The notes below the pieces were generated by a model. That model saw nothing but the letters and a program-made list of their open reading frames with translations, was not told the DNA's origin and searched no databases. Source: Gemmatimonadota bacterium (lineage in GTDB: Bacteria; Gemmatimonadota; Gemmatimonadetes; Gemmatimonadales; GWC2-71-9). Taken from it: a DNA stretch of 64,000 nt. A program made the position numbers and the translations under genes. Of this stretch, positions 1-64,000 are shown one piece after another (position 1 is the first letter of the stretch; each line of letters starts with the position of its first letter). The stretch spans positions 1 to 64,000 of the forward strand of contig QHTT01000074.1 of NCBI GenBank assembly GCA_003220935.1, in the 5' to 3' direction.

Positions 1-105
1 GTTGACTGCGACGAACTCGAGCGCCGACTGCTTCATCAAGACCGCGGCGCGCAGCACATTGCGCCCGATCCGGCCGAACCCGTTGATACCCACACGAACC
101 GCCAT
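1..105 (-). CDS. gap: Glyceraldehyde-3-phosphate dehydrogenase, N-terminal fragment
   Basis: Only the first 35 codons lie in the window; the gene continues past its left edge. The translation begins MAVRVGINGFGRIGRNVLRA, the Rossmann-fold NAD-binding start typical of GapA-type glyceraldehyde-3-phosphate dehydrogenases (GxGxxGR motif). The family oxidises glyceraldehyde 3-phosphate to 1,3-bisphosphoglycerate in cytoplasmic glycolysis. It is the last visible gene of the long minus-strand run and starts 9 nt after the comF stop codon, so it is probably co-transcribed. The catalytic cysteine is outside the window. Confidence 0.93.
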   Translation of the reverse strand, partial: MAVRVGINGFGRIGRNVLRAAVLMKQSALEFVAVN

Positions 106-114
106 CGCTGCTCC

Positions 115-858
115 TCAGGTGAAATCCGGAAGGATCGCCCGGCCGAACGTCACAGCCAGCACGTTACGGACCCCGGCTCGCTCCAACGCCCGGGCTGCCT
201 CGGCCAGCGTCGCGCCGGTGGTGAAGACGTCGTCCACGAGAATGAGACTGGGCCAAGGACGGCTGACGCCGGGGCGTCGCCCCGGGGTCAGCCCACCAAT
301 GCTCCCCTCGGCTACCGCGAACGCCCCCGCCACATTCGCCAGCCGCGCGTCTGGTGTCAACGCCGTCTGGGTCGCCGTTTCCCGCACCCGCACCAGCAGG
401 TCCACGACCGGCCGATGCCAGCGCCGTGCCAGGGCGCGCGCGAGCCGCTCGCTCTGGTTATAGCCGCGCTCCCGCAGGCGTTGCCGGCCGAGCGGGATCG
501 GCACGAGGTAGGCGGTGTCGCGCGCCGGCAGCGCGATCGCTGCAGTCACGTCGGCGAGATCGTCCGCGATGCGCGCCAGGCCCCGGTACTTGAGCGCATG
601 CACCGCGTCCCGGGCCCCGCCCTCCAGCCAGACCGCCGAGCGGGCGGCGCGGAGGGCCGCGGGCCACGCGGCGCACACCCGGCAGGGGCCGAAATGCGGC
701 TCGGGCTGGCCGCACCGGTCGCACCACGGCGGCCGCACGGCGCGCCAGCGATGGCGACATACGTCACACACGATCCGGCGCGAGCGGGCAAAGGACAGCA
801 AGGTGTGGCAGAGCGCGCACTCCGCCGGTAGGAGTAGCTGTTCGATCGCCTCACGCAC
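115..858 (-). CDS. comF: ComF family phosphoribosyltransferase-like protein
   Basis: A 247-residue ComF-type protein. An N-terminal zinc-finger-like region carries cysteine pairs (CALC near residue 15, CDVC near 32, CDRC near 47, then CRVC). A type I phosphoribosyltransferase domain follows, with the PRPP-binding motif LILVDDVFTTGATL near residue 205. Family members support DNA uptake in competent bacteria, but many homologues have no tested role. A 15-20 residue insertion encoded by a palindrome (261-293) sits just before the PRPP motif. The start overlaps the end of the aroE remnant by 8 nt. Confidence 0.9.
   Translation of the reverse strand: MREAIEQLLLPAECALCHTLLSFARSRRIVCDVCRHRWRAVRPPWCDRCGQPEPHFGPCRVCAAWPAALRAARSAVWLEGGARDAVHALKYRGLARIADDLADVTAAIALPARDTAYLVPIPLGRQRLRERGYNQSERLARALARRWHRPVVDLLVRVRETATQTALTPDARLANVAGAFAVAEGSIGGLTPGRRPGVSRPWPSLILVDDVFTTGATLAEAARALERAGVRNVLAVTFGRAILPDFT
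261..293. repeat. In-frame palindrome inside comF
   Basis: Near-perfect inverted repeat with arms GGCTGACGCCGGGGC and GCCCCGGGGTCAGCC. It is read in frame as GGLTPGRRPGVS directly before the PRPP-binding motif, where homologues usually have a short loop. It looks like an inserted palindromic element tolerated as a surface loop. Confidence 0.7.
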
Positions 859-1583
859 GCAACGCGTGGTTCACCGCCGCTCGCATCACTTCGACGGGGG
901 CGGGCTGATCGGGAAAGAAGCGAGCGAACGCCGCGACGCCCTGGTGCACCAGCATCTCGCGCCCGTCGTGCGCGGGGATGCCGGCGGCGCGCAGGGCGCG
1001 GACCCACCGGGTTCCCCGGGGGGAGTAGACCAGGTCGAGCGCCGCGGCGAGTCGCTGGGCGCGCGCGGGGTCGAGTGGCAACGGATCACTCTCCTTCAGG
1101 CCGAGCGGCGTGGCGTTGATCGCCACCTCGGGCTCCAGGGCGCCGCGGGCGGGGTGGGCCCTCGCGCCCTGGGCTCGCGCCCAGTCGGCGAAGCGTTGGG
1201 CGCGTGCCGCGTCGCGCGACAGCACGTGCACCTCGGCCCGCAGCTCGGCCGCCGCGACGGCGACCGCACGCGCAGTCCCCCCAGTGCCCACGAGCAGCCA
1301 GCGGCTGGCGCCGTCTACCCCGAGTTGCTTGAGGCACGTGAGCACGCCCACCACGTCCGTGTTGTCGCCCACCAGCTCGCCGTGCTCGGCCCAGAAGGTA
1401 TTGCACGCCCCGACCCGCGCGCACAGATCCGTTTTCCGCGCCACGCATCGTTCCGCCGCTTCCTTGTGCGGGACGGTGACGTTCCCCGCCCCGCATCGCC
1501 GCGTTGTACATGACGGGGGACAGGGAGTGAATGACCGGGTCGCCGAGTACGGCGAGCAGCCGTGTGCTAGCGCTGGTTTCCAC
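851..1583 (-). pseudogene. aroE: Shikimate dehydrogenase, broken by internal deletion and frameshift
   Basis: AroE reduces 3-dehydroshikimate to shikimate with NADPH. The N-terminus, from a GTG start at 1583, reads LLAVLGDPVIHSLSPVMYNA, containing the SxS shikimate-binding motif. The rest lies in another frame from NVTVPHK (catalytic lysine) onward and includes GELVGDNTD, the GTGGTARA dinucleotide loop and the INATPLGL region. The two halves meet at about 1485-1500. There the family normally has roughly 35 further residues, so about 100-110 bp is missing and the frame shifts. Every motif either side of the gap is intact, which suggests a recent lesion or an assembly error. No other aroE is visible here. 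The start overlaps the phosphatase gene by 17 nt. Confidence 0.85.
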
Positions 1584-2064
1584 CGCTCGCGAACTCTTTC
1601 ACGATCCGCTCCACTGCGGTGTCGAGCAGGGCTTCGAGCTCGGCGCACGTGTCGCGGTAGACCTCGAGGTTACCTCCGAACGGGTCGCTCACTTCGGCCT
1701 CGTCGCCCTCGCGGCCCGCGTACTCCCCGAGCACGAACACGTGGCTCTCCCCGCCGAGCTCGTCCACCCGCGCCCGGTGGTGGCGCGCCATGGTGAGGAT
1801 GAGATCCGCGTCCTCGACCAGCTCCCGGGTGAGGAGACGCGCGCGGTGCGCCGAGAGGTCGAGACCCCGCTCCAGCCCCACGAGATAGGCGCCCTCGGAC
1901 ACGGGCGCGCCGTCCCACGCTCCCGTCCCCGCGGACCCCACCTCGATGCCGTCGATGCCGCGCTGGGCGAGGGCGCGGTCCAGCAGCGCCGCCGCGAGCG
2001 GGCTGCGGCAGATGTTCCCGGTACACACCAGGAGGATGCGTTTCGTTCTCGTCTGCTCCATCAC
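1567..2064 (-). CDS. Low-molecular-weight protein-tyrosine/arginine phosphatase
   Basis: A 165-residue member of the LMW phosphatase family. The P-loop CTGNICRSP near residue 15 holds the nucleophilic Cys and the Arg, and the general-acid loop reads DPFGGNLEVY near residue 128. The family dephosphorylates phosphotyrosine or, in YwlE/McsB-type systems, phosphoarginine; the sequence alone does not decide between them. In many bacteria it sits next to the tsaC/ywlC gene, as it does here: the start overlaps the tsaC stop as ATGA. Expected to be cytoplasmic. Confidence 0.93.
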   Translation of the reverse strand: MMEQTRTKRILLVCTGNICRSPLAAALLDRALAQRGIDGIEVGSAGTGAWDGAPVSEGAYLVGLERGLDLSAHRARLLTRELVEDADLILTMARHHRARVDELGGESHVFVLGEYAGREGDEAEVSDPFGGNLEVYRDTCAELEALLDTAVERIVKEFASGGNQR

Positions 2065-2714
2065 GGCGCCAATCGTCCGACCGCGCGCCGCAGCTCCGCG
2101 AGCGTCAGCGCGCCTTCGCGCACCAGCCGGGGCTCCGGCTGGGTGCAGTCAACCACAGTCGAGGGAGGTGAGTTCCCGAGCACTCCCCCGTCCAGCACCA
2201 GCAGCGTGCCCGCCGCGACGGCGGCCCCGAAGTCCCGCGCGATCGCTTCGGCCCCGGGCGCGGGCGGCTGCCCCGGCCGATTCGCCGACGTGGACGTTAC
2301 CGGTTCCCCCAGCGCCTGCACCAGCCTCGCCATCCCGCGGTGCGACGTCCAGCGCACGGCGATCCCGCCCTCGGGCCCACGCAGCAAGTCAGGCAGCCGG
2401 CCGCTCCCTCCCGGCAGCACCAGCGAGAGCGGCCCGGGCCAGAACGCCCGTGCCAGCGCCCTCGCCGCGGCGTTGAATGCGAGGCCGTGCGCCTCGGCCA
2501 TCTCCCGATGGCTCACGAGCAGCAGGAACGGCTTGTCCGGGCGCCGTGCTTTGAGCCGTCGCAGCGCTTCCACCTCGGCCACGCGCGGTCGCGAGCCCAG
2601 CCCGTAGACCGTCTCCGTCGGATAGGCGAGCAATCCGCCGGAGCGCAGATGCGCAATCGTTCGCTCCAGCGCGGCCTCGACGTCCCCGGCCGTGCGAAAC
2701 GGGATCGGCTTCAC
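2061..2714 (-). CDS. tsaC: Threonylcarbamoyl-AMP synthase (Sua5/YrdC family)
   Basis: A 217-residue protein with the YrdC fold. PTETVYGLGSR near residue 37 and KARRPDKPF near residue 60 form the nucleotide and threonine site, and SANRPGQPP near residue 144 is also typical. The family makes L-threonylcarbamoyl-AMP from threonine, bicarbonate and ATP, the first step of the t6A37 modification of ANN-decoding tRNAs. It is the single-domain TsaC type, without the extra Sua5 domain. Its start overlaps the ispD stop as ATGA, so it is translationally coupled to ispD. Confidence 0.94.
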   Translation of the reverse strand: MKPIPFRTAGDVEAALERTIAHLRSGGLLAYPTETVYGLGSRPRVAEVEALRRLKARRPDKPFLLLVSHREMAEAHGLAFNAAARALARAFWPGPLSLVLPGGSGRLPDLLRGPEGGIAVRWTSHRGMARLVQALGEPVTSTSANRPGQPPAPGAEAIARDFGAAVAAGTLLVLDGGVLGNSPPSTVVDCTQPEPRLVREGALTLAELRRAVGRLAP

Positions 2715-3418
2715 CGCAGCTCACGCGCGAGCGCCTCGGCGATCCGAAAGTCATCTGCGGTCGTGACCTTGAGATTGTGCGGCGTGTCGGGGATCACGTC
2801 CACCGCGAACCCGGCACGCTCGCACAGCTCCGCGTCGTCGGTCGGCACGGGGTCGTCTGTGCGCAGCCGGGCGTAGGCCTGATCGAGCATCGCGCGCGGA
2901 AAGCCTTGCGGCGTGTGCGCGCGCCACAGACGTTGTCGCGAGACGGTTTTCGTGATACGGTTTCCCTCGACGACCTCCTTCACGGTGTCGTTGAGCGGCA
3001 CGGCGGCGACCGCGCCCACGCCCGCCCGCGCTCGCGTGATGACGTTGTCGATCGTCTCCCGGCTCACGAATGGCCGGGCGCCGTCGTGTACCAGCACGAC
3101 GCTCACGGCCGGCGGCAACACCCGCAACCCCGCGCGCACCGACTGGGCCCGCGCCGCGCCCCCCGGCACCAGGCTCAGGCGCTCCCCGAGCAGCTTCCCC
3201 AGCCACTCCGGCGGCCGTTCCGCGAAGCCTGCGGGCACCGCCACGACTACCCGCTCCACCGCGGGGTGGGACGTGAAGGGCCGCAGCGCCCGCAGCAGCA
3301 TCGGCACGCCGTGGATCGGGCGAAACTGCTTCGGCTCTCCCGGCCCCGCGCGGACCCCGGCGCCCGCGGCTACGATCACGACGCCGACGTCAGGCGGCGA
3401 GGCGGCGGGCGAGCTCAT
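2711..3418 (-). CDS. ispD: 2-C-methyl-D-erythritol 4-phosphate cytidylyltransferase
   Basis: A 235-residue IspD. The N-terminal CTP-binding glycine-rich loop reads VIVAAGAGVRAGPGEPKQF, followed by VLVHDGARPFVS near residue 105 and VPLNDTVKEV near 140. The TPQGF motif near residue 170 and the C-terminal TDDAELCERAG complete the family signature. It makes CDP-methylerythritol in the MEP isoprenoid pathway. No ispF is fused or adjacent, unlike many genomes. The start overlaps the radA end by 29 nt. Confidence 0.96.
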   Translation of the reverse strand: MSSPAASPPDVGVVIVAAGAGVRAGPGEPKQFRPIHGVPMLLRALRPFTSHPAVERVVVAVPAGFAERPPEWLGKLLGERLSLVPGGAARAQSVRAGLRVLPPAVSVVLVHDGARPFVSRETIDNVITRARAGVGAVAAVPLNDTVKEVVEGNRITKTVSRQRLWRAHTPQGFPRAMLDQAYARLRTDDPVPTDDAELCERAGFAVDVIPDTPHNLKVTTADDFRIAEALARELR

Positions 3419-4754
3419 CGATCCCGTCCACGCCGACGACGTCCAACCCGGGCGCGCTCACCCGCGAGCGCGCCGACAGGAAGACACGCCGGAACCCCTG
3501 GCGGGTGGCTTCTCCGAGCCGTCGCTCCACGCCCCCGACCGGTCGGACCTCCCCGCCCAGCCCGACCTCGCCCAAGAACAGGGCATCGGCGGGAAGCGGC
3601 CGGTCGCGCACGCTGGACACGAGCGCCGCCGTCACCGCCAGATCGCTCGACGGCTCGAGCAACCGCACGCCCCCCGTCACATTGACGAACACGTCCAGCT
3701 CGGCGAACGGCAGCCCGCCGCGGCGCTCCAGGACCGCCAGCAGCACGGCGAGGCGACGGTGGTCGAGGCCCGTGGCGACCCGTTGCGGCGTGCCGAACCC
3801 CGCCCGCGACGCGAGCGCCTGGATCTCGACGAGCACTGGCCGCGTTCCCTCCATCAGCGCGGTCACCGCGGAGCCCGAGACGCCGGTCGCCCGGCCGGCG
3901 AGGAAGGCAGCGGCCGGGTCCGCCACGGGCTCGAGTCCCGCGCCCGTCATCGCGAACACGCCGATCTCGTCCACCGACCCGAAGCGGTTCTTCACCGCCC
4001 GCAACAGCCGGTGGTCGAGCGTGCTCTCGCCCTCGAAGTACAGCACCGTGTCCACGATGTGCTCGAGCGTCTTGGGACCGGCGATGCCGCCCCCTTTCGT
4101 CACGTGGCCGACCAGCAGCACCGCTGGCCCCGCTTCCTTGGCGAACCGCATGAGCCGGGTCGCAGACTCGCGCACCTGGCCCACGTTCCCCGGGGCTCCT
4201 TCGAGTTCCTCGGTATACGTGGTCTGGATCGAGTCGACGAACACGACGCGGCTGCCGAGCGCCCGCGCGTGGTGTAGCATCGCCTCTACCCGGGTCTCGC
4301 CGAGCACGTGCACCGCGCCGGCGTCCACGGTGAGGCGGTCGGCGCGCAGCCGCACTTGGTCGGGCGACTCCTCACCCGACACGTAGAGCGTGGGAATCCC
4401 GGTCTGCTCGAGCTTGGCCGCGCACTGCAGCAGCAGGGTGGACTTCCCGATCCCAGGCTCGCCCCCCACCAAGACCACCGAGCCCGGGACAATTCCGCCA
4501 CCCAGCACGAAGTCGAACTCCCGGAGGCCGGTTTGCCACCGCGCGAACCCTGTCCCTCCCACGTCGGACAGTCGGACGGGCGGACTATCTGACAGCGCGG
4601 TGCGGTTTCTGTCCGACCGTCCGACCGTCCGACTGACCGGCTCTTCTACCAGGGTATTCCACGCGCCGCACGCCTCACAGCGTCCGCCCCACTTCGGCTG
4701 TTCCGCGCCGCAGTCGGTGCAGCGGAACACCGAGCGCGTCCCCCCCTTAGCCAC
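3390..4754 (-). CDS. radA: DNA repair protein RadA (Sms)
   Basis: A 454-residue RadA of usual length. It has an N-terminal C4 zinc finger (CTDCGAEQPKWGGRCEAC), Walker A GEPGIGKSTLLLQ near residue 100, the RadA-specific KNRFG motif near residue 255 and a Lon-protease-like C-terminal domain. RadA is a RecA-like hexameric ATPase that drives branch migration during recombinational repair. The linker after the zinc finger (about residues 38-65) is encoded by an inverted array of GTCGGAC words (4566-4646) and is probably unstructured. It overlaps dnaB by 8 nt. Confidence 0.96.
   Translation of the reverse strand: MAKGGTRSVFRCTDCGAEQPKWGGRCEACGAWNTLVEEPVSRTVGRSDRNRTALSDSPPVRLSDVGGTGFARWQTGLREFDFVLGGGIVPGSVVLVGGEPGIGKSTLLLQCAAKLEQTGIPTLYVSGEESPDQVRLRADRLTVDAGAVHVLGETRVEAMLHHARALGSRVVFVDSIQTTYTEELEGAPGNVGQVRESATRLMRFAKEAGPAVLLVGHVTKGGGIAGPKTLEHIVDTVLYFEGESTLDHRLLRAVKNRFGSVDEIGVFAMTGAGLEPVADPAAAFLAGRATGVSGSAVTALMEGTRPVLVEIQALASRAGFGTPQRVATGLDHRRLAVLLAVLERRGGLPFAELDVFVNVTGGVRLLEPSSDLAVTAALVSSVRDRPLPADALFLGEVGLGGEVRPVGGVERRLGEATRQGFRRVFLSARSRVSAPGLDVVGVDGIDELARRLAA
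4566..4646. repeat. GTCGGAC word array forming an inverted repeat, inside radA
   Basis: Copies of GTCGGACG/GTCGGACAG on one side face copies of CTGTCCGACC/GTCCGACC on the other, able to form a hairpin. The array lies in the radA linker. The same word recurs in the thiolase gene (25897-25925) and at the start of an M16 peptidase gene (36437-36540). Confidence 0.7.
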
Positions 4755-6159
4755 GGCCGGCCTCGGGCGGCGCCTCGCGCGGCGTGTAGTTGTCGAACCG
4801 GGTGTACTCCTTCTTGAAGAACAGCCTCACGGTCCCGGTGGGCCCGTTGCGCTGCTTGCCGATGATCAGGTCGGCCAGCCCCTCGATGCTCTCGTTGGTC
4901 TTGGGGTCGACCGGGCCGTCGTAGAACTCCTGGCGATAGATGAAGCAGACGACGTCGGCGTCCTGCTCGATGGCGCCGGATTCCCGCAGGTCCGAGAGCT
5001 GGGGCCGCCGGTGCTCGCCGCCGCGTTGCTCCGGCGCGCGCGACAGCTGCGACAGGGCAAGCACGGGGACGTTCAGCTCCTTGGCCAGCGCCTTGAGCGA
5101 GCGGGAAATGAAGGAGATCTCCTGCTGGCGGCTTTCCGAGTCGGTGGGCCCCTGCATCATCTGCAGGTAGTCGACGACGACCATGCCGATGTCGTGCTCC
5201 GCCTTGAGCCGGCGCGCCTTGGAGCGCATGGCGAGCGGGGTGAGCATCGCGGAGTCGTCGATCCAGATCGGCGCGGTGCCCAGCAGGCCGGCCGCGCGGG
5301 CCAGCTTGGGGTAGTCGTCGTCGCGCAGCTGGCCCCGGCGCAGCCGCTGCGCGTCGACCAGCCCCTCCGAGCACAGCAGCCGCTGGACGAGCTGCTCCTT
5401 GGACATTTCCAGCGAGAAGATGGCCACCGAGACATCGTGCTCGATTGCCGCGTGCTGGACGACGTTGAGCGCCAGCGCCGTCTTTCCCATCGATGGGCGC
5501 GCGGCCACGATGACGAGATCCCCTCGCTGGAACCCGGCGGTGAGCCGGTCCAGGTCGGTGAAGCCGCTAGCCACGCCTGTGAGCGCCCCCTGGCTCGTGT
5601 GGAGTTGCTCGATCCGCTCCATCGTCGGCCAGATCAGCTCCTTCAGCCGCACGAACTCCTCGGCGCGCTTGAGCTGGGCGACCTGAAAGACGCGATGCTC
5701 GGCGTTGTCGAGCATGTCGCCGGACGTCAGGCGCCCGTCGTAGGCGTCCTGAATGATCGCGGTGGCCGCCTCGATCAGGCGGCGCAGCACCGCCTTATCG
5801 CGGACGATCTTCGCGTGGTAGTCGACGTTCGCCGCCGTCGGGACGACGTCGATCAGCCCGCCCAGATACTCCATCCCCCCCGCGCGGTCCAGGTCCCCCC
5901 GGCGCATCAGCTCGTCGCGCAGCGTGACGGGGTCGATGACGTCACCGCGCTCGGTGAGGGCGATCATGGCGCGGAACAGGAGTCGGTGGCTCTCGCGATA
6001 GAACATGGTGTCGTCGAGAACCTCGGCGGCCTTGAGGGCCGCGTCCTGATCGAGCAGCATGGCGCCGAGCACCGCCTGCTCCGCTTCGTTGCTCCACGGA
6101 GCCTGGCGGCCGGCGAAGTCGCGCTCAGTCGAGGAGACGGCGGGCGATGCGGACGTCAT
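4747..6159 (-). CDS. dnaB: Replicative DNA helicase DnaB
   Basis: A 470-residue DnaB. The N-terminal helical domain begins with WSNEAEQAVLGAMLLDQDA, then Walker A ARPSMGKTALALN near residue 220, the SLEMSKEQLVQRLL motif near 245 and Walker B DYLQMM near 328. The C-terminus contains LSDLRESGAIEQDADVVCF. It is the hexameric 5'-3' helicase of the replication fork. No intein or insertion was seen. The chosen ATG makes a 35-bp overlap with the udg gene upstream. A slightly later start is possible, but the residues before WSNEAEQ are the usual family lead-in. Confidence 0.96.
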   Translation of the reverse strand: MTSASPAVSSTERDFAGRQAPWSNEAEQAVLGAMLLDQDAALKAAEVLDDTMFYRESHRLLFRAMIALTERGDVIDPVTLRDELMRRGDLDRAGGMEYLGGLIDVVPTAANVDYHAKIVRDKAVLRRLIEAATAIIQDAYDGRLTSGDMLDNAEHRVFQVAQLKRAEEFVRLKELIWPTMERIEQLHTSQGALTGVASGFTDLDRLTAGFQRGDLVIVAARPSMGKTALALNVVQHAAIEHDVSVAIFSLEMSKEQLVQRLLCSEGLVDAQRLRRGQLRDDDYPKLARAAGLLGTAPIWIDDSAMLTPLAMRSKARRLKAEHDIGMVVVDYLQMMQGPTDSESRQQEISFISRSLKALAKELNVPVLALSQLSRAPEQRGGEHRRPQLSDLRESGAIEQDADVVCFIYRQEFYDGPVDPKTNESIEGLADLIIGKQRNGPTGTVRLFFKKEYTRFDNYTPREAPPEAGRG

Positions 6160-6925
6160 CCCAGGTCGGCTTCTTCCAGTTGGGGTTCCGGAGCAGGGCA
6201 GCCGGATGGTAGGTAACGATAACCGGGATGCCCCGGAACCGGTGGATCTGGTTGCGGAGCGCGCCCAGTGACTGTTTGGTGTTGAGCAGCGTCTGCGCCG
6301 CGGTGCCGCCCATGGCGAGAATCGCGCGCGGCTTGAGGAGGTCGATCTGACGGAACAGGTACGGCAGGCACGCCGCGATCTCGTCGTACTGCGGCACGCG
6401 GTTTTCGGGCGGCCGGCACTTCACCACGTTGCAGATGAACACCTGCTCGCGTCGCAGCTGGATCGCGGCCAGGATCTTGGTGAGCAGCTCGCCCGCCTGG
6501 CCGACGAACGGTCGCCCGGTTTCGTCTTCCACGCGGCCGGGGCCTTCGCCCACGACTACGAGACGCGCATCGCCCGGCCCCTCGCCCGGCACGGTGTGCC
6601 GGCGCCCCTCGCACAGCCGACACTTGGTGCAAGCGGCCACCAGCGTGGCCACAGCGTCGAGCGAGGCCGCCTGCTGCAGCGGATCGGCGCTGAACAGATC
6701 GCCGCCGGGGGGATCGTAGGAGAGGCCGGCCGGGGGAAGCCTGGGATGCGGGATGCGGGATGCGGGATGCGTGGCTGCGGGCGGCGCCGGTGCGGGTGGC
6801 TGCGGCGCCACGCCTCCCGCATCCCGCATCTCGCCTCCCGGCAGTGCCGGTAAAATGACCGGATTGCCGCCGAGCAGCTTCTGCTGTTCCAGGAATTCGC
6901 GCGCCAGTGCCCGCCCGTCGCTCAC
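6125..6925 (-). CDS. Type 4 (Fe-S) uracil-DNA glycosylase
   Basis: A 266-residue family 4 uracil-DNA glycosylase. The catalytic core starts near residue 90 with CTKCRLCEGRRHTVPGEG, then GEGPGRVEDETGRPFVGQAG, the Fe-S ligand-bearing NVVKCRPPENR and the late VTYHPAALLRNP motif. It removes uracil from DNA to start base excision repair. The preceding 80 residues are a Pro/Ala-rich linker encoded partly by a GGGATGC repeat array and are probably disordered. This tail resembles the long N-terminus of DNA-polymerase-related members of the superfamily only in position. It overlaps coaBC by 4 nt. Confidence 0.93.
   Translation of the reverse strand: MSDGRALAREFLEQQKLLGGNPVILPALPGGEMRDAGGVAPQPPAPAPPAATHPASRIPHPRLPPAGLSYDPPGGDLFSADPLQQAASLDAVATLVAACTKCRLCEGRRHTVPGEGPGDARLVVVGEGPGRVEDETGRPFVGQAGELLTKILAAIQLRREQVFICNVVKCRPPENRVPQYDEIAACLPYLFRQIDLLKPRAILAMGGTAAQTLLNTKQSLGALRNQIHRFRGIPVIVTYHPAALLRNPNWKKPTWDDVRIARRLLD
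6743..6841. repeat. GGGATGC tandem words with inverted partner, inside udg
   Basis: About four tandem GGGATGC units (6743-6770) face CCGCATCCCGCATC-type units (6811-6841) on the other arm, separated by a GC-rich 40-bp centre. It is read in frame in the disordered N-terminal linker of the uracil-DNA glycosylase. A second GGGATGC array lies at 41906-41971 outside genes. Confidence 0.7.
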
Positions 6926-8127
6926 GTCAGAGCCCGTTCCACCGCGTCGAGGATCTTGTCCGCCACGTCGCGCTTGGAAAGGAGCGGGAGCTCGATCGGT
7001 GCTCCCGCTTTCCCGATGATCGTGACGCGATTCGTGGCTACTTCGAACCCCGCGCCGGGCTCGAGCGCGTCGTTCAGGATAACGAAATCGAGGGCCTTAT
7101 CTTGCAGCTTTTGGCGTGCCTTCGCAACGCCGTCGCCGCCGGCCTCGAGGGCGAACCCCACAACCACACACGGCTGCGGACGCTCCAGCGTCGCGAGGAT
7201 GTCGGGCGTCGCCTCAAGCTCGAGCGTGAGCGTGCCGTTGCGCCGGGGCCGCTTCGTCGCCGCGCTCGTCGCAGGGCGGTAGTCGGCCGGCGCGGCCGCC
7301 ATGATGAGGACGTGCGCCTTCTTTACGAGCGCCTGGACGGCGCGCTGCATCTCGGCGGTGGTTTCGACGCGATGCGCGGTGACGCCGAGCGGCAGCGGCA
7401 GCTCGGTGGGGCCGGTCACGAGCAATACCTCTGCCCCTCGTGCGTACGCCGCCGCCGCGAGGGCATAGCCCATTCGGCCGCTCGAGGGGTTGGTGAGGAC
7501 GCGCACCGGATCGAGATGCTCCCGCGTCGGGCCGGCCGTGACGACGACCGTCTTCCCCGCGAGTCTCCCCCCTCCCCCGCCCCCGGTCACGAGCAGCCGT
7601 GCCGCGGCCGCGAGGATGGTGTCCGGCTCGCTCATTCGGCCGGGCCGGTCGCTCGGCCCTTCGGCCAGCGGCCCGATCTCGGGACCGATGAATTGCCAGC
7701 CCCGTGCCGCGAGCGTCTTCATGTTGGCGCGCGTGGCGGGGTGGGCGTACATCGCGTCGTTCATCGCGGGCGCGGCGAGTACCGGGCCGCTGCGCGCGAG
7801 CAGCAGGGCCGTTAGCAGGTCGTCCGCCATGCCCATCGCCGCGCGGGCGAGCACGTTCGCGGTCGCCGGGGCGAGGATCGCCAGGTCGGTTTGTTTCGCG
7901 AGCCCGATGTGTGCGAGCGCCCGGTCCCGCTCCCACAGGGAGGTCAGGACCGGGCGCCCGGTGAGTGCCTCGAAAGTGACGGGTCGCACGAACTCGGCCG
8001 CGGACGCCGTCAGCACGACGTCCACTACCGCTCCGTCCTCGGTCAGCTGCCGGGCGAGCGTGCAGCTCTTGTAACACGCGATCCCGCCCGACACGCCGAG
8101 GACGACGTGCCGGCCGGCGAACGGCAT
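6922..8127 (-). CDS. coaBC: Bifunctional phosphopantothenoylcysteine decarboxylase/phosphopantothenate-cysteine ligase
   Basis: A 401-residue CoaBC from the ATG at 8127. The N-terminal flavoprotein CoaC domain starts MPFAGRHVVLGVSGGIACYK, with the catalytic region around APAMNDAMY near residue 135. The C-terminal CoaB ligase contains VVVTAGPTREHLDPVR near residue 198 and SSGRMGYALA. It turns 4'-phosphopantothenate plus cysteine into 4'-phosphopantetheine for coenzyme A. Upstream in-frame codons to 8382 exist but belong to rpoZ read in another frame. The ATG overlaps the rpoZ stop (ATGA), which supports this start. Confidence 0.96.
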   Translation of the reverse strand: MPFAGRHVVLGVSGGIACYKSCTLARQLTEDGAVVDVVLTASAAEFVRPVTFEALTGRPVLTSLWERDRALAHIGLAKQTDLAILAPATANVLARAAMGMADDLLTALLLARSGPVLAAPAMNDAMYAHPATRANMKTLAARGWQFIGPEIGPLAEGPSDRPGRMSEPDTILAAAARLLVTGGGGGGRLAGKTVVVTAGPTREHLDPVRVLTNPSSGRMGYALAAAAYARGAEVLLVTGPTELPLPLGVTAHRVETTAEMQRAVQALVKKAHVLIMAAAPADYRPATSAATKRPRRNGTLTLELEATPDILATLERPQPCVVVGFALEAGGDGVAKARQKLQDKALDFVILNDALEPGAGFEVATNRVTIIGKAGAPIELPLLSKRDVADKILDAVERALT

Positions 8128-8339
8128 CAGACCTCCTGGCGCCGCCGCCGCACCAGCCGGTATTTGAGCCGTGCCCGCACCAGCTCGTCTAGCGCGCGGG
8201 TGGTGAGCTTCTGCTCCAGATCCACCGAGCGGTCGCGCGGGAAATCGTTCACGAAGCGTGCGAATTTCGCCGCGACGAGCACGCCAAGGTACTTGTTCTG
8301 GGTTTGCGTGGCGACTTCGCTGGGGGTGACGATCCGCAT
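8127..8339 (-). CDS. rpoZ: DNA-directed RNA polymerase omega subunit
   Basis: A 70-residue protein starting MRIVTPSEVATQTQNKYL, with LTTRALDELVRARLKYRLV near its end. This matches the short omega subunit that helps fold and assemble the beta' subunit. It lies between gmk and coaBC, the arrangement seen widely (gmk-rpoZ-coaBC). It is separated from gmk by two nucleotides and overlaps coaBC by ATGA. Little variation from the family is visible beyond an Arg-rich C-terminus. Confidence 0.9.
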   Translation of the reverse strand: MRIVTPSEVATQTQNKYLGVLVAAKFARFVNDFPRDRSVDLEQKLTTRALDELVRARLKYRLVRRRRQEV

Positions 8340-8341
8340 CT

Positions 8342-8998
8342 CTAGTCTCCTTTGACACCGTGCCGGAGGCGGTCTGCCTCACGCACTAACGCTTCCACGA
8401 GCCTGCTCACTTGATCGGGGCGAGGCCGGTGCGGCCTCGCGCCGTCCTCGTCGATGATGCGCGCTACCTCGCCCACCGCGCCATTCAGATCGTCGTTGAT
8501 GACGATGTGGCGCCAATCCGATGACTGGCGGATCTCCGCAATCGCCTGCTCGAGGCGTCGCTCGAGCGAAGCGGGCGATTCCGTGCCGCGGCCCACCAAC
8601 CGCCGTCCCCACGCCGCTGCGCTCGGCGGCAGGATGAAGATGCCGATCGACTGGGGTGGGGGATAACGCCCCTGCACCTGGGCGGCGCCCTGCACGTCGA
8701 TGTCGAGCAGCACGTGCCGCTCCGACCGCAGCACCCGGTCGACCTCGCTCTGCAGCGTGCCGTACCACTCTCCCGCGTACTCGGCCCATTCCACGAACTC
8801 ACCCGCGTCCCGGCGGCGGGCGAATTCATTCCGACTCAAGAAATGATAGGCGACGCTGTTCTGCTCACCTGGCCGGGGCGGGCGCGTCGTCGCCGACACC
8901 GAATAGCCGACGTCGGGTCGCCGGGCCAGGAGTGCTTTGGCAATCGTCGTCTTGCCGCCCCCGGACGGAGCCGACAACACGACGACCCGCGGCGTCAC
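8342..8998 (-). CDS. gmk: Guanylate kinase
   Basis: A 218-residue guanylate kinase starting at GTG 8998. The P-loop LSAPSGGGKTTIAK is at about residue 10, followed by the GMP-binding SATTRPPRPGEQNSVAYHF region and LLDIDVQGAAQV near residue 95. It phosphorylates GMP or dGMP to the diphosphate. An in-frame extension to 9178 was discarded because it runs through yicC and is low-complexity. The GTGA overlap with the yicC stop fixes the start. The C-terminal tail is somewhat longer than usual and Arg-rich. Confidence 0.95.
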   Translation of the reverse strand: MTPRVVVLSAPSGGGKTTIAKALLARRPDVGYSVSATTRPPRPGEQNSVAYHFLSRNEFARRRDAGEFVEWAEYAGEWYGTLQSEVDRVLRSERHVLLDIDVQGAAQVQGRYPPPQSIGIFILPPSAAAWGRRLVGRGTESPASLERRLEQAIAEIRQSSDWRHIVINDDLNGAVGEVARIIDEDGARPHRPRPDQVSRLVEALVREADRLRHGVKGD

Positions 8999-9870
8999 TC
9001 CAGGTTCTCGAGCTGCTCCCGAAACTTCTCGAGCTCGCCTTTCATCGCGATCACGGTCTGGGTGATCGCGGCATCGTTCGCCTTCGAGCCGATGGTGTTC
9101 ACCTCGCGCAACAGCTCCTGCGCGAGGAAGCCGAGCTGCTTGCCGACCGCCCCCTCTCCGGCGAGGGTCTCGCGGCACGCGGCGAGGTGCGTCCGCAGGC
9201 GGACCAACTCTTCCGTGATGTCCACCCGGTCCGCCATGAGCGCGATTTCCACCGCCAGCCGCTGCTCGTCCAGCGGCACACCGGCAGCGAGCTCCGCCAC
9301 CACCTTCTTCAATCGCGTCAGCTCCGCCTCCAGGCGCGCCGGCGCCCGCTCCGCGACCGTGCCCGCGCCCGTCGCCAAGGCGTCGAGCCGGGCAGCGAGC
9401 TCCGACGCCAGCGCGCGCCCTTCGCGCGCCCGCATCGCGAGCACCTCGCGCGCCGCCTGCTCCACGATCGGCTCCACGTCGCTCCAGGCGGCCGTCGCGG
9501 CGCCGTCGCTCTGCACGGTCAGCACGTCCGGCTGTCGTGCCACGAAGGCGAGATCGACCTCGCCCTTGAGCTTGAGCTGCTTCTTGAGCTCCGTCGCGGC
9601 CGCCACCACCTGGCGGGCCCGCCCGATGTCCACTGCGACGGCGCCGTCGGAGGGCGGCGCTTCGACCCAGCGCGCTGACAGCGCGACATGACCGCGGTCC
9701 AACAACTGCCGTAACCGCTCGCGTAGCTGGCCCTCGATTCCGGCCAACTCGAACGGCAGCCTGAACTGCGGATTGTAATAGCGATGGTTCACGGTGCGGA
9801 TCTCGACCCGCAGGCGCCCGCCGAGCACCTTCCCGTCGGCGGAACCGAACCCCGTCATGCTCCGTGGCAC
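8995..9870 (-). CDS. yicC: YicC/YloC family endoribonuclease
   Basis: A 291-residue protein with the family hallmarks: MPRSMTGFGSADG at the N-terminus, VEIRTVNHRYYNPQFRLP near residue 22 and the C-terminal domain ending in GSKANDAAITQTVIAMKGELEKFREQLENLE. YicC proteins are associated with RNA turnover and behave as endoribonucleases in tested species. It is the first gene of the long minus-strand run, with an AT-rich stretch (about 9871-9905) and a structured repeat just upstream. Confidence 0.93.
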   Translation of the reverse strand: MPRSMTGFGSADGKVLGGRLRVEIRTVNHRYYNPQFRLPFELAGIEGQLRERLRQLLDRGHVALSARWVEAPPSDGAVAVDIGRARQVVAAATELKKQLKLKGEVDLAFVARQPDVLTVQSDGAATAAWSDVEPIVEQAAREVLAMRAREGRALASELAARLDALATGAGTVAERAPARLEAELTRLKKVVAELAAGVPLDEQRLAVEIALMADRVDITEELVRLRTHLAACRETLAGEGAVGKQLGFLAQELLREVNTIGSKANDAAITQTVIAMKGELEKFREQLENLE

Positions 9871-9913
9871 AGAATTTAAGTATAGCCAGGCAAAGAACTT
9901 AGGTCAACTCGTC

Positions 9914-9994
9914 GTTCCCACGCTGAAGCGTGGGCTCGGCCTACACTGCCCTTAAGGGCAGTGCCGTGCCGAGCGCACACTTCAGTGTGGGAAC
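9914..9994. repeat. Multi-hairpin 'cloverleaf' repeat, copy A
   Basis: An 81-bp element bounded by GTTCCC and GGGAAC, with an inner pair GCTCGGC / GCCGAGC. It contains three small hairpins: CACGCTGAAGCGTG, ACTGCCCTTAAGGGCAGT and CACACTTCAGTGTG. Copy B (32039-32135) has the same outer pairs and CTGAAG/CTTCAG hairpin tips but different stem bases. It lies between the yicC promoter side and the end of the TonB-plug gene. Confidence 0.75.
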
Positions 9995-10011
9995 TCGCAG
10001 AGCCTCGCACC

Positions 10012-11805
10012 CTAGTTGGTGAATAGCCAGCGCACGCCGTAGAACTGGAAGCGCCGCGGATAGTCGAGGCCGGGCATGTAGCTCGCCCGCATCCCGTTCA
10101 TGTTGCGCTGGACCCAGAAGATGGTGACTCCGGCGACCCGAACCTCGACGTTCGTCTCCATGAAGGTCGCCCCTGGGAGCACGAGGACCTTGCCGGCCGA
10201 GTCCAGGCCTGCGGTACCCCGGCTCCACGACTCCATCGCAATCTCACCCCGCAGCGCGAAGATCCCGCTTCGGTAGACGCGCCAGAACCTGGAGTAGAAG
10301 GTGGCCGAGATGCGCGCGTGGTACGGCGGCTCGAAGTCGTTGCCGTCGGTGACGTAGGGGTCGAAGTACCAGCCCGCGAGGTGGAGACCGGGCAGCGGCT
10401 CGAGGGCGCCGTGTACGGTGAGATAGCGCGTCGTTTGGGTCGGACCGAGGCCGCCGAGCGGCTGCAGCCCCTCGGGGTGCCCGACCGGGGCGAACGAGTC
10501 GCGCCGTGCTAGCCCCACCTCGATGGAGCCCCGGTGCAGATCCCAGCGCAGCGCACCCGAGATGTCGTGCGTGCGCTGCACGCTGTCGGTGGCGAGCGTG
10601 GGTGCCTGGAGGTCGTTGGCCCAGACGATGTCGCCGTGCGCCGAGAGCCCGAACGGCAACGCCAGGCCGGCTGCGAGATGCAGCCGCTCCCCGTCACGCG
10701 AGCCCCCGTAGCGCGCGTGGCGAGCGTCGGCAGCGAGTGTGAACGGCCGGATCGGAATCCACGCGACGGACCCTTCGACCTGCCACGGGCGGGCTTCGTC
10801 CTGCGACCGGAACGTCAGATGCACGTGCCCGTGCCCCCACGCAGTGCGCAGCGAGAGGGCTCCCTGGGAAAGCGAGCGCCCCGACACGGCCGTGTCACCG
10901 GCGGCAGTCGTGGTGGCGAATGTGAGCTCGAGCCTTGGCCCCCCCCCCACCCCGTCGTCGCGCGCGGCGACGAACAGCCGCAGTATCGCGTCGCGGCGCT
11001 TCTGGTCGAAATGCGCTGTGAGGCCCGCCGCGTCGGACGGGCTCCGTTTCCAGCTCGAGCTGGCGAGCTGATAGGAGATCCCGACCTGCGGGCGCGGCAC
11101 GTACTCGGCCTTGAGCCAGAGGTCCACGCTGTTGAACGCGGTGCTCGAGCTGCCGGGGATGCCGTCGTTGTTGTTGTAGTCGGCGACGAGCGAGAGGCCG
11201 AGCCCCGAGCGCCAGCGCCGCTCGTAGGCGCCGCGGTAGTTCGCCGTGCTCACCTGGCCCGTGGCGATCCTGACCTGGGATGCCGTCGCGGTCGACCGCT
11301 GGCGCGCCGTCACGAGATAGATCCGCAGCGTCGCGGGGAGCACGACCACGTCCACCCGCTCGAGCGGCGCGAGCGAGATGCGGGCGGGATCGAGATAAAC
11401 CGAATCGCGCCCGAGCGGCAGGTGGGGCACGCCGTCCCAGAAGACTTCGAGGCCGGCGGGGCCGCGCCCGCCGTACAGCACGATTTCCGCCTGCCCATAG
11501 ATGCCCCCGCGCGCGACGTACACGCCCGGGATGTGGGCGAGGAGATCGGACAGCGTCTGCGCGTTCGACAAAGCGAACGAGTCGGTGGTGAAGGAGTAGC
11601 GCGTGCCCCGCGGCAACGGCCCCTCGGGTCGCGGCGCGGCCAACACCGGGAGGTACGCCGGGGCGGTATCGGGCCGGGCAGTCGTGTCCCGCCGCGCCGT
11701 CGTATCGCGCCGGGCGGTGGTGTCGCGCGCCGTCGTGTCGACCTGGGCGGCGGCTCCCCCGGCGAGCGCGAGCAGCGCGGCCGCGTGGAGGAGGCCGCGG
11801 GTCAC
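10012..11805 (-). CDS. TonB-plug-domain outer membrane protein
   Basis: A 597-residue protein from GTG 11805. It has a signal peptide (LLHAAALLALAGGAAAQ), a low-complexity spacer of DTTAR/RDTTAR repeats (about residues 22-45) and a TonB plug-like domain (NAQTLSDLLAHIPGVYVARG, then YGGRGPAGLEVFWDGVP). The remainder is a long beta-strand-rich stretch ending FYGVRWLFTN, with the terminal aromatic typical of outer membrane barrels. The barrel is short for a siderophore receptor and the substrate is unknown. It overlaps pepA by GTGA, which fixes the start; the longer in-frame ORF to 12237 runs through pepA and was rejected. Confidence 0.75.
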   Translation of the reverse strand: MTRGLLHAAALLALAGGAAAQVDTTARDTTARRDTTARRDTTARPDTAPAYLPVLAAPRPEGPLPRGTRYSFTTDSFALSNAQTLSDLLAHIPGVYVARGGIYGQAEIVLYGGRGPAGLEVFWDGVPHLPLGRDSVYLDPARISLAPLERVDVVVLPATLRIYLVTARQRSTATASQVRIATGQVSTANYRGAYERRWRSGLGLSLVADYNNNDGIPGSSSTAFNSVDLWLKAEYVPRPQVGISYQLASSSWKRSPSDAAGLTAHFDQKRRDAILRLFVAARDDGVGGGPRLELTFATTTAAGDTAVSGRSLSQGALSLRTAWGHGHVHLTFRSQDEARPWQVEGSVAWIPIRPFTLAADARHARYGGSRDGERLHLAAGLALPFGLSAHGDIVWANDLQAPTLATDSVQRTHDISGALRWDLHRGSIEVGLARRDSFAPVGHPEGLQPLGGLGPTQTTRYLTVHGALEPLPGLHLAGWYFDPYVTDGNDFEPPYHARISATFYSRFWRVYRSGIFALRGEIAMESWSRGTAGLDSAGKVLVLPGATFMETNVEVRVAGVTIFWVQRNMNGMRASYMPGLDYPRRFQFYGVRWLFTN

Positions 11806-13299
11806 GCCTCCGCGCGCTTCAGGAGAAATTCGGTGAAGAGCCGGACCCCGATGGCCGTGGGGCCCTTCGTTTGGTGGGGCGGTTCGCCGTCGGTGTAGGC
11901 CGTGCCCGCGATGTCGAGGTGCGCCCAGGGGAACCCGTTGACGAACTCGCGCAGGAACCATCCGCCGGCGATCGTGCCGGCCCCGCGGCCGCCGGAATTC
12001 TTCACGTCGGCGATATCGGACTTGAGCAGCTCGCGGTAGTCGTCCCACAGGGGCAGCGGCCAGCAGCGCTCGCCGGCGCGCTCGCCGGCGTCCCGTACCT
12101 CGTTGATCAGGACCTCGTCGTTGCCCATCACGCCGATCGCGACGTGGCCCAGCGCCACCACCACCGCGCCGGTGAGGGTCGCGGCGTCCAGCACCGCGGC
12201 GGGCTTGAATTTGCGCACGTACGACAGCGCGTCGCACAGAATCAGCCGGCCCTCGGCGTCGGTGTTGATGATCTCGATCGTTTTACCGAAGTGGCTCTTG
12301 ACGACGTCGCCGGGCTTCACCGCCGTGCCCGACGGCAGGTTTTCGGTGGACGGGATCACGCCCGTCACGTTGAGTCTGGGTTTCAGCCGGCCGAGCACCT
12401 CGAATGTACCGAGCACCGCGGCCGCGCCGGACATATCGAACTTCATGTCCTCCATGTTCTGCGCCGGCTTGATCGAGATGCCGCCCGAGTCGAACGTGAC
12501 CCCCTTGCCGACGAGCGCTACGGGCGCCGTGTCCCCCCCTCCCCCCCGGTACTCGAGCACGATGAAGCGCGGCTCCTGCTGGGTGCCCTGAGCCACGGCG
12601 AGCAGTGCGCCCATCGCTTCCTTTTGCATGGCTGCCCGATCGAGCACCGTGAGGCCGAAGCCGAAGGCAGCAGCTAGCTGTTTCGCGCGGTCGGCAAGAT
12701 AGCTGGGCGTGCACACGTTGCCGGGAAGCATCTGCAAGTAGCGGGCGAGTTGGTGCCCCGCCGCGACGCCCTCGCCGATCTTCTGGCCCGCCGCGACCTG
12801 CGTGGCTTCCTTCGCGTCGCACACCACCGCGACCGCCTCCACCTCCGGCTTCGGGTCTTCAGGGGCCGCCTTGAGCTCGGTGAAGGCCCACGCGCCCTGT
12901 CCCGCGCCCTCGACTATCACCTGGCCCAGGTCCGTTGGGGCGACGCCGTTGCGTGCCTCGGGCGCGATCGCGAACGCGAACTGCGTCGCCCCGAGCGACC
13001 GCGCGCGCTTCGCCGCCACGCCCGCCGCGCGCCGGATGCTCGAGCGCGTCACCTCGGCGCTCTTCCCCAGGCCGACCAGCAGGATGCGCTGCGCTTTGCC
13101 GCCGCTCGGATAGAGCAGCACCGCTTCGTCGCGCTTACCTTTGAAATCCCCGCTCGTGATGGCGCGGCCGAGCACGCCGCCGGCGGAGCGTTCGAGCTCG
13201 GCGAGGGACGGCGGGAGCGCGGAGCCCTGCCCGAGCGCCACCGCCAGCAGCGGAGTCTCGACCTGCGCGAGGGGCACGGCGAGGAGCGTGCTCGTCATC

Positions 13300-13307
<8 letters not shown>
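11802..13307 (-). CDS. pepA: Leucyl aminopeptidase (M17)
   Basis: A 501-residue M17 peptidase. The C-terminal catalytic half holds the metal-binding motifs [15 protein letters not shown] (near residue 260) and [14 protein letters not shown] (near 345), plus GAMMFD-like helices replaced here by [14 protein letters not shown]. The N-terminal half is the usual macro-like domain. The enzyme releases N-terminal residues from peptides in the cytoplasm using two metal ions. It overlaps icd by 8 nt and is followed by the TonB-plug gene. A run of C residues near 12533-12546 lies in the coding sequence but does not break it. Confidence 0.96.
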
Positions 13308-14502
<1,195 letters not shown>

Positions 14503-14533
14503 AGAGGCACCAGTCTACACGGCCCAGCCGGGG

Positions 14534-14563
14534 TTGCGCCAGCCGAACGAGCGCACCTAGACT
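14534..14563 (+). promoter_or_regulatory. Candidate sigma-70-like promoter for the His-rich/porin operon
   Basis: TTGCGC (14534-14539), an 18-nt spacer and TAGACT (14558-14563). The -10 ends 8 nt before the ATG at 14572, so the mRNA would be leaderless or nearly so. It is judged from hexamer similarity and spacing only. Confidence 0.4.
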
Positions 14564-14571
14564 TCACAATC

Positions 14572-14919
14572 ATGCGACGCGCCGCCGCGTTCACCTGCTA
14601 CGCCCTCGCTGCCGCGTGCTGGCTCGCCGGCGGTCCCGGGGGCGCGACGCTCGACGCGCTCATTGCTTGTCGGCACCACCTGACTCACCACGCACACGCC
14701 GGCCACGCGGGCGCGCCTAGCGACGGCCCATGCTTCTGTGGTGAGATGACCGGCGGTTCGGACGTGGCCATCTCTCCCGCGATGGCGACGCCCCTCGCAA
14801 CGCAGCTGGTCGTCACGGTCGCCCGTCGGGTCGACGCGCCTCCTTCCCCCTTCCCGCTTCCTCCTTCCCCGTCCTTCGCTCCGGAATCGCCTCCTCCCAA
14901 CGCCTTCGCTCTGAGCTGA
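14572..14919 (+). CDS. Small secreted His-rich protein
   Basis: A 115-residue protein that I do not recognise. The N-terminal hydrophobic segment (FTCYALAAACWLAGGPGGA) looks like a signal peptide. A metal-ligand-rich stretch follows, CRHHLTHHAHAGHAG then CFCGEM (about residues 28-56), and the C-terminal third is rich in Pro and Ser. Clustered His and Cys suggest periplasmic metal binding, which is inference only. It is the first gene of a plus-strand run with the porin and membrane genes and lies 34 nt before the porin. The start is the only ATG next to a promoter-like TAGACT. Confidence 0.6.
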   Translation: MRRAAAFTCYALAAACWLAGGPGGATLDALIACRHHLTHHAHAGHAGAPSDGPCFCGEMTGGSDVAISPAMATPLATQLVVTVARRVDAPPSPFPLPPSPSFAPESPPPNAFALS

Positions 14920-14953
14920 CGCGTCGGTCATTCCTACAACTCGGGGGGGTCTT

Positions 14954-16006
14954 ATGCGCAGCGCGCTGTGCGGCGTTCTGCTTTGCGGCATCGGGGTTCG
15001 AGCCGCGGCGCAGGAGCGGGAAGTGACATTCGAGGAAGCGCCGCAGGTGACCGTGACGGGCTTCGCAGTCGGGTCGGCGGGCTACGATCGTGTCCAGACG
15101 GCGAACAGCTTCACGGCCGGGAAGCTGGCGCTGAGCCTGTTCAAGCCCGCCGGCGACTTCTACCTGTTCGGGCAGCTCACGACTGCCCTGGAAGACGGCG
15201 CGTCCGCCACGGAAATCGACAACCTCATCGTCAGCTGGACGCCGCACACCAGGAGCCAGTGGACGGTCGCTTTCGGGAAATTCGACGCGCCGGTGGGTTT
15301 CGAGCGCGACGACGAGCCGCTCAACCTGATCCCCACCAACTCCTTCAACTTCGCGCTCGCGAGGCCGGCGAAGTTCACCGGGGCGATCGTGCGGCTCACC
15401 GCGTCCCCACGGGTGGAGCTGGCCGGGGCAGTGGCGAACGGCTGGAACGTCGACGTGGACAACAATCGCGGCAAGACCGGGATGCTGCGCATCCAGTGGA
15501 TCCCGGTCGACGGGCTCACCATCGGCGCGAGCGGCGTGTACGGCCCGGAGCAGGACGGCACCGACGCGCATCAGCGCAGCCTGCTCGCCCCCGACGTCAC
15601 CCTCGATCTCGGGCGCCTGATCGTGGGCACCGAGCTGAACCTCGGTCGCGAGCGCGACGCGGGCGGCAATCTCACCTGGGGCGGAGCAGCTGCCACCGCG
15701 TTCTTGCGGTTGGGCCACCGGATCGGCCTCGCCGCGCGTTATGATCACCTGTCCGACTCAGGCGGTGCGTTGACCGGCACGCCGCAGGTGCTGCGTTCGG
15801 TTACGGTCGGCCCAATGTGGTTCTACAGCCAGGCGCAGGAAGGGATCTTCTCCAACATCGAACACACGACCTTTCACCTGCCCCAGATCGCGCTCCGAGC
15901 GGCGTTGCGGGTCGATTACTCGACCCAGCCGTTCTTCGAGACCACGAGCGCTGGGCAGGAGCGCACCGACACGCGTGCTGTCGTGGAGTTCCTCTACCTC
16001 TTCTAG
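14954..16006 (+). CDS. Porin-like outer membrane beta-barrel protein
   Basis: A 350-residue protein with a short signal peptide ending ...GVRAAAQ, then repeated amphipathic strands to a final FLYLF with a terminal aromatic. The region FGKFDAPVGFERDDEPLN through NSFNFALARPAKFTGA resembles putative beta-barrel porin-2/OmpL-like proteins. It should form an outer membrane channel; the substrate is not shown. It is preceded by the His-rich protein and followed 9 nt later by the membrane protein, suggesting a shared transport or uptake role. The ribosome binding site is GGGGGG-rich (14943-14950). Confidence 0.75.
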   Translation: MRSALCGVLLCGIGVRAAAQEREVTFEEAPQVTVTGFAVGSAGYDRVQTANSFTAGKLALSLFKPAGDFYLFGQLTTALEDGASATEIDNLIVSWTPHTRSQWTVAFGKFDAPVGFERDDEPLNLIPTNSFNFALARPAKFTGAIVRLTASPRVELAGAVANGWNVDVDNNRGKTGMLRIQWIPVDGLTIGASGVYGPEQDGTDAHQRSLLAPDVTLDLGRLIVGTELNLGRERDAGGNLTWGGAAATAFLRLGHRIGLAARYDHLSDSGGALTGTPQVLRSVTVGPMWFYSQAQEGIFSNIEHTTFHLPQIALRAALRVDYSTQPFFETTSAGQERTDTRAVVEFLYLF

Positions 16007-16015
16007 GGAGGACGG

Positions 16016-16564
16016 ATGGTATACGACCTGCGGCACGCGGACACGAGGCTCCGATGGCTCGTCACGTGCCTGCTCGGCACGTTCGGCGTGGCGTACCTGT
16101 TCGGCGCCTGGATGGTCGGGCTGTACGCGGGGTTCACACCGCGCTCGGTGGCAGCGACGTATCGCGGGCCGAAGATGCCGATGCACATGCCGCCGGAGAC
16201 TACCGTGGTCGTCGAGCACGCCGTAACGCTCGGGGAGCTCGCCGAGCCGGCGCACACCGTGGACCGGGATCTGCTGGTGCAGGATACGCACGTGCACATC
16301 CCGATGTACGGAGTGATCGCGGCGGCGCTGTCGGCGGTCGTGCTCGGGCTGGCGCTGCCGTCCTGGGCCGGCTTCGGGCTCATCACGCTGCTGTTCGCCG
16401 CGCCGTGGCTCGATTTCGCGGGTATGTGGCTCACGAAGCTCGTGGCCCCCGGATTCGCGCTGGTGACGCTCGCCGGCGGCTGGGCGATGGGGCTCGGCTA
16501 CGGAATCGTCACTGCCCTCGCCATGTGGCAGATGTGGACACCGAAGAAAGGAGTTGCCGGATGA
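16016..16564 (+). CDS. Four-helix membrane protein with Met/His-rich loop
   Basis: A 182-residue protein of unknown function. Predicted membrane helices lie near residues 13-35, 97-115, 117-135 and 140-165. The 60-residue loop after helix 1 contains KMPMHMPPE and, later, DTHVHIPMYG, unusually rich in Met and His, which could bind copper or another soft metal (inference). A GGGAGGA ribosome binding site precedes the start. The stop overlaps the next gene as ATGA, so the two are translationally coupled. It was not matched to any named family. Confidence 0.65.
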   Translation: MVYDLRHADTRLRWLVTCLLGTFGVAYLFGAWMVGLYAGFTPRSVAATYRGPKMPMHMPPETTVVVEHAVTLGELAEPAHTVDRDLLVQDTHVHIPMYGVIAAALSAVVLGLALPSWAGFGLITLLFAAPWLDFAGMWLTKLVAPGFALVTLAGGWAMGLGYGIVTALAMWQMWTPKKGVAG

Positions 16565-17118
16565 TCTCGAAGTTTCTGGCGGCCATGGCTGTGGCCGCCG
16601 TGCTCCACATCACCCCGACGGTTGTGCTCGTGCAGCGTCCCGATGCGGTGAAGGCTCTGCTTCCGGGCGCCGAGGCGTTCTTTGCGCGCGAGGTGCATTT
16701 GAGCAATACCGATGCTCACCGCCTCCACGAGGCCGTGGACTGGAGCCCCGAAGACGGCGTCCTCACTTTCTATACCGGCAAGACGGCCGACCGCGTGGCG
16801 GGCGCGCTGGTGTTTGTGCGCGTCGACACGCCGCACGGCCCGGTCGAGGTCGCCGTGGGGTTTACGCCGGCCGGCGCCATCGGCGGCGTGGTCGTTACCA
16901 AGGCGACCGTGGAAACGAAACCGTGGGTGCTCGAAGCGTTGCGGGCGGGCCTGGTCGATGGCTACAAGGGGCTCAAGCCAGGGAGCACACCGGCTGGTGC
17001 CGCTGCGCTCAAGGACCGCATCGGGGCGCTCCCGGCGTATATGGCCGGGCAGCTGGACAAGGGCGTAGCGCGCGCCCTGCTCGCGTACGGGACGTTCTAT
17101 CGCGGTGCGAAGACGTGA
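16561..17118 (+). CDS. Exported FMN-binding-domain-like protein
   Basis: A 185-residue protein with an N-terminal hydrophobic export segment (ISKFLAAMAVAAVLHITPTVV). Its core reads VEVAVGFTPAGAIGGVVVTK followed by ETKPWVLEALRAGLVDGYKG. This resembles FMN-binding domains of the RnfG/NqrC type, but the covalent-flavin SGAT motif is not visible, so cofactor binding is uncertain. It is coupled (ATGA) to the preceding membrane protein. Together with the porin and His-rich protein it may form an envelope electron-transfer or metal-uptake unit; this is inference from context. Confidence 0.5.
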   Translation: MISKFLAAMAVAAVLHITPTVVLVQRPDAVKALLPGAEAFFAREVHLSNTDAHRLHEAVDWSPEDGVLTFYTGKTADRVAGALVFVRVDTPHGPVEVAVGFTPAGAIGGVVVTKATVETKPWVLEALRAGLVDGYKGLKPGSTPAGAAALKDRIGALPAYMAGQLDKGVARALLAYGTFYRGAKT

Positions 17119-17149
17119 ACATTCTTGGCAGGATAAGCGTCTAATTGAT

Positions 17150-17599
17150 ATGAAACTCGCGCCTCTCGCCGTTGCCCTGGTCGCCGTCGCCGCAGCCGGC
17201 TGTTTCCCGGGCACCGAGCCGCTCACCCGCGGGTTCGCCATCGGCACGACCGGCGGTACGGCGACCGAGGTCCTCGTCTTCAGGGTCCAGCCCAGCACTG
17301 CCACGCCGGGCAACGTGATCACCCCGGCGATCCAGGTCCAGGTGCAAGACACCCTGGGCAATGTCGACACGAGCTTCACCGCCAGCGTGACGGTTGCGAT
17401 CGGCACCAATCCGGTCGGCGGGAGGCTCTCCGGCACGACGTCCGTGACGCCGGTCAACGGCGTCGCGCTGTTCGGGGATCTCAGCATCGACAGAGCCGGG
17501 AGCGGCTACACGCTGAGCGCGACGGCGCCGGGGGCGACGGGCGCGACCAGCGCCTCATTCAACGTTAGCGCAGCCACTGGGAGCGCCCCCGCGAGATAG
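17150..17599 (+). CDS. Ig-like-domain lipoprotein
   Basis: A 149-residue lipoprotein. The signal peptide ends in a lipobox AVAAAGC, giving Cys near residue 19 for lipidation. One beta-sandwich module follows: VQPSTATPGNVITPAIQVQV, DTLGNVDTSFTASVTVAIG and GVALFGDLSIDRAGSGYTLSA. Modules like this recur in surface proteins of Gemmatimonadota-like genomes. I chose the ATG at 17150 because it starts directly before the signal peptide. No function can be assigned beyond cell-surface exposure. Confidence 0.75.
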   Translation: MKLAPLAVALVAVAAAGCFPGTEPLTRGFAIGTTGGTATEVLVFRVQPSTATPGNVITPAIQVQVQDTLGNVDTSFTASVTVAIGTNPVGGRLSGTTSVTPVNGVALFGDLSIDRAGSGYTLSATAPGATGATSASFNVSAATGSAPAR

Positions 17600-17623
17600 C
17601 GGGGCGGCGGTCTTACGCGGGTC

Positions 17624-17983
17624 TTACGCGCTGGCGAGGTAAGGCTCGTTCCAGGCGATCTCGAACAATCCGTTGCACCGGTGGCACCGCATGCTCGGCG
17701 CCTGGCCTTCGAGGCGCGCGCGGTCCCGGCAATTGGGACACACGGCGTACTGCGCGCCCCATGTTGCGGGGAAGCGCGGGGCGTTTTTGGGCGCCGGCAC
17801 GACGGTCCAGCGCTGTGCCTGTGTGGGTGAGAGCTGCAGCTCTCCTCGTGGCAGGGAGACTGGTTTCCCTTTCACGTCCACCGTCGCCTCGCTCGACGTG
17901 AGCTTGAGGATCCGGTACCATGCACCGCGGCGCAGCTGCGTCTTCACGTTTTCATTCAAGCGGGCCCACTGGAACGTTTGCAT
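17624..17983 (-). CDS. Zinc-ribbon family ZR, member 1
   Basis: A 119-residue protein of a family that I do not recognise, with four more members in this window. The shared layout is an FQWAR start, an LRRGAWYR motif near residue 18, a beta-rich middle with WTVVPAP near residue 59, then a WG(A)QYAVCPNC / MRCHRC double-Cys zinc ribbon near residues 75-104 and an IAWNEPYL tail. It is the shortest of the clustered copies and lacks the C-terminal helix of members 2 and 4. It stands alone on the minus strand, 194 nt from the tRNA gene. Function unknown; the N-terminal half could be an SH3-like barrel. Confidence 0.75.
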   Translation of the reverse strand: MQTFQWARLNENVKTQLRRGAWYRILKLTSSEATVDVKGKPVSLPRGELQLSPTQAQRWTVVPAPKNAPRFPATWGAQYAVCPNCRDRARLEGQAPSMRCHRCNGLFEIAWNEPYLASA

Positions 17984-18177
17984 CGCAGTACCTCGGGCTC
18001 TTGGCGCATCCTAGTTGGCGAACGGACCATAGGCGGTCAGCCGTGGGGGCGCCGTGGCCCGGCTCACACCGGGCCGGGCAGGCCCTCTCTTCCGCGCAGA
18101 GGGCGCCACGCCGTGCACGCGCCACAATGGGGTGTGGATCCCGGCGTCTGGTGGGACGTCGGTCCTCGCTGATCAGG

Positions 18178-18260
18178 TGCCCGAGGAGAGAGTCGAACTC
18201 TCACGGGGTTGCCCCCGGGGGATTTTGAGTCCCCTGCGTCTGCCATTCCGCCACTCGGGC
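18178..18260 (-). tRNA. tRNA-Leu (anticodon CAA)
   Basis: Folds as a class II tRNA with a 7-bp acceptor stem (GCCCGAG / CTCGGGC), D arm TGGCGGAATGGCA, anticodon stem GGGGA/TCCCC around loop CTCAAAA (anticodon CAA, reading UUG), a long variable arm and T-arm GAGAGTTCGACTCTC. The discriminator base is A. The genome encodes CC but T instead of A after it, so the terminal CCA must be completed by CCA transferase. Confidence 0.96.
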
Positions 18261-18329
18261 GAGTGCGATCGCGACCTAACTTAGCGGCCGAGCCGGTCGG
18301 GCGGCAGCCTCTGCGCGTGCGGTCCTCCA

Positions 18330-18764
18330 TCAAGGTGCCACGTTGGAAAGACCACCGAACACGGCATCCTGATTCAAGGTGCCGTGAAAGGCCACGAGTT
18401 GAAACTGATACGTCGTCATGGGTGCGAGCCCCAGCACCGTGCAGGTCCGCCGCGCGCCGACGCTCGTGCCGCGCAGCGGTGTCGCGCAACTCCCTTGGGT
18501 GACGCTATGCGCCGAGCCCCACGAGATCGGGGCTACCGCATAGCGGACGTCATAGCTGGCCGGCTGACCAGCGCCGTCGTCCACTTCGGTGAAGGACCGC
18601 GTCACGGAGTTCGCGGTCGCCGCCGCCACCGCCAGGTCGGTGACGTCGCCCGGCGTGCCGGTGCTCGCGACAGTGGGGGGCACATCGGTGCTTTCGCTCT
18701 GGTCGAGCTGGCATGTGAGTGCGGCGAGACCTGCCAGGAGCACGCCTACCCGTCGACGCAACAC
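18330..18764 (-). CDS. Fibronectin type III lipoprotein
   Basis: A 144-residue lipoprotein from GTG 18764. The signal peptide VLRRRVGVLLAGLAALTC ends in a lipobox Cys. A single fibronectin type III-like domain follows, with TDLAVAAATANSVTRSFTEV, ASYDVRYAVAPISW and TTYQFQLVAFHG. It is probably anchored on the cell surface. The upstream in-frame codons to 18905 lack signal features and were left out. It is divergent from zinc-ribbon member 2, with 190 nt between them. Confidence 0.7.
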   Translation of the reverse strand: MLRRRVGVLLAGLAALTCQLDQSESTDVPPTVASTGTPGDVTDLAVAAATANSVTRSFTEVDDGAGQPASYDVRYAVAPISWGSAHSVTQGSCATPLRGTSVGARRTCTVLGLAPMTTYQFQLVAFHGTLNQDAVFGGLSNVAP

Positions 18765-18954
18765 ACTGTCCCCCGGCCGGCTTTCACAAGGCGCAGGATG
18801 GCCGCAAGTTGTGTGCTTCGCGTCCGCTCGCACGTGAGCGGCGCCGTGGTGCGACGCGTCACAGTATCCCAGCGCGCCGGCAGGAATGTTGTGGCCCAGC
18901 AGCACGCGGCGCCCTAACCGTCACAGCCCACCTCTCGCGCTCCGGAGGGCGCCG

Positions 18955-19431
18955 ATGCCTCACATCCAGCAATGGGCCAGGGTCAGGGCTCGGACCAATT
19001 GCCCGCTCCGCCGCGGGGCGTGGTATCGGGTCACGCGCCTCACCCCGCTCGAAGCCGTCCTCGAGGTCAATCAACGACCGGTGCGCGTGCCGCGCCCCTT
19101 CCTGCAAGTCTTGCCCCTACGTCCCCGCATGTGGTCTGTGGTACCGCGTCCGCGCGACGCTGTAACCCTCCCCGATAGCTGGGGCCCGCGATATGCAGTA
19201 TGTCCCGACTGCAGTGCCCGCGCTGCCCTTCGCGGACCATCGGGTGGCATGCCCTGCCCCGCGTGCGGCTCCGTGTTCCCGATCGCGTGGTCGGACTCGC
19301 CTTGGCGGGTCTTCGAAGTCCTGTCCGACCGACCAGCGCTGACGGCGATGGCGAAGGTTCGGGACGCGGCGCTCCGGCTGCTACTCGGAAGCAACGAACG
19401 AGCGACGCCCCCCCGACCGGGCGAGCACTGA
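18955..19431 (+). CDS. Zinc-ribbon family ZR, member 2
   Basis: A 158-residue member of the window's zinc-ribbon family. It shows QQWARVRAR, LRRGAWYRV near residue 18, DVNRRP-like EVNQRPVRVP, MWSVVPRP near 60, GPRYAVCPDC / CPACGSVF zinc ligands and a C-terminal amphipathic segment WRVFEVLS ... VRDAALRLLL. Member 4 is its closest relative by eye. The ATG at 18955 follows CTCCGGAGGGCGC, the same leader as member 4. It is the first of three tandem plus-strand copies. A nucleic-acid-binding role is a guess from the zinc ribbon. Confidence 0.75.
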   Translation: MPHIQQWARVRARTNCPLRRGAWYRVTRLTPLEAVLEVNQRPVRVPRPFLQVLPLRPRMWSVVPRPRDAVTLPDSWGPRYAVCPDCSARAALRGPSGGMPCPACGSVFPIAWSDSPWRVFEVLSDRPALTAMAKVRDAALRLLLGSNERATPPRPGEH

Positions 19432-19542
19432 AGCGGCGGGGCGGTTGACCCGCGCGTCTGTGGTCGCTTCGGCGCCACAGGTGACGTTGCATGGGCACCA
19501 CGGCAATCGACTTTCTGAGAACTCGGGAGCTCCGGCTCACCC

Positions 19543-19977
19543 ATGACGGGATTTCAGTTTGCGCGTCTAAAGATCGAGGGTCCCTACCCGTTGCGCCGCG
19601 GCGCATGGTATCGCGTCACGGACGAGACTTCCGAGACGGTCGTCTTCGACGTCAACCGGAGGCCGGTGACGGTGCCGCGGTCGCTCGTGGAGCTCGTGGG
19701 CGGACCACCCCGTCTCTGGACGATCGTGCCGCGACCCGTGAATGCGGTGCGGGTGCCCGCGCATTGGGGCTGGTGGTATGCAGTGTGCCCGAGCTGCAAA
19801 CACCGGTCCGCGCTGAATGCCGCCCCTCAGACGATGCGTTGCCCGCGGTGCAAAGGGGTGTTCCGCTTCGCGCGGGAGGAGTCGTACCTCCCCGGCGACT
19901 GGACTCCGGAGCGAATCCCCGACCGTTCATCGCAGCAAGGGCCCGAGCGACGAGCCGACTCCGGCGGCCCAGGGTGA
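19543..19977 (+). CDS. Zinc-ribbon family ZR, member 3
   Basis: A 144-residue copy. It shows FQFARLKIEG, LRRGAWYRV near residue 18, DVNRRPVTVPRSLVEL, LWTIVPRP near 59, GWWYAVCPSC / MRCPRCKGVF ligands near 77-106, then a charged, probably disordered tail (RIPDRSSQQGPERRADSG). It lacks the WRVF helix of members 2 and 4. The start ATG has no strong Shine-Dalgarno but aligns with the family start. It lies 111 nt after member 2 and 143 nt before member 4, each with its own leader, so the copies may be separately expressed. Confidence 0.75.
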   Translation: MTGFQFARLKIEGPYPLRRGAWYRVTDETSETVVFDVNRRPVTVPRSLVELVGGPPRLWTIVPRPVNAVRVPAHWGWWYAVCPSCKHRSALNAAPQTMRCPRCKGVFRFAREESYLPGDWTPERIPDRSSQQGPERRADSGGPG

Positions 19978-20120
19978 TCATCCGTGGGGGTGAAGCATCC
20001 ACCGTGTCGCGCATCACAGCCCCGGAGCTCACTTGCTGAGAACATGTAGTTGTCCTTGCAGCGCACCGACGCCCGGCGGCGCCCACGTTCTCGATCGTCC
20101 CAGCACTCCGGAGGGCGCGC

Positions 20121-20558
20121 ATGCCACAACCCGAGCAGTGGGCTAGAATCCGGGCCCGGCCGTTCTCGCCCCTGCGGCGCGGCGCGTGGTACCGCGTCGT
20201 GGAGTCGACTCCCACCGAAGTGATCCTCAACGTCAACCGGCGGCCGCTGTCCGTCCCGAAAGCGTTTGTCCAGGTCCTACCGATTCGACCCCGTATGTGG
20301 TCGGTGGTGCCGCGGCCTCGCGGCAGCGTCAGCCCCCCCCAGGGCTGGGGTGTTCGTTACGGGGTCTGCCCACATTGCGCCGCGCGAGCGCCGCTGTCCG
20401 ACCGAGCGACGAGCCTGCGGTGCCCCGCGTGTCAAATGGCGTTCGTGATCGGCTGGTCCGACGCGCATTGGCGGGTGTTCGACCTCCTGTCACGCAGTCC
20501 TACCGTGCAGGTGATCGTAAAGGCGCGCGACGCAGCGCTGAGGGTGCTGAAAGGCTAG
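20121..20558 (+). CDS. Zinc-ribbon family ZR, member 4
   Basis: A 145-residue copy. It shows EQWARIRAR, LRRGAWYRV near residue 18, NVNRRPLSVPKAFVQVLP, MWSVVPRP near 60, GVRYGVCPHC / CPACQMAF ligands and the C-terminal helix WRVFDLLS ... KARDAALRVL. It resembles member 2 along its whole length, including the GGAGGGCGC leader just before the ATG, so this pair looks like the youngest duplication. It ends convergently with the CpxP-like gene, overlapping it by 4 nt. Function unknown. Confidence 0.75.
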   Translation: MPQPEQWARIRARPFSPLRRGAWYRVVESTPTEVILNVNRRPLSVPKAFVQVLPIRPRMWSVVPRPRGSVSPPQGWGVRYGVCPHCAARAPLSDRATSLRCPACQMAFVIGWSDAHWRVFDLLSRSPTVQVIVKARDAALRVLKG

Positions 20559-21100
20559 GGGCGGCGCCGCGGTGGCTTGCCTGGCCGCGGCCGCCCCGCC
20601 CCGCCGCGCGGTCCTAGGCCCTGCCCCCGCGCTCGCCGCTGCTCGCGGATGTCCTGGATGCGCCGCCGCAGCTGCTCGCGCATCATCTGATAGCGCGCGT
20701 GCTGGACGGGGTTGAGATAGCCCGCGATCTCCTTGTCTTCGTCCCGCTCGAGCTGCGCCAACGCCGTGCGATTGTGCTCCCGAGCGTCCATGAGTCTCCG
20801 CACGCTGTCGCCGTTCGCCGCGACGCCCGGTTGGAGCTGCCCGCGCAGCGCCTCGTTGACGGCCTGTTGGCGCTGGGCGATGTCCCGCCGCTGCTGCTGG
20901 TACTTCCCCTCCGTCCCCTGAAGCTTGGCGGCCTGTTCGTCCGACAGGTTCAGGTCATGGCGAACGCGCTCGTTCCAGCGTTGCCGCAACTGGCGCTGCA
21001 GCTGCTGCACCTCGGCGTCCTCGCTGGTATCGGCCGGCTGCTGCGCCGCCAGCGCAGGGACCGCTGCGGCGAGCAGCACGAGCCAGGCGAACCACTTCAT
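20555..21100 (-). CDS. CpxP/Spy-like periplasmic protein
   Basis: A 181-residue exported protein. Its signal peptide is WFAWLVLLAAAVPALA, followed by a long helical, Gln/Arg-rich body (VRHDLNLSDEQAAKLQGTEG ... YLNPVQHARYQMMREQLRRR). The LNLSDEQ and YLNPVQ segments resemble the two LTXXQ motifs of CpxP/Spy periplasmic chaperones and sensors. The tail is Arg/Pro/Gly-rich. It lies 3 nt after the membrane anti-sigma gene in the sigma cassette, so it may sense or buffer envelope stress (inference). Confidence 0.7.
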   Translation of the reverse strand: MKWFAWLVLLAAAVPALAAQQPADTSEDAEVQQLQRQLRQRWNERVRHDLNLSDEQAAKLQGTEGKYQQQRRDIAQRQQAVNEALRGQLQPGVAANGDSVRRLMDAREHNRTALAQLERDEDKEIAGYLNPVQHARYQMMREQLRRRIQDIREQRRARGQGLGPRGGAGRPRPGKPPRRRP

Positions 21101-21103
21101 CGG

Positions 21104-21535
21104 TCAGCTCTCCAGCGCGTGCAGCAGCGCCCGTAACTCGTCCGCACTCAGACCTTCGAGACCGGCGTCGACGCTCCCCGCACCCTCTTCGGCGAGCGGT
21201 TGATCGAGGGAATGGATCGCCTCGCGCAACTGATCCGCCGAGAGACCGGTCAAGTCCTCCCCCACGGGGATGACGGTTGCCGTGCCCGGCGCTCCCGCGC
21301 GCCATGGTCTGCGCGCCACCACCCCGCTGCCGAGCAGCAGGACCAGCAGCGCCGCGATCTTGAGCCACGCCGGCTGCATCCACAGTCGCGCCACCACGCT
21401 CACGCGCGGCTCCGCCCGCAAGCGGGCGAGCACCATCTGCGCGGTACGCTCCACGTCCAACCGCTCAGCGGCGCCGGCGCCGAGCCGCTTCGCGAGGTCG
21501 TGTAACTTGGCGTCGTGCAATTCGTCGTGTCTCAC
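21104..21535 (-). CDS. Membrane-anchored anti-sigma-like protein
   Basis: A 143-residue protein with one transmembrane segment (LKIAALLVLLLGSGVVA, near residues 58-75). The short cytoplasmic N-terminal part is charged (RHDELHDAKLHDLAKRLG). The periplasmic part contains two similar LSADQLREAIHSLD / LSADELRALLHALE units. The position directly after an ECF sigma gene (ATGA overlap) and the single-span layout suggest an anti-sigma factor, although no zinc-binding HxxxCxxC motif is present. The duplicated LSADxLR unit is unusual. Confidence 0.6.
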   Translation of the reverse strand: MRHDELHDAKLHDLAKRLGAGAAERLDVERTAQMVLARLRAEPRVSVVARLWMQPAWLKIAALLVLLLGSGVVARRPWRAGAPGTATVIPVGEDLTGLSADQLREAIHSLDQPLAEEGAGSVDAGLEGLSADELRALLHALES

Positions 21536-22083
21536 TGCAGATGCTCCTTCAACCGTTTGACGGCGTGGTGGTAATGCACACGCGCGGCGCCCGGTGATGT
21601 CCCCAGGGCCGCCGCAATCTCTTCATACTCGAACCCCTGCTGCGCCCGCAGCAGGAACACCTCGCGCTGCATCCGCGGCAGTCGCCGCAGGCCCTCCAAC
21701 AGTCTCCCCTCGGCTTCGCCCGCCACGGCCCGCTCGTGCGGATCTCCATCGGTCGCGCGGACGTCCTCCCCGAGGGGCACTACCGTGGCGCGCTTCGCCC
21801 GTCGCCCGGCGTCCTTGAGGACGTTGCCCCCGATCGTCAGGAGCCAGGTCCGAAACCGGCACTGGCCCCGGAACCGGCCCACGGCGCGGAAGGCTCGAAT
21901 GAACGTCTCCTGCACCAAATCGTCGAGGTCCGCCTCGGGCGCGCCCGCGCTGGCGAGAAAACGTGCCAGCGCACGGGCGTGGCGACGGACCAGTTCGGCC
22001 GCGGCCTGCTCGTCACCGCCCTGCCAGGCGGCAATCAGCGCCGCATCGGTCGGAACCGCGGCGACGGGCTCGGCTTGAGGCAT
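21532..22083 (-). CDS. ECF-type RNA polymerase sigma factor
   Basis: A 183-residue sigma-70 family protein. Region 2 contains DDLVQETFIRAFRAVGRF near residues 51-68 and FRTWLLTIGGNVLKD. Region 4 contains LPRMQREVFLLRAQQGFEYE near residue 130 and GTSPGAARVHYHHAVKRLKE, a clear helix-turn-helix. I chose the ATG at 22083, which follows CCTCCGGAGCGCC, a good ribosome site; the longer form to 22230 runs through the tandem-repeat spacer. It heads the sigma/anti-sigma/CpxP-like operon and is divergent from the TetR gene. Confidence 0.92.
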   Translation of the reverse strand: MPQAEPVAAVPTDAALIAAWQGGDEQAAAELVRRHARALARFLASAGAPEADLDDLVQETFIRAFRAVGRFRGQCRFRTWLLTIGGNVLKDAGRRAKRATVVPLGEDVRATDGDPHERAVAGEAEGRLLEGLRRLPRMQREVFLLRAQQGFEYEEIAAALGTSPGAARVHYHHAVKRLKEHLQ

Positions 22084-22124
22084 GGCGCTCCGGAGGGTGG
22101 ACGGGGGAATGATGCAAATATTAA

Positions 22125-22218
22125 GTGGTGGAGGTTGTGGAGGTTGTGGAGGTTGTGGAGGTCCGTCCAGCCGTTCCCCACCTCCACCATCCTCCACAAC
22201 CTTCGCGACCTCCACCAC
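22125..22218. repeat. TGGAGGTTG tandem words with inverted partner
   Basis: About four tandem 9-bp units of TGGAGGTTG (22125-22160) face CCTCCAC-type words (22188-22218) on the other arm. It lies in the spacer between the sigma and TetR genes. A similar TGGAGG inverted array lies at 45853-45940 after the prolyl oligopeptidase gene. Confidence 0.75.
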
Positions 22219-22220
22219 CC

Positions 22221-22249
22221 TTGAACTCACCCGCGCCAGCCCTTAGCTT
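22221..22249 (+). promoter_or_regulatory. Promoter of the TetR/CoA-catabolism operon
   Basis: TTGAAC (22221-22226), a 17-nt spacer and TAGCTT (22244-22249). Transcription would start near 22256, inside the duplicated GTTCGAAC operator. Confidence 0.5.
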
Positions 22250-22253
22250 CAAA

Positions 22254-22273
22254 GTTCGAACAAGCGTTCGAAC
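22254..22273 (+). promoter_or_regulatory. Duplicated palindromic operator before the TetR gene
   Basis: Two perfect GTTCGAAC palindromes (22254-22261 and 22266-22273) separated by AAGC. They end 3 nt before the TetR ATG and overlap the expected transcription start and the usual ribosome site, fitting an autoregulatory TetR operator. Confidence 0.65.
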
Positions 22274-22276
22274 CCG

Positions 22277-22870
22277 ATGCGCCCTTACGACGAGCGGCTG
22301 GAGCATCTCCTGGCCCGGGCGGCGAAGGTGTTCGCCGAGAAGGGCTACCACTCCACCACGATGCGCGATCTCGCGGCGGCGAGCGGCATGTCGCTCGCCG
22401 GGATGTACTACTATGTCCGCGGCAAAGCAGAGCTGCTCGCGCTGGTGCAGGAGCGGTGCTTCACCCGGGTTCTTGCCGGCGCCGAGCAGGCGGTCGCCGG
22501 CGCCACCGAGCCGGTGGAGCGACTCCAGCTCTTCATCCGCCACCATGTGACGTTCTTCGCGGCAAACCTGGCGGAGATGAAGGTGCTGTCGCACGAGGCG
22601 AGCTCGCTCACAGGCGAGCGGCAGCGCAAGGTGAACGTGATCAAGCGGCGCTACGTGGACTTGCTGGAGAGCCTGCTCAAGGACGTGGCGCCTGATGAGC
22701 CGCAGGTGGACCGCAGCGCGGCCGCCTACGCGTTGTTCGGCATGATGAACTGGATCTACAACTGGTACGACCCCGCCGGCGAGATCGACCCCGATCGCCT
22801 GGCGGGGCTGATCGCGCGCATCTTCGTCGGCGGCTTCGCGGAGGCGCGTTCCACGGTACAGGGAGGCTGA
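22277..22870 (+). CDS. TetR family transcriptional regulator
   Basis: A 197-residue TetR-type repressor. The N-terminal helix-turn-helix region reads AAKVFAEKGYHSTTMRDLAA then GMSLAGMYYYVRGKAELL (about residues 15-55). The C-terminal ligand domain contains YALFGMMNWIYNWYDP. Regulators of this type often sense acyl-CoA. It heads an operon of CoA-thioester enzymes, so an acyl- or aryl-CoA inducer is likely (inference). It probably represses itself through the GTTCGAAC pair just upstream. It ends 6 nt before the first enoyl-CoA hydratase gene. Confidence 0.93.
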   Translation: MRPYDERLEHLLARAAKVFAEKGYHSTTMRDLAAASGMSLAGMYYYVRGKAELLALVQERCFTRVLAGAEQAVAGATEPVERLQLFIRHHVTFFAANLAEMKVLSHEASSLTGERQRKVNVIKRRYVDLLESLLKDVAPDEPQVDRSAAAYALFGMMNWIYNWYDPAGEIDPDRLAGLIARIFVGGFAEARSTVQGG

Positions 22871-22876
22871 CGCATC

Positions 22877-23692
22877 ATGACCACGATGACGGAACCCAAG
22901 GCCGACAAGAAGACGCTCGTGCACTACCTGGTGGAAGGCGGCGTGGCGATCATCGAGCTGGACGATCCGCCGGCCAACACATACACCCACGAGATGATGC
23001 GCCAGCTGGACGACGCGATCCTGCAGGCGCGCTTCGACGACACCGCTCACGTGCTGGTGCTGCGCGGCCACGGCGACAAGTTCTTCTCGGCCGGCGCGAA
23101 CATCGCGTATCTGAACAGCATTACGCCCCGCTACAAGTACTTCTTTTGCCTGCACGCCAACGAGACCCTCAACCGCCTCGAGCACACGCCCAAGCTCACC
23201 ATCGCCGCGCTGAACGGGCACACGGTCGGGGGCGGGCTCGAGATCGCCATGGCGTGCGATCTCCGGCTCGCGAAGGAGAACGCCGGGAAGATCGGGCTCC
23301 CGGAGGTAAATCTCGGTGTGCTGCCCGGCACGGGCGGCACGCAACGCCTCGCGCGCATCGTTGGCAAGACGCGGGCCATCGAGATGATGGTGAAGGGGGA
23401 GACGTTCTCGTTCGACAAGGCGAAGGAGCTGGGCCTCGTGAACGAAGTCTTTCCCGCCGACGACTATTGGGAGCAGGTGATGCTGTACGCCAAGCAGTTC
23501 TGCCCGCCCCACAAGGCGTCCAAGGCGGTCGGCCTGATCAAGCGGTCGGTCCAATCCGGTGCCGAGGTGCCGTTCGAATCGGGGCTGACGCTCGAGCGGG
23601 AGCTGCAGCAGCAGCTGTTCCAGTCGGACGACGCGAAGGAAGGCATCGCTGCGTACGTCGAGAAGCGGGTCGCGGAGTTCAAGGGCCGGTGA
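22877..23692 (+). CDS. Enoyl-CoA hydratase/isomerase family protein
   Basis: A 271-residue crotonase-fold enzyme. The oxyanion-hole motif FSAGANIAYL is near residue 72, GHTVGGGLEIAMACDLRLA near 115, and the catalytic Glu region GLPEVNLGVLPGTGGTQRL near 139 is intact. It hydrates or isomerises 2-enoyl-CoA substrates. The insert YKYFFCLHANETLNRLEH is longer than in short-chain hydratases. It is the first enzyme gene of the TetR operon; a GGGAGG ribosome site lies upstream. The exact substrate is unknown; a PaaF-like or Box-pathway step is possible. Confidence 0.88.
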   Translation: MTTMTEPKADKKTLVHYLVEGGVAIIELDDPPANTYTHEMMRQLDDAILQARFDDTAHVLVLRGHGDKFFSAGANIAYLNSITPRYKYFFCLHANETLNRLEHTPKLTIAALNGHTVGGGLEIAMACDLRLAKENAGKIGLPEVNLGVLPGTGGTQRLARIVGKTRAIEMMVKGETFSFDKAKELGLVNEVFPADDYWEQVMLYAKQFCPPHKASKAVGLIKRSVQSGAEVPFESGLTLERELQQQLFQSDDAKEGIAAYVEKRVAEFKGR

Positions 23693-25116
23693 AGACCGAC
23701 CTGCTGATCGGCAACGAATGGCGGGCGGCGGCGAAACGCTACTGCCTCACCAACCCTGCCACCGAGGAGCCGCTCGCCGAAGTGGCCGAAGCGGGCGAAG
23801 CGGAGGTCGACGCCGCTGTGCGGGCCGCGCGCGCCTGCCTCGAGTCCAAGGAGTGGCGCGAGCTCCCCGCGCGCAAACGCGGCGCCCTGCTGTTCCGTCT
23901 CGCCGACCTGCTCGAGCAGCACTCCAAGGAGATCGCCGATCTCGAGACGAAGAACAACGGCAAGCCACTGTTCGAGTCGAAGATCGACGTCGCCATGGCG
24001 ATCGAGACGCTCCGCTACTACGCCGGCTGGGCCGACAAGCTCACCGGCGACACGCTGCCGGTGAGCGGCAACTTCTTCACCTACACCCTGCGGGAGCCGG
24101 TCGGTGTGGTGGGCGCGATCGTGCCGTGGAATTTCCCGCTCAACCTCGCCACCTGGAAGGTCGCCCCGGCCCTCGCCGTCGGATGCACGGTGGTGCTCAA
24201 GCCGGCGCACGAGACACCGCTCACCGCCCTGATGCTGGGCGAGCTGGCCGTCGCAGCGGGACTGCCCGCGGGCGCCTTGAACGTGGTCCCCGGTCCCGGG
24301 GCGACGGCGGGCGCGGCCCTGGTGCGGCACCGGCTCGTCGACAAGATCGCCTTCACGGGCTCGACCGAAGTCGGCCAATGGATCATGCGCGAGGCGGCGG
24401 CGACGGTGAAGCGCGTCAGCCTCGAACTTGGCGGGAAGAGCCCCAACATCATCTTCGCCGACGCCGATCTGGCGGCCGCCGTGCGCGGCGCGCAGACGGG
24501 GATCTTTTACGGCAAGGGCGAGGTGTGCGCCGCAGGCTCCCGACTGCTCGTGGAGCAAGCGGTGCACGACCAGGTCGTCGAGCAGCTCGCCGAGCGGGCC
24601 AAGAAGCTCACCCCCGGCGACCCGTTCGACAAGAACACCCGGCTTGGCGCCCTCGTGTCGAAACGCCAGCAGGAGGCGGTCCTCTCCTACATCGCCGCCG
24701 GGCAGAAGGAGGGTGCGCGGCTGGTCGCAGGCGGCAAGCCGGCCAAGGTGAACGGCAAGGGCTATTACGTCGAAGCGACAGTGTTCGACGAGGCGCGGCC
24801 GGGGATGAAGATCGTGGACGAAGAGATCTTCGGTCCCGTGCTGGCGGTCCTGACATTCGACAACGAGGAGGAGGGAGTCCGGCTGGCGAACCACTCGATG
24901 TACGGGCTCGCGGCGGGGATCTGGACCAAGGACGTCCAGAAGGCGCATCGGGTGGCCCGCGCGATCAGGGCCGGAACGGTGTGGGTCAACACGTACAACT
25001 TCTACGACCCGGCCGCTCCGTTCGGGGGCTATAAGTTCTCCGGCTTCGGCCGCGATCTTGGCAGAGAGGCGCTCGACAACTACACCGAGACGAAGACCGT
25101 CTGGGTCGGCCTGTGA
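23689..25116 (+). CDS. NAD(P)-dependent aldehyde dehydrogenase
   Basis: A 475-residue aldehyde dehydrogenase from GTG 23689, which overlaps the previous stop as GTGA. The conserved IVPWNFPLN and KPAHETPL motifs bind the cofactor, LELGGKSPNIIF carries the general-base Glu near residue 245, and GEVCAAGSRLLVE carries the nucleophilic Cys near residue 282. It oxidises an aldehyde to an acid. In this operon it may oxidise the semialdehyde produced after ring cleavage, as PaaZ or BoxD would, but it has no fused hydratase domain. Upstream in-frame codons to 23146 are a shadow of the hydratase gene. Confidence 0.93.
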   Translation: MKTDLLIGNEWRAAAKRYCLTNPATEEPLAEVAEAGEAEVDAAVRAARACLESKEWRELPARKRGALLFRLADLLEQHSKEIADLETKNNGKPLFESKIDVAMAIETLRYYAGWADKLTGDTLPVSGNFFTYTLREPVGVVGAIVPWNFPLNLATWKVAPALAVGCTVVLKPAHETPLTALMLGELAVAAGLPAGALNVVPGPGATAGAALVRHRLVDKIAFTGSTEVGQWIMREAAATVKRVSLELGGKSPNIIFADADLAAAVRGAQTGIFYGKGEVCAAGSRLLVEQAVHDQVVEQLAERAKKLTPGDPFDKNTRLGALVSKRQQEAVLSYIAAGQKEGARLVAGGKPAKVNGKGYYVEATVFDEARPGMKIVDEEIFGPVLAVLTFDNEEEGVRLANHSMYGLAAGIWTKDVQKAHRVARAIRAGTVWVNTYNFYDPAAPFGGYKFSGFGRDLGREALDNYTETKTVWVGL

Positions 25117-26297
25117 ACGACGCCTACATCTGTGCGGCGCTGCGGACACCCGTCGGCAAACACGGTGGGGCCCTGGGATCGGTTCGGGCCGATGACCTCG
25201 CCGCGATCCCGATCAAAGCCGTGGTCGAGCGCTCCGGAATCGATCCGGCCACGATCGACGACGTGATCCTCGGCTGCACCAACCAGGCGGGCGAGGACAA
25301 CCGCAACGTCGCGCGCATGGCGTTGCTGCTCGCCGGCCTGCCGATCGAGGTGCCCGGGCAGACGGTGAACCGGCTGTGCGGCTCCGGGCTGCAAGCGGCG
25401 GCGAGCGCGGCCCAGGCGGTGAAGGCAGGGGAGGGCGAGGTGTTCGTCGCCGGCGGCGTGGAAAACATGACGCGCGCCCCGTACGTGCTGCTCAAGACAG
25501 GCGACGCCTGGAGCCGCAAACCCCCCGCAATCGCCGACACGACGGTGGGCTGGCGTTTCACCAATCCCCGTCTCAAGCAGGAATGGACGATCTCTCTGGG
25601 CGAGACGGCCGAGGTCGTGGCCGCGCGCTACCACATCGGGCGTGCCGAGCAGGATGCGTTTGCCGTGGAGAGCCAGCGGCGGGCCGAGCGAGCGCTGCGG
25701 GAGTGCGTCTTCACCGACGAGCTGGTAGCGGTTCCCCTCCCCGACGGCACCACGTTCGCGAAGGACGAGTACCCGCGGGCCGGGACGACGCTCGAGGCGG
25801 TTGCGAAGCTGAAGCCCGCCTTCCAGCAGGACGGTACGGTCACCGCGGCGACCTCGAGCGGGATCAACGACGGCGCGGCGGCGCTGCTGGTCGTCGGACG
25901 GCCGGACAGTCGGACGGTCGGACTGAAACCCCTGGCCCGCATCGTCTCGAGCGCCGTCGCCGGAGTGGATCCGAGCTGCATGGGGTTGGGGCCCATTCCG
26001 GCGACGCACAAGGCGCTGAAGCGCGCCGGGCTGACGATCGACCAGATCGATCTGATCGAGCTCAACGAGGCGTTTGCGGCGCAGGCGATTGCGTGCATCC
26101 GCGAGCTCCGGCTCGATTCCGCGCGGGTCAATATCTACGGGGGCGCGATCGCGCTGGGGCACCCGTTGGGAGCGACTGGAGCGCGCATCCTGACGACCCT
26201 GGTTCACGCCTTACGCCGGACGAAGTCGCGCTATGGCTTAGCGACGATGTGCATCGGAGTCGGCCAGGGGATCGCGATGATCGTGGAGCGGTGCTAA
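25113..26297 (+). CDS. Acetyl-CoA acyltransferase (thiolase, PaaJ/PcaF-like)
   Basis: A 394-residue thiolase. The nucleophilic Cys lies in TVNRLCGSGLQAA near residue 90, the NEAFAAQA motif near 315, GGAIALGHPLGATGAR near 346 and the second catalytic Cys in MCIGVGQG near 382. It cleaves 3-oxoacyl-CoA to acetyl-CoA and a shortened acyl-CoA. The sequence resembles beta-ketoadipyl-CoA thiolases. Around residue 270 a VVGRPDSRTVGLKP loop is encoded by GTCGGAC words (25897-25925), apparently an inserted repeat. The GTG start overlaps the dehydrogenase stop as GTGA. Confidence 0.94.
   Translation: MNDAYICAALRTPVGKHGGALGSVRADDLAAIPIKAVVERSGIDPATIDDVILGCTNQAGEDNRNVARMALLLAGLPIEVPGQTVNRLCGSGLQAAASAAQAVKAGEGEVFVAGGVENMTRAPYVLLKTGDAWSRKPPAIADTTVGWRFTNPRLKQEWTISLGETAEVVAARYHIGRAEQDAFAVESQRRAERALRECVFTDELVAVPLPDGTTFAKDEYPRAGTTLEAVAKLKPAFQQDGTVTAATSSGINDGAAALLVVGRPDSRTVGLKPLARIVSSAVAGVDPSCMGLGPIPATHKALKRAGLTIDQIDLIELNEAFAAQAIACIRELRLDSARVNIYGGAIALGHPLGATGARILTTLVHALRRTKSRYGLATMCIGVGQGIAMIVERC
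25897..25925. repeat. GTCGGAC words inside the thiolase gene
   Basis: Four tandem copies of the GTCGGAC/CCGGAC word, read in frame as a surface-loop segment VVGRPDSRTVG between conserved parts of the thiolase. The same word is found in radA and at the start of the 36429 M16 gene. Confidence 0.6.
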
Positions 26298-27053
26298 ATG
26301 CCAGGGTACGACCGCGTCCTGGTGGAGATCGCGGGCGGGATCGGGACGGTCACACTGAACCGGCCCGAGAAGCTCAATGCGTTCGACGGAGCGCAGTGCC
26401 GGGAGCTGCACGAAGCGCTGCGGATGCTCGCCGGCAGCGAAGCCGTGCGGGTAATCGTCATCACGGGTGCGGGCCGGGCCTTCTGCGCCGGCGCGGACCT
26501 GAGCGTTCTCGGGGCGGATGGCGCCTCCCTCGTGGCAGCAGGCAAGGACGTGGCGTTGACGATCCGCTCCGCGCCGCAGCCGGTACTGGCGGCTGTGAAT
26601 GGGCCCGCGGCCGGGGGCGGTGCGAATCTCGCGCTCGCCTGCGATTACCGCATCGCGTCCGATCAGGCATCGATCGGACAGGTGTTTCATAAGCTCGGCC
26701 TCGTGCCCGATTGGGGCGGGAGCTTCTTCCTGCCCCGCCTCGTCGGCACGTCGCGCGCGCTCGAGCTGGTGTGGAGCGCGCGGATGGTCCCCGCCGGCGA
26801 GGCGCTCGCGCTCGGGCTATTCGACCGGGTGGTCCCCCACGGGGAGCTCGGGACGGAGGCCCGCCGCCTCGCGGAGCTGTGGGCGGCCCAGCCGGTGGCG
26901 GCGGTCCGCCGGGCCAAGGAAGCGCTGTACGCGAGCGAGGCCAGTTCGCTCGCGGCTATGCTCGATCTCGAGATCGCTCAGCAGCAGGAATTGTTCGCCA
27001 CTGCCGAGGCGCGCCAGCGCATCGGGGCGGCGCTGTCCAAGAGGAGTCACTGA
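26298..27053 (+). CDS. Enoyl-CoA hydratase/isomerase, PaaG-like
   Basis: A 251-residue crotonase-family enzyme. It shows LNRPEKLNAFD near residue 19, the oxyanion loop GRAFCAGADLSVLG near 60, GPAAGGGANLALACDYRIAS near 100 and GLVPDWGGSFFLPRL near 133. The Asp at GLVPDWGG, in place of the hydratase Glu, matches PaaG-type ring-opening isomerases. In phenylacetate degradation PaaG isomerises the ring epoxide to an oxepin. It directly follows the thiolase stop and precedes the diiron oxygenase by a TGATG overlap, which supports a ring-epoxide substrate. Confidence 0.85.
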   Translation: MPGYDRVLVEIAGGIGTVTLNRPEKLNAFDGAQCRELHEALRMLAGSEAVRVIVITGAGRAFCAGADLSVLGADGASLVAAGKDVALTIRSAPQPVLAAVNGPAAGGGANLALACDYRIASDQASIGQVFHKLGLVPDWGGSFFLPRLVGTSRALELVWSARMVPAGEALALGLFDRVVPHGELGTEARRLAELWAAQPVAAVRRAKEALYASEASSLAAMLDLEIAQQQELFATAEARQRIGAALSKRSH

Positions 27054-28177
27054 TGGTTCGCAAGCTCAACAACTTCGATGAGTGGATCGACTACTTCCGC
27101 TATTGGCAGGATTCGATCGGTCTTCCCCAGGGAGAGCTCCGCAACTTCAAGTTCGAGGCGAAGTTCGGAGACCAGGAAGTGCCGCACATCGAGTTCGGGC
27201 ACTACAAAGGTCAGCGCAAGTGGCCCAGCGTGATGCACATCCCCGACCAACGGATCCGGGACGCCTTGCTCAACCTCATCGTCTACCAGGGCGACACCGA
27301 GTTCGCGTCGGTCGAGCAGCAACGCACGCTGCTGCAGCACGCGCCCTCGGACTACGACCTGCTCTCGCTCATGCGGGTGATGACCGAGGAGATGCGGCAC
27401 GGCTGGCAGATGTCCTACCTCTTGTGCGCCCACTTCGGGGACGAGGGGAAGCGCGAGGCCGCAAAGCTGCTGGAGCGCCGTGCCGACGAAGGCGAGCGGC
27501 TGCTCGGTTCGTTCAACGAGCTGGTGGACAACTGGCTCGACTTCTTCACGTACACGCAGTTCATCGATCGCGACGGCAAGTTCCAGCTCACGATGCTCTC
27601 CACCTCGGCGTTCGATCCGCTGTCGCGGTCGATGATCCCGATGCTCAAGGAGGAATCGTACCACCTGGGCACTGGGAACAACGGGCTGCTCCGGATCGTG
27701 AAGGCCGGGACGATGCCGCCCGAAGTGATCCAGCGCTTCTTCTACAAGTGGATTCCCACGGCCTTCGATCTGTTCGGCACCGACAACTCTTCGTCGGCGC
27801 ACTGGGCGTACGTGTGGGGGTTGAAGGGGCGCTACGACGAGCGCGACAACCAGACTGAGCCCGAGAAGTCGAAGCTCAACGAATACAGTCGCGAGCTGTA
27901 CCGCCAGGAGATCACCAAGCTGGTCGAGCGGCTCAATCTGTTCATCCCGGAGCGCGAGCGGCAGCTGAGAGTCCCGGACACAAAGTTCAACCGCAAGATC
28001 GGCGTGCATGCGCACCAGATGTACACGGTGGACGGCCAGCCGATGGACGACCCGGCGAAGCACCAGGAGTATCTGAAGACGGTCCTGCCCCAGTCCGAGC
28101 ACTACACGATCGTGCACGACATCGAGAAGGAGCCGGGCTGGATCGAGTCGAAAAAGGCGGACAGCCTGCTGAAGTGA
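27053..28177 (+). CDS. PaaA/BoxB-like diiron aryl-CoA oxygenase subunit
   Basis: A 374-residue ferritin-like protein of the phenylacetate-CoA (PaaA/PaaC) oxygenase family. Likely iron ligands are E83 or E88 in DTEFASVEQQR, E113/H116 in EEMRHGWQM and E201/H204 in EESYHLGTGN, forming the usual two E-x2-H pairs. Such enzymes epoxidise the ring of phenylacetyl-CoA or benzoyl-CoA. The multicomponent partners (PaaB, C, D and the PaaE reductase) are not in the window, so it either acts alone or borrows a distant reductase. The ATG overlaps the upstream stop as TGATG. Confidence 0.85.
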   Translation: MVRKLNNFDEWIDYFRYWQDSIGLPQGELRNFKFEAKFGDQEVPHIEFGHYKGQRKWPSVMHIPDQRIRDALLNLIVYQGDTEFASVEQQRTLLQHAPSDYDLLSLMRVMTEEMRHGWQMSYLLCAHFGDEGKREAAKLLERRADEGERLLGSFNELVDNWLDFFTYTQFIDRDGKFQLTMLSTSAFDPLSRSMIPMLKEESYHLGTGNNGLLRIVKAGTMPPEVIQRFFYKWIPTAFDLFGTDNSSSAHWAYVWGLKGRYDERDNQTEPEKSKLNEYSRELYRQEITKLVERLNLFIPERERQLRVPDTKFNRKIGVHAHQMYTVDGQPMDDPAKHQEYLKTVLPQSEHYTIVHDIEKEPGWIESKKADSLLK

Positions 28178-28863
28178 GCAAGGCCCTGGTCATCGCGCAC
28201 CGGGGCGCGTCGGGGTACGAGTATGAGAACTCGCGGGCGGCTTTCCGGGCGGCCCGCGCGCGCGGCGCAGACGGGGTAGAGCTGGATGTGCACGCCGCCG
28301 CCGACGGCGCCCTGTTCGTCCATCACGACGAGGTGGTGAGCGGGACGCACATCACGCGCTCGAACACCGCCCAGGTGCGGGCCCTGCGGCTCCCGAACGG
28401 CGAATCCGTACCGACGCTCGAAGATGCCCTGGCGGCGATCGATCCGGCGCTCGAGGTGTTCGTCGAAGTGAAGTCGCTCCCGGAGCGGTTCGACGACCAC
28501 CTGCTCTCGGTGCTCGCGGGCGGCTCGCACCGCGGCCGGTGCGCAGTTCATGGCTTCGACCACCGCATCGTGAAGCGGCTCGGGCTCGCCCGGCCGGCGC
28601 TCCCGCGGGGCGTGCTGCTCGCGTCCTACCTGCTGCGCCCTCTGGACGCGCTGGCGGACACCGGCGCCACCATGCTCTGGCAGGAGCAGAGCCTGATCGA
28701 CGCCGCGCTCGTGGACTCGCTGCATCGCGCGGGGTACCGCATCTACGCCTGGACCGTGAACGATCCCGACGACATGCGGCGCCTGCTCGCCCTGCAAGTC
28801 GATGGGCTCTGCAGCAACTTCCCGGATGTCGTGCGTCGGGCCGTGGACGGCGCCGGCGAATGA
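28174..28863 (+). CDS. Glycerophosphodiester phosphodiesterase
   Basis: A 229-residue GDPD-type enzyme. AHRGASGYEYENS near residue 6 carries the catalytic His, GADGVELDVHAAADG near 30 the metal ligands, HHDEVVSGT near 50 the second His, and AWTVNDPDDMRRLL near 193 the typical C-terminal motif. It splits glycerophosphodiesters into glycerol 3-phosphate and an alcohol. The location in the middle of a CoA-catabolic operon is unexpected, and both ends overlap neighbours (GTGA and ATGA), so it is co-translated. No signal peptide was seen, so it is expected in the cytoplasm. Confidence 0.92.
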   Translation: MSKALVIAHRGASGYEYENSRAAFRAARARGADGVELDVHAAADGALFVHHDEVVSGTHITRSNTAQVRALRLPNGESVPTLEDALAAIDPALEVFVEVKSLPERFDDHLLSVLAGGSHRGRCAVHGFDHRIVKRLGLARPALPRGVLLASYLLRPLDALADTGATMLWQEQSLIDAALVDSLHRAGYRIYAWTVNDPDDMRRLLALQVDGLCSNFPDVVRRAVDGAGE

Positions 28864-29714
28864 CGACGCGGCGCGTCGCGGTCGTCGGTGCGGGCACCAT
28901 GGGCCACGGGATCGCGTACGTCGCGACGCTCGCGGGCTGCAGCGTCGCGCTCACCGACAGCCGTCCCGAGGCCATCCCCCCCGCCATCCGGCGCATTGGA
29001 GACCTGTTCACTGGCGGCGTGAAACGTGGGAAGCTCGGGGAAGCAGACGTCGCCGCCGCGGCCGCACGGTTGCGGGCGGATCGCGACCTCGACTCGGCGG
29101 TGCGCGAGGCCGACGTCGTGATCGAAGCCGTGGTCGAAGATCTCGGCGCCAAGCAGCGCCTCTTCGCCGAGCTCGAGCGCGCCGCGCCCGCGGACGCGCT
29201 GCTCGCGACCAACACGTCGTCCCTGTCCGTCGCCGCGATCGCGTCCGGGATGCGTCGGCCCGGTAGGCTCGTCGGGATGCACTTCTTCAACCCGGTGCAC
29301 GCGATGAAGCTGGTCGAAGTGGTGCAGCCCGCGGGCGCGGAGCGCGCGGCCGTGGACCGGGCGCTCGGGTTCGTGCGGCAGCTCGGCAAGGAGCCGATCG
29401 TGGTGAAGGACACGCCCGGTTTCGCCTCGAGCCGCCTCGGCGTGGCGCTCGGACTCGAGGCGATCCGGATGCTCGAGCAGGGGGTGGCCAGCGCCGAGGA
29501 CATCGACAAGGCCATGGAGCTTGGCTACAACCACCCCATGGGCCCGCTCAAACTGACCGACTTGGTGGGGCTCGACGTGCGGCTCGCCATCGCCGAGTAC
29601 CTGTACCGCACCCTGGAGGAGCCCCAGTTCGAGCCCCCGCAAATCTTGAAAAACAAAGTGGCGAAGGGCGAGCTGGGGAAGAAGACGGGCAAGGGGTTCT
29701 ATAGCTGGCCCTAA
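28860..29714 (+). CDS. 3-hydroxyacyl-CoA dehydrogenase, PaaH-like
   Basis: A 284-residue enzyme from the ATG at 28860. The N-terminal NAD site is VAVVGAGTMGHGIAYVATLA. A dehydrogenase signature follows, with SSLSVAAIAS, GMHFFNPVHAMKLVEVV near 137 (catalytic His), KDTPGFASSRLG near 182 and GYNHPMGPLKLTDLVGLDV. It oxidises 3-hydroxyacyl-CoA to 3-oxoacyl-CoA, the step before the thiolase. The ATGA overlap fixes the start; in-frame codons to 28539 are a shadow of the phosphodiesterase. It ends the operon, with no obvious terminator. Confidence 0.94.
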   Translation: MTTRRVAVVGAGTMGHGIAYVATLAGCSVALTDSRPEAIPPAIRRIGDLFTGGVKRGKLGEADVAAAAARLRADRDLDSAVREADVVIEAVVEDLGAKQRLFAELERAAPADALLATNTSSLSVAAIASGMRRPGRLVGMHFFNPVHAMKLVEVVQPAGAERAAVDRALGFVRQLGKEPIVVKDTPGFASSRLGVALGLEAIRMLEQGVASAEDIDKAMELGYNHPMGPLKLTDLVGLDVRLAIAEYLYRTLEEPQFEPPQILKNKVAKGELGKKTGKGFYSWP

Positions 29715-29752
29715 TTAACCGAACACGATCCTGGTTCTCCGAGCGTAACGCC

Positions 29753-31219
29753 ATGCGCAGAATCCTCGTCGCCATCATCGCCGCGGCCCTCGTTGTGCTC
29801 GCCGCCGTCCTGATCATCCGCACCAATCGATTCCACTCGCGGCAACTCGCGGTAGAGCCGATACCACCACTGCTGCTCGACACCGCGGCCGCCGCCGAGC
29901 GGCTGGCGGGCGCGTTGCGGTTTCGCACGATCTCGAATCAGGACTCCACGCAGTTCGACGCCGCGGAGTTCCGGCGGTTTCAGGACTATCTGCGGACCAG
30001 CTTCCCAAGGCTCCACGCACGGCTCGGACGCGAGGTCACGGGCGGGTTCAGCGTGCTGTACGAGTGGCGCGGCTCGGACACTACACTGAAGCCGATCCTG
30101 CTCATGGCGCACCAGGACGTCGTGCCGGTCGAGCCGGGCACGGAGGGCCGCTGGACGGAGCCGCCGTTCGCGGGCCGGATTTCGGGCGGCTTCGTGTGGG
30201 GCCGCGGCGCGATGGACGACAAGGGCAACCTGATGGCGCTGCTCGAGGCCGTGGAGCGGCTGGTCGGCGGGGGCGCCGCTCCACGGCGCACGATCTACCT
30301 GGCGTTCGGGCATGACGAGGAGTTGGGGGGCACTCGGGGCGCGGCGCGCACGGCCGCGTTGCTGGCGGGGCGCCACGTGCAGCTCGAGTACGTGCTCGAC
30401 GAAGGAGGCGCGATCACGACCGGGCTGATCGCGGGCGTGACGGCGCCCGTGGCGGTCGTGGGTATCGCGGAAAAGGGGTATGTCAGTCTCGAGTTGACGG
30501 CGCACGCCACGGGCGGGCATTCATCCATGCCGCCGGCGCACACCGCCGTAGGTATGCTGAGCGCCGCTGTGGCGCGCCTCGAGGCCAACAAGATGCCGCG
30601 GGCGATTCGCGGGGCCACGGCCGCGATGCTCGACTACATCGGGCCTGAGATGCCCTACTCGCGCCGCCTCGCCCTCGCCAACCAATGGCTGTTCGGGCCG
30701 GTGATTAGGGGCAGCTTCGGCGCCACGCCGAGCGGCGACGCGATGCTGCGCACCACGACCGCGCCGACGATCTTCCAGGCCGGCGTCAAGGACAACGTCT
30801 TGCCCTCCACGGCTCGAGCGGTGGTCAATTTCCGCCTCCTCCCCGGCGACTCGGTCGCGACCGTGCTGGACCACGCGCGGCGCGTGGTCGCCGACACCCA
30901 GGTGACCGTCGCGGTCCTCGGCGCCTCAGCCACCGAGCCATCCCCCGTGTCGCCCACTTCGTCGGAGGACTTCGCCGTCGTGCAGCGTACGATTCGCCAG
31001 GTGGCGCCGGGAACCGTCGTCACGCCGTGGCTCGTCGTGGGTGGGACCGACGCCAAGCACTTCGCGGGGTTGACGTCCAACGTCTACCGGGCAGGGGTTG
31101 GGGTGATCGGTCCGGACGACTTGAAGCGCGTGCACGGCATCGACGAGCGCGTCGACGTGAAGGACTACGCGCGAACCATCGCCTTCTACGTGCAGCTGAT
31201 TCGGAACTCGGCGTTCTGA
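29753..31219 (+). CDS. M20 family carboxypeptidase (PM20D1-like)
   Basis: A 488-residue zinc metallopeptidase. An N-terminal membrane anchor (LVAIIAAALVVLAAVLIIR, residues 5-23) precedes the catalytic domain. Its metal motifs are LMAHQDVVPVEPG near 118, FVWGRGAMDDKGNL near 148 and AFGHDEELGGTRG near 185, followed by a dimerisation domain and HFAGLTSNVYRAG near 442. PM20D1-like enzymes cleave or form N-acyl amino acids; peptide substrates are also possible. It stands alone with its own upstream gap of 38 nt. Confidence 0.9.
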   Translation: MRRILVAIIAAALVVLAAVLIIRTNRFHSRQLAVEPIPPLLLDTAAAAERLAGALRFRTISNQDSTQFDAAEFRRFQDYLRTSFPRLHARLGREVTGGFSVLYEWRGSDTTLKPILLMAHQDVVPVEPGTEGRWTEPPFAGRISGGFVWGRGAMDDKGNLMALLEAVERLVGGGAAPRRTIYLAFGHDEELGGTRGAARTAALLAGRHVQLEYVLDEGGAITTGLIAGVTAPVAVVGIAEKGYVSLELTAHATGGHSSMPPAHTAVGMLSAAVARLEANKMPRAIRGATAAMLDYIGPEMPYSRRLALANQWLFGPVIRGSFGATPSGDAMLRTTTAPTIFQAGVKDNVLPSTARAVVNFRLLPGDSVATVLDHARRVVADTQVTVAVLGASATEPSPVSPTSSEDFAVVQRTIRQVAPGTVVTPWLVVGGTDAKHFAGLTSNVYRAGVGVIGPDDLKRVHGIDERVDVKDYARTIAFYVQLIRNSAF

Positions 31220-31279
31220 GCCGGGCTCGTCGGCGGGCAGATCGTTGCCATTGTGGCTACAAGTAGCTACATTGCATCC

Positions 31280-31567
31280 ATGGCGTCGGTGGGCATTCGT
31301 GATCTCAAGAATCACCTGAGCCGCTACGTGCGACGCGTGGAGGCCGGCGAGCGCGTCCGCGTCACCGATCGGGGCCGTGTCGTCGCCGAGCTCGTCCGTC
31401 CGACCAGCGGCGCTGCGACCCGGCGGTCGCGCTACGAGGAGCTGGTCGCGGCAGGTGTCGTCCGCCCGGCCCTCGAGCGCGGCGATCCCCTCGCCGATCT
31501 CCCGCGGCTGCGGTTGCCGCCCGGCATGGCGGCTGCGCTGGTGGCCGAAGATCGTGGCGAGCGGTAA
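31280..31567 (+). CDS. Phd/YefM-type antitoxin
   Basis: A 95-residue protein starting MASVGIRDLKNHLSRYVRRV, the DNA-binding signature of the prevent-host-death family (residues 3-20), followed by RVRVTDRGRVVAELV. The C-terminal half should wrap the partner PIN toxin. The start at 31280 follows a GTAGCTAC palindrome (31263-31270) that could be the autoregulatory operator. It overlaps the toxin gene by 14 nt, as is usual for toxin-antitoxin pairs. Confidence 0.9.
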   Translation: MASVGIRDLKNHLSRYVRRVEAGERVRVTDRGRVVAELVRPTSGAATRRSRYEELVAAGVVRPALERGDPLADLPRLRLPPGMAAALVAEDRGER

Positions 31568-32009
31568 GCGGCGGCGCGGGGCGGCCACTGCCGCAGCGGC
31601 GCGGTACATCGAGTCGAGCGCGCTCCTCGCCAGCTTCCTGGAAGCCGATGTGGTAGCGCAACGGGCGATTCGTGCCCGCGGGCGCCGCATGACGTCGGCG
31701 TTGACCGTGGCGGAAGCTCAGCGCGCCCTGCTGCGCGCGCGCCTGGTGGGCCGGTTGACCGAAGATCAGGAGCGGCGCGCCCTGCGCGGCCTCCAGACCT
31801 TCGCTCGGCGCTGCGAGCTGATCGCCGTGTCGGACGACGTGCTCGCCCGGGCGGGCCGCCCGTTTCCGGTCGAGCCGGTCCGCACGCTCGATGCCATCCA
31901 TCTTGCCTCGGTCGAGCTCTTGGGCGAGCCGCCGCAGCTGATGACGGTGGTCACCCGGGACGGCCGCGTGGCGGATACCGCCCGGGCCCTGGGACATCCG
32001 GTCGCTTAA
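31554..32009 (+). CDS. PIN-domain toxin (VapC-like ribonuclease)
   Basis: A 151-residue PIN protein from the GTG at 31554. The conserved acidic positions sit in YIESSALLASFLE (first acidic site is Glu instead of the usual Asp), SALTVAEAQRAL and RTLDAIHLASVELL, with VVTRDGRVADTA near the end. VapC-type toxins cut RNA, often tRNA. The substituted first acidic residue may weaken or alter metal binding. The start choice is moderate; the family normally begins just before YI(D/E)SSAL, and several upstream codons are Arg-rich. Confidence 0.82.
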   Translation: MASGKRRRGAATAAAARYIESSALLASFLEADVVAQRAIRARGRRMTSALTVAEAQRALLRARLVGRLTEDQERRALRGLQTFARRCELIAVSDDVLARAGRPFPVEPVRTLDAIHLASVELLGEPPQLMTVVTRDGRVADTARALGHPVA

Positions 32010-32038
32010 CAGGGTGCTGAAAGCGGGTTCGCGTCTGA

Positions 32039-32135
32039 GTTCCCATCCTGAAGGATGGGCTCGGCCAGGCACAACGCTGAAGCGTAGTGTGCTTCAGCAC
32101 AGTGCATCGCCGAGCCCACGCTTCAGCGTGGGAAC
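32039..32135. repeat. Multi-hairpin 'cloverleaf' repeat, copy B
   Basis: A 97-bp element bounded by GTTCCC and GGGAAC with the inner pair GCTCGGC / GCCGAGC, as in copy A. It contains four hairpins, each tipped by CTGAAG or CTTCAG: CCATCCTGAAGGATGG, ACGCTGAAGCGT, TGTGCTTCAGCACA and CCACGCTTCAGCGTGG. It lies between the convergent ends of the toxin gene and the next lipoprotein gene. Confidence 0.75.
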
Positions 32136-32136
32136 C

Positions 32137-32763
32137 TCAGGACGCGGGACGGAAGAACTGATACTCAGGATCTGATGGCGTCAGTGCCGGAGCGCGCCCG
32201 AAGTTCGCCCGGTGCACCGCCAGCTCCACCCCGCGCTCCGAGATCGCGAACCCGCCGACCATGCCGGCGTTCAGAAGCGACACCAGTGTCGGGTGGCCTG
32301 CTTCGCCATCACTCCACGCGTACGTACCGGCGGACGTGTCCGACACCGTTTGCGAGCCACCTTCCGCGTCCTCGTAGCGCCGCGTGATGACCATGGCGTA
32401 GGCGGCGTGGTGCAGCTCCGTGCACTTCGGTAGGCGGTACTGGGTGCCGTCGGGCAGCGTGACCACGCCGCTTGTGTCGACATGGGCGCCGTTGGGAATC
32501 CCGTGGACACAGGACTCCGGCATCCAGCCGGCGGGGGTGGCTGCGAACGGCTCGGGCGAAGCCTCCTCGAGCGTCAGACTCCCTCCCACGAAGGTGACTC
32601 GGGTGCCGGTGGAGTCGACTTGGGCACAACAGGGCAGAACCGTGCCATTCACGGCAACGAGGTCATAGCGGCCGGCGATGCTCGGCGGATCCCCGGAATC
32701 GACCAGCCCGCACGCGCCGATGCTCAGCAGCGCCATCCCGATCGTCATCACCCGAAGCGCCAT
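32137..32763 (-). CDS. Putative lipoprotein of unknown function
   Basis: A 208-residue protein from the ATG at 32763. The signal peptide LRVMTIGMALLSIGAC ends in a lipobox Cys. The mature part is mostly beta and begins with IAGRYDLVAVNGTVLPCC, a pattern seen in many small beta-barrel surface lipoproteins of this kind of genome. Two later stretches, PDGTQYRLPKCTELHH and VSDTSAGTYAWSDG, show no recognised motif. A GAGG ribosome site precedes the start. It is followed downstream by repeat copy B. Function unknown. Confidence 0.7.
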   Translation of the reverse strand: MALRVMTIGMALLSIGACGLVDSGDPPSIAGRYDLVAVNGTVLPCCAQVDSTGTRVTFVGGSLTLEEASPEPFAATPAGWMPESCVHGIPNGAHVDTSGVVTLPDGTQYRLPKCTELHHAAYAMVITRRYEDAEGGSQTVSDTSAGTYAWSDGEAGHPTLVSLLNAGMVGGFAISERGVELAVHRANFGRAPALTPSDPEYQFFRPAS

Positions 32764-32767
32764 CGTG

Positions 32768-33259
32768 TCACCTCGCTGCAACGGTTTCAGAGAACGCGCG
32801 GCCGCTGCCCTGGACGGACCCCCACTGCCGCGGCTCGATGTAATCCACGAGGTCGTTGTCTCGGATCGCGGTGGGTGCGCCGGGCGGCATGCGAACGTGG
32901 GCGGCGCCGATCAACCCCCAGTAGTCGAGGACCGCGACACAGTGCGCGGCCAGGAGATCGAACCCCTGCTCGATCGCGCTGGCCGGCACCGCCGCCCGCC
33001 GTCCCGTCTTGAGGGCGCGCGCCGAGTCGGGGGCCTTGAACGCGACCACCGCGTGCCCGTCCCGTTGAGCGATGACCTGCTCCAGAGCAGTCGCGCTCGT
33101 GTCCCACGGCCGCGGCTCGGGCGGAACGTCCATCGCCACTCCGGGCACGTCTTGCACGTGGGCGACAAACTGGGAAGGACAAGCCTCGGTCGCCGCCTGC
33201 GGATCCGCGCAGGCCCCGACCACGGCGAAGATGACGACGCCGGCGGTCGTGAATCTCAT
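32768..33259 (-). CDS. Secreted protein resembling a protease propeptide/inhibitor I9 domain
   Basis: A 163-residue secreted protein from the ATG at 33259. The N-terminal signal segment is FTTAGVVIFAVVGACA, with a possible lipobox Cys. The body contains FVAHVQDVPG, an Ala-rich central helix (SAIEQGFDLLAAHCVAVLDY) and a C-terminal IRDNDLVDYIEPRQWGS. This layout resembles a stand-alone subtilisin propeptide or I9-type inhibitor, without an attached protease. The link is by eye only and could be wrong. It lies 4 nt before the next minus-strand lipoprotein, so they are probably co-transcribed. Confidence 0.5.
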   Translation of the reverse strand: MRFTTAGVVIFAVVGACADPQAATEACPSQFVAHVQDVPGVAMDVPPEPRPWDTSATALEQVIAQRDGHAVVAFKAPDSARALKTGRRAAVPASAIEQGFDLLAAHCVAVLDYWGLIGAAHVRMPPGAPTAIRDNDLVDYIEPRQWGSVQGSGRAFSETVAAR

Positions 33260-33471
33260 GATGAGCGGAGCCTCGGACGATGGTACCCCGTTCAAAACTA
33301 TACCACCCGCTGGCGCTGCAGCGTCACATCGACAAGGCACACCGAGTGCTCGCGTCTGGATCAACATGTTGCGGGGACGCGACGGCGCATTGTCGGGATG
33401 CCTCGGTGGCGCTCAGGACGGCGTGCCGCCCGGTTGAGTAAGCACTGGTCACGCCGTAGGTTCTGCGCCTC

Positions 33472-34362
33472 ATGGCCCGCCCTTCCCCTACAACCGTTCC
33501 GCCTCTGACGCGCATCACCGACGTCCACATCCACATCCAGCCATGGCGTGAGCTCAAGCCGCAGGTGCTCGAGGTGTTGTGGCGCGGCAAGGAAGCCGAG
33601 CGTGACCGGCTGATCCAGCTGATGGAGGACCCACGCGCCCTACTCGAGGTCATGGACGGCGCGGGTGTGTGGCGCGCGGGCCTCGTGAACTATCCCTCGC
33701 CCGACGTCATGGGCTTCACCGACGCCACCAACACCTTCGCTGCGACGTACGCGCGCGCGAACCCCGAGCGCCTGCTCCCGTACGGAGGCGTGCACCCGCG
33801 GTTCACTAGGGACCCGCGCGGGGACGTGGACCGGCTCATCGATCTCGGAATCCGGCTGCTCAAGATCCATCCGCCGCACCAGGGGTTTCCAGCCAACGCA
33901 TACACGGCCGGGCTGGACGCACTGGGCGCAATCTACCGGCGCTGCGAAGAGCGCGGCCTGCCGGTGATGGCGCACACCGGGACGAGTATCTTCCCCGGCG
34001 CCCGCTCCAAGTTCGGGAACCCGATGGAGCTCGACGACGTGGCGATCGACTTTCCGGATCTACCGCTCGTCATGGCGCATGGCGGCCGGCCGTTGTACAT
34101 GGAGGAGGCGTTTTTCATCCTGCGACGACACCGCCAGGTCCGACTCGATGTGTCCGGGATTCCGCCGGTCCGGCTGTTGGAGTACTTTCCGCGCCTGCCC
34201 GAGGTGGCCGACCGCGTCGTGTGGGGAACAGACTGGCCGAGCCCGGGCGTCAAGGACCTGCGGCAGAACATCGATCAGTTCGTCGCGCTGCCGCTCAGCG
34301 ACGCGCACCGAAAGGCGATTCTCGAGACCAATGCGCTGGCTCTGTTTCCTGCTGCTCGCTAG
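33472..34362 (+). CDS. Amidohydrolase-2 family metal-dependent hydrolase
   Basis: A 296-residue TIM-barrel hydrolase of the amidohydrolase-2 type. It shows ITDVHIHIQPW near residue 17 (metal-binding HxH), LLKIHPPHQGFPANAY near 124, VMAHTGTSIFPGA near 164, VMAHGGRPLYMEE near 200 and the catalytic Asp in VVWGTDWPSPG near 248. Members hydrolyse or decarboxylate small aromatic or lactone substrates. The substrate is unknown. No signal peptide was found. The end overlaps the start of the following secreted protein by 32 nt. Confidence 0.88.
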   Translation: MARPSPTTVPPLTRITDVHIHIQPWRELKPQVLEVLWRGKEAERDRLIQLMEDPRALLEVMDGAGVWRAGLVNYPSPDVMGFTDATNTFAATYARANPERLLPYGGVHPRFTRDPRGDVDRLIDLGIRLLKIHPPHQGFPANAYTAGLDALGAIYRRCEERGLPVMAHTGTSIFPGARSKFGNPMELDDVAIDFPDLPLVMAHGGRPLYMEEAFFILRRHRQVRLDVSGIPPVRLLEYFPRLPEVADRVVWGTDWPSPGVKDLRQNIDQFVALPLSDAHRKAILETNALALFPAAR

Positions 34363-35095
34363 CCCGGCGGCTGCTCAGGCGCGGGCCGCCGCCCCCGCTT
34401 CCCCCGCTCCTAAGGCGCTCCGATTCGATCTAGCGGCCATCCCCGCCACGCGCGACTCGTTTGTTTTCTTTCTCAAGGGGGCCGAACGGGGGTATGCGGT
34501 GTGGCAGTACGAGATCCGCCAGCTCGAAACGATCCAGGAAATCCTCTACACCGCGCATTCCGAGTTTCGACCGGTGGAGGAGGAGCGGCTGCGGGTCGTG
34601 CTGAACCGACTCACGGGCGAGCCGATCGCCACGTTCCACCATATCGATCTGTTCTCGCCCACGAGCGATACCGTGATGGTCGAGCACGACCTCGAGGTGA
34701 AGCGCGGGGAGATCGGCGGGCGGCGCCGCGTGGGCACGCGGAGCGGGGCGGTCAAACTCACGCCCGTGAGCCGGCCGCTGCCCCCCGGCACGGTGCTGTC
34801 CGACTACAGCCTCTTTGCCGCCGCGGTCACGAACGCTCTTCCCGGCGACTCCCTCGTGGCCCGCGCGTACAGCGAGTTCGGCGACTCGCTCGCGACGCTC
34901 AGCTTCGTGGCCGAGGCACCGGTCACGATCGAGGTGCCCGCGGGCCGGTTCGAGGTCCTGCCGCTCACGAGCGGTGGCTTCCGCGTGTTCACCACGCGCA
35001 GCGGCGTGCGCCGGGTCGTAAAGGGCGAGACGCTGGACGGCGTCTTCTCGTTCCAGCTCGCCGCGACGGGGCCCGTCGTACCGTCGCCCCAGTGA
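34331..35095 (+). CDS. Exported protein, DUF3108-like
   Basis: A 254-residue exported protein from the ATG at 34331 (signal peptide RWLCFLLLASPAAAQA). The beta-rich body includes HIDLFSPTSDTVMVEHDLEV and, near residue 205, EAPVTIEVPAGRFEVLPLTS. This resembles DUF3108-type periplasmic proteins. A closely similar VVPAGTFQAYHI segment ends the M16 peptidase at 36429-38564. The start is inside the amidohydrolase gene in another frame, so the two overlap. Function unknown, probably envelope-related. Confidence 0.65.
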   Translation: MRWLCFLLLASPAAAQARAAAPASPAPKALRFDLAAIPATRDSFVFFLKGAERGYAVWQYEIRQLETIQEILYTAHSEFRPVEEERLRVVLNRLTGEPIATFHHIDLFSPTSDTVMVEHDLEVKRGEIGGRRRVGTRSGAVKLTPVSRPLPPGTVLSDYSLFAAAVTNALPGDSLVARAYSEFGDSLATLSFVAEAPVTIEVPAGRFEVLPLTSGGFRVFTTRSGVRRVVKGETLDGVFSFQLAATGPVVPSPQ

Positions 35096-35097
35096 GC

Positions 35098-36432
35098 ATG
35101 CATTGCGTTGCGCTCGTCGCCGCGTTGCTCGCCGCGCAAGGCGGCCGCATCAGCTACGAATCCTTCGCCCTTCCCAACGGACTGCGCGTGCTGTACTCGG
35201 AGGACCACTCGACGCCGGTCGTCACGGTGGACCTGTGGTACTACACGGGCGCTCGCAACGAGCGGCCGGGCCACTCGAGTTTCGCCCATCTGTTCGAGCA
35301 CATGATGTTCCAGGGATCGGCGCACGTGAAGAAGAGCGAGCACTTCCAGCTGGTGCAGCGCGCCGGCGGCACCCTCAACGGCTCCACGCACGACGACTAC
35401 ACGAACTACTACGAAACCATCCCGTCTAACCGGTTGAACCTCGCCCTCTGGCTCGAGGCGGACCGGATGCGCTCGCTCGCCGTCACGCAAGAGAACCTCG
35501 AGAACCAGCGCGCGACGGTGAAAGAGGAAAAGCGGTTGCGCGTCGACAACCAGCCGTACGCCCCGACGTTCCGGAACGCCATCCTCTGGCCGTTCGACAG
35601 CACGACGTGCTTCGCGTACGCGCACCCAAGCATCGGCTCGATGGGCGACCTCGACGCCGCGAAGCTCGAGGACGTCAAGGAGTACTTCAAGACGTATTAC
35701 GCGCCCAACAATGCCACGCTGGTCGTGGTAGGCGACTTCCGGCCGGTCGAGCTGCGCCGGCTCGTGAATCAGTACTTCGCCGACGTTCCCAGCCAGCCGC
35801 CGCCGCCGGCCGTCAGTTGCCAATACAGGTTGGCGCCGGGCCTGGCGCGCCGCAACGTCGAAGACGAGCACGCCAACCTGGCGGCGGCCTTCCGCATCTA
35901 CCGGCTGCCGCCCCACACCGACCCCGACATTCCCGCCATCGAGCTGTTGAACGTGATCCTGGGCCAGGGCGAGAGCTCACGCCTGAACGTCGGTGTGGTC
36001 CGGCGGGACAAAGCCGCCCTGCAAGCCGGCATGTTCGCGTTGACCGAGCGACGCGGCCCCGGCGTGCTCGTCGCGTTCGGCATCGCGAACCAGGGGGTCG
36101 CCGTCCAGGCGCTGGACAGCTTAATCGGGACCCAGCTGGACAGCGTGCGTAGCAACGGCGTCACGCCGGACGAGCTGACCCGAGCGCGCAACACCTTTCG
36201 GGCGGACTTCATCCACGAGCGGGAGACGAGCTTCGGTCGGGCGGAGGCGCTGCAGCACTACAGCCTGTTTCACGGCTCGGTGGCGGAAATCAACAGCGAC
36301 CTCGACCGCTACCTCGCCGTATCCGCCGCCGACGTGCAACGCGTCGCGACCAAGTACCTGGACCCGGCAAATGGGGTGATCGTCATCGTGCGGCCGAAGG
36401 GGGCGCCGGCGGATTCGGGGGCGACGAAGTGA
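35098..36432 (+). CDS. M16 zinc peptidase, catalytically complete
   Basis: A 444-residue M16 (pitrilysin/PqqL-type) peptidase. The inverted zinc motif HxxEH is intact at HLFEHMMF (H64, E67, H68), and a downstream Glu ligand lies in NLENQRATVKEEKRL. An N-terminal hydrophobic stretch suggests export. It is followed by an M16 gene with a degenerate motif, the usual active/inactive pair that forms a two-chain protease in the periplasm. A GTG six nucleotides upstream (35092) would also give a GTGA overlap, so the exact start is unsure. Confidence 0.92.
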   Translation: MHCVALVAALLAAQGGRISYESFALPNGLRVLYSEDHSTPVVTVDLWYYTGARNERPGHSSFAHLFEHMMFQGSAHVKKSEHFQLVQRAGGTLNGSTHDDYTNYYETIPSNRLNLALWLEADRMRSLAVTQENLENQRATVKEEKRLRVDNQPYAPTFRNAILWPFDSTTCFAYAHPSIGSMGDLDAAKLEDVKEYFKTYYAPNNATLVVVGDFRPVELRRLVNQYFADVPSQPPPPAVSCQYRLAPGLARRNVEDEHANLAAAFRIYRLPPHTDPDIPAIELLNVILGQGESSRLNVGVVRRDKAALQAGMFALTERRGPGVLVAFGIANQGVAVQALDSLIGTQLDSVRSNGVTPDELTRARNTFRADFIHERETSFGRAEALQHYSLFHGSVAEINSDLDRYLAVSAADVQRVATKYLDPANGVIVIVRPKGAPADSGATK

Positions 36433-38564
36433 AGCGCCGGACAGTCGGACGGTCGGACAGTCGGACGGTGGTTCCGGTGATTCGACGCGTGGCGGTAGGC
36501 CTGGTCTTACTGTCCGTCAGCCCGACCGTCCGCCCGTCCGCCCAGAGCTTCCCCACTCAGCCCCCCCGCCCCACCCCGCTCTCCCCCGTCCGCTTCCCGC
36601 CATTCAAGGAGGCCACGCTCGCGAGCGGGCTGCAGCTCGTGGTGGTCGAGCACCATGAGCAGCCCGCGGTCTCCGTGAGCCTGAGCTTCCGCGCTGGTGG
36701 GATCTACGACCCGCCCGGGAAGGAGGGGCTGGCGGAGCTCGTTGCGGAGCTCCTCACCAAGGGGACGACGAGCCGCTCCGCCGAGCAGATGGCTGCCACG
36801 ATCGAAGGCGTGGGCGGCAGCCTCTCGGCGTCCGCCAGCGAGGATTTCCTCACCATCTCGGCCGACGCCTTGAGCGATCAGGTCGGGCTGGTGTTCGACC
36901 TGCTGGGGGACGTGGTGCGACACGCCATGTTTCCGGAGAGCGAGCTGGCGCTGGCGCGCACCCGCGCGCTCTCGGCACTGGCGCTCGAGTTGTCCCAGCC
37001 CGCGTCCGTCGCCGGCCGGATTTTCGCCAAGGAGATCTACGGCCCGAACCCGTACGGGCGCAACGGCACGCGCGAGAGCTACAACGCGGTCACGCGAGAC
37101 GACGTGGCGCAGCTCGCCGCGGACCGGCTGCGTCCGGCTGGCGCGCTGCTCGTGGTAGCGGGAGACGTCACTGAACTGCAAGTGCGCGGGCTCGTCGAGC
37201 AGGCGTTTGCGGGCTGGCGCGGCGGTCCGCCGGCTACGCGGGCGCTGCCGCCGCCTCCGGCGACGGCGGCGACCGATATCCTGCTGGTGCACCGGCCCGG
37301 ATCGACGCAGGCGAACATCGTGCTGGGCAACACCACCATCCTGGCCACGGATCCCGGCTACTACCCGGGCCGGATCGCGACCCAGGTGCTCGGCGGCGGG
37401 GCCGACTCACGGCTGTTTCTCATCCTGCGCGAGCAGAAGGGCTGGACGTACGGCGCGTACGCCAACCTGCGGCGCTACCGGGGGCTGGGATACTGGCAGG
37501 CGACCGCTGAGGTGCGCACCGAAGTCGCCGACAGCGCACTGAGCGAGCTGCTGCGTCAACTGGACCGCGTCCGGACGCAAGTTATCTCCGACTCCGAGCT
37601 CACCGCAGCGAAGGGATTCCTCGTCGGCTCCTTCCCGCTCACCATCGAGACGCCGAGCCAGATCGCTGCCCAGGTGGCCAACGCCAAGCTGCTTGGCTTG
37701 GGCGACGACTACCTGCGCCTATACCGCGAACGGTTGGCGGCCGTCACGCCCTTGGCGGCGCGCGCGGCCGCGGCCCGGCTGTACCGGCGCGGGGCGTTGA
37801 CGATCGTAGTAGTTGGCGACGCTGCGCAGCTGTATGACCGGCTCAAGGTCATTGCACCCGTCCGGCTGGTGGACGTCGACGGAAAGCCCCTTACGACTGC
37901 CGAGCTCGCCCCGAAGGCAGCGCCGGTGTCGCTCGACCCGGCTCAGTTTGCTTCGCACACAGATAGTTCGCGCGTCCTGTTCCAGGGGAATCCGGTCGGC
38001 ACGAGCGTCGCCACGGTGCGGCGCACCGGGGATTCGCTCGTCTACACCGAGCAGAGCAGCCTGGGCGCGGGCGCGTTCCAGCAGACGGTCACGCTCGTGC
38101 TCGATCCCGCGGACGGCTCGAGCCGGCGGCTCGACCGCGTGACGATCCAGCAGGGGCAGCGCAGCGAGACGCACTTGACCTACACCGGCGGCAGGGTGAA
38201 AGGGCGAAGCGCGACGCCGCAGCCGGACGGAACCACCAAGCCGTTCGACATCGACACGGTGCTGCCGCCGGGCACGATCGACGAGGACGCGGTCGCCTTC
38301 TCGGTGCCGGCGTTCCCGCTCGAGCCGGGGAAGAGCTTTGCCGTGAACTTCTTTTCGCCGAGCGAGGGCACAGTGAAGCTGCTCACGTTCAAGGTCGGAG
38401 CGCAGGAGAACGTGGTCGTGCCGGCCGGTACGTTCCAGGCATACCACATCGCCGTTACAGGGTCGCGCGTGCCGTTCGTGATGTACGTGAGCGGCACTGC
38501 GCCGCGCCGCGTCGTGAAGACGGAGTATGTCGGCCAGCCGCTCGTCGTAGAGCTCGTGAAGTAA
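36429..38564 (+). CDS. M16 peptidase-like subunit with C-terminal beta-rich domain
   Basis: A 711-residue protein. The M16 domain carries ELVAELLTKG where the active partner has the zinc motif, so it is probably the inactive chain. RLFLILREQKGWTYGAYA near 335 is the family substrate-side motif. After residue 480 there is an extra beta-rich region ending VVVPAGTFQAYHIAVTG, related to the secreted protein at 34331-35095. It starts at GTG 36429, overlapping the previous stop. The N-terminus (RRTVGRSDSRTVV) is encoded by GTCGGAC repeats, followed by a signal-like segment VAVGLVLLSVS. Confidence 0.88.
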   Translation: MKRRTVGRSDSRTVVPVIRRVAVGLVLLSVSPTVRPSAQSFPTQPPRPTPLSPVRFPPFKEATLASGLQLVVVEHHEQPAVSVSLSFRAGGIYDPPGKEGLAELVAELLTKGTTSRSAEQMAATIEGVGGSLSASASEDFLTISADALSDQVGLVFDLLGDVVRHAMFPESELALARTRALSALALELSQPASVAGRIFAKEIYGPNPYGRNGTRESYNAVTRDDVAQLAADRLRPAGALLVVAGDVTELQVRGLVEQAFAGWRGGPPATRALPPPPATAATDILLVHRPGSTQANIVLGNTTILATDPGYYPGRIATQVLGGGADSRLFLILREQKGWTYGAYANLRRYRGLGYWQATAEVRTEVADSALSELLRQLDRVRTQVISDSELTAAKGFLVGSFPLTIETPSQIAAQVANAKLLGLGDDYLRLYRERLAAVTPLAARAAAARLYRRGALTIVVVGDAAQLYDRLKVIAPVRLVDVDGKPLTTAELAPKAAPVSLDPAQFASHTDSSRVLFQGNPVGTSVATVRRTGDSLVYTEQSSLGAGAFQQTVTLVLDPADGSSRRLDRVTIQQGQRSETHLTYTGGRVKGRSATPQPDGTTKPFDIDTVLPPGTIDEDAVAFSVPAFPLEPGKSFAVNFFSPSEGTVKLLTFKVGAQENVVVPAGTFQAYHIAVTGSRVPFVMYVSGTAPRRVVKTEYVGQPLVVELVK
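36437..36540. repeat. GTCGGAC word array at the start of the inactive M16 gene
   Basis: Tandem CGGACAGTCGGACGGTCGGACAG words (36437-36468) face GTCCGCCCGTCCGCCC-type words (near 36510-36545), another inverted array like the one in radA. It encodes the N-terminal end and the signal-peptide region of the M16 protein. Confidence 0.6.
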
Positions 38565-38584
38565 CCCCCAAGCGGAGGGACGTG

Positions 38585-40015
38585 ATGCGTAACCCCGTGT
38601 ATCTGCTGGTCGCCCTGGGGATCGGCTGCGCCTCGGCGGGCGCACGCCGTACCGAGACAGCGAATCCGGCCGCTCGCCCCCCGGCGTCGGTGTCGCAGGC
38701 CGCCGCGGAGAGCGCCAGCGTCGACCGAGCGCAGTACCCGTCGACCTATCGCCGCCACCCCAATCCACCGGTGCTGATCCGGAACGCGATCGTCATGACG
38801 GCCGCGGGTCAGGAGATCCGAAACGGGTCGATCGTGCTCCAGGACGGGCGGATCGTCGCGGTCGGGGAGAAGGTGGACGCGCCGGCCGGCGCGGTGGTGG
38901 TGGACGGGACCGGGAAGTACCTCACGCCCGGCTTGATCGACGACCATTCGCACCTCGGCGTGTACGCCGCGCCCGGCACCGATGCGGAATCGGACGGCAA
39001 CGAGGCGACGAACCCCATCACGGCGGAGGTCTGGGCCGAGCACTCGTTCTGGCCCCAAGACCCGCAGATCCCGTTGGCCATCGCCGGCGGCATCACCACG
39101 ATCCAGGCGCTGCCCGGCTCGGCGAACCTGATCGGCGGCCGCAGCGCGATCCTCAAGCTCATCCCGGCGCGGACCGTGCAGGAGATGAAGTTCCCCGGGG
39201 CGCGCTACGGCCTGAAGATGGCGTGCGGAGAGAACCCGAAGCGCGTGTACGGGCGGCGCGGCGGCCCCTCCACCCGGATGGGCAACATGGCGGGCTACCG
39301 CAGTGCCTTCAGCCAGGCTGAGGCGTACCGCCGGAAGTGGGACACCTGGAACAAGGACAAGAAGGGCGATCCCCCGGAGCGTAACCTGCGGCTCGAGACG
39401 CTCGCCGAGGTGCTGCGCGGCAATATCTACGTTCAGAACCACTGCTATCGCGCCGACGAAATGGCCCAGATGGTCGATCTGGCGCACGAGTTCGGCTTCA
39501 AGATCCGGTCCTTCCACCACGCGGTCGAGTCTTACAAGATCGCGGACCTGCTCGCGAAGGAAGGGACCTCGGTGTCGGTGTGGGCCGACTGGTGGGGGTT
39601 CAAGGAAGAGGCGATGGACGGGATCCAGCAAAACGCGGCGCTCAACCAGCAAGCCGGTGGGCGGCCCCTGATTCATTCCGATAGTCCCAGCGGGATCCAG
39701 CGCTTGAACCAGGAGGCGGCGAAGGCGATGTACGCGGGTCAACGGGCCGGGATACCCATCACGCGCGATCAAGCGCTGCGCTGGATCACGGTCAATCCCG
39801 CGTGGACGCTCGGACTCGACTCGATCGTCGGCACGCTCGAGCCCGGCAAGATGGCCGACGTGGTCGTCTGGTCGGGCGACCCGTTCTCCGTCTACACGAA
39901 GGCCGTCCAGGTCTACAACGAGGGCTGGCTCGTGTACGACCGTAACGATCCGGCGCACCAGCCCCGCACCGACTTCGAGCTCGGGCAGGTGCCGGCGGCT
40001 GGCAGCGACCGATGA
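38585..40015 (+). CDS. Secreted amidohydrolase (imidazolonepropionase-like)
   Basis: A 476-residue amidohydrolase with a signal-like N-terminus and a possible lipobox (VALGIGCASAG). The catalytic barrel shows LTPGLIDDHSHLGVYAAPG near 118 (metal HxH), IQNHCYRADEMAQMVDLA-like (VQNHCYRADEMAQM) near 287, FHHAVESYK near 311 and a late HSDSPS near 362. The C-terminal small domain reads GSLEPGKMADVVVW-like GTLEPGKMADVVVWSG. GGAGGG precedes the ATG at 38585. The substrate is unknown; family members open cyclic amides or peptide derivatives. It overlaps the next amidohydrolase gene by ATGA. Confidence 0.85.
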   Translation: MRNPVYLLVALGIGCASAGARRTETANPAARPPASVSQAAAESASVDRAQYPSTYRRHPNPPVLIRNAIVMTAAGQEIRNGSIVLQDGRIVAVGEKVDAPAGAVVVDGTGKYLTPGLIDDHSHLGVYAAPGTDAESDGNEATNPITAEVWAEHSFWPQDPQIPLAIAGGITTIQALPGSANLIGGRSAILKLIPARTVQEMKFPGARYGLKMACGENPKRVYGRRGGPSTRMGNMAGYRSAFSQAEAYRRKWDTWNKDKKGDPPERNLRLETLAEVLRGNIYVQNHCYRADEMAQMVDLAHEFGFKIRSFHHAVESYKIADLLAKEGTSVSVWADWWGFKEEAMDGIQQNAALNQQAGGRPLIHSDSPSGIQRLNQEAAKAMYAGQRAGIPITRDQALRWITVNPAWTLGLDSIVGTLEPGKMADVVVWSGDPFSVYTKAVQVYNEGWLVYDRNDPAHQPRTDFELGQVPAAGSDR

Positions 40016-41220
40016 TCGCCGTTCTCCTCGCACAGACGATCGCTGTCACGGGCGGCACGGTGTACCCTGTGTCCGGCCCCAAGATCGCCAACGCGACCGT
40101 GCTGATCCGCGACGGCAAGATCGCGGCGGTCGGAACCAGCGTGGTCGTCCCGTCCGACGCCACGCGCATCGACGCGGCGGGCAAGTGGGTCACGCCGGGG
40201 CTGATCGACGGCGGCGGGCAGATGGGGCTCGTGGAGATCGGGGCGGTCGCCGGCACGCGCGATGGCAGCCTCGCCACCGACAGCGTCGCGGCTTCGTTCA
40301 ACGTCGCCGAGGGGCTCAACCCGGCGTCGGTGCTGATCCCCGTCACTCGCATCGAAGGGATTACGACGGCCCTCGCCGCTCCGGCGGGGCACCTGATCAG
40401 CGGCCAGGCCGTGCTGATCGATCTCGAGGGCGCCACCATCGAGCAGATGCTCGTCAAGTCGCCGGTGGGTCTCGTCGCCAATCTCTCCGAGGCCGCCAAA
40501 GACGAAGCCGGCGGGTCGCGAGCCGGCGTCTCGGCGCGGCTGCGCCGGTTGTTCCGCGACGCGCTCGAGTACGAGCGCCGCAAGGCCGACTTCAACCGGG
40601 CCCAGATGCAGCCGCTCGCTGCGGCAGCCCCCGACCTCGAGGCGTTGCTGCCGGTGCTGCACGGGCGGCTCCCGCTGATCGCGAATGCCGAGCGCCGCAG
40701 CGACATCGAGACCGCGCTGCGCCTGGCGAAGGAATTCCAGCTGAAGCTGATTCTGGCCGGTGCAGCCGAAGGGTGGGAGATCGCCGGCGAGATCGCGGCG
40801 GCGGGCGTGCCGGTCCTGGTGCAGCCGCTCGACAACATCCCGTCGTACGACTCGCTGGGCGTCCGGTACGAAAACGCCGCGCTGCTCGCAAAAGCCGGCG
40901 TCAAGGTGGTGCTCCTGGAGACCGACACCCACAATGCCCGCAACCTGCGCCAGCAGGCGGGGAACGCGGTCTCGTACGGCATGTCGTGGGACCAGGCGCT
41001 GCGGGCCGTGACGCTCTCCCCCTCCGAGGTGTTCGGGGTGGCGGATCGGTACGGGTCGCTCGAGCCGGGCAAGGTGGCGAACGTGGTCGTATGGTCGGGC
41101 GATCCGTTCGAGTTTACGACGGAGGTCGACCACGTGATCATCCGCGGCAAGGAAGTCCCGTTACGGAGTCGTCAGACGGAACTATTCCAGCGCTACAAGA
41201 CTCTCCCTCCGAAGTACTAG
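40012..41220 (+). CDS. Amidohydrolase-family protein
   Basis: A 402-residue amidohydrolase-like protein, paralogous to the preceding gene. It shows ITGGTVYPVSG-like VTGGTVYPVSGPKIANATVL near residue 12, WVTPGLIDGGGQMGLVEIG near 60, a helical linker near 180-215 and GSLEPGKVANVVVWSGDPFE near 350. The first metal motif (usually HxH) reads DGGGQ here, so catalytic His residues appear to be missing; it may be inactive or use another site. It starts with ATGA overlap. A bidirectional terminator follows at 41228-41258. Confidence 0.75.
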   Translation: MIAVLLAQTIAVTGGTVYPVSGPKIANATVLIRDGKIAAVGTSVVVPSDATRIDAAGKWVTPGLIDGGGQMGLVEIGAVAGTRDGSLATDSVAASFNVAEGLNPASVLIPVTRIEGITTALAAPAGHLISGQAVLIDLEGATIEQMLVKSPVGLVANLSEAAKDEAGGSRAGVSARLRRLFRDALEYERRKADFNRAQMQPLAAAAPDLEALLPVLHGRLPLIANAERRSDIETALRLAKEFQLKLILAGAAEGWEIAGEIAAAGVPVLVQPLDNIPSYDSLGVRYENAALLAKAGVKVVLLETDTHNARNLRQQAGNAVSYGMSWDQALRAVTLSPSEVFGVADRYGSLEPGKVANVVVWSGDPFEFTTEVDHVIIRGKEVPLRSRQTELFQRYKTLPPKY

Positions 41221-41227
41221 AAGCGAC

Positions 41228-41258
41228 AGGCGGCCGAGGCTCGTTGCCTCGACCGCCT
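41228..41258. terminator. Bidirectional stem-loop terminator
   Basis: AGGCGGCCGAGGC (41228-41240), loop TCGTT and GCCTCGACCGCCT (41246-41258), a 13-bp stem with one mismatch, between the convergent amidohydrolase and rpmA genes. No long T-run follows on either strand. Confidence 0.6.
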
Positions 41259-41267
41259 TGCGTTGCG

Positions 41268-41534
41268 CTATTGCGCACTCGGCACGGGATACACGCTGAC
41301 TTTGTATCGTCGCTTGTTCTTGTGTTCGAACTTCACCTGTCCGTCTATGACCGTAAACAGCGTATCATCAGACGCCCGGCGCACGTTCAAGCCGGGATGG
41401 AACTTCGTGCCGCGCTGTTTGACGATGATACTCCCCGCCGTAACGAACTCGCCGGCGAAGCGCTTCACGCCTAGATACTTGGGCCCCGAGTCGCGGCCAT
41501 TGCGGGAGGAGCCGACGCCTTTCTTGTGAGCCAT
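41268..41534 (-). CDS. rpmA: Ribosomal protein bL27
   Basis: An 88-residue L27. The N-terminus [20 protein letters not shown] and the stretch [20 protein letters not shown] are typical. It lacks the cleaved N-terminal extension found in Firmicutes. L27 lies near the peptidyl-transferase centre of the 50S subunit. It is transcribed with rplU (8-nt gap), the common rplU-rpmA pair. Confidence 0.98.
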
Positions 41535-41542
41535 GGGTTATC

Positions 41543-41863
41543 TCAGTCCTTGAGCTTCACGTCGGCGATCTTGACTTCGGTGAACGGCTGGCGGTGTCCG
41601 GCGTGACGCCGGAACCCGGTGCGGCGCGCGAACCGGTAGATCCGGATCTTCTCCCCCTTGCCGTGGCGCACTACCTCGGCCGTCACCTTCGCGCCCTTGA
41701 GGAGCGGCTTGCCGGCGTGCACATGCTTGCCGTCGCTCGCCAGTAGCACCCGGTCGAACGTCACTTTGCTCCCGGGCTCGCCTGCGAGCAGCGGGACCTT
41801 GATGCTGACGCCGGGCTCGGCCTTGAATTGCCGACTGCCGATCGCGAAAATCGCGTAGGTCAT
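41543..41863 (-). CDS. rplU: Ribosomal protein bL21
   Basis: A 106-residue L21. It starts YAIFAIGSRQFKAEPGVSIK and ends with the RNA-binding RRTGFRRHAGHRQPFTEVKI. It is part of the 50S subunit and pairs with rpmA downstream, as in most bacteria. The GGGATGC repeat array lies between its start and the RNase E/G gene, so rplU-rpmA probably has its own promoter. Confidence 0.98.
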   Translation of the reverse strand: MTYAIFAIGSRQFKAEPGVSIKVPLLAGEPGSKVTFDRVLLASDGKHVHAGKPLLKGAKVTAEVVRHGKGEKIRIYRFARRTGFRRHAGHRQPFTEVKIADVKLKD

Positions 41864-41905
41864 AGGGCGCGGAACCTAAACAGACACTTGTGGTTGGTCA
41901 AGTCG

Positions 41906-41971
41906 TGATGCGGGATGCGTGATGCGGGATGGGTGACTACGCATCCCGCATCCCCCATCTCGCATCCCGGC
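41906..41971. repeat. GGGATGC word array with inverted partner (intergenic)
   Basis: Tandem GTGATGCGGGATGC words (41906-41932) face ACGCATCCCGCATCCC words (41938-41968). It has the same unit as the array inside the uracil-DNA glycosylase gene. It lies between the start of rplU and the end of the RNase E/G gene. Confidence 0.75.
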
Positions 41972-41972
41972 C

Positions 41973-43475
41973 CTACGCCACCGCGTACTGCTCCGTCACG
42001 TCCCGGCCCGCCGGCTTGGCCATCATGCGGAACTCGTCGAGCCGCATCATCGGGTCGTCGCGCACCTCCAGCTCGAGCCCCGTCTGCTGCTCCAGTTGCC
42101 GCAGGAAGTTAGGCTCCTGTTCCACGAGATACAGCGCGACTTCGGGGTGGAGCCGTACAGCGAGCTGGCGCTCCTTGTGCTCCGCGCCGGCGCGCTTGAG
42201 CGAGCGCTCCATCCGGCGCACCACCACTTCGGGCCGAAATACGCGTCCGGTGCCATTGCACGTCGGGCACTCGGCGGTCATCGAGTGCCACAACGACGGG
42301 CGCACGCGCTGGCGCGTCATTTCGATGAGCCCGAGCTCGGAGACGGCAAATGCCTTGGTACGCGCGCGGTCGCGGCCCAAGTGCGCGCGCAGCTCTTGCA
42401 GCACCTTGTCGCGGTTGCCGCGTGACTCCATGTCGATGAAGTCCACCACAATGATCCCGCCGATGTCCCGCAGCCGGAGCTGGCGGGCCACTTCCCGGGC
42501 CGCCTCGAGGTTTGTCTTCAGGATGGTGCTCTCGGGGTCCTTCTTCCCCGTGTAGCGGCCCGTATTCACATCGATCGAGGTCAACGCCTCCGTCGGCTGG
42601 ATGATGAGGTAACCACCGGTGGGCAGCTCCACGCGCGGGAGGAAGAGCTTGCGGACCTCCGCCTCGATGTCGTACTCGTCGAACAGCGGCGCCTCCGCAT
42701 TGTACAGCTTCACCCGTTCGATCAGGTCGGGATCGATCTGCTTCAGGTACTGCACGATCTCGTTGTGGAGCATCTTCGAGTCGACCAGCAGCGAGTCGAC
42801 CTTGTCGCTGAACAGGTCGCGGATGATGCCCCGGGTGAGGCTGGTTTCACGCTGCAGCAGCGCCGGCGCGCGCACCGAACTGGATTTGCGCTTGATCTTT
42901 TTCCACAGCCCGTGGAGGTGATCGATCTCGCGCTTGCAACTTTGCTCCGTCAGGTCTTCGGCCACCGTTCGGATGATCCACCCGCCCGAGTCCTTGGGGA
43001 CCAGCTTGCCGACCATCTCACGGAGCTTAGCACGCTGGTCGCGGTTCTCGATCTTGCGGGAGACGCCGACTCGGGAGGCGAACGGCATGTAGACGAGAAA
43101 CCGACCGGCGAGCGACACCTGCGCGGTGACGCGCGGTCCCTTGGTGCCGATGGGTTCCTTGATGACCTGGACGAGCTTGGCTTGCCCCTTCTTCAGCTCC
43201 TCGGCGACGTTCGGCAAGCGGCGCCGTGACCGGCCGCTGCTCCCTCCCCCCCCCCCCTCCCCCCCCCCCTGGAGAAACGCGCTCTTTTCCGTCCCGATGT
43301 TGACGAAGGCGGCTTGAATGCCGGGCAGGACCGCGTCCACGGTGCCGAGGTAGATGTCGCCCACCATGCGGCGGGTGTTGGGACGATCCACCAGGAGTTC
43401 AACAAGGCGGTCGTCCTCCAGGATGGCCACGCGGGTCTCGCGCGGACTCCCGCTGATGAGTATTTCCCGTTTCAA
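41973..43475 (-). CDS. rng: Ribonuclease E/G
   Basis: A 500-residue RNase G-like protein from TTG 43475, the codon that aligns with the family start (LKREILISGSPRETRVAILE). It has an S1 domain with VGDIYLGTVDAVLPGIQAAFVNIG near residue 37, then catalytic-domain motifs IIVVDFIDMESRGNRDKVL near 350 and CPTCNGTGR (zinc link) near 413. It matures rRNA and degrades mRNA. A poly-G coding tract (C12-T-C11 on the plus strand, 43246-43269) makes the loop GGGEGGGGG near residue 70 and could slip. The TTG start is unusual but well supported. Confidence 0.93.
   Translation of the reverse strand: MKREILISGSPRETRVAILEDDRLVELLVDRPNTRRMVGDIYLGTVDAVLPGIQAAFVNIGTEKSAFLQGGGEGGGGGSSGRSRRRLPNVAEELKKGQAKLVQVIKEPIGTKGPRVTAQVSLAGRFLVYMPFASRVGVSRKIENRDQRAKLREMVGKLVPKDSGGWIIRTVAEDLTEQSCKREIDHLHGLWKKIKRKSSSVRAPALLQRETSLTRGIIRDLFSDKVDSLLVDSKMLHNEIVQYLKQIDPDLIERVKLYNAEAPLFDEYDIEAEVRKLFLPRVELPTGGYLIIQPTEALTSIDVNTGRYTGKKDPESTILKTNLEAAREVARQLRLRDIGGIIVVDFIDMESRGNRDKVLQELRAHLGRDRARTKAFAVSELGLIEMTRQRVRPSLWHSMTAECPTCNGTGRVFRPEVVVRRMERSLKRAGAEHKERQLAVRLHPEVALYLVEQEPNFLRQLEQQTGLELEVRDDPMMRLDEFRMMAKPAGRDVTEQYAVA
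43246..43269. repeat. Homopolymer C12-T-C11 tract inside rng
   Basis: Twelve Cs, a T and eleven Cs on the plus strand, read in rng as a glycine-rich loop. Tracts this long are slippage-prone, and one base gained or lost would truncate the enzyme. Length variation could also be sequencing error. Confidence 0.85.
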
Positions 43476-43706
43476 AGCATGTGCCCTCGATCCCGCTCGG
43501 CCAGCAGCCGGTCGGGATCCTATTGTTGTCCCAACAGGAACGCAGTTCGCGCAGATTGACGGAGGCGGAGCTGGACGGATTGGACGGACTGCGGGGCCGC
43601 GGCGCACTCACGGCGCCCAAGGCAGCGAGCAGTCCGGAAGCCCAATGCATTCTCTAAATCTAAGTGGGCTTGCGACTTACGTCAACTACCCCGAGATTCA
43701 AGGTAT

Positions 43707-45872
43707 ATGATGCGCCCACACAACGGTTTTCTCAACCCGGGGGTGCTCCTGACAGGCATGCTGCTCGGCGGGGCCGCCCCAGCGGCGTCCAGCCAAACGA
43801 TCTCATACCCGCCGGCGCGCAAGAGCGACGTGGTCGACGATTACCACGGGACGCGGGTGCCGGACCCGTACCGCTGGCTGGAGGATTCCGACTCGCCCGA
43901 AACGCGCGCGTGGATCGAAGCCGAGAACCAGATCACCGCATCGTATCTGGCGCAGATCCCCGAGCGCGCGACGATCCGGCAGCGGCTCACGCAGCTCTGG
44001 AACTATCCCAAGTACGGCGCCCCGTTCCACAAGGCGGGACGGTACTTCTTCTTCAAGAACGATGGTCTGCAGAACCAGTCGGTGCTCTACAAACAGGCCT
44101 CGCTCACCGCCGATCCGCAAGTGCTGCTCGACCCGAACCTCTTTTCCGAAGACGGCACCGTCGCGCTCTCCACGCTCGCGGTGTCAGAGGACGGGCGGCT
44201 GCTCGCCTACGGCACGTCGGCGAGCGGCTCGGATTGGGAAGAGCTCCACGTGCGCGACATCGCGGCGGCGCGCGACCGGTCCGATCACCTGCGCTGGGTG
44301 AAGTTCTCCGGCGCGTCGTGGACGCGCGACGGCCAGGGGTTCTTCTACAGCCGCTACCCTGAGGTGGCGGACAAGGCGCTGACGAGTGTGAACCGCTTCC
44401 AGAAGGTGTATTACCATCGCCTTGGTAGCGACCAGACGCAGGACGTCCTGGTGTACGAGCGTCCCGACCAGCCGGACTGGGGGTTCAACGCCGAGGTGAC
44501 CGATGACGGCCGCTACGCCGTGCTCCACGTCTGGCTCGGCACCGACCGCCGCAATCGGGTCTACTACCTCGACTTGAAGAGCCCCAAGCGCCCCCGGGTC
44601 ACGGGCGAGGTGGTCCGACTGCTCGACGATTTCGACGCAAGCTATGGGTTCATCGGCAACGATGGGCCGGTGTTCTACTTCCTCACCGATCTCGCCGCAC
44701 CCAGGAAGCGCGCGCTGGCGATCGACACGCGGCGCCCGGACCGAGCGCGCTGGCGCGAGGTCATTCCGCAAGGCGAGGACGTACTCGAGGGCGTCCGGAT
44801 CATTCACAATATGTTCGTCGCAAACTACATGCACGACGCCCACTCGCGGCTGCGGCTGTTCGCGCTCGACGGGCGACCGCTCAAGGACATCGATCTCCCC
44901 ACGCTTGGTGCGGTGGCCTCGATCAGCGGCGAGCGTAAGGACGACAAGATGTTCTTCGCGTTCACGTCGTTCCTCTATCCCACGACGATCTTTCGCTATG
45001 ACTTCACAAGCGGCGCGACGAGCGTGTTCAAGGCGCCCGCGCTCGACTTCGATCCGTCGGGCTACGAAACGAAGCAGGTGTTCTACACGAGCAAGGACGG
45101 CACGCGAGTCCCAATGTTCATCACTCACAAGAAGGGAATCAAACTCGACGGGACGAACCCGACCTATCTCTACGGTTACGGCGGGTTCAACATCAGTCTC
45201 ACGCCCAGCTTCTCGGTGAGCCTGCTGGCGTGGCTCGAGATGGGTGGCGTCTACGCGATGCCGAACCTCCGGGGCGGCGGAGAGTACGGTGAGGATTGGC
45301 ACCAGGCAGGCATGCACGAGCAGAAGCAGAATGTCTTCGACGATTTCATCGCCGCGGCGGAGTATCTCATTGCTCAGCGCTACACGTCCCCGGCGAAACT
45401 CGCGATCGGCGGCGGCTCGAACGGGGGGCTGCTGGTCGGGGCGGCGATCACGCAGCGTCCCGAGCTGTTCGGCGCGGCACTGCCGGCCGTCGGGGTGATG
45501 GACATGCTGCGGTTCCACAAGTTCACGATCGGTTGGGCGTGGGTGACCGAGTACGGCTCGGCGGACAGCGCGGCGCAGTTCCCTTATCTGTATAAGTACT
45601 CGCCGTTGCACAACATCAAACCCGGCACACGGTATCCGGCGACCTTGATCACCACCGCTGACCACGACGATCGCGTGGTGCCCGGGCACTCGTTCAAGTT
45701 CGCCGCCACGATCCAGGCGGCGCAGGCGGGCCCCCAGCCGGTGCTGATCGAGATCGAGACCAAAGCCGGGCACGGCGCCGGCAAGCCCACGAGCAAGATC
45801 ATTGAGGAGCAGGCGGACCGGTGGGCGTTTCTGGTGAAGAACCTGGGAGTGGAGGCTGGTGGAGGTCGGTGA
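43707..45872 (+). CDS. Prolyl oligopeptidase family serine peptidase (S9A)
   Basis: A 721-residue prolyl oligopeptidase with an N-terminal export-like segment (LNPGVLLTGMLLGGAAPAAS). The propeller starts with PARKSDVVDDYHGTRVPDPY. The alpha/beta-hydrolase domain carries the nucleophile in GGSNGGLLVGAA (about residue 571), the Asp in DHDDRVVPGHSFK and the His in KAGHGAGKPTSK. It cuts short peptides after proline, probably in the periplasm. It is divergent from the RNase E/G gene across 231 nt, which holds no other gene. Confidence 0.95.
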   Translation: MMRPHNGFLNPGVLLTGMLLGGAAPAASSQTISYPPARKSDVVDDYHGTRVPDPYRWLEDSDSPETRAWIEAENQITASYLAQIPERATIRQRLTQLWNYPKYGAPFHKAGRYFFFKNDGLQNQSVLYKQASLTADPQVLLDPNLFSEDGTVALSTLAVSEDGRLLAYGTSASGSDWEELHVRDIAAARDRSDHLRWVKFSGASWTRDGQGFFYSRYPEVADKALTSVNRFQKVYYHRLGSDQTQDVLVYERPDQPDWGFNAEVTDDGRYAVLHVWLGTDRRNRVYYLDLKSPKRPRVTGEVVRLLDDFDASYGFIGNDGPVFYFLTDLAAPRKRALAIDTRRPDRARWREVIPQGEDVLEGVRIIHNMFVANYMHDAHSRLRLFALDGRPLKDIDLPTLGAVASISGERKDDKMFFAFTSFLYPTTIFRYDFTSGATSVFKAPALDFDPSGYETKQVFYTSKDGTRVPMFITHKKGIKLDGTNPTYLYGYGGFNISLTPSFSVSLLAWLEMGGVYAMPNLRGGGEYGEDWHQAGMHEQKQNVFDDFIAAAEYLIAQRYTSPAKLAIGGGSNGGLLVGAAITQRPELFGAALPAVGVMDMLRFHKFTIGWAWVTEYGSADSAAQFPYLYKYSPLHNIKPGTRYPATLITTADHDDRVVPGHSFKFAATIQAAQAGPQPVLIEIETKAGHGAGKPTSKIIEEQADRWAFLVKNLGVEAGGGR

Positions 45873-45940
45873 ACGATGGTGGAGGTCGTCCCATGCCCTC
45901 CACCATCTTCCACCGACCTCCACAACCTCCACCAACCTAG
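45853..45940. repeat. TGGAGG word array with inverted partner
   Basis: GGTGGAGGTCGG-type words (45853-45885) face CCTCCACC-type words (near 45896-45940). The array covers the end of the prolyl oligopeptidase gene and the spacer before the convergent acyl-CoA dehydrogenase. It shares its TGGAGG word with 22125-22218. Confidence 0.6.
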
Positions 45941-47157
45941 TCTATCAGATCTCCCAGCAATTCCCGCGCGATCACGATCCGCTGGATCTCGCTCGTGCCC
46001 TCACCGATCTCGCAGATCTTCGCGTCCCGCATCATCCGCTCGACGGGGTAGTCCGTGGTATAGCCGTAGCCGCCATGCAGTTGGACGGCCTTGGTGGTGG
46101 CGCGCATGGCTAGCTCGGAGGCGTATAGTTTGGCCATCGCGGCCTCCTTCTTGTACGGCTGTCCCGTCTGCTTGAGCCAGGCGGCGTGGTAGACGAGGTG
46201 GGTGGCCGCCTCGAGCTCGGTCGCCATATCGGCCAGCGCGAAGTGCACTCCCTGGAAACTCGCGATCGGCCTGCCGAACTGCTTGCGCGTCGCCGTGTAC
46301 CTGAGGGATTCCTCGAGCGCGCCCTCGGCGATCCCCAGCGCCAGCGCGCCGAGCCCGATGCGCCCGCCGTCGAGCGTGTGCAGGAACTGGGGGAAGCCGT
46401 TGTTCACAGGCCCCAGCACGTTCTCCTTAGGCACGATCGCGTCCTGGAACACGAGCTCACGCGTGTCCGAGGCCCGCCAGCCCAGCTTGTCTTCCTTCTT
46501 GGCCGCGGCGACGCCGGGACACTTGGGGAGCGAGGCGTCGTGACCGATCCCGACGCGCGTCGTCTCCGTGAGGTCGCACGTGTCCTTGGTGACGATGAAT
46601 GCGGTGATGCCGTGCGTCTTCCTGGCGGCGGCATCGGTGCGGGCGGTGACCACGAAGATCTCACCCACGCCCGCGTGCGTGATGAAGATCTTGGAGCCGT
46701 TCAGGACGTAGTGGTCGCCGCGGTCGACCGCCGTGGTCTTCGTGCCTCCCGCGTCCGAGCCCGCGCCCGGCTCCGTCAAGCCGAAGCCGCCCAGCACCCT
46801 CCCGGTCGCGAGCAGCGGGACGTAGCGTCGCTTCTGCGCGTCCGTCCCGAAGTCGACGATGGGAGAGGTGCCCAGCGTCGTGTGCGCGCTGACGGTGATC
46901 GCGTGGCTCGCGTCGACCTTCGCGAGCTCGTGGATCACGATGATATAGGAGAGGTAGTCCATCCCGGAGCCGCCAAGCTGCTCCGGCCAGGGGATGCCGA
47001 ACAGGCCGAGCTCGGCCATCTGCTTGACGTTGTCCCAGGGGAAGCGGCTTTCGAGATCGTATTGCCGGGCGCTCGGCCGAATGACCTGATCCGCAAACTC
47101 GCGCACCATGTCGCGGACCTGGTGGTGGTGGTCGGTGAAGTAGAGCGAGGGGTGCAT
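45937..47157 (-). CDS. Acyl-CoA dehydrogenase
   Basis: A 406-residue FAD-dependent acyl-CoA dehydrogenase. It shows [20 protein letters not shown] near residue 123, [14 protein letters not shown] near 150, [20 protein letters not shown] near 295 and the catalytic Glu in [15 protein letters not shown] near 385. It oxidises acyl-CoA to 2-enoyl-CoA. An insertion around residue 200-225 ([18 protein letters not shown]) is not in the shortest family members. It is the last gene before the serine-cycle run, separated from ppc by an 85-nt hairpin repeat, so it is probably independently transcribed. Confidence 0.94.
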
Positions 47158-47159
47158 GC

Positions 47160-47241
47160 GGGGAATATAGCCGCAAGCCGCAAGCCGTTAGCCGCAACGT
47201 CGGGTCGTTATCGAGCTGCTTGCGACTTGCGGCTTGCGGCT
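47160..47241. repeat. CGCAAGCC tandem words with inverted partner
   Basis: GCCGCAAGCCGCAAGCC words (47169-47190) face TTGCGGCTTGCGGCTG words (47221-47241), able to form a hairpin in the spacer between the acyl-CoA dehydrogenase start and ppc end. It could act as a transcription barrier. Confidence 0.65.
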
Positions 47242-47242
47242 G

Positions 47243-49957
47243 TCAACCTGTAGTTCCAAACCCCGCCGCAATGCAGTTGATGGACAACAGCAGCGGCGCC
47301 AGCGCGTCTTCGCGGCCGGCGCGGTAGCGCTGCAGCAGCGCGATCTGCTGACGGTTGACTTGGTTCAGGGTCGGCAGGCGCCGGGCGAGCCGTGACCGGA
47401 ACTGCGGGAACCGCTCCGCGATGGTAGCGCAGCCTGTGAGGCGCCGCACCACCGCGACGGTCCGGTGGAATTCGTCGGCCAGCGACGAGAAGAGCTCGTG
47501 GCACACCCAGGGATCGGGAACCAGGTCGGCGTACTCTCGCGCGATGTCGAGATCGACGTAGGCGAGCGTCTTCTCGACCTCGTCCATGATCAAGCGGAAG
47601 AGGCGAGACTCTGCGAACATCCGTTTGAGGAGCGCCTCTCCACGCGCGCCCCGCACTTCGAGGAAGGTGTCGAGCCCGGCCCCGACCCCGTACCATCCCG
47701 GGACGAAGTGCCGGTTCTGGGTCCAGGCGAAGACCCACGGGATCGCTCGGAGCTCGGCGAGCGTGCGGGCACCGAACCGTCGCGTGGGGCGCGAGCCGAT
47801 GTTGAGCAGCGCGATCTCTTCCAGCGGGCTCGCCGCCTGGAAGTAGTTCACGAACTGGGGATGACCGAGCAGGCGGCGATAGGCGGCGTGCGCGGCGCCG
47901 GAGAGGGCCTCCATCGCCTCGTCGAATTCCGCCGTCGGCACCAGCGCCGCCTCGCGCTCTGACTTGACCGAGTGCTCCAGCACGCTGGCGGCGAGGAGCT
48001 CCGCCTGGTAGGCCGCGGTGCCCCGATTGGCGTACTTGAACGAGACAACCTCCCCCTGCTCCGTGATCCGCAAATGCCCCTGGATCGAGCCGGCGGGTTG
48101 CGCCGCGATCGCGCGACCCGTGGGCGCGCCGCCGCGGCTCACGGACCCGCCGCGGCCGTGGAAGAACGTGATCGCGACGCCGCACTCCCGCCCCAGCCGC
48201 GTGAGCTTGACCTGCGTCTTCGCGAGCTCCCAGTTCGACGTGAGGAAGCCGCCGTCCTTGTTCGAGTCCGAGTAGCCGAGCATGACCTCGTACACGCCGC
48301 CCTGTGCGCGGATGCTGCGCCGGATCACGGGCACCTGGAGCAGCTCGCGCACGATCTCCGGCGCGCGCCGCAGGTCGTCGATGGATTCGAACAGCGGGAC
48401 GACGGGAAAGGTGCAGCTCTCCGTCCCGGCGGCGTCGGCGAACAATCCGGCTTCCTTGGCGAGCAGGTGCGCGCCGAGCACGTCCGCCGCGTCATGGGTC
48501 ATACTGAGGATGAAGCTGCCGATCGCCTCGCGGTCGCACTGGTCTCGCAGCTCGCGGGTCAGCCGGAACATACCGAGCGTCTCGGCCGCCTCGGCCGGCA
48601 GACTCGTCGGACGGTCGGAGCGGAGCGGCTGGGCGAGCTCGCCCTGGAGCCAGCCGCGCCACGCCACGGAGCGAGGAGCCGGCGGGTCGCCTTGGTTGCG
48701 CGCCCGCCACAGCGCGGTGAGTGCAGCGTCGAGCCGCGCGCTGTTCTCGCGGAGGTCGAGCCGGAACGTGCTGAACCGAAAGGCCTCCACCTCCCGTCGC
48801 ACGGGTCGCACGAGCAGCTCGGCGGCGCCGCGGGCGCAGGCGTCGGCGAGGCCGGCTTCGAGAGACTTGAGGTCCGCGATCAGCTCATCCGCAGTGCGGT
48901 AACCCCGCGCGGCCGGCGCGCTGTTTCCCTGTTCCGCGCAGCTGAGTGTGGCATCGAGCCGACGCAGCAGGCACGCGACGTACTGACGGAATACCTCGCC
49001 GGGGTTGCGCGCGACGATCTCGTCGCCGGCTCCGCTCTGCTCGAGCTGGCCGCTGAGCGCCTGCCGGAACACGACCGAAATCGGTGCCGCGCGCTCGGTG
49101 GGGCTCAGCGCCTGCAGCAGCTCGGCCAGGCGCTGCCGATAGCGTCGCAGGCTCGCTACGCGGTTGTCGCACACGGTCTGGTGCGTCACCTCGTTCGTGA
49201 CGAACGGATTGCCGTCCCGGTCGCCGCCGATCCACGACCCGAGCTGGAAGAACGGCGGCAACTCGAACGGCGCGCCGGGATAGGCCTGCCGCACGGCACG
49301 GTCGAGCTTGTCCACGAGCTCGGGGACGACATCGAACAGATTCTCCGTGACGAAGTGCAGCCCCCAGGCGCGCTCCTGCGCGACCGTGGGCTTTTCCAGC
49401 CGCAACTCCCCCGTGAGCCACAGCAGCTCGATCTCCGCGCGCACGCTCGCGATCAGGGCGTTGCGCTCGCGGGGAGTCCAGCGCGGCGCTTCGAGATCGA
49501 CCAGCCGGCGGTAGATGCGGCGGTGCTTCTCGAGCACGGTGACGCGCTTGGCTTCGGTCGGATGGGCGGTGATCACCGGCCGCACGCGCAGGCGCGCCGC
49601 GAAGGACCGCATCTCGTCGGCCGAGACGCCCTGCGTGGCCGCGGCGCTCACCACCTGGGCAAACGTTCCCCGCAGTTGCTCGGGGCCGCGCTCCAGCTCG
49701 GCCTGGCGTCGCTGGCGCATCGCGGCGTTCTGCTCGGCGATGGAGAGCAGCTGGAACCACATGCCCTGCGCCTGAATCGTGCGCGCCAGCAGCTCGGGGG
49801 ACGCGGCCGGGTCGAGGGCTGCGCCCCGCAGCAGGGGCTCGATCTCGGGTTCGTGGACGCGGATGACGTCGAGGAACTGGTCGAACAGCAGCTCGGCCAC
49901 CTGTTCGAGGTACTCAGAGGCGGCGAGAGCGGCGGGGGCAGCAGGGTGGTCGCTCAC
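47243..49957 (-). CDS. ppc: Phosphoenolpyruvate carboxylase
   Basis: A 904-residue PEP carboxylase from GTG 49957 (GTGA overlap with hprA). Conserved catalytic motifs are VITAHPTEAKR near 139, GGDRDGNPFVT near 240, the substrate loop GYSDSNKDGG near 566 and FHGRGGSVSRGG near 605. The C-terminal INCIAAGFGTTG matches the allosteric-site end. It carboxylates PEP to oxaloacetate. In this operon it would supply malate for malyl-CoA synthesis in the serine cycle. The longer in-frame ORF to 50521 is a shadow of hprA. Confidence 0.97.
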   Translation of the reverse strand: MSDHPAAPAALAASEYLEQVAELLFDQFLDVIRVHEPEIEPLLRGAALDPAASPELLARTIQAQGMWFQLLSIAEQNAAMRQRRQAELERGPEQLRGTFAQVVSAAATQGVSADEMRSFAARLRVRPVITAHPTEAKRVTVLEKHRRIYRRLVDLEAPRWTPRERNALIASVRAEIELLWLTGELRLEKPTVAQERAWGLHFVTENLFDVVPELVDKLDRAVRQAYPGAPFELPPFFQLGSWIGGDRDGNPFVTNEVTHQTVCDNRVASLRRYRQRLAELLQALSPTERAAPISVVFRQALSGQLEQSGAGDEIVARNPGEVFRQYVACLLRRLDATLSCAEQGNSAPAARGYRTADELIADLKSLEAGLADACARGAAELLVRPVRREVEAFRFSTFRLDLRENSARLDAALTALWRARNQGDPPAPRSVAWRGWLQGELAQPLRSDRPTSLPAEAAETLGMFRLTRELRDQCDREAIGSFILSMTHDAADVLGAHLLAKEAGLFADAAGTESCTFPVVPLFESIDDLRRAPEIVRELLQVPVIRRSIRAQGGVYEVMLGYSDSNKDGGFLTSNWELAKTQVKLTRLGRECGVAITFFHGRGGSVSRGGAPTGRAIAAQPAGSIQGHLRITEQGEVVSFKYANRGTAAYQAELLAASVLEHSVKSEREAALVPTAEFDEAMEALSGAAHAAYRRLLGHPQFVNYFQAASPLEEIALLNIGSRPTRRFGARTLAELRAIPWVFAWTQNRHFVPGWYGVGAGLDTFLEVRGARGEALLKRMFAESRLFRLIMDEVEKTLAYVDLDIAREYADLVPDPWVCHELFSSLADEFHRTVAVVRRLTGCATIAERFPQFRSRLARRLPTLNQVNRQQIALLQRYRAGREDALAPLLLSINCIAAGFGTTG

Positions 49958-50934
49958 ACGACGCGGTCGCGCGGGGTGGCTCCGGCGAAGAACGCCTTGA
50001 GGTTGTCCAACGCGCGCATGCCCATGGCCACGCGGGTCTCCTGCGTCGCGCTGCCGAGGTGCGGTAGCAGGACGACGTTGTCCAGCTTCAGCAGGCCCGG
50101 CGTCACGCGGGGCTCCTGCTCGTAGACGTCGAGCGCGGCGCCTGCGATCTGCCCGCGCTCGAGCGCCGTCACGAGCGCCGCTTCGTCCACGATATCGCCT
50201 CGCGCGGTGTTGATGAGGAAGGCCGTGGGCCGCATCAGGGCGAGCCGCGCGGCGTTGATGAGATGACGCGTGTCGGGCGTCGCCGGCGAGTGGATCGAGA
50301 CGAAGTCTGCTTCCCGGAGCACGTCCTCGACGCTGCGCTGCCGCTCGGCGCCGAGCTCCGTCACGACCTCGGCCGGCGGCGGGTAGGGGTCGTGGAACAT
50401 CACGCGCATGGCGAACCCGTGGTGGGCGCGCTTGGCGACCGCCCGGCCGATGCGCCCCATGCCGATCAGCCCCAGCACCTTGCCACTCAGCCTCGTGCCC
50501 AGCATGTGGGTGGGACGCCACCCGGTCCAGGCGCCGGTGCGCACGTGGCGCTCGCCTTCGCCGGCCCGCCGCGCCACCATCAGCATGAGCATGATCGCTT
50601 CGTCCGCGGTGTCGTCCGTGAGCACGTCCGGCGTGTTCGTGACGACGAGCCCGCGCGCCTGCGCCGCGCTTACGTCGATGTGGTTGAACCCGACACCGAA
50701 GTTGGCGAGGATCCTGGCCCGCAGCGGCTCCACCGAGAGCGTATCGGCAGAGACGCGATCGCTCACGGTCGGGACCACTCCATCGGCGCTGCGTAGCGCC
50801 TCCTGGAGCTCGGCGGGTGTAAACGGGTGGTCGTCCGGGTTCAAGCGCGCCTGGAACTCTCGCGCCAACTGTTCCTCGACGGGCGCCGGGAGCCGCCGCG
50901 TGACGACGACGGTGGGCCGGCCCGGCGTGCTCAC
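49954..50934 (-). CDS. hprA: Hydroxypyruvate/glyoxylate reductase (D-2-hydroxyacid dehydrogenase)
   Basis: A 326-residue D-2-hydroxyacid dehydrogenase. It shows ILANFGVGFNHIDVSAA near residue 73, the NAD site LGLIGMGRIGRAVA near 155, NTARGDIVDEAAL near 242 and the catalytic His in LLPHLGSATQETR near 290. In serine-cycle organisms the enzyme reduces hydroxypyruvate to glycerate. It overlaps ppc (GTGA) and mtkB (GTGA), which places it inside the serine-cycle operon and makes hydroxypyruvate the likely substrate. Glyoxylate is the alternative. Confidence 0.9.
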   Translation of the reverse strand: MSTPGRPTVVVTRRLPAPVEEQLAREFQARLNPDDHPFTPAELQEALRSADGVVPTVSDRVSADTLSVEPLRARILANFGVGFNHIDVSAAQARGLVVTNTPDVLTDDTADEAIMLMLMVARRAGEGERHVRTGAWTGWRPTHMLGTRLSGKVLGLIGMGRIGRAVAKRAHHGFAMRVMFHDPYPPPAEVVTELGAERQRSVEDVLREADFVSIHSPATPDTRHLINAARLALMRPTAFLINTARGDIVDEAALVTALERGQIAGAALDVYEQEPRVTPGLLKLDNVVLLPHLGSATQETRVAMGMRALDNLKAFFAGATPRDRVV

Positions 50935-51845
50935 CGCCCGACCATCACGCGGGGCGATGGCTTGCGGGCCAGCGCCGCGGCGACCGTGGACCCGAGCTCG
51001 GCTGGACTGGGGGCGACGACGAGGCCGGCCGACCGCATGATCTCGGCCTTCTCGGCGGCCGTGTCGCCGAAGGCAGAGATGATGGCGCCGGCGTGACCCA
51101 TGCGCCGGCCTCTGGGGGCCGTCAGTCCAGCGACGTAGCCGATCACCGGCTTCGTCATGTTGTCGCGGACGAACAGGGCGGCATCCGCTTCCTGGGGCCC
51201 CCCGATCTCACCGATCAACATGACGGCCTCTGTCTCCGGGTCCGCTTCGAACAATGCCAGGATGTCCACGAAGGAGCTGCCGTTGATGGGATCGCCGCCA
51301 ATCCCGACGCTCGTCGTGATACCGACACCGAGCGCCTGCATTTGCGAGGCCGCTTCATAGCCAAGCGTGCCAGAGCGCGTGACGACGCCGACGTTGCCCG
51401 GCATGTAGATGTGCCCTGGCATGATCCCCAGCATCGCCTTGCCGGGGCTGATCACACCGGCGCAGTTGGGTCCGATCAGCCGGGTGCGACGCTCCTTGGC
51501 ATAGCGCCACAGGTACCGCTTGACCCGCATCATGTCCTGGGCGGGCACGCCGTCCGTAATCGTCACGACGAGCCGGATACATGCGTCGGCTGCCTCCATA
51601 ACGGCGTCGGCGCAGAACGGGGCCGGGACGAGGACGAGCGAGGCGGCGGCCCCGGTGGCCGCGACCGCTTCCTTGACGGTGTTGAAGACCGGGCGCTCGA
51701 GATGGGTCGCACCGCCCTTCCCCGGGGTCACGCCGCCGACGACGTTCGTGCCGTAGGCGATCATCTCGTTGGCGTGGAACGTGCCCTTGTCGCCCGTGAA
51801 GCCTTGGACGATGACGGGGGTTTGTTCATCGAGCAGGATGCTCAT
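50931..51845 (-). CDS. mtkB: Malate-CoA ligase (malate thiokinase), alpha subunit
   Basis: A 304-residue SucD-like alpha subunit. The CoA-binding start reads [19 protein letters not shown], with [19 protein letters not shown] near 150 and the phosphohistidine in [15 protein letters not shown] near 250. Succinyl-CoA synthetase and malate thiokinase are close relatives. The neighbours (sgaA, mcl, hprA, ppc) make malate the likely substrate, which is inference. It overlaps mtkA by ATGA and is co-translated with it. Confidence 0.86.
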
Positions 51846-53122
51846 ACGGGCCCCGGCGCATTGGCGTTGGAGGTCCTCACCCCCTGTCCCCCTCTCCCTG
51901 CGGGAGAGGGGGGACTCTGGACGTTCCCCCTCTCCGGAACGGAGAGGGGGTCAGGGGGTGAGGATCGCCGCGCCCCGACCACGCGGTCGGCCGCTTCCGC
52001 CAGGGCGTCGGCGGTGATGATGGGCAGCCCACTTTCGCTGAGAATGCGCCGGCCCTCTTCCACATTCGTCCCCGCGAGCCGCACGACCAGGGGGACGGGA
52101 ACCTGGACTGCGCGGACCGCTTGCACCACGCCCTGCGCCACCCAGTCACAGCGGTTGATGCCGGCGAACACATTGACGAGTATCGCCCGGACGTTCTTGT
52201 CCGAGAGCACGAGGCGAAATGCCGCGGCGACGCGATCGGGCGAAGCGCCGCCGCCGATATCGAGAAAGTTGGCCGGCTCGCCGCCGGCGTGCTTGATCAT
52301 GTCCATCGTCGCCATCGCGAGCCCGGCCCCGTTGATGATGCAGCCGATGTCACCGTCCAGGGCCACGTAGTTCAACCCGTGCTCGGCCGCTTCGGCTTCG
52401 CGCGGATCTTCCTGGGCGTAATCGCGTAGCTCGACCACGTTGGGCCGACGGAACATCGCGTTGTCGTCGAAGCTCATCTTCACGTCGAGTGCGAGCACCT
52501 GACCATCCGCCGTCACGACGAGCGGGTTGACCTCCACCATGGTCGCGTCCAGCTCGCGGAACGCGCGGTAGGCGCCGAGCAGGATGGCCACGGCCTGGCT
52601 CACCTGCGGCGGCGCGAGCCCCAGCCCGAACGCGAGCTCCCGTGCCTGAAACGCCTGCATCCCGACTGCCGGCTCCACGACCTCGCGCAGGATGGCCTCC
52701 GGCTCGCGCTGGGCGATCTCCTCGATCTCCATGCCGCCGTGCGGGTGTGCCACGACGACGATGCGCTCGCGCTTGCGGTCGAGCACGAGGCCGACGTACA
52801 ACTCGCGCGCGATCGGCAGCGCCTCTTCGACCAGGACGCGATGCACCGGCAGGCCATCCGGTCCCGTCTGCATCGTCACCAGTGTCGTGCCGAGCAGCTC
52901 CTTCGCCGCCCGCCGCACGTCGACGTCGCTGGCGCAGAGCTTGATGCCGCCCGCCTTGCCGCGCGCGCCGGAATGGATCTGCGCCTTCACCACCCACCGG
53001 CTGCCCCCGATCTCGGTCGCACGGTACACCGCCTGGTCGGCGCTGTACGCGACGCCGCCTTTGGGGACACGGACGCCGAAGCCCGCGAGCAGCTCTTTGG
53101 CCTGGTATTCGTGGATGTCCAT
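51842..53122 (-). CDS. mtkA: Malate-CoA ligase (malate thiokinase), beta subunit
   Basis: A 426-residue ATP-grasp beta subunit starting [20 protein letters not shown], with [18 protein letters not shown] near 46, [20 protein letters not shown] near 197 and [18 protein letters not shown] near 284. Together with mtkB it makes malyl-CoA from malate, CoA and ATP. The C-terminal 40 residues ([13 protein letters not shown] through [13 protein letters not shown]) are absent from relatives and are encoded by a palindromic CCCTCTCC element (51873-51964), apparently an insertion that extended the protein. Confidence 0.86.
51873..51964. repeat. CCCTCTCC-type palindromic element at the mtkA end
   Basis: Inverted words CACCCCCTGTCCCCCTCTCC / GGAGAGGGGGTCAGGGGGTG with a second GGGAGAGG / CCCTCTCC pair between. 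It is read in frame as the Pro/Gly/Arg-rich C-terminal extension of the ligase beta subunit, including the segment [11 protein letters not shown]. Confidence 0.75.
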
Positions 53123-53125
53123 GGG

Positions 53126-54000
53126 TTACGCTCGGGTCGCGACGAGGGCGGGAGGCGAGCTGGCGCGGGCGGCGATCGCCGTCGCGATCTGGACGATGTT
53201 CTGCGCCATGCGCGCCGACGCGGCGTCGATCATCCGGCCTTCGAGCTGCGCCGCGCCGCGCCCTTCCCGGGCGGCTTGCTGCAACGCGCTCAAGATGCGG
53301 CGCGCCCGCTCGACTTCGGCAGGGGGCGGCGTGAACACCTCGTTGGCGAGCGCGATCTGGGAGGGGTGAATCGCCCACTTCCCCTCGTAGCCGAGCGCCG
53401 CCGCGCGGCGGGCGGCGGCCCGGTAGCCTTCCGGGTCCGTGAAGTCGCCATACGGTCCGTCGATGGCCCGCAGCCCGTACGCGCGGCACGCGGTGACCAG
53501 GCGCGACAGGGGTGCATGCCACTGATCCCCCGGATAGTCCGGGTTCGGGCCGCCGATGCTCACCGTCCGGGCCCGCAGGCTCGCGGCGAGATCGGCGACC
53601 CCGGGATGCCGCGCGCCGCCTCGATCTGGGTGAGCAGCGCGTCCACGACATAGACATCGGCGGGGACGCCGACCTTCGGCACCAGCACCACGTCCAGCCG
53701 ATGTCCCGCTTGCTCCACGACATCCACCACGTCGCGGTACATGTACTGGGTGTCGATGCCGTTGATCCGGACACAGACGGTCTTGCCGCGCGCCCGCCAC
53801 TCGTACTGGAGCAAGGCCGCGATGATGTTCTTGCGCGCTTGCTCCTTGTCTGCGGGGGCGACCGCATCCTCGAGGTCGAGGAACACGTAGTCCGCTTCGC
53901 TCTCGAGCGCCTTCGGGAACAGCGCGGGTTGAGAGCCGGGGACGGCGAGCTCGCTGCGCTGGAGCCGGGGCCGGGCGGGCTCGTAGCGGGTGAGGCTCAT
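53126..54000 (-). pseudogene. Malyl-CoA/CitE-type lyase, broken by internal deletion and frameshift
   Basis: A CitE-superfamily (malyl-CoA lyase) gene split across two frames. The first part begins MSLTRYEPARPRLQRSELAV at the ATG 54000 (ATGA overlap with sgaA) and runs through YVFLDLEDAVAPADKEQARK and VDALLTQIEAARGIPG. The second frame resumes at VADLAASLRARTVSIGG and continues with GLRAIDGPYGDFTDPEG and GKWAIHPSQIALANEVF. About 35 residues that normally lie between them are missing, plus a frame change, at about 53590-53610. The enzyme would cleave malyl-CoA to acetyl-CoA and glyoxylate, the key step of the serine cycle. The flanking genes are intact. Confidence 0.85.
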
Positions 54001-55259
54001 GCCCTCACGGCCGCGCGCGGCGTCGCCGGCTTGCCTGCCCCGGGCTGCTGCGCGTCGGGCGACGGCGCCGCCGCTGGACGGGGCGGCAGCGGGGCGGCCG
54101 TGCTGCGGTAGAGCTCGGCGGCGGCGGCGACCCCTGCGCCGAGGGTCAGCTTGATCCCGACGTCCCGCATCGCCATCTCGGCTCCGGCGAGCGCGCCCAG
54201 CAGCATGAGCTCGTTCAAGTCGCCGAGGTGGCCGATCCGGAAGAGTTTGCCCGCCACCCGTGCCAGGCCGGCGCCGAGCGCGAGGTTGTAACGCCGGAAC
54301 GCGACATCGATCACGTCGGCGCCGTTGAACCCTTCGGGCACCAGGATCGCGCTCACGGTGTCCGAGTGCCACCTGGGGGCCTTGGCACAGAGCTTCAGGC
54401 CCCAGGCGCGCACCGCGGCGCGCACGCCCTCCGCGAGGCGGTGATGGCGTGCGAAGATGTTGTCCAGGCCCTCCTCGAAGATGATGTCGAGGGACTCGCG
54501 CAGGCCGTACAGCATCGGGATGGACGGCGTGTACGGAAAGAAGCCAGTCGCGTTCGCCTTGATCATATCGCCGAAGTCGAAGAACACCCGCGGGCACTTG
54601 GCCTGCTCGCGCGCGGCGAGCGCCTTCGGGCTGGCGCACACCAAGCCGAGCCCGGCGGGGAGCATCAACCCCTTCTGCGATCCGGTGATGGCGAGGTCCA
54701 CCTTCCACTCGTCCATGCGGAAATCGATCGACCCGATCGAGCTCACGCCGTCGACATACAGCAGCGCGGGGTGGGCGGCGGCGTCCATGGCCCGTCGGAC
54801 CGCGGCCACGTCGCTCGTCACTCCGGTCGCGGTCTCGTTGTGGACGATGAGCACGCCCTTGATCTCGTGCTGCGTGTCCGCGCTGAGGATCTCTTCGATT
54901 CGCGCGGCCGGTGCACCCTCACCCCACTCTACGTCGATGATGTCCACGCGCAGCCCGTGCCGCTGGGCGAGGTCGATCCACAGATGGCTGAACTGCCCGT
55001 AGCGCGGTGCGAGGACCCGATCTCCCGGCGACAGCGTGTTGACTAGCGCGGCCTCCCAGCCGCCGGTGCCGGTCGCCGGGAAGATGAACGCCTGACCCGT
55101 GGCGGTGCGGAAGACCTGCTTGAGATCGTGCAACAGCGCCGCAGTGAGCGTCGGGAAGGCAGAGGAGCGGTGGTCCTCCATGGCGCGGTCCATCGCGCGC
55201 AGGATCCGCTCGGGCACATTCGTGGGGCCGGGAACGAACAGGAAGTTTCGGCCGGGCAT
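53997..55259 (-). CDS. sgaA: Serine-glyoxylate aminotransferase
   Basis: A 420-residue PLP enzyme from the ATG at 55259 (GAGGA ribosome site upstream). The start MPGRNFLFVPGPTNVPERIL, FIFPATGTGGWEAALVNTL near 69, YVDGVSSIGSIDFRMDEW near 169 and the PLP lysine in LAITGSQKGLMLPAGLG near 193 match serine-glyoxylate (class V) aminotransferases. It turns serine and glyoxylate into hydroxypyruvate and glycine. It heads the serine-cycle operon. The C-terminal Pro/Ala-rich tail (from about 385) is longer than usual. The extended ORF to 55463 adds an Arg-rich lead with no support. Confidence 0.94.
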   Translation of the reverse strand: MPGRNFLFVPGPTNVPERILRAMDRAMEDHRSSAFPTLTAALLHDLKQVFRTATGQAFIFPATGTGGWEAALVNTLSPGDRVLAPRYGQFSHLWIDLAQRHGLRVDIIDVEWGEGAPAARIEEILSADTQHEIKGVLIVHNETATGVTSDVAAVRRAMDAAAHPALLYVDGVSSIGSIDFRMDEWKVDLAITGSQKGLMLPAGLGLVCASPKALAAREQAKCPRVFFDFGDMIKANATGFFPYTPSIPMLYGLRESLDIIFEEGLDNIFARHHRLAEGVRAAVRAWGLKLCAKAPRWHSDTVSAILVPEGFNGADVIDVAFRRYNLALGAGLARVAGKLFRIGHLGDLNELMLLGALAGAEMAMRDVGIKLTLGAGVAAAAELYRSTAAPLPPRPAAAPSPDAQQPGAGKPATPRAAVRA

Positions 55260-55595
55260 GCGGTCGTCCTCGAATGGGGAGCAAAGCGAAGCGAGCAGGG
55301 CGGGCTCTCGCTCGGGAGACATTCCCGGCAAAGCTATTTGGCGCCGCCCGCGCCACAACTGCACAAACAGGTAGGGATTAGCTCCCCAGTACGGGGGGCC
55401 GCGAGATGACACTCCTGCGGCGTCGCTCACCGCGTTCGTATGTGTAGCAGATATGCGACACATGACGCAAGCGCGAAGCCGGCACGAATCGCTACGGATA
55501 GGTGGGGAAAGGGGTTAGAGCCGGTGACCCGCTGTATAGACCTTGCCTTTGAACGCCCCGAACGGGGTTCGGGAACCATTCAGGGGCTAGCGCCT
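55260..55595. other. Divergent intergenic region, sgaA/membrane gene
   Basis: 336 nt between the divergent sgaA and membrane-protein genes. I see a possible GAACGCCCCGAACGGGGTTC hairpin (55549-55568) and no convincing gene or riboswitch. It should hold the promoter for the serine-cycle operon; no clear -35/-10 pair stands out. Confidence 0.6.
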
Positions 55596-56720
55596 GTGCA
55601 CAACCGACTGCTGCGGAACGCCTTGATCGCTTTCACCGTCGCCGATCTGATACCGGCGGCGGTGCTCGCCCTGACTTTCTACCCTCCCTTCGTCCAGCGC
55701 CTGACGTGGCACGGGACGGGGCGCTCGGTGCCGGAGGTGCGGGTGGCGTGCGTCGTCTCGCTCGCCGCCCTGGCACTGCTGTTCGTGTTTCGCAAGCGGC
55801 TCGAGGCGCTACTCGACCGTCTCGACGCCGACGTCCGCGCCGCAGCGGCGACGGAGCCGTTGGACGCCCCCGCAGCGACACCGCGGGGTCCTTATGTGGT
55901 CCTTGTGGCGCTGGCCATCGTGATCGCCATGGTGGCGGTGGCGCTCGCGTTCGCGAGCCCGCCGCAGTTCCGCGCGTTCATCGCGGAAGACGGGCTTGTG
56001 GAGTACGCCTCCTCGCTGGCGTGGCTCGCGGCGGCGGCATGCGCGCTCACAGCGCTGTCGCTCGACTCGCACCAGTTCGGGCGCAAGCTGGCTTTCTACC
56101 TGCCGCTGATCGCGTTGTTCGTGTTCTGCGGTGGAGAGGAGATCAGCTGGGGGCAGCGCCTGCTGCACTACCAGACGCCCGCCTGGCTGGCGAGCAACAA
56201 GCAGCACGAGATCAACCTGCACGACATCGGCAGCATCAGCGTAAATGAGAATGCGTTCTTCGTGTTCACGACGCTCTGCTGCCTGGTCGGGCCGTGGCTG
56301 CTCGCGCGGGCACCGGCGTGGCGGGTCTACCTGCGGCGGCTCAACGCGCCCATCATGGATCCGGTGGTGGCGCAGGTATACGGAATCGGGTTGGCGGCGT
56401 GGGTGGTCGTCGGCGTGCGATTCGGGACGCTCGGCTTCTCGCCGCTCTCGCTGTGGGGCTACTATACCCAGATGGACGACGAGATATGGGAGTTCTACGC
56501 GGCGCTCGGCTTCTGTGCGCTCACGGCGCTGGACCTGGCGCACCGTCTGGCGGAGAGCCGTCGCATGCGCGTCCCTGCGAGTTACGCCCAGCGAACAGCT
56601 CCGACCCTGCGAGGGGCGTCCAATAGTTCCGAGGCGCGCAACTCAGGGCGCCCGGTTCATCCCACACCGATCGCAGCCGCTGCACCGCGCCGCCGGTTCT
56701 CCGAAATACGCGAGCAGTAG
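55596..56720 (+). CDS. Conserved multi-pass membrane protein
   Basis: A 374-residue membrane protein with about eight predicted helices. It carries the motif CGGEEISWGQRLLHYQTP near residue 180, followed by QHEINLHDIG; this GEEISWGQ ... NLH pattern recurs in an uncharacterised family known to me only as hypothetical membrane proteins. The GTG at 55596 directly precedes the first hydrophobic segment (RLLRNALIAFTVADLIPAAV). An earlier in-frame start at 55440 is possible but hydrophilic. The C-terminal end overlaps the recQ gene convergently by 78 nt. Function unknown. Confidence 0.65.
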   Translation: MHNRLLRNALIAFTVADLIPAAVLALTFYPPFVQRLTWHGTGRSVPEVRVACVVSLAALALLFVFRKRLEALLDRLDADVRAAAATEPLDAPAATPRGPYVVLVALAIVIAMVAVALAFASPPQFRAFIAEDGLVEYASSLAWLAAAACALTALSLDSHQFGRKLAFYLPLIALFVFCGGEEISWGQRLLHYQTPAWLASNKQHEINLHDIGSISVNENAFFVFTTLCCLVGPWLLARAPAWRVYLRRLNAPIMDPVVAQVYGIGLAAWVVVGVRFGTLGFSPLSLWGYYTQMDDEIWEFYAALGFCALTALDLAHRLAESRRMRVPASYAQRTAPTLRGASNSSEARNSGRPVHPTPIAAAAPRRRFSEIREQ

Positions 56721-57818
56721 GCGCCGGCGGCAGGCTCGCGCTTCGACGTAGCGCCGCATCGCGGGACTGCAGTTTCCCCACGTGAGGTCCCCGGGCCGCC
56801 ACAGCATGACGCAGGCGGCGCGCCTCCCGTCCCGCCCTGCCCTTCCCGCTTCCTGGTAATACGCCTCGAGGGTCGGCGGCGGGCCCCAGTGGAGCACCAG
56901 GCGCACGTCCGGCTTGTCGATGCCCATTCCGAACGCGCTCGTCGCCACGACCACCGGGACGCGGTCTCGCAAGAATTCGAGTAGCACTTGGCGCCGCGTC
57001 CCGGCGCTCAGCCCCGCATGGTAGGGGGCGGCGCGCACGCCCATGCGCAGCAACGCCCGCGCCACCAGCTCGGTGAGGCGACGTGTCGGCGCATACACGA
57101 TTGTGTGCCCGTCCGCCTCGCGTATCCGCCGCCGGAGGCCGGCGAACCGGGCCCGGTCGTCGCTCACGCGCTCCACCGCGAACACGAGGTTGGCCCGATC
57201 GAACGAGGTGACGACCAGCTCGGCGTGTGGCAGACGCAGCACCTGGAGGATCTCGGCGCGCGCGGCCGGCGTCGCGCTGCCGGTGAGAGCGATCGTCGGA
57301 GGGCGCTGCAGCCGATAGCGGTACTCGCCGAGGCGGCGGTAGACAGGGCGAAATTCGTTGCCCCATTCCACGATGCAGTGAGCTTCATCTACCGCCAAGA
57401 GCGACACCGGCTGCGCGGCGCGCACCAGTCGCGGCACGAGCGCCCCCAACCGCTCCGGCGCGCAGTACAGCAGCTTGAGGCGGCCATGCAGCGCGGCGTC
57501 GAGTACGATCCGTCGTTGCTCCGGCCGTAGCAGGCTGTTCAGATAGGCGGCGGCGATCCCTCGTCGCCGCAACCTGGCGACCTGATCCTGCATGAGCGAG
57601 ATCAGCGGCGAGACCACCAGCGTGAGGCCGGGCGCCATCAGCGCCGGCAGCTGGTAGCAAAGCGACTTCCCCGCGCCGGTGGGCAGCACGGCGAGCACGC
57701 TCCGCCCCGCGAGCAGCGGCCCAAGCACTCTGACCTGATGCGCCCGGAATGCGGCATGACCGAACCGCTCGATGAGCAGCTCGCGAGCGCGAGCCAGGCC
57801 GCCGGTGAACGCGGACAT
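56643..57818 (-). CDS. recQ: RecQ-type ATP-dependent DNA helicase
   Basis: A 391-residue RecQ. The helicase motifs are GAGKSLCYQLPALM near 47, the DEAH box AVDEAHCIVEWG near 140, TATPAARAEIL-like ALTGSATPAARAEIL near 176 and QEAGRAGRDGRRAAC near 320. The zinc-binding end holds two CSGC/CDRC pairs (ARCSGCDRCG). It stops after the zinc domain and lacks the HRDC domain, so it is a short form. It unwinds recombination intermediates 3'-5'. It lies just downstream of the terminator of the GroES-like operon. Confidence 0.93.
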   Translation of the reverse strand: MSAFTGGLARARELLIERFGHAAFRAHQVRVLGPLLAGRSVLAVLPTGAGKSLCYQLPALMAPGLTLVVSPLISLMQDQVARLRRRGIAAAYLNSLLRPEQRRIVLDAALHGRLKLLYCAPERLGALVPRLVRAAQPVSLLAVDEAHCIVEWGNEFRPVYRRLGEYRYRLQRPPTIALTGSATPAARAEILQVLRLPHAELVVTSFDRANLVFAVERVSDDRARFAGLRRRIREADGHTIVYAPTRRLTELVARALLRMGVRAAPYHAGLSAGTRRQVLLEFLRDRVPVVVATSAFGMGIDKPDVRLVLHWGPPPTLEAYYQEAGRAGRDGRRAACVMLWRPGDLTWGNCSPAMRRYVEARACRRRLLLAYFGEPAARCSGCDRCGMNRAP

Positions 57819-57834
57819 GGCCCAAAGAAAACGA

Positions 57835-57856
57835 GCCCCGGTGCTGTCACCGGGGC
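57835..57856 (-). terminator. Rho-independent terminator after zinc-ribbon member 5
   Basis: GCCCCGGTG / CACCGGGGC stem (9 bp) with loop CTGT. Read on the minus strand it is followed by TCGTTTTCTTT, a T-rich tail. It ends the GroES-like/ZR5 operon just before recQ. Confidence 0.75.
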
Positions 57857-57881
57857 CCGAATGGCGCGCTGCGGATCGAAA

Positions 57882-58199
57882 TTACGCGCGATCCTGCCAA
57901 TCCACGGCGAAGGTGTTGCCGCACTCGTAGCATCTGACTTCCTTCGGCTGCCCCGAGACGTGTCGCCGCTTGTGACAGCCGGGGCATACCAGGTGCGGTT
58001 CGTGTACCACGCTCCACGACTTCGGCCGATCCTTCCGGACCTCGACGGTATCCTTGGAAACGCGGATTTCGACCTGGTGCACGTCCAGAACCACCCATTG
58101 CTGGTCGGGAGCTTCCACGATCCGGTACCACGCACCGCGCCGCAGACCTTGCTTTTCCGCGCGGTCGTCGCGGCTCCGGGCCCATCCGATGTCGGGCAT
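57882..58199 (-). CDS. Zinc-ribbon family ZR, member 5
   Basis: A 105-residue copy, the shortest. It shows IGWARSRDD, LRRGAWYRI near residue 19, a beta-rich middle with WVVLDVHQVEIRV, SWSVVHEP near 62, VCPGCHKRR / RCYECGNTF zinc ligands near 70-95, and ends AVDWQDRA. It lies 3 nt after the GroES-like gene and is terminated by a Rho-independent stem-loop, so it is in the same operon. The link with a chaperonin is the only context clue to this family's role and could mean protein-quality control or RNA binding. Function unknown. Confidence 0.75.
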   Translation of the reverse strand: MPDIGWARSRDDRAEKQGLRRGAWYRIVEAPDQQWVVLDVHQVEIRVSKDTVEVRKDRPKSWSVVHEPHLVCPGCHKRRHVSGQPKEVRCYECGNTFAVDWQDRA

Positions 58200-58202
58200 G
58201 AG

Positions 58203-58586
58203 TTACTCCACCTCCTCGGGGGTGCCTTCCCGCACGAGCACAAGGATCGCCGCTTGCGGGACGACCAGGTATTTCTTCCCTTCGAACGTGATCTCGACCG
58301 CCGCCTTCCGGAAGAACAAGCCGTAATCGCCGACCTGCGCCTGCATCGGCAGGTATTTGACGTCCGCGCTGTGGATCTTCCACGGCTCGTCGTCCATGCT
58401 GGCTGGCTCGGTCATCGGCGTTCCGGGCCCGGTGGCGATGATGCGGCCCCCTTGCACCTGGCGGCTCTCGAGCGCGGTCGGGGGCAGGTATAGCCCGACG
58501 TTGGTGCGCTCCTCCCCCTCCTCCGGGGAGATCAGCACGCGGTCACCCACCACGATCAGGCGCTTGGGAGTCTCGTCGTCGCGCAT
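58203..58586 (-). CDS. GroES-like co-chaperonin
   Basis: A 127-residue chaperonin-10-like protein. It shows LIVVGDRVLISPEEGEERTN near residue 10, the mobile-loop-like VGLYLPPTALE, GGRIIATGPGTPMTEP near 47 and a late IVLVREGTPEEVE-like end. It is longer than normal GroES (about 97), with an insert DDEPWKIHSADVKYL around 70-85. No groEL is adjacent, so it may be a stand-alone or alternative co-chaperonin. The promoter (58594-58622) puts the transcription start near the ATG, so translation may be leaderless. Confidence 0.78.
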   Translation of the reverse strand: MRDDETPKRLIVVGDRVLISPEEGEERTNVGLYLPPTALESRQVQGGRIIATGPGTPMTEPASMDDEPWKIHSADVKYLPMQAQVGDYGLFFRKAAVEITFEGKKYLVVPQAAILVLVREGTPEEVE

Positions 58587-58593
58587 CGGCAAC

Positions 58594-58622
58594 AGTATAC
58601 GTCCGGCGGGCAAGGCTGTCAG
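58594..58622 (-). promoter_or_regulatory. Promoter of the GroES-like/ZR5 operon
   Basis: On the minus strand CTGACA (58622-58617), a 17-nt spacer and TATACT (58599-58594). Transcription would start about 1 nt before the ATG at 58586, giving a leaderless mRNA. Confidence 0.55.
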
Positions 58623-58654
58623 GCGGTGTTTGTGACCCAGATCACGCCGGGCGC

Positions 58655-58682
58655 TTGACAGGCGGGGGACCCGTACTATTAA
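58655..58682 (+). promoter_or_regulatory. Promoter of the membrane/vWA operon
   Basis: TTGACA (58655-58660), a 16-nt spacer and TATTAA (58677-58682), 65 nt before the ATG at 58748. It is on the opposite strand from the GroES-like promoter, making a divergent pair. Confidence 0.55.
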
Positions 58683-58747
58683 TGCGCGCCGGCCGCGGAC
58701 TCTCGGGCGGCTCGATTTCCCGTTCCACCCAGGGAAGGACAGAGACC

Positions 58748-59980
58748 ATGCAAACCCCGCTAGGCGCCGTTCAGACCGCACAGTGGAGCTGGATTCTCCA
58801 GACCGTGTGGGGCTGGGTCTGGGGCGGCCTCTCCTGGATTGTCGACTGGCAGGCGAACGTGTTCCAGTTCGTCCTTAGCGGTGGCTCCTTCTGGGGGACG
58901 GTCGGCAAGTTTCTGTTCCTGTTTTTCCCGGCGACGGTGGTCGTGGCGGGTGTGTGGGGAACGATGGTGTCGCTCTACACGATCCCGTTCCGGTCGGGCC
59001 GCGGCCGGTTCCTCGCTGCGATCCTGATGTGCTGGTGGGACGCCGTGCGCATGGCCTGGTTCTACTGGTTCGGCCTCGTGCGCTTCCTCTTGGTATTCGT
59101 GGGCTGGATCTGGGGTTTGCGCCGGCTTGGCGTGTCGTTGATGTGGCGCACCCTGAAGAACCTGGTCACCTCACCCTTCGCCCTGCTCGATTCGACCTCG
59201 CGCCAGCCGGGCGTGCCCTGGATCGCATTCGTCCTGCTCGTGTTCTGGTCCGCGATCGAGGCGACGATCTTCACGTTCACGCTGCGTCCGACGATGGCCG
59301 AGCTGCTCGCGGACCTCACGGGCTTCCAGGTGAACCCCCTGGCCCTCGTTGTGATCCTGTGGTTCTTCCTGTTCATCATCATCGGGGGCAGCTTCGCGTG
59401 CATCCAGGTGCTGAACGATGCGATCAAGAGCCGAGCGATTGGGCAGATCGTTTCGATGGTCCTGGTCGAGATCACGGTCGCCCTGTTCGAGGTGCTGTTC
59501 CTGTACCGCGAGCTGATCGACGCCATCACGCCGTGGCTCGCCCAGCAGGGGATCGAGCTGGGGGTGGTCGGGACGCTGGGGCTCGCGATGCTGGGGTGGG
59601 TGGGCGTGCGCGGCATGACCTGGTTCCTGTTCGGGCGGTTCGGGACGCCTGCACTACTCGCCATCCTGGGAAGGAAGGCGATGGAGGGACAACAGGGAGC
59701 GGCGCGCCCGAGCGCGGCGGCAGACCTGGAATTCTGGCGTGGACCGATCAACGCCCTCAAGGCGGAGCACGAGTGGTTCAAGAAGGAGGCCCAGCACCTC
59801 ATGGAGCTCTTGACCCTGCCGGTGCTGCAGCTGGTCGCCGGCGGGTTCAACTTCTTGGTCGTTGTCATCATGGGCAAGCCGCACTTCAATCTGCCGTTCC
59901 GGTCCCTGGACCAGGTTCTCCACAGCACGCCGATCTTCCTGAGCGGCAAGACCAGCACGGTCGAGGGAGGTGCGTCATGA
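58748..59980 (+). CDS. Multi-pass membrane protein partnered with a vWA lipoprotein
   Basis: A 410-residue protein with about eight hydrophobic helices (for example FLFLFFPATVVVAGVWGTMV, LVVILWFFLFIIIGGSFACI and VVGTLGLAMLGWVGVRGMTW) and a cytoplasmic helical linker (INALKAEHEWFKKEAQHLME, near 347). Trp-rich N-terminal helices are unusual. I do not recognise the family. It is coupled (ATGA) to the vWA gene and follows a clear promoter. The pair may form a membrane complex that senses or anchors something through the vWA domain; this is inference. Confidence 0.7.
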   Translation: MQTPLGAVQTAQWSWILQTVWGWVWGGLSWIVDWQANVFQFVLSGGSFWGTVGKFLFLFFPATVVVAGVWGTMVSLYTIPFRSGRGRFLAAILMCWWDAVRMAWFYWFGLVRFLLVFVGWIWGLRRLGVSLMWRTLKNLVTSPFALLDSTSRQPGVPWIAFVLLVFWSAIEATIFTFTLRPTMAELLADLTGFQVNPLALVVILWFFLFIIIGGSFACIQVLNDAIKSRAIGQIVSMVLVEITVALFEVLFLYRELIDAITPWLAQQGIELGVVGTLGLAMLGWVGVRGMTWFLFGRFGTPALLAILGRKAMEGQQGAARPSAAADLEFWRGPINALKAEHEWFKKEAQHLMELLTLPVLQLVAGGFNFLVVVIMGKPHFNLPFRSLDQVLHSTPIFLSGKTSTVEGGAS

Positions 59981-60732
59981 GGCGTCGCGTCGCGGCACTC
60001 GCGCTGGCGTTCAGCGTCGTGGCGTGCTCGCCGTCGGAACGGGCCGGGCCGCCCCGGTCGACGCTGGTGATCGGGTTGGACATCAGCGGCTCGTTCCGCC
60101 ATAACCCGAGCTTCAGTGGGGCGATTGAGTTCGCGGCCATCTACATCTACGGTCACCTGAACGGTCTCGGCGGACTGCAGCCGAACACCGCGATCTTCGT
60201 GGGGGAGCTGGGCGGGGAGCGACCGGGGCAAGCCAAGGTGTTCCATCCCATCCAGGATCTGTCGGGCAAGTCGCCCGACCAGATCGCGGCCGATTTGCGG
60301 GGGTGGTTCCCCCAAGAGGACCCGATCACCGACTTCAACGCCTTCTTCCAGCGTGCCGCCATGCACGTGCGGCGCAACAATCTGGTCCTGGCGCCGCTCA
60401 ACGTGGTGCTGTTCTCCGACGGCGAGCCGGACTATCCGAGTGCCGGCCGCGTCTCGTCGGACGACAAGTACAAGCGGGTGGACATGAGCGCGCTCGAATA
60501 CTTGTCCCGCAACGTGACCGTCCGCCTGCTCTACGCCGCCCCGCCCATCGCGCAGCTGTGGGAGCGCAAGGTCCCGCGGAAGCGCGTGCGCCTCTGGACA
60601 CAGGACGCGGACGTCATGCGCGGCTGGCGCCGCCACATGTTGGACGGCGTGCCGATGGAGAGGCAGGACTCACTCTGGTCCTGGGTCCAGAACGTGGTCG
60701 ACGTGCGGGTGCGGCGGGAGCGGGTGCTGTAG
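59977..60732 (+). CDS. vWA-domain lipoprotein
   Basis: A 251-residue protein with a lipobox signal peptide (VAALALAFSVVACSPSE). A von Willebrand A-like domain follows: VIGLDISGSFRHN near 33 carries the metal-site DxSxS motif, and NVVLFSDGEPDYP near 140 is the usual second motif. vWA domains bind proteins through a metal ion. It overlaps the membrane gene by ATGA and ends convergently with a hairpin repeat. The function is unknown, but a partner role to the membrane protein is likely. Confidence 0.75.
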   Translation: MRRRVAALALAFSVVACSPSERAGPPRSTLVIGLDISGSFRHNPSFSGAIEFAAIYIYGHLNGLGGLQPNTAIFVGELGGERPGQAKVFHPIQDLSGKSPDQIAADLRGWFPQEDPITDFNAFFQRAAMHVRRNNLVLAPLNVVLFSDGEPDYPSAGRVSSDDKYKRVDMSALEYLSRNVTVRLLYAAPPIAQLWERKVPRKRVRLWTQDADVMRGWRRHMLDGVPMERQDSLWSWVQNVVDVRVRRERVL

Positions 60733-60747
60733 ACGAGACCGTGCGAT

Positions 60748-60820
60748 AGACGAGACCGCCGGGGTCTCCCTTCGCGACCAGAATACGCAGTCGCTCCGGG
60801 AGACCCCGGCGGTCTCGTCT
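60748..60820. repeat. Conserved-core hairpin, copy 1
   Basis: Perfect 23-bp inverted arms (60748-60770 and 60798-60820) surround a 27-nt core (60771-60797). In the core, GCGAC and GTCGC form a second stem around an 11-nt loop ending AATACGCA. It abuts the stop codon of the methyltransferase gene. Copy 2 is at 61628-61698. Confidence 0.85.
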
Positions 60821-61620
60821 TACCCCTGCTCCACAGCGTTAACCCACGTGGACGGGTCCACGTCCCCGTGAGGGACCAACGCCCTCCAGAGCTTGTAGCG
60901 TAGCTTGGCGGCGCCCCGCAGCTCTCGTCCCCGCTCGGACAGCCGGATGAGTCGCGTCGCGCGACGCGCCAGCGTGCGGCGCCTGTCGCGAAAATACGCC
61001 GAACTGCCGTCAGCCGGTCGGTATTGCGCCCAGCCGATCGATCCGCAGAACCCGGCCGGCCCGTAGCGGTCCGACCCCAACACGTCCTCCACGAACACGC
61101 GAATCGGGCCCGCGAAGTTGTGCAGCACGTCGTGGAATGCCACAACTCCGCCCGGAGCCAGGTGCGGGGCGAACAGGTCCAGGTCCTGCTTCGCGCCCGG
61201 GTAGGTATGGTCGCCGTCGATCCAGAGGAAGCGGATTGGCCGGCTCCAGCCGCGCGCGAGATCGCGGGAGAACGTGCGATGCACCTCGACGTGCTCGCTG
61301 AGGCCGGCCCGGGCGAGGGTCTGGAGAAAGTCGTCGAACGACGACGACTGGTCGCCGAGGCTCGGATCGGTGCTGGATGGGGCGGTGTGCGGGTCCACCG
61401 CCACGACCTTGCCGAGGCTGTACCGGGCGACGATGGACGCGAGCCCCACGGTCGACTTGCCCTTGAAGCTGCCGATCTCCAAGATGACGCCCTGGCCTGG
61501 GGTGCAGGCAGCTGCGAGGGCGAGGAACCGGGCCTCACGCTCGGTCAGGAAGCCGGGGGCGACTCGGACGCGCTCCCACGCTTCGTCGGCGGCGGACCGG
61601 AAGTCTGGCGGTAATGTCAT
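60820..61620 (-). CDS. Class I SAM-dependent methyltransferase
   Basis: A 266-residue methyltransferase from the ATG at 61620. The SAM-binding motif is LEIGSFKGKSTVGLASIVAR near 46, with KVVAVDPHTAP near 71, FLWIDGDHTYPGAKQDLDLF near 129 and VVAFHDVLHNFAG near 155. This layout matches the Methyltransferase_24 group of small-molecule or sugar methyltransferases. The C-terminal 60 residues are Arg-rich and helical. It is a lone gene bracketed by the two conserved-core hairpins; copy 2 lies 8 nt before the ATG and leaves no Shine-Dalgarno. Substrate unknown. Confidence 0.85.
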   Translation of the reverse strand: MTLPPDFRSAADEAWERVRVAPGFLTEREARFLALAAACTPGQGVILEIGSFKGKSTVGLASIVARYSLGKVVAVDPHTAPSSTDPSLGDQSSSFDDFLQTLARAGLSEHVEVHRTFSRDLARGWSRPIRFLWIDGDHTYPGAKQDLDLFAPHLAPGGVVAFHDVLHNFAGPIRVFVEDVLGSDRYGPAGFCGSIGWAQYRPADGSSAYFRDRRRTLARRATRLIRLSERGRELRGAAKLRYKLWRALVPHGDVDPSTWVNAVEQG

Positions 61621-61627
61621 GGACGAT

Positions 61628-61698
61628 GCGAGCCAGCCGGGGGGCTCCCTCCGCGACAAAAATACGCAGTCGCTACGGGAGCCCCCCGGCTGGCTCGC
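61628..61698. repeat. Conserved-core hairpin, copy 2
   Basis: Perfect 22-bp inverted arms (61628-61649 and 61677-61698) around a 27-nt core (61650-61676) that matches copy 1 at 23 of 27 bases, in the same orientation. The arms differ from copy 1 except for the innermost CTCCC/GGGAG. It lies between the bacilliredoxin stop and the methyltransferase start. Confidence 0.85.
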
Positions 61699-61707
61699 GA
61701 CGGCCCG

Positions 61708-62106
61708 TCAGGCGCAGTACCGGTCGAACGCCGCGGTCAGGTCTGCGGCGATGTCTTGCGCCGCCCGCCCTTCGATGTTCTTCCGCTCGAGCATGAACAC
61801 CAGCTCGCCGTCCCTGAACAGGGCGATCTGGGGGGACGAGGGCTGATACCCGGTGAAATAGCTCCGCGCCCGGGCGGTCGCGTCGGCGTCCTGGCCGGCG
61901 AACACGGTAAGCAATTGCGTGGGCCGCTTGGCGTGCTGGATCGCCAGCGCCGCGGCGGGACGCGCGTTGCGCGCCGCGCAGCCGCATACCGAGTTCACCA
62001 CGACGAGCGCGGTTTCTCTGGTCGTGCCGAGCACTGCGTCCACGTCTTGCGCCGTGCGCAGCTCCTGGAAGCCCAAGCGAGTGAGCTCCTCGCGCATCGG
62101 CTGCAC
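61708..62106 (-). CDS. Bacilliredoxin (BrxA/BrxB, YphP family)
   Basis: A 132-residue protein. It has the family's CGC active site in VVNSVCGCAARNARPA near residue 41, with thioredoxin-like LTVFAGQDADATARARSYF near 66 and IALFRDGELVFMLERKNIEG near 93. In Firmicutes such proteins remove bacillithiol from oxidised proteins; outside that group the thiol partner is uncertain. It is divergent from the Ser/Thr kinase gene and followed by hairpin copy 2, which may terminate it. Confidence 0.92.
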   Translation of the reverse strand: MQPMREELTRLGFQELRTAQDVDAVLGTTRETALVVVNSVCGCAARNARPAAALAIQHAKRPTQLLTVFAGQDADATARARSYFTGYQPSSPQIALFRDGELVFMLERKNIEGRAAQDIAADLTAAFDRYCA

Positions 62107-62174
62107 AGCGTAGGGGCTGGCCCGGACTCGGGTCGCGTCCTATGATTGAGCCACACCCATGAGCGAGCCGCCGC

Positions 62175-64000
62175 ATGGCGGACGTGTTCCCTCCTCTCCA
62201 GCCTGCACTCGCCGACCGTTACTTGATCAAGCGAGAGCTGGGCCGCGGCGGGATGGCGACGGTCTATCTCGCCCAAGACCTGAAGCACCATCGCCAAGTC
62301 GCCATCAAGGTGCTGAAGCCCGAGCTCGCTGCCGCGCTCGGTCCGGAGCGGTTCCTCCGCGAGATCGAAATCGCGGCGGGCCTCACGCACCCACACGTCC
62401 TGCCCCTCCACGACTCGGGAGAAGCCGCCGGCTTTCTGTATTACGTGATGCCCTTCGTCGATGGAGAAACACTGCGCGCCCGACTGAATCGCGAGCAGCA
62501 GTTGCCGCTCGAGGAAGCGGTTCAGATCGCCCGCGAGGTGGCGGACGCATTGAGCTACGCCCATGGCCGGGACGTCGTGCACCGCGACATCAAGCCGGAG
62601 AATATTCTGCTGAGCGGTGGGCACGCCGTCGTTGCGGACTTCGGGATCGCCCGGGCGATCAGCGTGGCCGGCCGGGACAAGTTCACGGCGACTGGCATGG
62701 CGGTCGGCACGCCGGCGTACATGAGCCCCGAGCAAGCGAGCGGGCAATCGCGGATCGACGGGCGGGCGGACATCTATGCACTCGGCTGCATGCTCTACGA
62801 GATGCTCGCCGGCGATCCGCCCTTCCTCGCGTCGACGCCGCAGGCTGTGCTGGCGCGCCAGGCGCTCGACCCCGTGCCGCGGCTCCGGACGGTACGTCAG
62901 ACCGTTCCCAGGTCCGTCGAACAGGCGATCACGAAAGCCTTAGCGAAGGTCGCGGCCGATCGCTTTGCGACGGCCGCCCAGTTCGCCGAGGCATTGATCG
63001 CAGCCGCACCCGCGGTGGGCGAGGTGGGCCGCGAGGACTCGATCGTGGTGCTCGATTTCACAAACATCTCCGGCGACCCTGGACTCGACTGGCTCTCGAG
63101 CGGGATCGCCGAGACGGTGAGCGTCGACCTGAAAAAGATCGCCGGCCTGCAGATCATCAACCACGAGCGGGCAGCACGGGCGCTCGCCGGGAGAGAGAAG
63201 GGAGCGATCAGCGGCAACGACATCCTGAGTGTGGGACGGGCGCTCGGGGCCCGGTGGGTCGTGTGGGGCGGGTTCCAGAACTTCGGCTCCGTCATCCGCA
63301 TCACGCCGCAGTTCGCCGAGACGGAAACGGAGGAGCTGATCAGCGCTGCCAAGATCGACGGGCCCATTCAAGACATCTTCGCGCTGCAAGACCGTATTGT
63401 CACCGGACTGATGGACATCCTCAATGTCAAACTCTCGAGCCACGACTTGGAGCGCATCGGCAAACCGCAGACCGCCCAGCTCCAGGCGTACGAGTACTAC
63501 GCGAAGGGCCGACAGCTGTTCACGCTGTTCGGAACGACGAGCCTCGAGCAGGCGGCAGAATACTTCCAGCAGGCGATCGCGATCGACCCGGCCTACGCTC
63601 TCGCTTACTCCGGCTTGGGGAGTACCTTCGGGTTCCGCTACATCGCTCGTACCCGGAAGGAGGATCTGAGCCTCGCGATCACCCACCTGGAACGGGCTCT
63701 CGAGTTGGACCCTGACCTGTTCGAGCCTTATGGGTGGCTCGCCTACGCCTACACCCGCGCCTACCGGTTTGACGAGGGCCAGCAGGCCGCCGACCGCGCG
63801 GTCGCGCTGGAGCCGGAGAGCACGTTTTCGCACTATTTCGCGGGCCTCAATCGCGTCGTGCGCGGGGCCGTCGAGCACCGGTGGGAGTTGTATCCCGAGG
63901 CGGCGCCGATGCTCGTCCGGGCGATCGCGGTCGAACCCAACTTTCAGCCCGCGTATATCGGCCTCGGCTGGATATACATGCTGAACGGGCAGTACAACGT
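62175..64000 (+). CDS. Ser/Thr protein kinase with FlgO-like and TPR regions (3' end outside window)
   Basis: An ORF from the ATG at 62175 that runs off the window, over 608 residues. The PknB-type kinase shows GRGGMATVYLA near residue 23, the ATP Lys in VAIKVLKPE (K45), HRDIKPEN (D138, N143), DFG (D155) and GTPAYMSPEQ near 174, so it should be active. After residue 285 there is a FlgO/TolB-N-like beta-alpha domain (SIVVLDFTNISGDPGLDWLS), then TPR-like repeats (YAKGRQLF ... AIAIDPAYALAYSGLG). No transmembrane helix is seen before the edge. It is divergent from the bacilliredoxin gene. Confidence 0.93.
   Translation, partial: MADVFPPLQPALADRYLIKRELGRGGMATVYLAQDLKHHRQVAIKVLKPELAAALGPERFLREIEIAAGLTHPHVLPLHDSGEAAGFLYYVMPFVDGETLRARLNREQQLPLEEAVQIAREVADALSYAHGRDVVHRDIKPENILLSGGHAVVADFGIARAISVAGRDKFTATGMAVGTPAYMSPEQASGQSRIDGRADIYALGCMLYEMLAGDPPFLASTPQAVLARQALDPVPRLRTVRQTVPRSVEQAITKALAKVAADRFATAAQFAEALIAAAPAVGEVGREDSIVVLDFTNISGDPGLDWLSSGIAETVSVDLKKIAGLQIINHERAARALAGREKGAISGNDILSVGRALGARWVVWGGFQNFGSVIRITPQFAETETEELISAAKIDGPIQDIFALQDRIVTGLMDILNVKLSSHDLERIGKPQTAQLQAYEYYAKGRQLFTLFGTTSLEQAAEYFQQAIAIDPAYALAYSGLGSTFGFRYIARTRKEDLSLAITHLERALELDPDLFEPYGWLAYAYTRAYRFDEGQQAADRAVALEPESTFSHYFAGLNRVVRGAVEHRWELYPEAAPMLVRAIAVEPNFQPAYIGLGWIYMLNGQYN

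Follow-up and report, generated by a model that had tools for sequence, protein, structure and literature searches.

Short dispersed hairpins of soil Gemmatimonadetes share a tip sequence and carry arms local to each site

Two hairpins at a methyltransferase locus

The window (the whole stretch of DNA that was analysed, 64,000 nt) contains two hairpins, HP1 and HP2, which lie on either side of a methyltransferase gene in the following arrangement.

59977..60732, plus strand: gene with a DxSGS (VWA-like) motif, neighbour of HP1; the VWA resemblance is by eye only
60748..60820, plus strand: HP1, 73 nt, with perfect 23-bp arms at 60748-60770 and 60798-60820; covariance model score 88.0 bits
60771..60797, plus strand: HP1 tip, TTC-GCGAC-CAGAATACGCA-GTCGC-TCC
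60820..61620, minus strand: class I methyltransferase (PF13578) flanked by the hairpins; neighbouring gene, not part of the element
61628..61698, plus strand: HP2, 71 nt, with perfect 22-bp arms at 61628-61649 and 61677-61698; covariance model score 91.4 bits
61650..61676, plus strand: HP2 tip, TCC-GCGAC-AAAAATACGCA-GTCGC-TAC
61708..62106, minus strand: brxA/DUF1094-type gene (PF06491), neighbour of HP2

Both the presence of two perfect-armed hairpins at these positions and the similarity of their cores, as claimed by an earlier sequence-only reading of this DNA, were borne out: the tips are identical at 23 of 27 bases and have the same orientation. The HP1 tip comprises a 5-bp inner stem, an 11-nt loop and an internal loop of 3 nt × 3 nt, and its 27 nt correspond to nine codons. 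The description of the outer arms as unrelated holds for the outer ~12 bp but not for the innermost ~10 bp, which follow a loose consensus (GGGG-N-CYCNC). HP1 starts 16 nt past the stop codon of the upstream plus-strand gene, which has zero Pfam or NCBIfam matches, and its last base falls within the stop codon of the methyltransferase (60820-60822, minus strand). HP2 lies 9 nt past the brxA stop codon (minus strand) and just upstream of the likely ATG of the methyltransferase (61620, minus strand). As the core pattern occurs twice in the window and in none of 100 shuffles of it, and as reversed-pattern controls for the core search gave no match in the whole of this genome (G000), HP1 and HP2 are not chance. 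A direct repeat, TAGACGAGACCG(TGCGA)TAGACGAGACCG, adjoins HP1 at window positions 60731-60760; in it, HP1 outer-arm sequence is duplicated upstream, the stop codon of the plus-strand gene included.

The sequence-only reading had treated the hairpins as bracketing the methyltransferase, and a single gene flanked by two hairpins, whose conserved structure and variable arms resemble the logic of integron attC sites, might indeed mark the boundaries of a recombination cassette that mobilises the enclosed gene. The gene orders of relatives argue against this. In G001 and G004, the methyltransferase stands between the same neighbours (plus-strand gene, methyltransferase, brxA) with neither hairpin intact, HP2 being missing at the brxA/methyltransferase junction of both; the methyltransferase is also found in G030; and in G044, G091 and G095 an HP1 orthologue lies between the end of the plus-strand gene and brxA where the methyltransferase is absent. 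Moreover, the other copies of the hairpin are mostly single, and the part that is conserved is the tip and not outer boxes. The methyltransferase loci without intact hairpins thus largely refute the attC-like cassette, which we regard as highly improbable; the methyltransferase was rejected as a cassette, and the bracket (METHYLTRANSFERASE) is coincidental, one of its hairpins being old and the other younger.

Distribution and anatomy of the hairpins

The idea of a mobile or structured element was to fall if neither this genome nor its relatives held further copies of the core, and it survived, many copies being found. Allowing up to two mismatches, the core GCGAC-NNN-AATACGCA-GTCGC matches G000 at 17 places (14 forward, 3 reverse), all 17 of which have long paired arms, a few with a small bulge. 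Copies of a relaxed core, GCGAC-N6-ACGCA-GTCGC, also occur in the genus's four other genomes and in additional genera of the same family; beyond this family, the order yields only a few relaxed-core matches, which have different loops and unpaired arms. The covariance model returned at least 19 rows in G000, at least 13 in G001, at least 18 in G004, at least seven in G003, at least four in G002 and a few in other genera, some rows being one hairpin seen on both strands.

A GTDB-wide scan yielded 57 loci. Arm pairing reaches 14-20 of 20 at 44 of these, which lie on soil Gemmatimonadetes contigs including one labelled Rokuibacteriota; the remaining 13, with 5-11 of 20 arm pairs, represent background. 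GTDB matches beyond the Gemmatimonadetes were rejected as chance or coding matches on their unpaired arms (5-11 of 20), as were viral contigs as carriers, in which four core-like matches had no paired arms. As far as tested, in comparisons of genomes that are incomplete metagenome assemblies, the element is confined to one family of soil Gemmatimonadetes. The contig labelled Candidatus Rokuibacteriota (QHSI01000046.1, locus L200) is 97% identical to the L114 locus of G000 and is probably a mis-binned Gemmatimonadetes contig.

Across copies, the consensus of the loop is AA(A/G)A(A/C)(T/G)ACGCA, and a 9-nt loop (AAGCACACA) marks a minor class. Outward from the loop follow an invariant 5-bp stem (GCGAC/GTCGC), a 3 × 3 internal loop (TNC/TNC), a semi-conserved stem (GGGGNCYCNC/GNGRGNCCCC) and about 12 free base pairs; the spacer between the arms measures 27 nt. 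Rfam gave only matches below the curated gathering threshold, mainly to animal microRNA models that fit the long stem, and no published description of the element was found in the literature searched, whose coverage of subscription journals is thin.

Arms are local to each site and do not travel

Variation of the arms with pairing kept, the other point on which the sequence-only reading had staked its structural claim, was found both across copies and at orthologous sites. Arm covariation amounts to 0.664, compared with 0.157 (s.d. 0.016) after shuffling and about 0.1 in slid controls. In 1957 non-orthologous pairs, the outer 13 nt are identical at a mean of 4.5 positions and at a maximum of 10, which is like column shuffles, and nine or more matches occur in 1.6% of non-orthologous outer arms versus 1.3% of column-shuffled ones. 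The HP2 arm has no match elsewhere in the G000 genome above the reversed-pattern control. What the copies have in common is therefore the tip, the outer stem being local to each site.

Occupied and empty sites in relatives support the mobile-element reading. The copies found in one species only are L108_3675 (absent from G001-G004), L117 (absent from G001, G002 and G004), L123 (absent from G000, G002 and G004) and HP2 (absent from G001 and G004). Exact recurrence of the 21-nt core means that new copies must arise from existing ones. Losses with scars were also seen, and some of the "insertions" may be deletions in the compared relatives; L122 in G000 and HP1 in G001 look like deletion scars. 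An origin of the arms by inverted duplication of the target flank, suggested by the HP1 site of G001 and by valS of G002, was rejected: both are deletion derivatives by their looks, given HP1-like hairpins at the former site in G044, G091 and G095 and a G002 ValS that is shorter than hairpin-free ValS. The cleanest insertion, L108_3675 compared with G003, also speaks against flank duplication, the empty site being without arm sequence.

Copies that are short, palindromic, dispersed and lineage-specific might also represent a classical MITE or REP that brings its own terminal inverted repeats and depends for movement on an IS200/RAYT-type (HUH) transposase of the host, with the old copies diverged. 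REPs and REPINs, which are associated with RAYT transposases, are likewise small dispersed bacterial palindromes in extragenic space, and REP stems are conserved in sequence. Most REPs carry a GTAG/CGTC tag at one end (PMC3733652). Here, arms are unique and no such tetranucleotide stands beside the hairpins; terminal inverted repeats travel with their element, but the arms of lineage-specific copies match those of no other copy, and no target-site duplication was seen at the copies. The analysis brought no mobilising protein to light: Y1 transposase genes are found throughout the five genomes of the genus, yet just as much in many relatives that lack the element, and as candidate mobilisers they do not discriminate. 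A MITE or REP of this kind is accordingly quite unlikely.

Paired arm changes and tip inversions at orthologous sites

Alignments of orthologous hairpins, in 16 groups, show 80-95% identity in most flanks and 80-100% in most tips, with arms that often agree at just 11-16 of 22 positions. Between sister species (the pairs G000/G003 and G001/G004, assigned from flank identity alone), arm changes comprise 59 double changes that are Watson-Crick, 11 double changes that are not both Watson-Crick and 30 one-sided changes. The 874 inner pairs divide into 812 Watson-Crick, 12 G-T, 22 A-C and 28 other pairs. With fewer G-T than A-C pairs, the counts do not favour a route through RNA wobble intermediates on the core strand, although this test is limited in that both strands may be transcribed.

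In six of the 16 orthologous groups the tip is inverted between species, with the arms retained. At L114 and L121, for example, the arms are identical at 22 of 22 positions and the tips are opposite, a case that L200 extends in both flanks. Since the 27-nt spacer is a multiple of three, flipping of the tip keeps the reading frame. Two further sites have arms that would fit template switching: at L150 in G003, the right arm reaches an inverted copy of the adjacent gene's end (TGTAG), and at L123 in G001, both gene ends are now mutually complementary when compared with the empty sites.

Homogenised arms and an inverted spacer are the hallmark of template switching by polymerases at inverted repeats (PMC8604942), and such switching has been demonstrated to create and repair hairpin stems (PMC8794818). 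The hairpins studied here display what is expected of template-switched inverted repeats, namely paired arm changes without wobble intermediates and an inverting spacer. They share arm homogenisation and spacer inversion, coding sequence included, with quasipalindrome correction and template-switch mutation at inverted repeats (PMC8794818, PMC8604942), which represent, however, a mutational mechanism and not an element, and give no account of how one tip spreads to many sites. In addition, reported spacer inversions alter 2-5 bp (PMC8794818, PMC8604942), whereas here a 27-nt tip inverts repeatedly. The "selection on structure" that the sequence-only reading had invoked is not required, as DNA template switching yields perfect arms without selection. 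More generally, caution is called for where covariation and compensatory changes are treated, as is usual, as proving a functional RNA, since both can arise with no selection on RNA.

Placement at gene ends and within genes

Of about 60 copies, 28 have convergent genes on either side and one has divergent genes, and for most the distance to a stop codon is 0-25 nt; these counts rest on a gene caller written for this analysis and count orthologous copies separately. Concentration at stop codons, mainly of convergent genes, is also expected of a transcription or replication boundary element. The hairpins could therefore be functional gene-end elements, that is, bidirectional terminators or transcription or replication barriers with a protein-bound tip and stems that are free to vary if paired, and such a role would suit stems as strong as these (RNA folding of HP1 and HP2 gives -61 to -67 kcal/mol on either strand) as well as a tip whose sequence, unlike that of the arms, is kept across genera. 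Nevertheless, we find a gene-end function unlikely. Orientation is unbiased at co-directional sites (17 co+ versus 15 co-, in-gene copies included), the tip flips, and no excess of wobble pairs is present; neither strand has a T-run behind HP1 or HP2, and many orthologous gene ends have no hairpin. The unbiased orientation, the flipping tip, the wobble counts, the missing T-runs and the in-gene copies likewise disfavour a strand-specific form of the protein-binding RNA hairpin, and the specialised terminator, that had been proposed for HP1 and HP2.

Copies inside genes cannot be terminators at all. There are four in-gene sites, in frame and open: in valS (valyl-tRNA synthetase), in ilvB, where the hairpin lies between the N and M domains of acetolactate synthase, in a trpE/pabB-type gene, where it lies between the two annotated domains of the enzyme, and in one gene of unassigned identity. 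In G003, valS (L222/L262) appears broken inside the hairpin tip by a deletion and frameshift, which is either a real lesion or an assembly error at the palindrome. L172 and L175 are GCGAC hairpins of opposite orientation arranged in a head-to-head tandem, with their cores 76-79 nt apart.

A dispersed palindromic repeat with probably renewed arms

We consider it probable, at roughly 70%, that HP1 and HP2 are copies of a short dispersed mobile palindromic repeat resembling the Rickettsia palindromic elements (RPE), of which the tip spreads and the arms are local and template-switched. The spreading part would be the hairpin tip, GCGAC-AA(A/G)A(A/C)(T/G)ACGCA-GTCGC, with the flanking TNC and the loose GGGGNCYCNC/GNGRGNCCCC. 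Replication template switching, by which one arm would be copied onto the other, may keep the arms near-perfect and renew them, and a double template switch would invert the spacer. The element may be selfish or neutral and would persist where an insert is tolerated, that is, behind stop codons and in protein linkers. Conservation of the tip across genera at orthologous sites could, instead of selfish spread, reflect selection for a host function.

The multiplication of such small elements and the upkeep of perfect long stems are both open questions in the field. The present data separate two processes: the tip spreads, and the stems stay behind to be rebuilt site by site. Species alignments in which arms change pairwise and tips are inverted amount to a natural record of template switching in bacterial genomes, essential enzymes included, from which the mechanism can be directly tested.

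In Rickettsia, short palindromes are already known to spread and to reside within protein genes. Copies of an RPE have a common sequence along the element. RPEs (Ogata et al. 2000, via PMC2229807, PMC6649704) are likewise dispersed, both intergenic and in frame in conserved protein genes, and are lineage-restricted, frame-compatible and without a known mobilising enzyme (PMC2229807, PMC6649704); they measure 105-146 bp (PMC2229807) and lose repeat identity over time (PMC6649704). In contrast, the hairpins studied here share the tip alone, with site-unique arms that stay near-perfect and with tips that turn over between orthologous sites. With the RPE class the element has in common a dispersed palindrome in one lineage and in-frame copies, but not a shared sequence that includes the arms; because the outer arms of non-orthologous copies are not shared, we have not filed it as an RPE.

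In Nostoc and its relatives, the small dispersed repeats (SDR) may offer a parallel, being very short, mobile-looking stem-loop repeats of several families with one fold. They were reportedly described by Elhai and colleagues in 2008 as units of 21-27 nt with no long site-specific perfect arms, and are not known to show tip inversion. Perfect inverted repeats within protein genes, gained and lost between species, are also found in the mitochondria of Nematomorpha, where template switching was proposed (PMC6649704); these are palindromes of animal mitochondria and are not known to have a tip sequence in common.

Other palindromes at the same sites

In other genera, the valS position is taken by a second tip family, GCAGC-AGCCCAGCGGGC(A/G)CCC-GCTGC, which has the TNC/TNC frame as well and is inverted once, in G022; it parallels the several SDR families that share one fold.

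valS in relatives: L242-L262 (e.g. L245, L246, L248, L250, L251), also L326-L331; GCAGC tip family

The general frame pattern CCCTNCGCNNC..GNNGCTNCGGG gave mostly background outside the known tip families. More tentatively, we suggest a minimal mobile element consisting of a tip of only ~27-47 nt, which might enter or seed a local palindrome while its stems would be endlessly renewed from the DNA of the site by replication template switching, so that neither terminal repeats nor target duplications would travel. A frame and hot spots, for example one valS position, would then be common to two or more unrelated tip families (GCGAC..GTCGC, GCAGC..GCTGC). We hold this to be possible and not the likelier outcome.

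At several sites, other species carry unrelated hairpins, such as ones built of the tandem words GGAGGCG or TAGACGAG, and such sites are thus general palindrome hot spots. The window itself contains long hairpins of tandem words (GGGATGC, GTGGAGG, AGCCGCA and similar) at 6743-6839, 22125-22218, 45859-45923, 47169-47241 and 51874-51964, and tandem-word hairpins of such types take the place of the GCGAC type at orthologous sites in other species. A third palindrome, TGTAGGGGCGCAGCATGCTGCGCCCCTACA, occurs at L308 (G000) and L313 (G001), two unrelated sites that hold a GCGAC hairpin in other species.
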